A DNA stretch of 26,578 nucleotides, from positions 1 through 26,578 of the IMG/VR virus record IMGVR_UViG_3300037119_003911; one strand, written 5' to 3'. The stretch comes from a virus. Below, one piece after another: positions 1-26,578 of this stretch. Under the pieces are notes generated by a model. That model did not search any database. It worked only from the letters and a program-made list of their open reading frames with translations, and was not told the origin of the DNA. A program made the translations under genes and the position numbers. Each line of letters begins with the position of its first letter. Position 1 is the first letter of the stretch.

Positions 1-16
1 GGAGGTAGTCCTTCGT

Positions 17-34
17 ATTTTTTCACCAAAAAAT
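17..34. repeat. A6/T6 hairpin at left edge
   Basis: A run of A then six T, a CACC loop, then six A and a T forms a 7-bp pure A:T stem. It stands out in a GC-rich genome and lies in the gene-free left edge. It could be a terminator, an easily melted element or a DNA-bending tract. No G:C-rich stem supports a strong intrinsic terminator. Confidence 0.5.
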
Positions 35-35
35 C

Positions 36-133
36 GTCCGTCGATATCGGATATGGCGGATATTCGGATTTCGTGGATATGATATCGCGTCGTCGATATC
101 GGATATGGATATCGGATATTGATATCGGATATC
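36..133. repeat. GATATC/GGATAT repeat tract, left edge
   Basis: This AT-rich, gene-free tract contains six GATATC hexamers (43, 81, 95, 108, 121 and 128) embedded in a loose unit close to CGATATCGGATATGG. The unit occurs almost identically at 42-56 and 94-108. The stop codon of the kinase gene lies inside the last unit. The motif reappears at 593 and 649 and, inverted, at the right edge. Its role is unknown; protein-binding (partition, origin or packaging) functions are possible. Confidence 0.75.
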
Positions 134-569
134 ATGGTTGGGTATCTCTTCGTCCTGTCCATACGATCGTTTCGTGTCCTGACCGTGATGGTTCCCAGAG
201 GCGATACCAGGATCGCAAGTAGTCCAGCCAGATAGCGGGTCGTTCTGCGAGTACACGCTCATGGCATTCTTGCTGGGATGCCATGGCTACGACGACGGTG
301 GCTGCGTATTGGGTTCGGAAGCTTCCGCGTTGTTGACGTCGGGGCGCGGACCAGATGACCCAGCGTCGCGGGGCGGGTGTTGATAGGCCGGCGGTCCATA
401 GTGCGTGTGCTTGTTTGGTTACTTGTGGGTCTGTTGTGTATCGGTCGCCGCCTACTTGTTGGCGGAGTTCGTCGAAGTCGAGGACGAGATCGTCGGGTGT
501 GGCGTGTTCTGCGACGTATGTGGATTTGCCGCCGCATGGTGGGCCGGCGACGAGGACTACTGGTGTCAT
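132..569 (-). CDS. Small P-loop NTPase / kinase-like protein
   Basis: This 145-residue protein has an N-terminal strand followed by a Walker A motif, GPPCGGKST, at residues 9-17. An LVLDFDE segment at 28-34 resembles the acidic, Walker B-like element of small polynucleotide/adenylate-kinase-type (AAA_33) proteins. An Arg-rich stretch around 90-120 could form a lid. The family transfers phosphate from ATP to a small molecule or nucleic-acid end; the substrate here cannot be named. It is the last gene of the leftward operon, 8 bases after the small membrane protein gene, and its stop codon lies in the GATATC tract. The ATG start sits directly before the P-loop strand, as expected for the family. 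The NTP-binding assignment is firm; kinase activity is inferred. Confidence 0.75.
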   Translation of the reverse strand: MTPVVLVAGPPCGGKSTYVAEHATPDDLVLDFDELRQQVGGDRYTTDPQVTKQAHALWTAGLSTPAPRRWVIWSAPRRQQRGSFRTQYAATVVVAMASQQECHERVLAERPAIWLDYLRSWYRLWEPSRSGHETIVWTGRRDTQP

Positions 570-577
570 CGGGAATT

Positions 578-733
578 CTATTTCTCGTGGTCGATATCGG
601 TTATCGGTTCGGGGTTATCCATATCGGTGTCGTCGTTATCCTGTTCGGATATCCACTTGTGTTCGGTGTATCGTATTGCCCAGACGAACGCGGCGATGCA
701 GGTGATGGCGATGGCGGCGGCGACCCAGTTCAT
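578..733 (-). CDS. Small single-pass membrane protein
   Basis: A 51-residue ORF beginning MNWVAAAIAITCIAAFVWAI has one hydrophobic helix at residues 3-20, a short basic/aromatic turn, and a highly acidic, Asp-rich C-terminal tail. The ATG overlaps the stop of the preceding 14-codon ORF (ATGA), so translational coupling is likely. The tail is encoded by AT-rich DNA with GATATC-like motifs, unlike the GC-rich surroundings, as if the edge repeat tract had expanded into the coding region. The function is unknown; the topology is consistent with a tail exposed to one side of the membrane. Confidence 0.6.
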   Translation of the reverse strand: MNWVAAAIAITCIAAFVWAIRYTEHKWISEQDNDDTDMDNPEPITDIDHEK

Positions 734-774
734 GGTGTCGACCGAGGGCAGATGAACGGCGGTTCGATAGTCAT
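730..774 (-). pseudogene. 14-codon ORF, duplicated methylase N-terminus remnant
   Basis: The ORF reads MTIEPPFICPRSTP. Its ATG overlaps the methylase stop (ATGA) and its TGA overlaps the next ATG (ATGA), so a ribosome could pass through all three. The IEPPFI core repeats residues 6-11 of the methylase just upstream, within a 21-bp identical DNA repeat. It may be the stub left when a second gene with the same N-terminus was deleted, or simply a coupling mini-ORF. No independent function can be claimed. Confidence 0.4.
750..770. repeat. 21-bp direct repeat, copy 1
   Basis: This 21-bp stretch, beginning AGATGAACGG on the plus strand, is identical to 1382-1402. The copies bracket almost the whole methylase gene: this one lies just beyond its stop and the other near its start. 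The arrangement fits a duplication or recombination scar. Confidence 0.85.
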
Positions 775-1415
775 CCCTGGTCTCCGTCGGCTTCCATGTC
801 CCACACGGTGTAGGGCGGGGGCACGGTTCGGGCTAGTGCGACGAGTACGTCGCGGAACGCGTCCGGTGTGGCAATGGCACGCTCGAGTTTCGGTCGGCCC
901 ATGCACTCGCCGGTGTTGATCCCGCCGCCGATGACACCGGCGCCGCGGACCCGACGCCAGTCGAGCGCGATGGGGTCGACACCGACGGCGTAGAGCCATG
1001 TTCGTTTGGCGGCGCCGTGACCGTAGGCGGCCTGGAATATCTCGGTCGATATGCCGGGGTCACCGATGGCTTGTGTCCAGCCGTGGCGTGACGGCACCGG
1101 TAGCTCGTAGCGGGACCATGCGATGGAGTAGGCGGGGTGCTCGAGCACGCCGCCCCAGCGACGCACCGAGTCAAGGGCGGCGGCGAACGTCCCGCCGTCG
1201 TCGCCGATCATCTTCCCCCACCGCGTCTGATTGACCGATGCGAGCTGACACCACGTGTTGCACGGCGGGTGAGCGACGACGGGCCACGGGCCGCGGTAGC
1301 GGCGGGCGTCGCGTGTCTCGTCCCATGGGTCGACGTTGTCGAGCCCGTAGTAGGCGCCGTCACGTTCGACGTACAGGGCGGAGATGAACGGCGGTTCGAT
1401 AGCGGGGTCAGGCAT
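771..1415 (-). CDS. Cytosine-methylase-like phage protein
   Basis: The 214-residue product carries AHPPCNTWC (48-56), resembling the PC-containing catalytic motif of cytosine-5 DNA methyltransferases, and LEHPAYS (91-97), resembling their ENP motif. It also has the YYGLDNVDPWDE and GPWPVVAHPPC segments that I recall from short actinophage proteins annotated as DNA methylases. A canonical glycine-rich AdoMet-binding motif I is not evident, and the protein is much shorter than a full enzyme, so it may be a divergent or different-activity member. The chosen ATG (MPDPAIEPPF) overlaps the stop of the upstream Zn-finger gene by 8 bases; longer versions run into that gene. The likely role is DNA modification or protection from restriction, by inference. 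Confidence 0.6.
   Translation of the reverse strand: MPDPAIEPPFISALYVERDGAYYGLDNVDPWDETRDARRYRGPWPVVAHPPCNTWCQLASVNQTRWGKMIGDDGGTFAAALDSVRRWGGVLEHPAYSIAWSRYELPVPSRHGWTQAIGDPGISTEIFQAAYGHGAAKRTWLYAVGVDPIALDWRRVRGAGVIGGGINTGECMGRPKLERAIATPDAFRDVLVALARTVPPPYTVWDMEADGDQG
1382..1402. repeat. 21-bp direct repeat, copy 2
   Basis: Identical to 750-770. This copy lies inside the 5' coding end of the methylase gene and encodes the IEPPFI residues. Confidence 0.85.
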
Positions 1416-1563
1416 CGCGTCGTTCCCGTGTGGGTGGGCGTAGGTGGCGGCAGGGGATGACGGTGGTGTACCGGTGCGGCTCACCGGCGACGACCTCCCA
1501 TTCGTCGGGGCCGTCTTCCCATCCGGTGCCGCGACACCACGGGCATTCGTAGGTGACGCTCAT
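1408..1563 (-). CDS. Small CxxC zinc-finger-like protein
   Basis: A 51-residue ORF begins MSVTYECPWCRGTGWEDG. CPWCRGTGW resembles one half of a DnaJ-type CxxCxGxG zinc knuckle, and a later PCRH (Cys and His) could complete a metal site. The stop overlaps the methylase ATG by 8 bases, and the start follows the HNH gene by 30 bases, so it fits the operon. Small zinc-knuckle proteins of this kind are common in actinophage early regions and mostly uncharacterised. Metal binding is inferred; function is unknown. Confidence 0.6.
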   Translation of the reverse strand: MSVTYECPWCRGTGWEDGPDEWEVVAGEPHRYTTVIPCRHLRPPTRERRDA

Positions 1564-1572
1564 CGGCCACCC

Positions 1573-1599
1573 CGGTTACGCCGGTTACGCGGGTTACGC
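1573..1599. repeat. Three 9-bp tandem repeats with in-frame stops
   Basis: CGGTTACGC occurs at 1573-1581 and 1582-1590, and GGGTTACGC at 1591-1599. On the minus strand each unit holds TAA. Because the period is 9, all three TAA codons are in the frame of the HNH gene that ends at the first one. They lie in the 30-bp gap before the next gene. Confidence 0.8.
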
Positions 1600-2295
1600 G
1601 AAGTCGAACGTCGGCTGCTCTGGGTAGCGGATGACGAACTGTTCGGTGCACACCATCTGCAGTTGCGTCGGCTGGGATGACTCGACGACCGCCGGCACGT
1701 AGGCGCCGTCGCGGGTGCGGCGGAAGTAGTCCTCGTCAAGGGACCACGCCTCATCAATCCACTGGCGTAGCGGCTTGTTGTTCTTGCGACCGTTGCATGT
1801 TCCGCACAGTGCTTGGATATTGCGGGCGTGGTGGGCCGCGAGATCTTTGCCCCAGTCGTAAGGCGGTTCCATATGGTCAAGGTGGATATCGGGCTGACCT
1901 CGGAACTCATAGTCGGGACAACTGCACTCGGCATGGTCCTCGAGGAGAGGTCGTACCTTCTGTGGGAGGGTTGACCAGCGGCAGCGGTCCATGAGCCAGT
2001 GAACGGTGACGTACTCGGGCCCGCCTGCTTGGCGGATGCGGGTGGCGAGGGCTCGACCGCGACTCTCAACGATCCACAAGGCAGGGTCGGCGTCCTTACG
2101 GTTGACGCGTTGACGAAGCTGGCATCCACGACAGATCGGGTCGTACTGCCAAACGGTACCGTTTGGCGATCGACGTTGCCGTGAGGCGAACTCGTTGGCT
2201 TGCTTCCACTGACCGCAGCCTGTCGGTGGGTCGGCGCACTGGATGAGACCATCACGGTTTGGCGCACGTCTCGCTCTACGTTGGGTGACGGCCAT
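1594..2295 (-). CDS. HNH endonuclease
   Basis: A 233-residue protein whose C-terminal half contains an HNH nuclease core, LDHMEPPYDWGKDLAAHHARNIQALC, followed by CxxCNGRKNNK. The DH pair, the N-I-Q-x-L-C strand and the distal Cys pair match ββα-metal nucleases with a structural zinc. The N-terminal half has further Cys pairs (CADPPTGC, CRGC) that suggest a second zinc site. It cuts DNA, by family. It may be a homing/moron nuclease or serve phage recombination; context does not decide. It follows the candidate origin region and is the first gene after a 247-bp gap, so it may have its own promoter there. It is unrelated in sequence to the small HNH protein at 26115-26417. Confidence 0.8.
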   Translation of the reverse strand: MAVTQRRARRAPNRDGLIQCADPPTGCGQWKQANEFASRQRRSPNGTVWQYDPICRGCQLRQRVNRKDADPALWIVESRGRALATRIRQAGGPEYVTVHWLMDRCRWSTLPQKVRPLLEDHAECSCPDYEFRGQPDIHLDHMEPPYDWGKDLAAHHARNIQALCGTCNGRKNNKPLRQWIDEAWSLDEDYFRRTRDGAYVPAVVESSQPTQLQMVCTEQFVIRYPEQPTFDFA

Positions 2296-2542
2296 CCGGG
2301 TTCCTCGACGCCCGGGTGACTCGGGTCGGCGTCTCGAATCTGGCGCCGGCCCACCCAGGGGTGCGCGAATCCTAATGCTGTCATTTGCCGCGATCCAGTG
2401 GTGTCGGCGGGTTTGTGGTCGCGCACAGGCTTATCCCCAGACGATGCGATGGCAAGCGATGCTCTACTTCGTTCTGTTCTGTTATGCCATCCGTTTGCCA
2501 TCATGGCTCAATAGCTCTTGCTATCCGTTTGCTATCCGTTTG
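2296..2542. other. Gene-free region, candidate replication origin
   Basis: This is the only sizeable gap within the leftward early operon. It contains a DnaA-box-like 9-mer, a pyrimidine-rich AT-enriched stretch (2462-2485), and a cluster of GCTATCCGTTT/GCCATCCGTTT iterons running into the end of the replisome-organiser-like gene, plus one inverted GATGGCAAGC copy at about 2450. These are classical origin components. No test of function is possible here; the region could instead be a repressor-controlled promoter for the downstream genes. Confidence 0.5.
2431..2439 (+). promoter_or_regulatory. DnaA-box-like 9-mer
   Basis: TTATCCCCA differs at one position from the bacterial DnaA box TTATCCACA. 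It lies about 50 bp from the iteron cluster. One such match alone could be chance; the clustering gives it weight. Confidence 0.4.
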
Positions 2543-2549
2543 CTATCGC
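2486..2549. repeat. 11-bp iteron cluster
   Basis: GCYATCCGTTT units start at 2486, 2497 (degenerate), 2520, 2531 and 2542 (partial). Within each block they are spaced exactly 11 bp, one helical turn, and the two blocks are 23 bp apart. On the minus strand they read AAACGGATAGC. The last unit overlaps the stop codon of the upstream gene. Phased iterons next to a replication-protein gene are typical of initiator-binding sites. Confidence 0.7.
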
Positions 2550-2941
2550 AGACCGGCGGCGTCGACACAGTGTGGACAGTTCGGATCGGCCCGGCCACGC
2601 TTCACATGCCACCGGTTGTGGGCGCCTATCGCCCCAGCGTCCGCCCGTATTCCGCTGACGTCCTCGACCGGTGTGTTGCGTTTCAGCCAGGCCGCGATGT
2701 ACCAGCCTTCGCCGTTGCGGTCCCACAGCCCGCAGTCCACCAGTAACCCGGCGTAGCGCCGTGCGTGATCTATCCGCGCCCCGAACACACCCAGTTGGCG
2801 ATCCGCCAGCAACCCGTTGGTGCGCGTCCGCTTCGCGAACGCCAAGCCACGCACGTACAACAGTTCGGCCATCGGTGGGACCATCAGAAGCTTGTCGTCG
2901 TCGAAGTAGTTGACGTCGAGGGGGACGTACAGGCCGGCCAT
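2543..2941 (-). CDS. DnaD/replisome-organiser-like winged-helix protein
   Basis: A 132-residue protein opens MAGLYVPLDVNYFDDDKLLM and continues with an AELLYVRGLAFAKRTRTNGLL segment. This pattern, familiar from phage replisome organisers and DnaD-like initiators, has an N-terminal winged helix in which the host or phage helicase loader is recruited to the origin. The C-terminal HNRWHVKRGRADPNCPHC, with its Cys/His pairs, often ends actinophage proteins of this type. It is shorter than full-length organisers, which usually carry a second domain. It starts 3 bases after the coiled-coil gene, and its stop lies inside the iteron cluster, an arrangement seen for plasmid and phage initiators next to their binding sites. 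The replication role is inferred from family resemblance plus location. Confidence 0.6.
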   Translation of the reverse strand: MAGLYVPLDVNYFDDDKLLMVPPMAELLYVRGLAFAKRTRTNGLLADRQLGVFGARIDHARRYAGLLVDCGLWDRNGEGWYIAAWLKRNTPVEDVSGIRADAGAIGAHNRWHVKRGRADPNCPHCVDAAGLR

Positions 2942-2944
2942 CGG

Positions 2945-3124
2945 TCACGGCCGGCCGTTCGACGGATGCCGACGCTTGGACTCGGCGAGCTCGTCCTCGA
3001 GATCCCGAATCGTGGCGTCCCGCTCGGCGAGCTCAGCCAGCAGGGCGTGCTTCTCCTCACGCAGATAGTCGACCTCGTCCTGCAGCTCGGCACGACGCGC
3101 AGCCCAGAACGCGTTGTCGGTCAT
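2945..3124 (-). CDS. Small coiled-coil protein
   Basis: The 59-residue product is almost entirely a predicted heptad helix: MTDNAFWAARRAELQDEVDY, then repeated Leu and Glu/Arg through LEDELAESKRR. The ATG overlaps the stop of the zinc-ribbon gene (ATGA). It probably dimerises; function is unknown. Its place between a zinc-ribbon protein and the replication-like protein suggests an accessory role in phage DNA metabolism. A slightly longer in-frame start is less likely because it loses the overlap pattern used throughout the operon. Confidence 0.6.
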   Translation of the reverse strand: MTDNAFWAARRAELQDEVDYLREEKHALLAELAERDATIRDLEDELAESKRRHPSNGRP

Positions 3125-3315
3125 CGCTGCTCCTCCTGCCACTCGAACAGCGTCGCTTCGACGGGCGGCTCATAGCCGTCTGTGGGGCCCTGTGAGCGTC
3201 GTGCAGGGTCGCGGTGCAGGTTGCACCACACCCGCCCATCGACGTCACGCCAGCGGGCCCACACCGGACAGGCGTCGCAGAGCACACGTTCGTTCCACGC
3301 CACCTCAACCATCAC
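3121..3315 (-). CDS. Small zinc-ribbon-like protein
   Basis: A 64-residue protein has CDACPVWARWRDVDGRVWCNLH: a Cys-x2-Cys pair, then after a short strand a Cys-x2-His pair. This is a compact zinc-ribbon arrangement with a basic/aromatic middle. It starts at a GTG overlapping the RecT-like stop (GTGA); an ATG one codon later is an alternative. Its position directly after the annealing-protein gene suggests co-translation and perhaps a DNA-binding helper role. The function is not known. Confidence 0.6.
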   Translation of the reverse strand: MMVEVAWNERVLCDACPVWARWRDVDGRVWCNLHRDPARRSQGPTDGYEPPVEATLFEWQEEQR

Positions 3316-4049
3316 CGGTCCTCCTCGAGGTCGAGCTGGTCACCGCGGGCATCCGCGATCCACTCGGCGTCCATCGCATCCTCAGCGTCGAGCAGGGTCG
3401 CCTCAACCTGGCGGGCAGGCGTGTCATCGTCCACGTTGTCGTCCAGGATCTCGCCGGTCGTGGCGTCGATACCGGCCGGCACATACGAATCGTCGACATC
3501 GATCGCGTCATAGACACCGACGTGACCGACCTCGTCCGGTGTGTACGCCTCGCCGAGGATCAAGTCGTCAGCGAATAGGGTGCGCCCGAGCTCGGTCACC
3601 GCCCGCGCCGTCAACATCTGCCGCGGGTACCGCTTCCAGTTCTGCTTATCGGCGAGCCCGGCCCGCTTCGCATCCGCCATCGTCCACGTCACCTCGAGAT
3701 GGGTGCCGTTCGGGCGACGGCCGTACACGACGACACGCTCGTCGGAGCGTTCCCGAAACTGGATCAGCCCGGCCCGCAGCATGAGACCGAGCACGAACCG
3801 GGCCGCGAACGTCGGTGTGCCATCGATCATGTAGATGTTGACCAACGCGATCGAGGGTGACAGCCCCAACTCCTCGCCGTGTAGGACCGTCGCGAAGATG
3901 TCGTCGGGGCGCCCCCAGTACCGTTTCGGGATCGCCTCGGACCGGGCCAGGGCACGGGCCATATCCATCCGGTCCTTGTTCCGATGCCATGCCGGGGACC
4001 GGTCCTCGACGACCGCCGGTGTCGCCGACGTCGGCTCGATGTCAGTCAT
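3312..4049 (-). CDS. RecT-like single-strand annealing protein
   Basis: The 245-residue product follows the RecT-family layout recognised in actinophages. It has an N-terminal helical segment, then GEELGLSPSIALVNIYMIDGTPTF (59-82), a strand-rich centre, and WTMADAKRAGLADKQNWKRYPRQM (122-145) leading into the ARAVTELGRTLFADDLILG helix (148-166). The C-terminus beyond 180 is long, acidic and probably disordered. Such proteins anneal complementary single strands during phage recombination and replication, often with an exonuclease partner. No exonuclease of the classical RecE/YqaJ type is seen, but a VRR-NUC nuclease lies two genes upstream. The start overlaps the winged-helix gene (ATGA). Confidence 0.75.
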   Translation of the reverse strand: MTDIEPTSATPAVVEDRSPAWHRNKDRMDMARALARSEAIPKRYWGRPDDIFATVLHGEELGLSPSIALVNIYMIDGTPTFAARFVLGLMLRAGLIQFRERSDERVVVYGRRPNGTHLEVTWTMADAKRAGLADKQNWKRYPRQMLTARAVTELGRTLFADDLILGEAYTPDEVGHVGVYDAIDVDDSYVPAGIDATTGEILDDNVDDDTPARQVEATLLDAEDAMDAEWIADARGDQLDLEEDR

Positions 4050-4363
4050 GACGTCACCTCCGAAATCTGCCAGACGATCGCTTTGGCGCCGGATGGGGCG
4101 GCCCGGCGTCGGCCGCTGTCACGGATCAACCCGAGCGCCATCAGCTCACCGCGGCGTTTCCCGGCCGAGGTCTGTTGGCGGCCCATCAGGTCGGCGAGCT
4201 CGAAGTCGGTCAGCCCGTCAGGGTGGCGGCGATGCCACTCGAGGGCGCGGGCCCGATCGGTGAGACGCCCCGACGGTGACATCAGGGCGGCGGCCCGGCT
4301 GGTGTCAGGGTCGGCGTCGCGGACGTTCGGCGGGAACAACGACAGTTGAGGGGTGGCGCTCAC
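4046..4363 (-). CDS. Winged-helix protein with QLSLF motif
   Basis: The 105-residue protein has two parts. Near the N-terminus, residues 6-10 are QLSLF, an exact match to the bacterial sliding-clamp-binding consensus QL(S/D)LF. Residues about 35-95, including LTDFELADLMGRQQTSAGKR and ELMALGLIRDSGRRR, form a MarR/DnaD-like winged helix. The GTG start overlaps the stop of the upstream CxxC gene (GTGA). Tethering a DNA-binding domain to the host clamp would suit a replication or recombination factor, in line with the RecT-like neighbour. The winged helix is well supported; clamp binding is inference from the motif alone. It could also be a transcription regulator. Confidence 0.65.
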   Translation of the reverse strand: MSATPQLSLFPPNVRDADPDTSRAAALMSPSGRLTDRARALEWHRRHPDGLTDFELADLMGRQQTSAGKRRGELMALGLIRDSGRRRAAPSGAKAIVWQISEVTS

Positions 4364-4536
4364 GACGACGTCTCCCGGTGGGCTTGGCGGGTGGCGGTGC
4401 GCCGTGAGATGTAGTCGGCGTAGATCAACCGGTCCGCCTCGCAGACCAGCGGGAAGAACGGGGCGTCGACGTTGATGACGAGCCGGGCCGGCCGGTCACA
4501 CGTACACGTCGGACACGAGTAGTGGACGCGGGTCAT
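4360..4536 (-). CDS. Small Cys-rich protein
   Basis: A 58-residue ORF begins MTRVHYSCPTCTCDRPARLV. The CPTCTC cluster and a later VCEADR Cys could bind zinc; the C-terminal part is basic (SRRTATRQAHR). The start overlaps the stop of the nuclease gene (ATGA), and its own stop overlaps the next start. It is unrecognised; the likeliest class is a zinc-binding nucleic-acid accessory protein. Confidence 0.6.
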   Translation of the reverse strand: MTRVHYSCPTCTCDRPARLVINVDAPFFPLVCEADRLIYADYISRRTATRQAHRETSS

Positions 4537-5006
4537 GGCATGGCCCGGTTGAGGATGTCGTCCAACATTGCGCCGGACGGGGACGGGCGGCCGGCGGGGA
4601 CGTCGGCGAGCATGGCGAGGAACTGGGTCAACCCGGCCCGACCGCGGACGACGCACCATTCGGCGCCGGCCTGGATCAGCCATGCCGCCCACGACTCCTG
4701 TGCCGCGGCGAGTTTGTTCTTGTTCGCTTTCAACTCGACGAACACGACACGTTTCGCGACCGGGTGGACGGCGACCAGGTCGGGGAAGCCTTTCCCGTCG
4801 CCGGACACTGCGGTCCGCCAGCCGTGCATCGTGCGGCCGGGCCGGAAGTGAGCGAGACGCCACCCGAGGAACGCGGCCGCCGTGATGATGGCCGCCAACA
4901 TCTCCGCTTCCGATGGCTCCGGGGCCGTCCCTGCCCCCGTCGCGATGGAGGCGACGGGGGCAGGGCGGACGGCGGCCGAGCGGGCGACGCGGGGCCGGGA
5001 CGGCAT
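4533..5006 (-). CDS. VRR-NUC (PD-(D/E)xK) nuclease
   Basis: The 157-residue protein has the compact VRR-NUC core: a helix with Glu (SEAEMLAAI, about 32-40), a GKGFPDLVAV strand with the metal-binding Asp at 76, and VVFVELKANKNKL with Glu91 and Lys93 forming the ExK element, followed by a helix with Gln103. VRR-NUC enzymes cut branched or flapped DNA and act in replication and recombination intermediates. The first 30 residues are low-complexity and probably disordered. The ATG shares one base with the preceding stop (TGATG). With the RecT-like protein it may form a recombination module, by inference. Confidence 0.8.
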   Translation of the reverse strand: MPSRPRVARSAAVRPAPVASIATGAGTAPEPSEAEMLAAIITAAAFLGWRLAHFRPGRTMHGWRTAVSGDGKGFPDLVAVHPVAKRVVFVELKANKNKLAAAQESWAAWLIQAGAEWCVVRGRAGLTQFLAMLADVPAGRPSPSGAMLDDILNRAMP

Positions 5007-5158
5007 CAGTCTGCCTCCAGCCGGGCCATCGCCCGGAGCATTTGTGCCCGGTCGCGTTCCTCGGCGGCCTTGCGGTCGTACTCGACGATGATGCTGCGAC
5101 ACTCGAGCGCGACATAGACGATGAGGGCGGCGGCCAGGACACCGGCGATCAACGCCAC
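5006..5158 (-). CDS. 50-residue single-pass membrane protein
   Basis: The ORF reads VALIAGVLAAALIVYVALEC and then a charged helix, RSIIVEYDRKAAEERDRAQM. This is an N-terminal transmembrane helix with a cytoplasmic or periplasmic coiled tail, the topology of an i-spanin-like or anchor protein. It starts at a GTG and overlaps the lipoprotein gene by 10 bases. The pairing with a lipoprotein is suggestive of a functional unit at the membrane, but it lies outside the lysis cassette. The function is unknown. Confidence 0.55.
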   Translation of the reverse strand: MALIAGVLAAALIVYVALECRSIIVEYDRKAAEERDRAQMLRAMARLEAD

Positions 5159-5580
5159 GGCTTCATCCCGAGCTTGCGGTAGGCGACCGCCGCACAGCGG
5201 ACGTTGATCTCGGCGTCGGTGACGTTGCCGAGCGTGAGCCCGCACCAGTCGTTCCACGTCGCGGCGAGCCGGCCCTTCAGGTTCAGGCCGAGCAGTCCGC
5301 CGCCGGCGTCGTCCCGATCGATGACGAACGACCGGTGATTGCATCCCGACTCCCGGTAGGCGATCTTCTTGAACGTGGCGACGGGGAGGCCGTATTGCTC
5401 GAACAGCGGGGTGTAGGACGAGCAGTCCCCCGGGGAGGGCGAATCGCCGGGGGACTGCTCGAGGGCGGCGAGCGCGGCGGCCGGGTCGACGGCGTGCCAG
5501 TCGAGCCAGCGGTCCCGCTCCTCGGGGGTGCAGCCGGTGACGGCGAGAACCGCGACGAGGGCGGCGGCAATGCGTCTCAC
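5149..5580 (-). CDS. Lipoprotein with lysozyme-like domain
   Basis: The 143-residue precursor has a basic start (MRR), a hydrophobic core and a lipobox VTGC ending at Cys17, so it should be lipidated and surface-anchored. A Pro/Ser linker follows. Residues 70-143 contain YRESGCNHRSF, with Glu77 at the place of the catalytic acid of soluble-lytic-transglycosylase-like folds, then GGGLLGLNLKG and a helical end with several Cys. The family cleaves peptidoglycan. Four Cys in the domain could form disulfides. It starts at a GTG overlapping the excisionase stop (GTGA). Its location in the immunity/early operon, away from the holin-endolysin block, suggests a role during infection or lysogeny such as surface modification or exclusion; that is inference. 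Confidence 0.65.
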   Translation of the reverse strand: MRRIAAALVAVLAVTGCTPEERDRWLDWHAVDPAAALAALEQSPGDSPSPGDCSSYTPLFEQYGLPVATFKKIAYRESGCNHRSFVIDRDDAGGGLLGLNLKGRLAATWNDWCGLTLGNVTDAEINVRCAAVAYRKLGMKPWR

Positions 5581-5765
5581 GACGCGGTGCTGTCGGAGCG
5601 GGCGTCGATGAACGCCTGGAGCTCGTCGGCGCGGATGCGGATCGCCTTCTTGTCCCCGACCCGGACGGCGTTGAGGTCGCCGCGGCGGATCATCCGCTCG
5701 ACGGTCTTCGGGTGCAGTCCGAGGTGGCTGGCGGTCTCGGTGATCGAGTACAGCTCGACGGGCAT
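5577..5765 (-). CDS. xis: Excisionase / MerR-like helix-turn-helix protein
   Basis: A 62-residue protein, YSITETASHLGLHPKTVERM then RRGDLNAVRVGDKKAIRIRADELQAFI, is a textbook HTH_17 excisionase-type winged helix of the DNA-binding/Cox class. The ATG is preceded by a good ribosome-binding site, AAGGGAGG. It is the first gene leftward from the control region and diverges from the repressor. Such proteins bend DNA at attP and direct the integrase to excision, and some repress the lysogenic promoter. Either activity fits its place. Confidence 0.75.
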   Translation of the reverse strand: MPVELYSITETASHLGLHPKTVERMIRRGDLNAVRVGDKKAIRIRADELQAFIDARSDSTAS

Positions 5766-5927
5766 GGCGGTGCCCCTCCCTTGTCGGATGAGGGGTTCCA
5801 CCCCAGGGAATCTCCGGGCGGAAGATTCCTGTGCCTCCCCGACGAATTCCTGTCCTACCCTACGACTCCTGTGGACGGCAAGGGGTCGAGATCCCCAGGT
5901 ATCTGTGGACACGTCCCCCTACATGGT

Positions 5928-5957
5928 CTACGGTTCCCTACGGTTCCCTACGATGCC
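5928..5957 (+). repeat. Three 10-bp phased CTACGG units
   Basis: CTACGGTTCC, CTACGGTTCC and CTACGATGCC lie head to tail at 5928, 5938 and 5948. A second 10-bp-phased array of related GGGTA units occurs beside attP at 7521-7550. Confidence 0.75.
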
Positions 5958-5999
5958 GGGCGGCTCCTGTGGACAGTCGGAACGAATTTCTTTCAGGGT

Positions 6000-6005
6000 T
6001 ACCTT
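6000..6005 (+). promoter_or_regulatory. Possible -10 element of leaderless repressor mRNA
   Basis: TACCTT fits the TANNNT form and ends eight bases before the GTG at 6014, and no ribosome-binding site is visible. Transcription would begin close to the start codon, giving a leaderless message. No clear -35 was found. Confidence 0.3.
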
Positions 6006-6013
6006 GCAGCGAT

Positions 6014-6358
6014 GTGCCCAAGCGCGCCACCCCCCTGGCGATCGCGCTGCAACGGGCGATGGACGCCCGCGGACTCACCGTCACCGACCTGGCCCGGGCC
6101 ATCGGTGTCGACCCCGAAACGTTCCGGGCCATCGCCGACGGACGCACCGCCCGCCCCGGCAAAGCGATCCGCGACGCCCTCGACGCCTACCTGGCGCCGC
6201 TCGCCGCCGGCACCACTCTGCGGATCGCCCGGGAGGGCGGCGACTACCCGAGCGACGGGTTGCGGCAGTTGCTGCAACTGGCGCAGCAACTGCCCCCCGA
6301 CGCCCTCACCCAGCTCGTCGCGTTCCTCCGGGCGGTCGAGCCGCTAGACGGCCCGTAG
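6014..6358 (+). CDS. XRE-family repressor
   Basis: A 114-residue protein has a Cro/CI-type helix-turn-helix at residues about 8-60: ALQRAMDARGLTVTDLARAI, then GVDPETFRAIADGRTARPGK. The C-terminal half is a Leu-rich amphipathic helix, LRQLLQLAQQLPPDALTQLV, suitable for dimerisation. The plus-strand position opposite xis and beside the integrase makes it the best candidate for the immunity repressor. The GTG start was chosen because upstream in-frame codons translate the operator repeats into nonsense. It lacks a ribosome-binding site. Its last 15 bases overlap the convergent integrase gene, so the two messages are complementary at their ends. Confidence 0.7.
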   Translation: MPKRATPLAIALQRAMDARGLTVTDLARAIGVDPETFRAIADGRTARPGKAIRDALDAYLAPLAAGTTLRIAREGGDYPSDGLRQLLQLAQQLPPDALTQLVAFLRAVEPLDGP

Positions 6359-7327
6359 CCGGCGGCGGGCCCCCACCGCGGTGGGGTCGTTGGCCCGGAA
6401 CGCCTCATGAGTGAGCTTGTCGGCGTCGGACTTGGTGTAGCGCGGAATCATCAGCTTCGACGTCGACGGCGCCCACCCGGCTTGGCGGGCGATCTCGGTC
6501 TCGCCGACGCCGCGGCGTTTGGCGTCGATCGTGAACGCCCGCCGGAACTGGTGCGCCGTGACATGGATGCCGAGCTTGGCGCAGCGCCGCTCCAACATCG
6601 ACGCGATGGCATCAGGTCGTAGCCGGCCAGTGGTCGTGCCCTCATGCCCGCCGAGCGTCGACGCGAACAGGGCCGTCGCGGTGTCGCCGATGCGGTCCCG
6701 GCGACGCAGGTACCGGTCGAGCCATTCGCGGGTTTCCTCGAGCAGGGTGACGGTGCGCCACTTGCCGTTCTTCCCGAAGATCTCGACGCAGCCCTCTGAC
6801 GCGTCGTAGCGGTCGGCGTCGGCCCGGGCGACCTCGGACATGCGACAGCCGGACCAGTACATCAGCGAGCAGATCGCCGCGTTGCGACAGTCGAGCACCT
6901 TGGTCCGGTCGAACGACGCCATCAGCCGGCGGTAGTCCGCCGCGGAGATGTGCCGGACCCGGTCCGGGTCGGGGTCGGAGATGCCGGGGGCGTCGATGTC
7001 GTTCATCGGGCCCCGCCCGGACTGGTCGACGAGCTGCCCGCGCCGCTTCACGGGTGGGAGCTCGCCTTCGCGGGCCAACCACGTGTACAGCCACACGAGC
7101 ATCTGCCAGTCCTTGTGCACGGTCGACCCGGCGACGACCTGGGAGCGTTCGCGCAGGTAGTCCGAGCAGTCGTCACCGGTGGCGTCGCACAGGTCGACAC
7201 CGCGGGCGGCGAGCCAGGCACACCACCGGTTCAACTGCGACACGGCGTTGGCGATGTAGGCGTCGGACCAGCGGCGTTTGCGGCGCAGGAACGAGGCGAC
7301 GAGCGGATCGGTGGGCTTGGCAGCCAT
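6344..7327 (-). CDS. int: Tyrosine integrase
   Basis: The 327-residue recombinase has an N-terminal SAM-like core-binding domain (about 5-95) and a catalytic domain from about 125. The catalytic set is visible: Arg162 in SGCRMSE, Lys186/189 in GKNGKW, His259-x2-Arg262 in AHQFRRAF, Trp285 in AGWAPS (in the His/Trp position), and the nucleophile Tyr297 in PRYTKS. It catalyses site-specific integration and excision. The ATG at 7327 has a clear GAAAGGA site; an upstream TTG is less likely. The attP tRNA core lies about 110 bp upstream of the start, the usual int-attP arrangement. The C-terminus overlaps the repressor gene in the opposite orientation. Confidence 0.93.
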   Translation of the reverse strand: MAAKPTDPLVASFLRRKRRWSDAYIANAVSQLNRWCAWLAARGVDLCDATGDDCSDYLRERSQVVAGSTVHKDWQMLVWLYTWLAREGELPPVKRRGQLVDQSGRGPMNDIDAPGISDPDPDRVRHISAADYRRLMASFDRTKVLDCRNAAICSLMYWSGCRMSEVARADADRYDASEGCVEIFGKNGKWRTVTLLEETREWLDRYLRRRDRIGDTATALFASTLGGHEGTTTGRLRPDAIASMLERRCAKLGIHVTAHQFRRAFTIDAKRRGVGETEIARQAGWAPSTSKLMIPRYTKSDADKLTHEAFRANDPTAVGARRRLRAV

Positions 7328-7390
7328 CAGGCGTCCTTTCGGAGGTTTCGGTCCCAAGGTGATGGCCGAAGTTCGAACCGTCGTCTCCCG

Positions 7391-7433
7391 AACCCCCCGG
7401 TAGAGGGCAAATTGTGCCGTCTACCAGGGGGTT
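7391..7433. repeat. Long hairpin between int and attP
   Basis: Arms 7391-7404 and 7420-7433 (AACCCCCCGGTAGA / TCTACCAGGGGGTT) pair over 14 positions with one mismatch, and an inner GGCA/TGCC stem extends the structure. It abuts the tRNA 3' end in attP. No T-run follows on either strand, so it is not an ordinary terminator. It could be a recombination-protein site, or a structure blocking read-through between int and the attP side. Confidence 0.7.
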
Positions 7434-7434
7434 T

Positions 7435-7477
7435 GAGCGGACGACGGGATTCGAACCCGCGACCCTCACCTTGGCAA
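7435..7477 (-). other. attP: attP core: 3' half of tRNA-Gly(GCC)
   Basis: On the minus strand the segment begins with the anticodon loop TTGCCAA (anticodon GCC), then GGTGA of the anticodon stem, a GGGTC variable region, the T arm GCGGG-TTCGAAT-CCCGT, and the acceptor strand CGTCCGC with discriminator T. The D arm and 5' acceptor strand are absent; the flanking DNA is unrelated. A 3' tRNA half next to an integrase gene is the classic phage attachment core that rebuilds the host tRNA after integration. The host site is therefore predicted to be a tRNA-Gly(GCC) gene. Confidence 0.88.
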
Positions 7478-7479
7478 CA

Positions 7480-7499
7480 TCCCTACGGGACCGTAGGGA
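7480..7499. repeat. Perfect inverted repeat beside attP
   Basis: TCCCTACGG-GA-CCGTAGGGA has 9-bp arms and begins three bases from the tRNA core. Its arms contain the same CTACGG motif that is repeated upstream of the repressor, suggesting a common DNA-binding protein. Confidence 0.75.
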
Positions 7500-7520
7500 A
7501 TCAATAGGACGTTACATGGA

Positions 7521-7550
7521 CTTATGGGTACGCACGGGTATCTACGGGTA
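7521..7550 (+). repeat. Three 10-bp phased GGGTA units
   Basis: GGGTA occurs at 7526, 7536 and 7546, preceded by TTAT, GCAC and CTAC, so a unit close to YTACGGGTA repeats every 10 bp. It lies between attP and the plus-strand membrane-protein gene. Candidate integrase arm-type or excisionase sites. Confidence 0.65.
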
Positions 7551-7570
7551 CGAGTTAGGTGATGGCCGAA

Positions 7571-7576
7571 TACACT
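7571..7576 (+). promoter_or_regulatory. Possible -10 element, leaderless gene
   Basis: TACACT (TANNNT class) ends eight bases before the ATG at 7585, with no ribosome-binding site between. The spacing is the same as for the TACCTT before the repressor start, suggesting both lysogeny-side genes are transcribed without leaders. Confidence 0.35.
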
Positions 7577-7584
7577 GGCCCGCC

Positions 7585-7950
7585 ATGAACCAACCACTTC
7601 CCCCACCCGGCCAGCCGGCCCTCCCACCGCTGGCGCCGCGGTGGAGCCCGAAGAAGAGCGGACTCCTCGCGGTGGGCATCTTCGGCGGGATCGTCGCGCT
7701 GGGTGTCGCCAACCTCGGACAGGACCACGACACCAACCACGGCGGCGGGGGCGGCACCCCGACCGAGAATGCGCGGCTCATCGTCGAGGGATGGCCCTTC
7801 GACTTCACCGACTGTCGGTTGCTGACCGTCGGCCACGCGGTGTTCGTGTCCGAGACGATCAAGAACGTCGAGGCGAAGGGTCACGACAAGAGGACCTCAG
7901 AGATCGCCGCCGAAGGGCTGTGGTCGAAGATCAGCGCTGGCTGCCGCTAG
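7585..7950 (+). CDS. Membrane-anchored protein, putative lysogenic-conversion gene
   Basis: The 121-residue product has a Pro-rich N-terminal segment (MNQPLPPPGQPALPPLAP), a WSPKK positive patch, a transmembrane helix at about 25-45, a Gly/Thr linker, and a small outer domain with two Cys (77 and 120) that could form a disulfide. This Pro-rich/TM/outer-domain layout is common in actinobacterial envelope proteins. It is one of only two plus-strand genes. After integration at attP it would lie at the prophage end opposite int, where morons and superinfection-exclusion genes are typically found. The stop overlaps the convergent minus-strand stop in a CTAG palindrome. The exclusion role is inference; the topology is well supported. 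Confidence 0.6.
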   Translation: MNQPLPPPGQPALPPLAPRWSPKKSGLLAVGIFGGIVALGVANLGQDHDTNHGGGGGTPTENARLIVEGWPFDFTDCRLLTVGHAVFVSETIKNVEAKGHDKRTSEIAAEGLWSKISAGCR

Positions 7951-8111
7951 GGGGTGAGCCGGCCGGCGGCGTCGGCGCGTAGTTGGGTGATGGCGGTCAC
8001 GATCGGATGGTCGTCGCCGGGGTCGGCGTGTTCCTCGATCCAGATCAGGGACCGCATCGACAGGCGGTGATCCTCCCGCCACTCGAGCACGACGAGCGGG
8101 TGGAGTTCCAC
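7947..8111 (-). CDS. Small hypothetical protein after the holin
   Basis: A 54-residue ORF starts at GTG (VELHPLVVLEWREDHRLSMR) and ends with ADAAGRLTP. It is charged, soluble and probably helical. It lies 4 bases after the holin stop and ends on the convergent plus-strand gene. It is the last gene of the late operon. Its function is unknown, and the small size leaves some doubt that it is translated. Confidence 0.45.
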   Translation of the reverse strand: MELHPLVVLEWREDHRLSMRSLIWIEEHADPGDDHPIVTAITQLRADAAGRLTP

Positions 8112-8115
8112 GGCG

Positions 8116-8436
8116 TCACTCGACGGCGCCGGCAGTCATCGGGCCGGCCGGTTCCGGCGGCTCCTCGACGGCGGGTTCGGGTCGGGGTGTGACCGGCTGG
8201 CGTTTGCCGGAGCGGCGTGGCCTGACGTACAGCTCGTTGACGGCGACGTAGACGATGAGCATGACTGCGGTGCAGACCTCGGTGGCGGTCAACGTGTCGA
8301 TGACGTCGAACGCCATCAGCATCGTGATCGTCGCCTGCGCCAAGCCGTAGAAGATCCAGACCCACAGGGTGGCGTCGTCGGAGCGGTACCGGATCCGTTC
8401 CCGCGGGTCGGCCAGGTCGAGGTCGTCGGCGTCCAT
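8116..8436 (-). CDS. Putative holin, two transmembrane helices
   Basis: The 106-residue protein has an acidic N-terminus, two hydrophobic helices (about 24-43, TLWVWIFYGLAQATITMLMA, and 51-70) separated by a short polar turn, and a charged Pro-rich C-terminal tail (PRRSGKRQPVTPRPEPAVEE). This is the class II holin/LydA-like topology of actinophages. It lies in the lysis block with the endolysin, and its ATG follows the stop of the 29-residue ORF by one base. Holins permeabilise the inner membrane to release the endolysin. The assignment rests on topology and location. Confidence 0.7.
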   Translation of the reverse strand: MDADDLDLADPRERIRYRSDDATLWVWIFYGLAQATITMLMAFDVIDTLTATEVCTAVMLIVYVAVNELYVRPRRSGKRQPVTPRPEPAVEEPPEPAGPMTAGAVE

Positions 8437-8437
8437 G

Positions 8438-8527
8438 TCAGGGGCCGCGGCGCACCAAGCCGACGAGGTAGGCGGCGGCGATGATGCCGATCTCGACGAT
8501 CAGCACCCATGACTGAGACTCGGTCAT
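8438..8527 (-). CDS. 29-residue membrane peptide in lysis cassette
   Basis: MTESQSWVLIVEIGIIAAAY then LVGLVRRGP: one hydrophobic helix with an acidic N-end and basic C-end, giving N-out/C-in or pinholin-like topology. A good AAGGAG site overlaps the endolysin stop codon and lies at the right distance from the ATG, so it is very probably translated. Tiny TM peptides beside holins can act as antiholins or second holins; which applies here is unknown. Confidence 0.65.
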   Translation of the reverse strand: MTESQSWVLIVEIGIIAAAYLVGLVRRGP

Positions 8528-8536
8528 AGCGGCTCC

Positions 8537-9946
8537 TTAGGTATGGGGGATTCCGAGTGCGTCTTCGATGGCCCACAGTCGGCGTTGGATGTCCTGGCCG
8601 ACCCGCATCCCGTACACGGTCGTCCAGTTGACACCCATCTCGACGCCGTTGGGGTCGAAGTTGCCGGGCATCGGGACGACGAGGGCGGCGTGGAGCTCGG
8701 CGAGTTGGCGGGCCTGGTCGGATGTCATGTCGTCACCATCTTGTGTGGTCTGGAGGGTGCAGCGGGTGAAGGCGTCGGGCTGGTCGATGCGGTCCAGGTC
8801 GACGTTGGTGCCGATGCCGGGGACGGTGCCGGTCGCCGAGTACTGCCAGGCATCCCACTGGTGGCCTTGGGCGTGGCGGTGGGCGTCCTCCTCCGACGTG
8901 TAGGCGGCGAACACCCGGGCCCGTTCCCCGTTGTAGATCCGTTCCGACTTCCAGATCGTGCCCGACGCCGCGTAGCCACCCGTGTAGACGGCGCACGGCA
9001 CCCCGGTCACCGCTTCGACCGACTCGCACCAGGCGACACATTCGTCTTCGGTGATGCCGTCCTCTTCGGCGTCCAACATGACCCCTTCACCCGGGGCGAG
9101 TTCGCCGACGGCGTGGAAGAACTCTTCGACGCCTTCGATGACCCGGCCGGGTTCGAGCCAGTAGTACAGGAACCGCCACCGGGCGAACGCCATGCCGGCC
9201 CGGTTGTAGTGGAACGTTTCGTCGACCTGATGTTTGTCACGATCCCACGTGCGGGTGGCGCACCACGTGTACCCGGCGGCTTGCACGGCGGGCCAGTCGA
9301 TGCGGCCTTGCCACTTCGACACGTCGATCCCTTGGGCGTAGGTGGTTGGGGGTGGGTCGCCGCCGTGGCCGTAACCGAACACTTCGCCCCGGAAGGCGTC
9401 CATGTTCCACGACGACCCACCCGTGGCGTAGCGGGAATTGCCGGCCGGGTCGATCTTGCGATCAGGTGCCCATTCGAAGTGGGCGTGGACCTGGCCGATC
9501 GGGATGGCGTACTCGGAGCACAGGAACCAGCACAGGGCGAGGTAGGCGTCCTGTTGGATGGTCGGCCATGTCTCGCCGACCCCGTCGTTGCCCGCTTCGA
9601 TCCCGATGGCGGACGAGTTCATGGAGTCGTCCGCGGTGATGCCGCACGGGTCCGAGCCCTTCCCGTTCGTGTTCGTCGCCCCCGCGGCACAGACGTAGAT
9701 GGTGCCGTTACGACCGAGGTACAGGTTGGTGAGTGGGGCGTCGGTGTGGGTGAACGTCATGTAGTTGACGTCGGGCCAGCCGTCCGAGCTCGCACCGGAC
9801 GCCGTGTGGTGCGAGATGACGTGCGACGGGAGTCCGGGGCCGTAGCCGCCGGACCCGCGGGCCCTGGTCTGCCAGCCTTCCACTTCGATGACGGGGTAGC
9901 CGGTGAGCCGGCAGACGGCGGCCAGGTCGGTGAGGTAGAGGCTCAT
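8537..9946 (-). CDS. Dual-domain endolysin, amidase plus GH25 lysozyme
   Basis: The 469-residue enzyme has two catalytic domains. Residues about 20-190 form a PGRP/amidase_2 domain with the zinc-ligand pattern HVISHHTASG (His46/47), HAHFEWAPDRKIDPAGN (His154/156 and Asp166) and a GIEAGNDG strand. Residues about 205-390 form a GH25 muramidase: GIDVSKWQGRIDW with Asp208, VMLDAEED with Asp292/Glu294, and WQYSATG...NVDLDR at the end. A 70-residue C-terminal helical tail (DDMTSDQARQLAELHAALVV) may bind the wall or oligomerise. Together they would cut both the glycan and the stem peptide of peptidoglycan. The start MSLYLTDL was chosen because its ATG overlaps the preceding stop (ATGA). Confidence 0.88.
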   Translation of the reverse strand: MSLYLTDLAAVCRLTGYPVIEVEGWQTRARGSGGYGPGLPSHVISHHTASGASSDGWPDVNYMTFTHTDAPLTNLYLGRNGTIYVCAAGATNTNGKGSDPCGITADDSMNSSAIGIEAGNDGVGETWPTIQQDAYLALCWFLCSEYAIPIGQVHAHFEWAPDRKIDPAGNSRYATGGSSWNMDAFRGEVFGYGHGGDPPPTTYAQGIDVSKWQGRIDWPAVQAAGYTWCATRTWDRDKHQVDETFHYNRAGMAFARWRFLYYWLEPGRVIEGVEEFFHAVGELAPGEGVMLDAEEDGITEDECVAWCESVEAVTGVPCAVYTGGYAASGTIWKSERIYNGERARVFAAYTSEEDAHRHAQGHQWDAWQYSATGTVPGIGTNVDLDRIDQPDAFTRCTLQTTQDGDDMTSDQARQLAELHAALVVPMPGNFDPNGVEMGVNWTTVYGMRVGQDIQRRLWAIEDALGIPHT

Positions 9947-10155
9947 CGGATCATGCCGCCACGTCTGAGCCATGAGAGGAGGGCGGCGACGATGATGATC
10001 CGCAACGTTTGTTCGGCGAGGTCGAGGTCTTCCCAGTCGCCGGGTTCGAGCCCGTTGTCCTGGCGGAGCCGGTGAAGTTTCACGGCGACCTGTTCGGGGT
10101 CGGCAGACGCGGTGTCGTAACTGTCGTCGTCTGTCCAGTCGCCGAAGTCGGTCAT
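9943..10155 (-). CDS. Small acidic protein with C-terminal hydrophobic segment
   Basis: A 70-residue ORF has an acidic N-terminal half (MTDFGDWTDDDSYDTASADP), an amphipathic middle, and an ending LRIIIVAALLSWLRRGGMIR that looks like a tail anchor. AGGAG immediately before the ATG overlaps the previous TAG stop, and the gene is coupled to the endolysin (ATGA). Possibly a lysis accessory or structural protein; function is unknown. Confidence 0.55.
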   Translation of the reverse strand: MTDFGDWTDDDSYDTASADPEQVAVKLHRLRQDNGLEPGDWEDLDLAEQTLRIIIVAALLSWLRRGGMIR

Positions 10156-10163
10156 GGCAGCTC

Positions 10164-11717
10164 CTAGGGGGTGTACGGCAGGTTGCCGCCACGCCAGTTA
10201 TCGCCGGTGACGGTGAGGCTGCCCTCGGTGTAGGAAAGCAGGCCAGGGTTGCCGGACGGGAACGTCGAGTCGGTTCCCGTGATGGTCAGCGTCCCGTTGA
10301 CGTACAGCCGCAGCGTCGTTCCCTGCGCCTCAATGCGGAGCTTCGCCGTATACGACCCGATCGAGACGCTGCTGCCGACCTTGGCAAAGTCGTTGAGCCG
10401 GTAGATCGACACGGCCGGGCCGGCGTCGATCCAGGCGTAGTAGCCGGTGGTGCTGCTCGTCATGCGAACGGACGGAGCGATCTGGAATCCGGCGGCACTT
10501 GAGATGACGTCGAGCTCGGACCACTGGTCAGCGGAGTGGGACGGGGTCCCTACGTAGTGGGCGTAGCCAAATACCGTGGCCGACACGGCGTTGCTGGCGA
10601 TGCTGAGGTTGCTCGATGACCACGGTGAACCGAGGCTGCCGCTGTTGGCACGGTTGAAGTTGTCGGTGTAGAACGTCCCGCCCGGTACCACCGTCGCCCA
10701 TGTCCCGGACGTGGCGGTGACAGCCGCTGTCGCGGTGGAGCCGGTCCACACTTGGGCGGCGGCCCATGTCCCCGACGTTCCGGTCACCGCCACGGTGCCC
10801 GTGGAGCCGGTCCAGGTTTGCGCTGGGGTACCGACCGACCACGTCCCCGACGTCCCGGCCACGGTGACGGTGGCCGGGCTGCCCGTCCACACTTGGGCGG
10901 CGGCCCATGTCCCCGACGTTCCGGTCACCGCCACGGTGCCCGTGGAGCCGGTCCAGGTTTGCGGGCCGGTAGCGACCGGGGTGTACGGCAGGTTGCCGCA
11001 ACGGAAGTTGTCGACGATGCAGTAGACGTCGGGATCGTCGGGACCGCCGGAGGAGTCCACCCCGCCGTAGATCCCGGCGAACCCGGCGCTCAGCGTCGTG
11101 TCGGTGCCGGTGATGATCAGCACGTCGTCGAGGTAGGCGCGGATCGTCGAGCCTTGCGCTTCGATCCTCGCCTTGCAGGTGCGGTTGGCGGTCGTCACGA
11201 CGGCCGACGGGCCGACTTGATGCCACACGTTCGACTGACGGCAAAACACGGCGACGAACGGTCCACCGGTCGCCGGGCCGTTGTCCGGCACGATCGAAGG
11301 ACGGTGCTCCATCCACCAGTAGTAGATGTCGGGGGAGCTGTTCATGCGGACCGCCGGCCCCTGACAGGACCAGTCGTCGGCAGTCAGAGTCGCGTTGAGG
11401 TGCATGTCGAGTTCGCATTCGGCCCACTGGTCAGCGGTGAGCGTGGACGATGGCAGGTACCGGCGGGACGGGTGACCGTGCATCGACACGATCCGGTTGT
11501 CGACGATCGGCAACGCGGTGGCCCCGGTGATGTCTCCGGTGTTCTCGTCGGCCGACCAGTTCGGACCGAGGCTGGCGCTGTCAGCCCGGTTGAAGTCGTC
11601 CAGGAAGACCGCTGCCGGCTGCCAGATCAGCGACGTGCCGAGATACAGCTTCTTCGCCGGGGTGGCCCCGAGGCGGACAGCGGTGATCGGGGTCGTGCCG
11701 AGCCGGACAGACGGCAT
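10164..11717 (-). CDS. Tail appendage protein, duplicated LamG-like domains
   Basis: The 517-residue protein opens MPSVRLGTTPITAVRLGATP, a short segment I recall at the start of actinophage tail-tip proteins. Two homologous jelly-roll/concanavalin-like domains follow, marked DDFNRADSASLGPNWS near the N-terminus and DNFNRANSGSLGSPWS in the C-terminal third, each later containing a KARIEAQGST / KLRIEAQGTT strand and a GNLPYTP end. Between them is a Thr/Gly/Ala-rich linker of repeated WTGSTGTVAVTGTSGTW units. It probably binds carbohydrate or host wall at the tail tip. The duplication and the DNA-identical linker repeats suggest recent internal amplification. The upstream gene stops two bases before the ATG. 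Confidence 0.7.
   Translation of the reverse strand: MPSVRLGTTPITAVRLGATPAKKLYLGTSLIWQPAAVFLDDFNRADSASLGPNWSADENTGDITGATALPIVDNRIVSMHGHPSRRYLPSSTLTADQWAECELDMHLNATLTADDWSCQGPAVRMNSSPDIYYWWMEHRPSIVPDNGPATGGPFVAVFCRQSNVWHQVGPSAVVTTANRTCKARIEAQGSTIRAYLDDVLIITGTDTTLSAGFAGIYGGVDSSGGPDDPDVYCIVDNFRCGNLPYTPVATGPQTWTGSTGTVAVTGTSGTWAAAQVWTGSPATVTVAGTSGTWSVGTPAQTWTGSTGTVAVTGTSGTWAAAQVWTGSTATAAVTATSGTWATVVPGGTFYTDNFNRANSGSLGSPWSSSNLSIASNAVSATVFGYAHYVGTPSHSADQWSELDVISSAAGFQIAPSVRMTSSTTGYYAWIDAGPAVSIYRLNDFAKVGSSVSIGSYTAKLRIEAQGTTLRLYVNGTLTITGTDSTFPSGNPGLLSYTEGSLTVTGDNWRGGNLPYTP
10744..10822. repeat. 79-bp repeat, copy 1
   Basis: Identical over 79 bp to 10885-10963, so the copies are 141 bp apart in the appendage-gene linker. 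A third, diverged unit lies between them. The period is a multiple of three, so the frame is kept. Confidence 0.88.
10885..10963. repeat. 79-bp repeat, copy 2
   Basis: Identical to 10744-10822. The repeats encode the WTGSTGTVAVTGTSGTWAAA linker of the appendage protein. Confidence 0.88.
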
Positions 11718-11719
11718 GG

Positions 11720-12169
11720 TTAGGCGACGTTCAACAGGAGGGCGGGAAGGGTGATGTTCTGACCGTTCGTCGCCAACGTCGACGGGGTCGGCACGTCGAT
11801 GCCGATGAGGACGTCGGTGTCGGCGCCGGTGGTGCGGATGTAGTAGCCGACACATGTCCACGTCTCCCCCGACGCGACCGAGGTGAGTGTCGGGGCGGGG
11901 GCGGTGATGGATGCCAGGTTGCCGGTGTCGTCCTCGGTGACGGTGATCGTCAGATCGAGGTTGGCGTTGGCCCTCGTGTAGCCGGTGGCGGTGGCTTCGT
12001 CGAGGGTGGTGGCGATGGCGTCGGCGATCGTGTTCAGATCTTGGATAGCGCCGGTGGTGAGGGCGGTGCCTTTGAACACGATCATGCGTAGGTCGGGGGT
12101 TGTCGACCCTGACGCCCATGCCGTGTTGAGCAGCGAGTACACGCCCTTGGTTGTCATCGTGAATGCCAT
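11720..12169 (-). CDS. Tail/baseplate-associated structural protein
   Basis: A 149-residue protein begins MAFTMTTKGVYSLLNTAWAS, then alternates short Thr/Ser/Val-rich strands and turns, typical of a β-rich tail accessory protein. An AGGAG site overlapping the stop of the upstream fibre gene precedes the ATG. Its position between the collagen-like fibre and the LamG-like appendage gene indicates a tail-tip or fibre-attachment role. The family was not identified. Confidence 0.6.
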   Translation of the reverse strand: MAFTMTTKGVYSLLNTAWASGSTTPDLRMIVFKGTALTTGAIQDLNTIADAIATTLDEATATGYTRANANLDLTITVTEDDTGNLASITAPAPTLTSVASGETWTCVGYYIRTTGADTDVLIGIDVPTPSTLATNGQNITLPALLLNVA

Positions 12170-12177
12170 TGGTGCTC

Positions 12178-13362
12178 CTAGGTGATGATGTAGACGACGG
12201 TGGGCGACCAGGTGCCGAGGGCGTCGTACGATGCCTGCGAGCCGGCCCAGAGCCCGGTGGCGCCGGACACGTTGGTGACACCGGCCGTCCAGGCGGCGTT
12301 GCCGTTGAGGAAGCTGCCGGCGCCGGCACCGTTCGAGCCGGGGGCCAGACCTCGAGCTGTCGTCGTCGTGGAGAACAAGGTGTTGCCCTGCGCCGTCGAC
12401 AACGACTGCAACGCGATCTTGCCGGTCGGGATCGTCCCCGCCGATGATGCCAGGGCGACGGTGACCTCCCAGTGGGTACCCATGTCGACCGAGTCGGCCG
12501 TGACGTTGAACAGCGCCCACTGCGCGGCGGAGGTGTAGTTCTGGACGTACACCTGGAACCCGGCTTTGATCCGGCCGAGCCCGACGGTGACGTCCAGGCC
12601 GTCGACGGTGGTTTCCATGATCCACAACTTCGTCGAGGCGGTGAACGTGGCGTTGTTGCCGCGGAGCTGGTTGCCGGTGATCCCGGCTTCGACGGTCGTC
12701 GAGTTGTACAGGAACGGGAACACGTTCCCGGCGCCGGACACCCCTGACGGTGGCAACGTCCAGGTGCCGTCGTCTTTGAGGAACCGGCCTGATGTGGTGG
12801 CCGGGTTGGGGACGGCGCCGCGGGTGGTGGTCGTGAAGTCGGCGATGCCGAGCGTCAGGTTGGCGCCGAGTGTGCCGGTGCCGGTGAGCGGCGCGGTCGT
12901 CGTGACGGTGGTCGCCTTGTCGGCTTTCAACGCGTCGGCGGTCGTCATCGCCGTCGTCGACGCGCCGCCGAGCGTGGTCAACATGGCGGCGGTCGTGGTG
13001 TCGTCGAGCACCGTCTTGGCCGCCGCGGTCACGACGGCGGTGTCGAACATCCAGGTGGCACCGGACGCCGTGACGACGATGTCACCCTTGTCGCCGTCGG
13101 TGACCCCGGTGCCGCCGCCACCGGTCGGGGTCTGCCACGACGTCGCATAATCCACGGCCGAGGTCTTGGTGAGCACCTGTGACGTTGTGCCACCGGTGGG
13201 GACACCCGGACCGGCCGCACCCGTCGCACCGGCCGGGCCGGTCGGCCCGGTGGGGCCTGGAGGGCCGGCAGGGCCGACACCGCCGGCGCCGCCACCACCG
13301 CCGACGATCACCGCGGTGTCACCGTCGGCCTCGACCACGATCACAGCAGGAGGAGAAGCCAT
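12178..13362 (-). CDS. Collagen-like tail fibre
   Basis: The 394-residue product starts MASPPAVIVVEADGDTAVIV, then a Gly-rich hinge and a Gly-X-Y collagen-like run at residues about 29-54 (GPAGPPGPTGPTGPAGATG). Further on are Thr/Ala-rich segments and two typical phage-fibre elements, GRFLKDDGTWTLPP and GSFLNGNAAWTAG. Such proteins form trimeric fibres for host recognition. An in-frame upstream extension was rejected because it overlaps the baseplate gene by more than 100 bases. The start gives a 2-base spacing. Confidence 0.8.
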   Translation of the reverse strand: MASPPAVIVVEADGDTAVIVGGGGGAGGVGPAGPPGPTGPTGPAGATGAAGPGVPTGGTTSQVLTKTSAVDYATSWQTPTGGGGTGVTDGDKGDIVVTASGATWMFDTAVVTAAAKTVLDDTTTAAMLTTLGGASTTAMTTADALKADKATTVTTTAPLTGTGTLGANLTLGIADFTTTTRGAVPNPATTSGRFLKDDGTWTLPPSGVSGAGNVFPFLYNSTTVEAGITGNQLRGNNATFTASTKLWIMETTVDGLDVTVGLGRIKAGFQVYVQNYTSAAQWALFNVTADSVDMGTHWEVTVALASSAGTIPTGKIALQSLSTAQGNTLFSTTTTARGLAPGSNGAGAGSFLNGNAAWTAGVTNVSGATGLWAGSQASYDALGTWSPTVVYIIT

Positions 13363-13364
13363 AT

Positions 13365-13736
13365 CTACGCCGTCCTTAGTCGAGTGGTGCGGAGTGTCGT
13401 CGTGGAATGGGTGACATCCGCTGTGGCGGTCACCGCCCCGGCGAGCACGGTGTGGACGGTGCCGTCCGGGTACGTGATCTCGAGATCCCACGCCCCTTTG
13501 AGCGGGACGAGCTCGGCGTCGTCGGCGTCCAGGGCGACGTCGACGATGTTGGGGGTGGTGACGGTGCAGGTCATCGACACGATCGTGGTGCCGGACGGCT
13601 TGTCACGGATCTCGGCGGCGACCGTCGCGCCGGTCAGGTCGACCGGGTCGGTCTGTTCCGGGTCGGCCCACAACACGACACGGAACGTGTAGGTGTCACC
13701 GCGGTACAGGGTGAGCGGATAGGTGCCGGGCATCAT
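13365..13736 (-). CDS. BppU-like baseplate protein
   Basis: The 123-residue β-rich protein has the RGDTYTFRVVLWADPEQTDP...DLTGATVAAEIRDKPSG segment characteristic of the N-terminal domain of baseplate upper (BppU) proteins and related Ig-like phage modules, then ALDADDAELVPLKGAWDLEI. It is likely part of a baseplate or fibre-attachment ring. It starts three bases after the small upstream gene. Confidence 0.65.
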   Translation of the reverse strand: MMPGTYPLTLYRGDTYTFRVVLWADPEQTDPVDLTGATVAAEIRDKPSGTTIVSMTCTVTTPNIVDVALDADDAELVPLKGAWDLEITYPDGTVHTVLAGAVTATADVTHSTTTLRTTRLRTA

Positions 13737-13739
13737 GGG

Positions 13740-14000
13740 TTAAGTCCTCCCGGTGATGAATTGGCGGTGGCCGGTGCGGGCGATGATGACGACGTGGCCG
13801 ACGGTCGGGGTGTAACCGGTGGCAGCGTTCGTCGCCGATGTCGCCGACGCGGCGATCCCGACCCGGACCTGGAGCGGTGTCGTCGACGTGATGACACCGC
13901 GGACCGTCGTCGTCGCCGGCGCAGCGGTGACCGTGCTGCCGGCGGTCGCGGCGTTTGCCAGGTCGATGAATGCCCGGGCCAGCTCGACGTCGTCGTTCAT
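13740..14000 (-). CDS. Small tail-associated β-rich protein
   Basis: An 86-residue protein, MNDDVELARAFIDLANAATA then Thr/Val-rich strands TVRGVITSTTPLQVRVGIAA, ends VGHVVIIARTGHRQFITGRT. The strand pattern suggests an OB-fold-like structural protein. The ATG overlaps the stop of the hub gene (ATGA). It is not further recognised. Confidence 0.55.
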   Translation of the reverse strand: MNDDVELARAFIDLANAATAGSTVTAAPATTTVRGVITSTTPLQVRVGIAASATSATNAATGYTPTVGHVVIIARTGHRQFITGRT

Positions 14001-15061
14001 GCCGCCACCCTTGTCGTGCCGCCCATCGCGGCGTCGGCGGTCAACCCGATGGTGAGCTTCTCGACGACATGTTTCGTGTCGATGCCGAGCAGGGCGTTAC
14101 GTAGGAGGATGACGTCACCGGGGACGAGGGCGCAGTTCGGGACGGCGGTGAACGACACCGACCGGGACGCACCCAACCCGGACACCAGGCGGGCGTTCGC
14201 GGCGTCGGCACACATCGCGTCGGAGGTGAACAGGTCCGATTCGATCCAATCCGGCTTCCGGCCGAACGGGCCGCCATAGCGGGCGGTCGACGTGGTGTCG
14301 GTGGCGGTCGCCTTGAACACGACGCCGGCGTCGTTCGGGGGTGACGCCGCGATGATCCGGTTGTAGATCTTGTCATCGGTCGCCGACAGCGACGCCGACA
14401 CCAACACACCCTCGGGGCCTTCGTCGATGGTCCACACCGGCGGCCCCGACCCGGTGGCGGTGTCGACCAGCCGGAAAGTGCCCAACCCGTCGAACCGTGG
14501 CGCCTTCCCGATCGCCGCGACCAACTCCTTGACGGCGTCCCACGGCGCCGTCTTCACCTCGAACACTGCTGCCGGCACCGTATAGGTGCTGGACGGCAAC
14601 GCCCGCGGGGCGTGCGGCACCGCGGTCGCGATCAGGGCGGCGACGACGTCGACGACTTGGGCGCCGGCGGCGACCTCGTAGTCGTCCTCAAGCCGGGCAT
14701 CGAACGCGAACTTGGAGCGGTCCAGGCCGGACAGGCGGAGTGCGCCGGTGTCGGCGTCGACGTCGAACCCGACGATCTTGAACACCCCCAACGGCACCAG
14801 TTCCGGGGTGGCCCGATGTCCGACGATGCCGCGACGCACCGCGAGCTCGGTGCCGAACTCGCCGATCGGGAACCCTTCCGGGGTGACGACCGTGATCTCA
14901 CACTGCCCGTACGACGCCGCGCCGGCGTCCAGGGTGACCGACCCGTCGACGACTTGGAGCCCGGACATGATCGTCTGCCCGAACTGCAACACGTCGACCT
15001 CGACAACCATCTTGTGGGGGCCACGCACCGCGGTCAGGAACTCGGGGGTGACAGGGTTCAT
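13997..15061 (-). CDS. Tail hub / DUF5047-like minor tail protein
   Basis: The 354-residue protein begins MNPVTPEFLTAVRGPHKMVV and continues with DVLQFGQTIMSGLQVVDGSVTLDAGAASYGQCEITVVTPEG. This is the pattern of DUF5047-type actinophage tail proteins, taken to be baseplate hub components that help form the adsorption tip and tail channel. Later strands, including LVPGDVILLRNALLG, complete a β-rich body. The ATG overlaps the stop of the large minor tail gene (ATGA); a 15-residue longer form extends into that gene. Confidence 0.7.
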   Translation of the reverse strand: MNPVTPEFLTAVRGPHKMVVEVDVLQFGQTIMSGLQVVDGSVTLDAGAASYGQCEITVVTPEGFPIGEFGTELAVRRGIVGHRATPELVPLGVFKIVGFDVDADTGALRLSGLDRSKFAFDARLEDDYEVAAGAQVVDVVAALIATAVPHAPRALPSSTYTVPAAVFEVKTAPWDAVKELVAAIGKAPRFDGLGTFRLVDTATGSGPPVWTIDEGPEGVLVSASLSATDDKIYNRIIAASPPNDAGVVFKATATDTTSTARYGGPFGRKPDWIESDLFTSDAMCADAANARLVSGLGASRSVSFTAVPNCALVPGDVILLRNALLGIDTKHVVEKLTIGLTADAAMGGTTRVAA

Positions 15062-17106
15062 GACAGCACCGCCGGGGCGTCGACTTCGACATAGGTGATC
15101 GTCCACTGGCGGTAGTCGCGGAACTGGGGGTCAGGCGACGGGATGCGTGACGTGGCGTGTCCGGTGACAGCCATCCACCGATAGGGGTGCCCCCAGTCGA
15201 ACCGGCCCTGATACAGCACCACCGGCGCGGTACGCAGCAGCGATTGGAGGGCGGCGGCGTCGTCGAAGCTGCGGGTGACGACCGTCATCTCACCCGCCCC
15301 GAGACTGGGGGTGTCCCACACGGTGACCGGCGACGCCCTGCCGATCACGTCGAGCAGACCGACCCGGTGTTCGGTGGTCACCGTCGCGTCGTCAACGACG
15401 AGCTCGACGATGACGCCGCCGTCGGGGGCGGCGGGTGACCGCATCCATTCCCCGCAGCCGGTGTCGGCCACCCTCCACACCACCGGGGACGTCGTCACGG
15501 CCCACGGCCCCGACGCCGTCGTGGTGCCATCGGCGGACCGGACGAGTCCGCGGGCCCGGTACCACAGGTCGACACCTTCGGGCATCTCGTAATCGTCGAC
15601 CGTGACCGTCTCGGTGTCCTCGGCGACCGCCAACGCCCCGCGGATCGGCACCCAGTCCATTGCGTCGGTGGAACGTTCGACTTGGACATGGGTCCATGCG
15701 GTGTGTGCCAGGTCGCGGGTCACGGTGATCGTGACGACACTGTTCGCGGTCGGCCCGGCCGACGTCATCGACATGTTGTCGACGTCGAGCGTGCCGGACC
15801 ACGACGGTCCGACACCGCCGGCCGGTTGCAGACGGACATGCGGCGTCGCGGTGACAGCGCCGAGCGGGGCGATGCCGGCCACGGTGTACGTCGTCCACGA
15901 CGACGCGGGGGTCGGGATAGCGGTGTAGTCGTAGGAGACGAGGACTCCCGCCGTGTCGCGCCAGTGCAACACCAAGACGGCGCCGAGGCCGGCGGTCACG
16001 GTTGCCCGCAACCTGACTGACAGTTCGTAGCGGCGGCCGGGGACAACCGGGACACCGGACTGTTCGACCCCGTAGGAAGCGGTCGCCGGCAGGGTGGAGG
16101 TCTGGTGGAGGTAGCGGCCGGATTCGCCGCCGGTCGTCTCCATCGTCGACGCCGACGAGGTCGGTGTGCCATAGACGGTGGTGGACAACAAACTCCAACC
16201 GGTGCCGGGCGCAGCACCGGTCTCGAAGCCGGGGTTGGTGAGCATGTTGCCGACCGGTGGGCTGTCGTCGATCGTCGTGCCGGCGACGATCGACGCCACT
16301 TGCGGCGGGTCGGTGTTCGTCAGGAACGTCGACCCGGCTGTCCACGCCGACCAGTGCGGTGCCCCGTTGACGTTCTGCGCCGTCGCCACATACGCCTTGT
16401 AGGTGACGGCGTCCGGGAACGGACCGATGACACGCGTCGTCGCAGTTGTCACGACATCGAGGGTGTCGTAGTCCGCGGCGGCGTCAGGAGTGAACCCGGC
16501 TGCGGTGTACTGCGCGGCGGTGAACACCTTGACCCGATATCTGGCCTGCGTGCCTCCGGCGTCGGCGTCGACGTCGCCGGTATGGGTCCACGACAGCGTC
16601 GGCGACGCCGTGGTGATCGTGCCGGACGGCCCACCGACGGTGACGGTCGGCACCGCGCACCACACGGCATACATCACGAGCTCGAGGAGGTCGACGTGGA
16701 TGCTCCCGCTCGATGTCGGCGCTGACACGTCGAGCCGCCACCCGTCGACCGTGGCCTGGTCGCTGATCCCGACCGGCGCCAACGCCGTCTGCCCGTAGGC
16801 GACCGTCGCGGTCGGGTAAGACAGCGACCATGACGTGAACTGGCTACCGGCCGCGTTCTGCAACGAGAACACCACGCCCATCGGGTCGACACCGGCTGTT
16901 GTCCAGGCGCGGGACCAGATCCCCGCAGACTTGACGATCGCCCCGGCCGGCAGGGTGAACGTGGTCAACCCGAACAGGAACTGGGCGAGCCTCACCCCGG
17001 TGAGGTCGGAGCTGTCGGTGACAGCGACATGTCCACTGGCGGCGCCGCCGACGATGGTGCCGGTGTTCGACAGTGTCGCGTTCGGGATGATCGAGACGGC
17101 GGTCAT
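15058..17106 (-). CDS. Large minor tail protein with carbohydrate-binding-like domain
   Basis: The 682-residue protein follows the tape measure. Its N-terminal ~150 residues are a β-rich fold. Residues about 155-280 resemble fibronectin-III-like modules (SPTLSWTHTGDVDA). A segment starting NMLTNPGFETGAAPGTGWSL (about 290-440) resembles a galactose-binding/CBM4_9 sandwich. Another FN3-like stretch follows (VQVERSTDAMDWVPIRG), and the C-terminus (HPYRWMAVTGHATS) is compatible with a distal-tail/baseplate region. It is probably a tail-tip protein combining structure and host-wall binding. Domain boundaries are approximate. The start overlaps the tape measure stop (ATGA). Confidence 0.7.
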   Translation of the reverse strand: MTAVSIIPNATLSNTGTIVGGAASGHVAVTDSSDLTGVRLAQFLFGLTTFTLPAGAIVKSAGIWSRAWTTAGVDPMGVVFSLQNAAGSQFTSWSLSYPTATVAYGQTALAPVGISDQATVDGWRLDVSAPTSSGSIHVDLLELVMYAVWCAVPTVTVGGPSGTITTASPTLSWTHTGDVDADAGGTQARYRVKVFTAAQYTAAGFTPDAAADYDTLDVVTTATTRVIGPFPDAVTYKAYVATAQNVNGAPHWSAWTAGSTFLTNTDPPQVASIVAGTTIDDSPPVGNMLTNPGFETGAAPGTGWSLLSTTVYGTPTSSASTMETTGGESGRYLHQTSTLPATASYGVEQSGVPVVPGRRYELSVRLRATVTAGLGAVLVLHWRDTAGVLVSYDYTAIPTPASSWTTYTVAGIAPLGAVTATPHVRLQPAGGVGPSWSGTLDVDNMSMTSAGPTANSVVTITVTRDLAHTAWTHVQVERSTDAMDWVPIRGALAVAEDTETVTVDDYEMPEGVDLWYRARGLVRSADGTTTASGPWAVTTSPVVWRVADTGCGEWMRSPAAPDGGVIVELVVDDATVTTEHRVGLLDVIGRASPVTVWDTPSLGAGEMTVVTRSFDDAAALQSLLRTAPVVLYQGRFDWGHPYRWMAVTGHATSRIPSPDPQFRDYRQWTITYVEVDAPAVLS

Positions 17107-19418
17107 GCCCGACCTGCCCGAATAGCCATCGCCGCGGCTCTGACGGCGGGGGCGGTGGTGGTGCCGATCAACGCGGCGATCGGGCGGCCGTCGAGCATGA
17201 TCTTGATCGGCGGCAACGCCACCGTCGGCGCCGTCACGGTGACCCCACCGGTCCCGTTGGCATAGCGAGGCAGCCCGCGGCGGGACAGGATTTGGCGGGT
17301 GCGGCGCACCGATGTGACCTGGGTGCCGGGCGGGATCACCGTCTCACCGGTCAACAACATCTGGCGACCGTCGGGGAGCCGGATGAACTCGGGACCGGCC
17401 TCACCGGCAATCCCCGGTAAACCCTTGGAGCGCGGCACGGTGCCGCCCATCTCGCGTGGCCCTTCGAACGTCATCGACCCGATCACCCGGACATGACGGT
17501 CACGGGTGAGCCGGTTCAGTTCGGCGTCAGCGGCCGCCGTGTCAGCGTCGGCTTTGATCGCCGCGGTGCGGGTCGCTGACGCTTCGTCGAGCAGCCGCTT
17601 CGCTTCGTCCACATCGCCGCGGGCGAGCGCCGCCTTGATCTCGGTCATCTTCTCCGGCGGGATCTGGTTGACCGCGCCGATGTACTCGAGGATGCCGTCA
17701 CGGGCCGGCCCCTTCGCGGCGCCCGCCGTGTTCAGCAGCGCCGCGTTCTGGTTGTCCAGGCGTTCCGTCGCGGTCAGCGTTTCGCCGTTGGCCTCCGCCT
17801 GTTTGTCCTTGAGTTCACCGGTTGCCTTGGCCAGGTCGATCGCCGCGTCGCGGACGTCGTTGGCTGATGCCTTGTTGTCGCCGAGCATCTCGCCGAAGTG
17901 AGCGAACGCGTCGTTGACGAGGAGCTGTTGATCGGCGGCGGACGTCGCGGCGGCCACTTGGGCGTTGAGCGCGTCGGCTTGGGCGTGGAGTGCGTCGACG
18001 ATGCCCTGGGTGAGGTCTCGTTCTTCTTCGAGGGTCCGGTTGAACCCCGACGTGACACCCTGCGCCGCCTGGACGGCGGCGGTGTGATCCCGTTGCGCGG
18101 CGGCGGCGTCGGCGGTGCCCTGGGCGAGCGCCGCGGTCGACTCGGCGGCGTGCGCGTTGATCGATTCCCAATCGACGACCGCAGAGATCGCGCCGTGCGC
18201 GGCGGCGACCGTCTTCTCCATGTTGTCGCGTGATTCCTTCGACCCGAACGCGTTGAACATCGACTGGTCTTCGCCGCCCGGCAGGCCCTTCGACAGCGCG
18301 GTGAACCCCGTCGCGAGGGCCTTCAGGAGCGGCAGTGACCCCTTGCCGACTTCCAGCTCGAGACTTTCGAACTGGCCCTTGAGCTCATCCAGGCTGTCGC
18401 GCAACTCACGGGCTTCGGCGATCTGCGGGTCGAGGACCAGCTTGCCGGATTCGACCGACGCCAACGCGTCGGTGACCCCTTGGGCGCCCAGGTCGACGAG
18501 CTCGGCCATGTTGGTCCAGCCCTTGCCGAAGATCTTGGCGCCGGCCGCGGCCCGATCCGCGGCGTCAGGGATCGCGTTCAGGGCGCCGATCACGTTGAGG
18601 AACGTGGCGGTCACGTCTGTTGTGCCGCCCGGGCCGAGCGCGATCGCCGCGCCGATCTCTTTGAACTTGCCGGGCGTCTTCCCGGCGGTCGTGTTCATCC
18701 GGGCGAGCGCCGATTCGAGCGGGCCGACGCCGATCCCGAGGTCGCCGGCGACCTCCTGCAACCGGGACGCCTCATCAGCGGTCACGCCGAGGGCGTCGCG
18801 CAGCTCACCGGCGCCTAACGCGACGTTCTGGAAGTCGGTGATCGCCTTCCCGATCCCGGCGGCGAGCCCTGCGAACAGACCGACCCCCATCGCGGCCCCA
18901 CCGGCCGTCACAGCGTCGAACGCGGAGGCCGCAGCCCCGGAGAACTGGCCGAACCCGCGTTCGCCGGCTTCGGCGATCAGATCGCCGAGCCCACCGATCG
19001 ACGATTCCGCTTCGGCCGTGTCCGCGGTGACTTCGACTTCGGCGGTCGTACCGTCGAGGTCTTCGACGTCGCCGGCGACCTCCTCGAGCGAGTCGATGGC
19101 GTCGTCGGCGTCGGCGGTCGCTTCGACTTCGGCGTTGGCGCCGTCCAAGTCGTCGACGTCGCCGGCGACCGTTTCCAACGATGCTTCGGCGTCGCCGGTG
19201 TCGGCGGTGGCTTCGACCCGGGCGGTGGCCCCGTCAACCTGGCCGGCCTTGTCGGCCACCTTGTCCAAGTCGTCGATCGCTTCTTTGGCGTCGACGTCGA
19301 CGGGGATCTTGACCGTCTTCTTTTCGAGGTCGTCGGCTTTGTCGGCGATCTTGTCGATGACTTTCGACGCGTCGTCTTGGGCGGTGATGCGGGCGCGGAG
19401 TTCAGCGTCGCGGGCCAT
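17103..19418 (-). CDS. Tape measure protein
   Basis: The 771-residue protein is Ala/Asp/Glu-rich with long helices. Residues 39-142 consist of a roughly 30-residue repeat (see separate entry). A hydrophobic stretch occurs at 162-195 (AASAFDAVTAGGAAMGVGLF), suitable for membrane insertion at genome delivery, followed by coiled helices and a C-terminal KGLPGIAGEAGPEFIRLPDG element typical of tape measure C-termini. It sets tail length and aids DNA ejection; at about 0.15 nm per residue it implies a tail near 115 nm. It starts 4 bases after the gp10-like gene, with no assembly-chaperone genes in front. Confidence 0.88.
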   Translation of the reverse strand: MARDAELRARITAQDDASKVIDKIADKADDLEKKTVKIPVDVDAKEAIDDLDKVADKAGQVDGATARVEATADTGDAEASLETVAGDVDDLDGANAEVEATADADDAIDSLEEVAGDVEDLDGTTAEVEVTADTAEAESSIGGLGDLIAEAGERGFGQFSGAAASAFDAVTAGGAAMGVGLFAGLAAGIGKAITDFQNVALGAGELRDALGVTADEASRLQEVAGDLGIGVGPLESALARMNTTAGKTPGKFKEIGAAIALGPGGTTDVTATFLNVIGALNAIPDAADRAAAGAKIFGKGWTNMAELVDLGAQGVTDALASVESGKLVLDPQIAEARELRDSLDELKGQFESLELEVGKGSLPLLKALATGFTALSKGLPGGEDQSMFNAFGSKESRDNMEKTVAAAHGAISAVVDWESINAHAAESTAALAQGTADAAAAQRDHTAAVQAAQGVTSGFNRTLEEERDLTQGIVDALHAQADALNAQVAAATSAADQQLLVNDAFAHFGEMLGDNKASANDVRDAAIDLAKATGELKDKQAEANGETLTATERLDNQNAALLNTAGAAKGPARDGILEYIGAVNQIPPEKMTEIKAALARGDVDEAKRLLDEASATRTAAIKADADTAAADAELNRLTRDRHVRVIGSMTFEGPREMGGTVPRSKGLPGIAGEAGPEFIRLPDGRQMLLTGETVIPPGTQVTSVRRTRQILSRRGLPRYANGTGGVTVTAPTVALPPIKIMLDGRPIAALIGTTTAPAVRAAAMAIRAGRA
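18995..19304. repeat. 90-bp repeats in tape measure gene
   Basis: Protein residues 39-68, 69-98, 99-128 and 129-142 align with a 30-residue period (core ...TADxxxA..SLExVAGDVxDLDGxxAEV). The two central units are close and the first diverged. At DNA level this is a 90-bp tandem repeat with substitutions. It is a natural site for length change. Confidence 0.8.
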
Positions 19419-19421
19419 CGT

Positions 19422-19850
19422 TCACCCGCCGATCCGTGACCACGCCGTCTCGGCGTCGCGTGCCGCGGCGTCAAGCCCCTGCTCGGCGCCGGCGGTGAAC
19501 GTGCGCCGTGCCGGCACACCGGAGACGTGCACCTTGCGGCGGGGGCCGTACGGGGTGCGTAGGAACCCGCCAGAGGGCGCTACAACGTCGTGTGACGACG
19601 TTCCGTCCTCGAGGATGGTCCACACCGCTCTGGACCCGTCTGCGACCACCTCGGCCGATCCTGTGGCCTTGACGATGCGGGTGGTGGCCCTGCCCATGCG
19701 ACGCCCGCGGGAGAACCCGCCGTCGCCGCCGGTGTCAGCCCTCAGCCGGTTGGTGATGGCGTCGTCGACGACGCCGATGCCGGCGGCGGGCCATTCGTCG
19801 GCGAACCGTTGGACGTCACGCGCCCAGGCACGAATCGGGTCGGCGGACAC
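19422..19850 (-). CDS. HK97 gp10-like / tail completion protein
   Basis: A 142-residue protein, beginning MSADPIRAWARDVQRFADEW and later GPRRKVHVSGVPARRTFTAG then AEQGLDAAARDAETAWSRIGG, resembles the HK97 gp10-like family of neck/tail proteins. These usually sit between the head-tail connector and the tail terminator. Here the gene lies after the major tail protein and directly before the tape measure, in the place where assembly chaperones are normally found. It is basic in the centre and probably forms part of the neck or tail-completion ring. Confidence 0.55.
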   Translation of the reverse strand: MSADPIRAWARDVQRFADEWPAAGIGVVDDAITNRLRADTGGDGGFSRGRRMGRATTRIVKATGSAEVVADGSRAVWTILEDGTSSHDVVAPSGGFLRTPYGPRRKVHVSGVPARRTFTAGAEQGLDAAARDAETAWSRIGG

Positions 19851-19853
19851 TGG

Positions 19854-20465
19854 TCACGCCGACACCTTCTCGGCCTTGTCGGCCTTCGCAGTCTGGACGA
19901 CGAGCCCGGTCGGGGTGATCGTCGTCTGCCCCCACGCGATGTCGGGTTTGCCGGACGTCGGCCATGACCCGGTCGCCAACAGGATCTCGTTGGCGGTGCC
20001 GCCGAACGTGGCGGCGGACAACACGACCCGGCCGACGGCCCGGGGCGCCTTGTTGGCCTCGTTAAGCCCGAGCATGTAGTACACCTCGACGGCGTCGTGG
20101 GTGTACAGGTACTCGGCGAGGGACATGGTTTGTGCCGGGGCGACACCGACGGTGGCATGAGCGTCCTGGATCATCTCGACGTCCAACGTCCAGGTGGACG
20201 CGGTGGGGGTCGGGATCGTCGAGCCGAGCTGACAGAACGTTGACGGCAGATCCTGCGTCGTGGTGTCGGCCGACGGGGTCAACGCGCCGGACGTGATCTG
20301 GCAGGACCAGAACGTCGAGTCGGCTTCGTAGTCGGCGTAGTCGACGGTGGCCGCGGTCCCGCCACCGGGCGCGTCCCAGTCCGGGAGGTAGCCGACGGCG
20401 GCGGGGTCGACGTCGGTGAACGCGAGCACACCGGACGAGATGCGCCAGATCAATGGTGCGGTCAT
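19854..20465 (-). CDS. Major tail protein
   Basis: The 203-residue protein is β-rich with few charged clusters: LIWRISSGVLAFTDVDPAAV, WTLDVEMIQDAHATVG, VEVYYMLGLNEANKAPRAVG. It resembles tail-tube proteins of siphophages, which polymerise as hexameric rings around the tape measure. The location between the tail-terminator-like gene and the gp10-like gene fits. The start follows a GGAGG site inside the preceding gene's end. Confidence 0.7.
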   Translation of the reverse strand: MTAPLIWRISSGVLAFTDVDPAAVGYLPDWDAPGGGTAATVDYADYEADSTFWSCQITSGALTPSADTTTQDLPSTFCQLGSTIPTPTASTWTLDVEMIQDAHATVGVAPAQTMSLAEYLYTHDAVEVYYMLGLNEANKAPRAVGRVVLSAATFGGTANEILLATGSWPTSGKPDIAWGQTTITPTGLVVQTAKADKAEKVSA

Positions 20466-20468
20466 GGG

Positions 20469-20915
20469 TTATACCTCCACAGGGGTTGGCGGGACAGTCA
20501 CCGCATCAGGTGCGGGCGGGGGACAGAACGTGCGGGCCGTGATCGTCGCGGTGGCGGTCACGACCGACGACCGGATCGACGTGTCGAGCGGCAACCCGAG
20601 AATCGGGGCGGGCCGCCAGCCGTCGACCTCGAACCCGGGTGCCGACCCGATGGCGTCGAGGATGGCGGATTTGAGTTCGCGTAGCCCGGCGACTTGGGCG
20701 TGGACGGCGCCGTCGTAGACGAGTACGACCGGGAACCGGACCAGGGTGATCGCGGTGGATTGGCCGATGGTGCCGGGGAATCCTTCGTCGTCGTCGATCC
20801 AGATCTTCGGCGCGACGATCCGCCCCGCGGGCGGGGGGTACGGATCGACGCGGCCGGGCAGCACAGGCTTGAGCGCGTCGTACAGGACGGCGTGGAAGTC
20901 GTCGAGGACGGACAT
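20469..20915 (-). CDS. Head-tail connector / tail-terminator-like protein
   Basis: The 148-residue product, MSVLDDFHAVLYDALKPVLP...VYPDG-like strands and a LRELKSAILDAIGSAPGFEV helix, has the αββ layout of tail-terminator/minor-tail (gpU-like) proteins. The start overlaps the preceding stop by one base (TGATG). The order capsid, connector, terminator, tail tube is canonical. The name is inferred from order and rough layout. Confidence 0.55.
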   Translation of the reverse strand: MSVLDDFHAVLYDALKPVLPGRVDPYPPPAGRIVAPKIWIDDDEGFPGTIGQSTAITLVRFPVVLVYDGAVHAQVAGLRELKSAILDAIGSAPGFEVDGWRPAPILGLPLDTSIRSSVVTATATITARTFCPPPAPDAVTVPPTPVEV

Positions 20916-21271
20916 CAGGCAACCCCGGCCCTAGCGATGCGATGCGGGATGATCGAGTCGAACAGGGGCCGCAACAGTTGCGCTGACCCCGGCATGTACA
21001 GGTCAGGCGCGGGGATGAGCGCCCGGTACAGGACGATCACGCCCTGCTCGACGACGTACTGCAGATCGGCGGCCGGTGGTGGCCCATCCAGCACCGTGTC
21101 GGAATCGACGTACGCCTCGACTTCGATCCCGACGACCGGGACCAGCGCCCGGATGCGTTCGGCGTCGATGTCGCCGCCCTGTAACCGCAGGATGTGCAGG
21201 ACGGCGTTGGTGGTGTCGTCGACGTCGTACCAGACGCCGGACGCCGGCGGGGTGACACCGACGTCCGACAT
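20915..21271 (-). CDS. Head-tail connector (gp6-like)
   Basis: The 118-residue helical protein (TTNAVLHILRLQGGDIDAER, LQYVVEQGVIVLYRALIPAP, ending LLRPLFDSIIPHRIARAGVA) resembles the gp6-type head-completion proteins that form a ring beneath the portal and start the neck. It begins two bases after the short acidic protein. Four predicted helices match the known fold. The assignment is supported by order. Confidence 0.6.
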   Translation of the reverse strand: MSDVGVTPPASGVWYDVDDTTNAVLHILRLQGGDIDAERIRALVPVVGIEVEAYVDSDTVLDGPPPAADLQYVVEQGVIVLYRALIPAPDLYMPGSAQLLRPLFDSIIPHRIARAGVA

Positions 21272-21273
21272 GG

Positions 21274-21504
21274 TCAGCGGTCCTCGAGGGCCTCGACGAG
21301 CGTGACCCTGTTCTTGCCGGACTTCTCGGCGGCCAGGACGGCGTCGAGCTCGTCGGGGTTCTCATCCACATAGGCCTCGACGTCGGCGACGGTGTGCGCC
21401 CCCGGGTCGAACACGTCGTCGCCTTCGGGCGGCGGGTCGGTGTCGGCACCGGTCCAGATCGGGGCCAGCCCGACCGCTTCACGGTTCGGGTCGTCGAAAC
21501 TCAT
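21274..21504 (-). CDS. Short acidic head-associated protein
   Basis: A 76-residue protein ends AYVDENPDELDAVLAAEKSG KNRVTLVEALED. This Ala-Glu-Lys-x-Gly-Lys-Asn-Arg ending recurs in actinophage proteins encoded right after the capsid gene and resembles a Rho-terminator/SAP-like helical hairpin. It starts inside the capsid stop (ATGA). It may be a head-decoration or assembly factor; function is not established. Confidence 0.55.
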   Translation of the reverse strand: MSFDDPNREAVGLAPIWTGADTDPPPEGDDVFDPGAHTVADVEAYVDENPDELDAVLAAEKSGKNRVTLVEALEDR

Positions 21505-22718
21505 GGCGTCTTCGTGATCTTGATCACGCCGGTCGCCTCGATGACGACACAGTCGAAATCGCCGGCATAACCGACTTGGACGCCCCACACGGACGGCTCG
21601 ACAACCTGCAGGTTGCCGTACTTGTATTCGAACGCCTTCACCGCCGCTGTTGAGTAGACGAGGACCTGTCCGGCGTCGAGCCCCGCGGACATGACGGCGG
21701 GGATGCCGGAGATGTTCCCGACGGACCCGTTTGCGATGCTGCCGGCGGAGAACCCGATCCCGAACCCGTTCGACGGGTTGACCGGTGGGAACACCGGCCC
21801 GATGATGCCGAGCATGTCGGGCGACATCGCGATGACCGTCGTGCCTTGACCTTTCGTCGCCGCGAACACCGACCCGGCAGCCGTATAGACGGCGGCGGCG
21901 ATTTGTGCGGGGGTGTTGACGCCGGTCGGCAGGATCGGACCGGCCGTCCCGCCCGCCCACAGCACGTCGGCGGTCTCCTCCTCGGTCTCGATCGCGTATT
22001 GCTGGGCCAGGTCGTTGATGATCATGTCCAGGACCGCCGGGCTGGACCTGTTGATGTCCTGCTTCGACACGTTTACGTAGCCACCGAACGTGTCCGCACC
22101 GAGCGCGGTCTTCGTGACGAGCATCTTGCGGGACGCCAGCTCGGTCTTCTCACCGGCCTGCTTGGCAACCGATGTATGCTGGGTGACACGGGCGTACGAC
22201 CAGGCGCCGGAGCCGAGGTCGGTCGGGCCGATCGAGTTGACGAGCGGTCGGGCCACCTCGATGTAGTTGATGATGGGCGACACGATCGACTCGGGCAAGA
22301 GCCCCGGATTATCCGCCGTGGTCTGATGAGACGCGACCCGGTGGAACACCTCGAGCCGGTCCATCGCGGCATGATCGCCGAGCTGCCCGTAATACAGATC
22401 GGCGACGTAGGCGCCGGCGGAGCGGTACTCGACGGTGCCCGGCAGACCGGACCGGGTACGGGCCGATTCGAGCTCGGCGGACAGTTGCCGGGCCCGGTTC
22501 CGGGAATCGATGGCCACCTTGGATGCTTCGCGGAGCGGGTCGAGCTGGTCGACGAGAGCGGCGATACGGGTGCGGGCCCCGCCGATCATCTCCATCTCTT
22601 GCGAGTTCAGGTCACGGTTGGCGTCCTGGGCGGATGCGATGCATCCCTCGATCAGGGCGGTCCGTTCCTCGATCTCGGATTCCAGGCGGGCAATCATCGC
22701 GTCGGTCTGCGCGGGCAT
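21501..22718 (-). CDS. HK97-fold major capsid protein
   Basis: The 405-residue protein has an N-terminal coiled-coil scaffolding-like delta domain (about 1-90: MIARLESEIEERTALIEGCI, LREASKVAIDSRNRARQLSAE), removed by the phage protease in HK97 relatives. The HK97 fold follows, with YVNVSKQDINRSSPAVLDMIINDLAQQYAIE (E-loop/P-domain helix region) and GIPAVMSAGLDAG, VEPSVWGVQVGYAG near the end. It forms the icosahedral shell. An 86-bp gap separates it from the protease gene; AAAGAAG is a weak ribosome-binding site before the ATG. Confidence 0.9.
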   Translation of the reverse strand: MPAQTDAMIARLESEIEERTALIEGCIASAQDANRDLNSQEMEMIGGARTRIAALVDQLDPLREASKVAIDSRNRARQLSAELESARTRSGLPGTVEYRSAGAYVADLYYGQLGDHAAMDRLEVFHRVASHQTTADNPGLLPESIVSPIINYIEVARPLVNSIGPTDLGSGAWSYARVTQHTSVAKQAGEKTELASRKMLVTKTALGADTFGGYVNVSKQDINRSSPAVLDMIINDLAQQYAIETEEETADVLWAGGTAGPILPTGVNTPAQIAAAVYTAAGSVFAATKGQGTTVIAMSPDMLGIIGPVFPPVNPSNGFGIGFSAGSIANGSVGNISGIPAVMSAGLDAGQVLVYSTAAVKAFEYKYGNLQVVEPSVWGVQVGYAGDFDCVVIEATGVIKITKTP

Positions 22719-22804
22719 AACGGGCTTCTTTCGTGAACACCGGATAGGGATTCACGTCTCAGCTCGCACACTCACGGCCCTATGCGGACCGGCAGCGCCT
22801 GCGA
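22719..22804. other. Short non-coding gap before capsid gene
   Basis: The 86-bp spacer between protease and capsid genes, unusually long for this genome. A small GTGAATC...GTTCAC inverted repeat lies close to the capsid start. It might give a capsid-specific promoter or mRNA processing site; no clear promoter is visible. Confidence 0.4.
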
Positions 22805-23407
22805 CTACATCGACGGCAGTGAGGGACTGTAGCGCTCGGCGAGCAGCTCGGCCAGTACCCGATCCAAATTGGGGGTCGCCACCGGGCCGGCGGGGTCGGC
22901 GGTGCGGACGGCGAGCACCTTCGCGCCGGCATATGCCGGGGCGCCGGTGAGGGCGATGTGATCCAGCCATGCCTTGCGGATCGTGCGGGCCCGCCGGTCG
23001 GTCGACCACTGCTCGTCGGCCGGCTGGCGGACCTGGAACCCGATCGACGCACCCAACAGGCCTTCGGCGGCCATCTCCAACGCGTCGTCACCGTCACGGG
23101 TGTTCAACACCGGGCCGATCTCGGCGACCAGCCCCCGATCGTCACGCGGTTTCAGCTTGGACACCCATCCGATCGGCCGTTCCGAGTCGTGGGCCCGGTT
23201 CACTTTGAATTCGCGGGCCCGCATCTGGACCCCTTCGAACGCGCCACGGGTCACCGTCTCATCAACCCACCGGTCACGGATCAGCACCTTCGTCGGTTCG
23301 TCGTATGGGACGGCGACGACCTCGATGATCCGGTCGGCGAACCGGACCTCCAACGACGACGCGGCCCGTTCCTCGATGGGGCCGGCGGCCAGCTCGGCGA
23401 TGCTCAT
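22805..23407 (-). CDS. HK97-type prohead protease
   Basis: A 200-residue protein with the U35 prohead-protease layout: the KVNRAHDSERPIGWV segment holds the catalytic His73, and EGLLGASIGFQVRQ holds Ser121. It processes the capsid delta domain during maturation. The chosen start, MSIAELAAGP, has an AAGGAG site and overlaps the portal stop (ATGA); an upstream in-frame extension is Arg/Pro nonsense. It lies between portal and capsid, the standard place. Confidence 0.88.
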   Translation of the reverse strand: MSIAELAAGPIEERAASSLEVRFADRIIEVVAVPYDEPTKVLIRDRWVDETVTRGAFEGVQMRAREFKVNRAHDSERPIGWVSKLKPRDDRGLVAEIGPVLNTRDGDDALEMAAEGLLGASIGFQVRQPADEQWSTDRRARTIRKAWLDHIALTGAPAYAGAKVLAVRTADPAGPVATPNLDRVLAELLAERYSPSLPSM

Positions 23408-24627
23408 AGGGTGGCTCCTTGGGGGACGTTGCCGGTGACGATGAGACGTTCGATCCCGGCGACCTGGGCGGCGTCGAGGACACCGATGCGGGTCAGGATC
23501 TCCCACGTCTGTGCCCGCTCATACGGGCCGGGTTGGACGTAGGCGTCCCGGTTCACTTCGACGGTGGTTCCCCGCGGGAGGAGCCGGCCGGACAGGTCGG
23601 CCATCAAATGGTCGGCCATCGGTCGGAGCCCGGCCCGCCAGTGGTAGTCGAACAGGGCCGCGGTGTTGGCGTAGGTCATCGAGTCGCCGCCGGACGGCAA
23701 GCCGACGAGGAACGGTGGCAGGCCGAGCAGGACGGCGATGCGGGCCTCGTTCCAGGCGGAGAGTTCGACCATCGCCATGTCGGCCGGGTTGAACTGCAAC
23801 GTCTTGAAGTCGATCCCGCCGGACAGGACGGCCGGGAGGCCGAGGGTGGACATGCGGGCGTTCACCCATTGCGATTGCAGCTCGTACGCCTGTTGGGCGG
23901 TGAGGTCGTCGGGGTGGATCAGGACGGCGTTCGGGATGCCACCGGCGGCGGCGAACTGGGAGGCGTAGCGGGCCAGGCTGGCGGCGGCGACGAGTCGGGG
24001 GCCGGCGACCTCGAGCGGGCCGTGGCCGTGGGCGTCACCGGTGCGGGACTGGTACCGGATGTGGATCATGTCGTCGCCGACATCACCGGAGCCGATCGTG
24101 TACCGCCGGTAGGGGCCGTCCATCTCGACGTTGACCTGCCACGGCTCGACGACATGGAACCGGGCCGGATACCCCGTCGAATATCTGGCCGTCACCAGGA
24201 CGAACGTTTCGCCGGCCGACTGGTAGTCCCACAGAAGCTGCTTCGCGAACTCGTTCCACGACCCGTACATGTCCGGGTCCGGGTTCGTGATCCAATCCGC
24301 CGACAAGGTGGGTGCGGCGTCGACCAGGTACGGCGGCATCGACGCAAAGATGGACGAGTTCTTGTCGAGACACGCCCACGCCGTGTCGGTCAACGATTGG
24401 GCGCGGCCCCACCAGTTCGGGGTCGGCCACTCGGCCGGCCACCCGGACCAGGCGACCGGGCGGGGCGGGCCGGCACCGAATGGGCGGCCTGCCGGGGCGT
24501 CGATGAACTCGATCCCGTTCGGGTCGCCCGGTGTGGCGGTGGGGGGGCCGACGGTGGCCGGCGGGTTGGCGGCGGGGTCGTTGCCGTTCGGGATCAACTG
24601 GCGTTCTTCGATCCCGTGTTTCGCCAT
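23404..24627 (-). CDS. Portal protein (HK97 type)
   Basis: The 407-residue protein has a disordered Pro/Gly-rich N-terminus and then the phage_portal signature: WACLDKNSSIFASMPPYLVD, FVLVTARYSTGYPARFHVVE, HIRYQSRTGDAHGHGPLEVA, and the stem/wing segment LLGLPPFLVGLPSGGDSMTY. The C-terminal helices (LRPMADHLMADLSGRLLPRG) form the crown. Twelve copies form the vertex channel for packaging and the neck. It follows the terminase by 12 bases. Confidence 0.9.
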   Translation of the reverse strand: MAKHGIEERQLIPNGNDPAANPPATVGPPTATPGDPNGIEFIDAPAGRPFGAGPPRPVAWSGWPAEWPTPNWWGRAQSLTDTAWACLDKNSSIFASMPPYLVDAAPTLSADWITNPDPDMYGSWNEFAKQLLWDYQSAGETFVLVTARYSTGYPARFHVVEPWQVNVEMDGPYRRYTIGSGDVGDDMIHIRYQSRTGDAHGHGPLEVAGPRLVAAASLARYASQFAAAGGIPNAVLIHPDDLTAQQAYELQSQWVNARMSTLGLPAVLSGGIDFKTLQFNPADMAMVELSAWNEARIAVLLGLPPFLVGLPSGGDSMTYANTAALFDYHWRAGLRPMADHLMADLSGRLLPRGTTVEVNRDAYVQPGPYERAQTWEILTRIGVLDAAQVAGIERLIVTGNVPQGATL

Positions 24628-24639
24628 CGCTTAGCAATC

Positions 24640-26118
24640 CTAGGACACGGTGTCAATTGTCGACGGGGCATGGACAGTCGGCAGCTTCGCCGGTTTCGAA
24701 TCGACGAGCCACACCGCCAGCGACGCCGCCACGATCGGGGTCACATCACCGGCGTGATCACGGTCGAACACCCACCGGTCCCCCCGCTTACGTCTGGCGA
24801 GGACCGCTACGGCGTTCAGGAACCGGTCATCGCCCATGTGACCGACCCGGCGGGCAGTGACGGCATCGACGAACCAGCCGGCAGCGTCGGGGATGTCACG
24901 GGAGTCGATCTTGGCGATCCGGGCACCCGCCCGTTTCAACATCGGGGCCAAAGGGGCCGCCGGCCCATACGGGTCGATCACAACCCGGGCACTATGCGCG
25001 GCGGCAACCCCCGTCACGAACTCGACGACCCAATCGGTGCCCGGCCGTTGATCCACCAGTTCAACCGCGATGCGGTCACCCATCGCCCGGGCCGCGACCA
25101 CCGACGTCGAGCCGTGATCGGCAGTGCATTCCACCGCCAGGACCACACCCGGGCCCGCAGTGAGGTCGACACGCGGTAGCCGGTCCCACACGTCGGGAGA
25201 GATCACCTGCCGCGACGCCGACACCACCGTCCGGCACAGATACTCGCGGGCGAAGGCGTCGGTCCCAAGCGTCTCCGCCTGAAGCTCGAGCAGATCCCTC
25301 GAGATCCCGTCGGGCTGCTCATACGTGGGCATCACCCGGGCCCACACCGCAGGGTCCAACGGATCGTCATCGTCGGCGCATGAATACTCCAGCCACATCC
25401 GGCGCCGGTCACCCTCCGCGACGGCCCGCCGGCCGAGCTCGCGTTGCAGGTTCAGCAGTTCCGCCGACTCGTCACCGGCGTTCGAGATGATCACCAGTTG
25501 GGCGCCGAAACTGTTCCGGGCCCCGTCACGCTGCGCCATCGTCGGCGCCAACACATCCAACAGCCACGCCTCATGGGTCAACGCCTCGTCGATGATCGCC
25601 AGGTCGATCGACTTCCCACGGGCCCCGTCCTTCGACGGGGTCACGATCTCATACACCGACCCGTTGTCGAACCGGAGACATTCCGACCCGTGAGTCATCG
25701 TCGGCTTCCCACCGACGACATGGGCGGCGTACGGCGACCGCATGATCAGCGCGACGTGTTCCTTCCACTGCTCGAGCGCCGCCTGCCGGTTCTGGGCGGT
25801 GAACACGATGTGCTGCGGCCCGATCTCATGGCCGACCAGTAGCCGCAGCTCGGGCAGCGATGGCGCCATTGCCCGCAACACGACGTCACCGCCGGCCGAC
25901 GCCGTCTTCCCGGCCTGCCGACCGACGACGGTCCCAGACACCCGCGCCGCCAGCCGCCGCCCGTTCGCGCACGGCTCGAGCTCGTACATGACATCGGCCC
26001 GGTGTTGTTGCCAGACGTGAGGTTCGAACCCGAGGTTGTGCATCACGTCCGCCCACGCTTCGCCGAGCGTTGCCAGCCCGGACCGGGGCGTCCCGATCCG
26101 CGGACCGGCCGGTCTCAC
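24640..26118 (-). CDS. terL: Terminase large subunit
   Basis: The 492-residue protein has the two-domain TerL layout. The N-terminal ATPase has a P-loop-like GRQAGKT (66-72) and Walker B LAIIDEAL (173-180, Asp177-Glu178). The C-terminal RNase H-like nuclease has candidate metal residues in VVLAVECTADHGS (Glu330/Asp334), VVIDPYGPA (Asp382) and FDRDHAGD (Asp452/Asp458). The first usual Asp is Glu here. It packages DNA and cuts concatemers. The start was placed at GTG 26118 because it overlaps the HNH stop (GTGA); a longer reading would run through the HNH gene in another frame. It usually acts with a small subunit, which is not seen. Confidence 0.9.
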   Translation of the reverse strand: MRPAGPRIGTPRSGLATLGEAWADVMHNLGFEPHVWQQHRADVMYELEPCANGRRLAARVSGTVVGRQAGKTASAGGDVVLRAMAPSLPELRLLVGHEIGPQHIVFTAQNRQAALEQWKEHVALIMRSPYAAHVVGGKPTMTHGSECLRFDNGSVYEIVTPSKDGARGKSIDLAIIDEALTHEAWLLDVLAPTMAQRDGARNSFGAQLVIISNAGDESAELLNLQRELGRRAVAEGDRRRMWLEYSCADDDDPLDPAVWARVMPTYEQPDGISRDLLELQAETLGTDAFAREYLCRTVVSASRQVISPDVWDRLPRVDLTAGPGVVLAVECTADHGSTSVVAARAMGDRIAVELVDQRPGTDWVVEFVTGVAAAHSARVVIDPYGPAAPLAPMLKRAGARIAKIDSRDIPDAAGWFVDAVTARRVGHMGDDRFLNAVAVLARRKRGDRWVFDRDHAGDVTPIVAASLAVWLVDSKPAKLPTVHAPSTIDTVS

Positions 26119-26417
26119 CGTCGCCGCCTGGCCGGCTTCGGCGGACGGCCCAACAGCCGGTTGCGTTGCCGCACCACCGTCGCCGCACGCCACCCGCCCC
26201 GCCGCGTGTTGCACGACGCACACGCCGGCCGCAACACACAACACCCCGACCCTTCGACATGCCGGCCCTGGTGCTGCCAGAGGGCCGGGACATGGTCCGC
26301 TGTCGTCGCCCACCCTGAACAACGGTCGAGCTTGAGCCAACACCGCGGACGGCCCGCCAACAACTGGGCTCGGGCCCGCTGATATTCCGGCCCGTACGGA
26401 GAATTACGACGTGGCAT
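26115..26417 (-). CDS. Small HNH endonuclease beside terminase
   Basis: The 100-residue protein has the HNH core TTADHVPALWQHQGRH (Asp41-His42) and LRPACASCNTRRGG (Cys66/Cys69-Asn70), with Cys26/Cys33 (CWLKLDRC) able to complete a zinc site. HNH proteins encoded next to terminase genes in cos phages such as HK97 aid genome packaging and cleavage, by published family knowledge. It is the first gene of the leftward late operon here, with GGGAG as a weak ribosome-binding site, and its stop overlaps the terL start. A packaging role is inferred from location. Confidence 0.8.
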   Translation of the reverse strand: MPRRNSPYGPEYQRARAQLLAGRPRCWLKLDRCSGWATTADHVPALWQHQGRHVEGSGCCVLRPACASCNTRRGGWRAATVVRQRNRLLGRPPKPARRRR

Positions 26418-26578
26418 TATTCCATATCTCCCGATTTCATATCCCCGATATCACCATATTCGACCATATTCACCCCGATATCCGATATCCAAATCCCAAT
26501 ATCGCATATTCCGAAACCCCAATATCGCATATTCCGAATTCGTCGATTTCGGAGGGGGGGGCCGATTGGGACGTATCC
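26418..26578. repeat. Right-edge AT-rich repeat region
   Basis: The 161-bp gene-free edge carries GATATC motifs (about 26449, 26477 and 26484), many ATATC/CATATTC variants, and a run of eight G near the end. Reading outward, the motifs are the reverse complement of those at the left edge. The region also holds the start-proximal sequence of the HNH/terL operon, so a late promoter may lie here, but none is clear. Confidence 0.65.
26495..26538. repeat. Two 21-bp direct repeats, 23-bp period
   Basis: A 21-bp segment beginning CCCAATATCGCATATTCCG occurs identically at 26495-26515 and 26518-26538. It is built from the same ATATC-type motif as the edge tracts. Confidence 0.8.

Follow-up and report, generated by a model that had tools for sequence, protein, structure and literature searches.

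Two short palindromic repeat arrays lie at the opposite edges of a 26,578-base virus record (hereafter the window, i.e. the whole stretch of DNA analysed), and they raise the questions of whether these edges are genuine genome ends and what role the arrays might have there. Nearly every gene of the window is on the minus strand. From late to early, the genes encode an HNH endonuclease, the terminase large subunit (TerL), portal, capsid and tail proteins, an integrase (6344-7357), early proteins and an AAA_33 P-loop protein. The early genes include HTH, VRR-NUC, RecT and a replication-initiation-like gene (2543-2941, assigned by family match). The AAA_33 gene (132..569, minus strand) is the last early gene and was assigned from Pfam/PHROGs matches and comparison with Gordonia phage McGonagall. 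GC content is 42% and 47% at the two edges versus 67% overall.

GATATC is present nine times in 254 bp of both edges versus four times in the remaining 26.3 kb (only at 593, 648, 1885 and 16536), i.e. its density is ∼230 times higher at the edges than elsewhere. The six copies originally reported in 43-133 are all found (starts at 43, 81, 95, 108, 121 and 128), together with the GGATAT linking units (starts at 49, 58, 75, 101, 107, 114 and 127). This array spans 39..133 on the right chromosome arm, the early side of the putative cos, and contains 13-bp units GATATCGGATAT(C/G/T) at 43, 95, 108 and 121. The ATATC/GATATC array of the left chromosome arm, on the late side, spans 26418..26538. It includes two exact 21-bp copies of CCCAATATCGCATATTCCGAA (26495-26515 and 26518-26538) inside a 23-bp direct repeat. 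The ATATCC units expected here occur at 26439, 26478 and 26485, and both repeats are exact, but the repeats themselves hold ATATCG and CATATTCC rather than ATATCC. Dinucleotide shuffles of each edge gave p<0.0005 for 1-133 and p=0.014 for 26418-26538.

We compared the window edges with the contig ends of related phages, which were gathered by TerL, capsid and portal searches of viral contigs and oriented with terL. Among 71 contigs with a related portal, 34 start 1780-2080 bp upstream of the portal gene, just upstream of HNH-terL, where 4.7 would be expected from a uniform spread (p about 2e-21); left ends of relatives fall repeatedly some 30-260 bp upstream of HNH. The near-identical contig L002 starts 2 nt (AG) beyond the left terminus of the window, and the starts of L009 and L010, the same phage from two samples, differ by 1 nt. 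On the right side, seven other long relatives (G011, G009, G378, G380, G381, G382 and G385) end 20-33 bp past a T5-7 run, as the window does. The right ends of the long contigs G379, G383, G384, G386, G387 and G388 are not at the T-run, perhaps because these contigs are incomplete. In join-spanning contigs and a Desertimonas flava prophage, the T-run, a dyad and HNH follow one another in this order, between the early genes and HNH. One relative (G378) has an 11-nt overlap between its ends, TGGAGCCCGGA, similar in length to the 3' extensions of 10-12 nt that many Gordonia phages are reported to have (PMC5559632).

The overhang itself cannot be read from assemblies, and the ends are placed by the coincidence of contig ends. 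This coincidence speaks against the edges being arbitrary assembly breaks, and an assembly-gap artefact is unlikely because the same ends coincide across samples. It provides strong evidence for fixed, non-permuted virion ends at one site, and the window edges very probably represent cos. Joining the ends gives the single non-coding region that had been foreseen (about 292 bp, 131 + 161) between the last early gene and the first late gene, which would place the arrays on both sides of cos within this boundary.

The cut appears to be surrounded by a core signal. On the gene strand, the right end of the window reads T6-GGTGAAAAAATACGAA-GGAC-TACCTCC. The T6...A6 element (18..33, minus strand) has its T6 16 nt before GGAC (T6-N16-GGAC). 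GGAC (8..11, minus strand; GTCC on the plus strand), aligned with the right end of L067/G011, is followed to the window edge by TACCTCC (1..7), the right virion terminus region, which may be part of or beside the cohesive end, the cut being approximate. The left virion terminus is GGATACGTCCC on the gene strand (26568..26578), and a G8 run (C8 on the gene strand) lies nearby at 26554..26561. In many relatives a C-run lies about 8-30 bp inside the left end, and the G8 run is the same element. Both the A6/T6 element and the G8 run of the original prediction are thus present and correspond to conserved cos-proximal elements of relatives, i.e. the T-run and the C-run; the A6 hairpin partner of the window T-run is not conserved in relatives.

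T6-7-N16-18-GGAC is present at the matching place in G011, L047, L056 and the Desertimonas prophage, with ∼0.12 occurrences expected by chance in 203 kb for a motif that was defined after examples had been seen. The strict form (T6-N16..18-GGAC) was rejected as a universal cos motif: the window, G011, L047, L056 and L020 fit, G009 and L069 fit only loosely, and it is absent in three cultured relatives. A core signal that consists of the T-run, a short dyad and the C-run appears to be widely common to the lineage. In a separate observation, the right contig end of L034 (record G009) carries a tandem duplication of ∼33 bp that includes the T-run and AGGAC and may be an assembly artefact.

The window also carries signs of a temperate lifestyle. 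Beside the integrase gene, positions 7435-7477 match a tRNA-like sequence, which we take to be the 3' half of tRNA-Gly(GCC); ARAGORN detected no whole tRNA. This segment is likely the attP. An attachment site inside the contig, together with both edges at the early/late boundary, indicates a virion-form genome and not an excised prophage fragment. A partition site, which had been among the functions suggested for the arrays, is not favoured: no ParA or ParB was found among the window genes scanned against Pfam/PHROGs, and the integrase and attP-like tRNA 3' end make a plasmid-like partition site unnecessary. A DNA-level search of a phage collection with window 1-8000 returned the tRNA-like fragment only, and Rfam gave zero family matches within the window. 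In 296 genomes from the class to which Desertimonas belongs, a portal search found distant matches only and pointed to no particular host.

The arrays are distributed far more narrowly than the cos layout. Left-arm arrays are clear in the window/L002, L037, L067 and L004, weak in L146 and L012 (L146 has both of its GATATC copies on the left only), and absent in nearly all others. In L067 (record G011), 12 of the 13 GATATC copies of the genome lie at its two ends. A scan of the viral_contigs collection for the GATATC-array pattern gave 20 contigs; apart from L004 and L067, these seem to reflect chance or tandem repeats of an unrelated kind. L121, which is another phage and has two GATATC copies at the end of a contig, was not counted as evidence. 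The motif clusters are therefore carried by the nearest relatives, as had been anticipated, but most other relatives with the same cos layout lack them. Because they are confined to a few relatives, the arrays are accessory. The earlier suggestion of a packaging (cos/pac) site stands insofar as the ends are probably cos and the arrays flank the joined early/late region, but the arrays do not appear to be the packaging signal itself. They are rather an extra that is particular to one clade and flanks cos. Array presence was also considered as tracking the type of HNH or TerL, and this was rejected: both split (window and L004) and fused (L067 and L037) forms have arrays, and both types also occur without them. 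RecT and VRR-NUC are common to just the window and G011 (n=2). In one relative without GATATC (L047:130-420), cos is flanked by AACAAAC repeats in its right arm and by GTTTGTT in its left arm, a weak pattern (p about 0.02).

The genes next to the left array encode the terminase. The HNH endonuclease (26115..26417, minus strand, 100 aa, phrog_2323) is the first late gene and is homologous to the N-terminal domain of HNH-TerL fusions. The HK97-like TerL (24640..26118, minus strand, with an inferred start codon) matches phrog_9 (E=1.7e-44), and 947 cultured phage records match it over at least 80% of the query. The two are separate genes in the window, and in 13 relatives they form one open frame of 568-592 aa right after cos (L067:134-1900, L037:260-2035, L040:78-1781, L060:72-1799, L063:73-1779, L065:64-1788, L073:63-1769, L081:117-1847, L047:396-2132, L070, L069, L056 and L053). 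The HNH zinc/catalytic residues and the TerL Walker motifs are invariant in 12 aligned fusions, and the modelled fusion of a relative best matches HK97 TerL (6z6d). Against cultured phage records the fusions give weak matches in the TerL part only, and a literature search found no description of such fusions. HNH is thus part of the terminase module. No terminase small subunit (TerS) was recognized among the window genes scanned, save the AAA_33 protein. This protein matches phrog_4581, a family labelled terminase small subunit, and is related to the right-end HNH-AAA protein of McGonagall, which is annotated as terminase small subunit. Some relatives (L003:1-800 and L009:1-860) have an additional protein between cos and HNH, presumably carrying an endonuclease VII-like motif.

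We tentatively propose that the GATATC arrays serve as docking sites for packaging at cos, which is the likeliest single explanation although it falls short of even odds. The joined region would run from the right array through the T-run, the cos cut and the C-run to the left array. Its palindromic hexamers, which are often paired as a 13-bp dyad (GATATC-S-GATATC), could be bound by dimeric HTH-type or terminase-associated proteins, and the bound proteins might dock the HNH and TerL terminase at cos, helping it to find or cut the site. The arrays would then act, by analogy, like cosB of lambda or pacL/pacR of SPP1. The chances seem about even for the composite reading, in which the window represents the whole or almost whole virion genome of a temperate cos-type phage, the edges are cohesive ends and the arrays are docking sites. 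Several observations weigh against docking: most relatives with the same cos layout lack a GATATC cluster, array presence is independent of a split or fused terminase, and the window genes scanned gave no TerS besides the AAA_33 protein.

Known systems resemble this arrangement in part. In lambda, cosB consists of R sites plus IHF, clustered beside the cos cut on one side only. The window likewise has clustered candidate protein sites beside the cos cut, but the lambda sites are one-sided and unrelated in sequence, and no IHF or TerS was identified in the window. SPP1 has a pac site organized as pacL-pacC-pacR, uses headful packaging, and its sites are read by an identified TerS (PMC6316719). 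It shares with the window recognition regions on both sides of the cut (candidate sites in the window); by contrast, SPP1 is a pac headful phage with no known sequence relation to the window. HK97 has a 10-nt 3' overhang and a TerS site beside cos, with an A-tract recognized by shape, and one 15-bp TerS site, not arrays, is described (PMC11331095). The window is similar to HK97 in its HK97-like TerL, adjacent HNH (gp74 in HK97) and fixed ends, but no TerS was recognized in the window genes scanned and the conserved T-run is on the opposite side of the cut, in the right arm.

A cultured parallel in layout is McGonagall (NC_030912, 17 kb), whose ends were determined experimentally and carry a 10-nt 3' extension, AGCCCCCGGT (PMC5255912). 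Nine of its 11 TGCATA/TATGCA copies lie within about 140 bp of its two ends, i.e. hexamer arrays are present on both sides of cos. McGonagall also has a distantly related TerL (27%), a similar gene order and an AAA_33 protein at the right end. It differs from the window in its hexamer (TGCATA, not GATATC), in a TerS (phrog_15169) beside TerL and in having no strand-composition switch. GRU3, a relative close to McGonagall, contains no TGCATA, which is a further point against docking. Recurrence of the layout with another hexamer, and its absence in GRU3, support a real but changeable function of the arrays.

A late-promoter operator cluster is nearly as likely as docking sites. It is a doubtful but serious possibility, in which both arrays are operators for a clade-specific activator or repressor of the late promoter at cos. 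In the circular or prophage form the arrays lie upstream of the first late gene, nearly all genes are on one strand, the join is an AT-rich early/late boundary of 292 bp, and the 13-bp dyads resemble dimer operators. Also, the left arm measures 116-260 bp in array-bearing phages (L004, L067, the window and L037) but only 32-80 bp in many relatives that lack arrays. However, where only 32-80 bp separate cos from HNH, a promoter would hardly fit, so that the operon is not bound to start at cos. GATATC is also absent from the repressor/HTH divergent region (5580-6340), with no copy between 1885 and 16536; this counts against late control, and a role of the arrays as immunity-repressor operators or stoperators was rejected for this reason.

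Strand composition changes at cos. On average in the lineage, G+T minus A+C shifts from about -0.2 just before cos to +0.12..0.16 in the first 500 bp after it, fades over 2-3 kb and is slightly negative by 3 kb; it is positive in the first kilobase of 31/31 left ends. In the window (1-2000 and 24600-26578), the last early gene and the HNH gene share one direction of transcription, yet their third codon positions score -0.67 and +0.41, respectively. This skew looks mutational because it is carried mainly by third codon positions, and it suggests that one strand is selectively exposed from cos onwards, through an origin, a displaced strand or end processing. The original prediction of inverted arrays holds in the counts (GGATAT 7:0 at one edge and ATATCC 3:0 at the other), but the lineage-wide switch centred on cos accounts for at least part of this orientation.

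The same switch, along with the replication-initiation-like gene, would fit a replication origin at or beside cos, in which the arrays would be iterons for initiator binding or would form an unwinding element. We consider this improbable. The skew is also present in relatives without arrays and hence does not explain them, it does not extend along the whole arm, and the flip is absent in three cultured distant relatives. Moreover, phage replication origins are often in or near the initiator gene.

Slightly less probable still is low-complexity drift, i.e. short palindromic repeats grown by slippage in unconstrained non-coding arms. Arm length and sequence do vary between relatives, many have no arrays, and some motif copies run into coding sequence (L012 and L004). 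On the other hand, two phages that share ∼83% portal identity but differ in terminase organization have the same hexamer at both ends and hardly anywhere else in their genomes. In alignments, the ATAT columns are kept while the linkers diverge, a pattern not expected from drift, although repeats bias such alignments.

In brief, what looked like an assembly edge becomes the mapped, probably cohesive, genome termini of a lineage of uncultured phages. In dozens of metagenomic genomes, cos can be placed from contig ends alone, and the conserved cos core can be told apart from optional flanking arrays. McGonagall is a cultured phage in which the role of such arrays is directly testable. More speculatively, and with low confidence, some small cos phages might repeatedly acquire private palindromic hexamer arrays flanking cos (e.g. 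GATATC and TGCATA), which would form an exchangeable packaging or late-control code over a conserved T-run/dyad/C-run core, while in the present lineage cos would also be the turning point of strand-specific mutation, with replication or end processing starting there.
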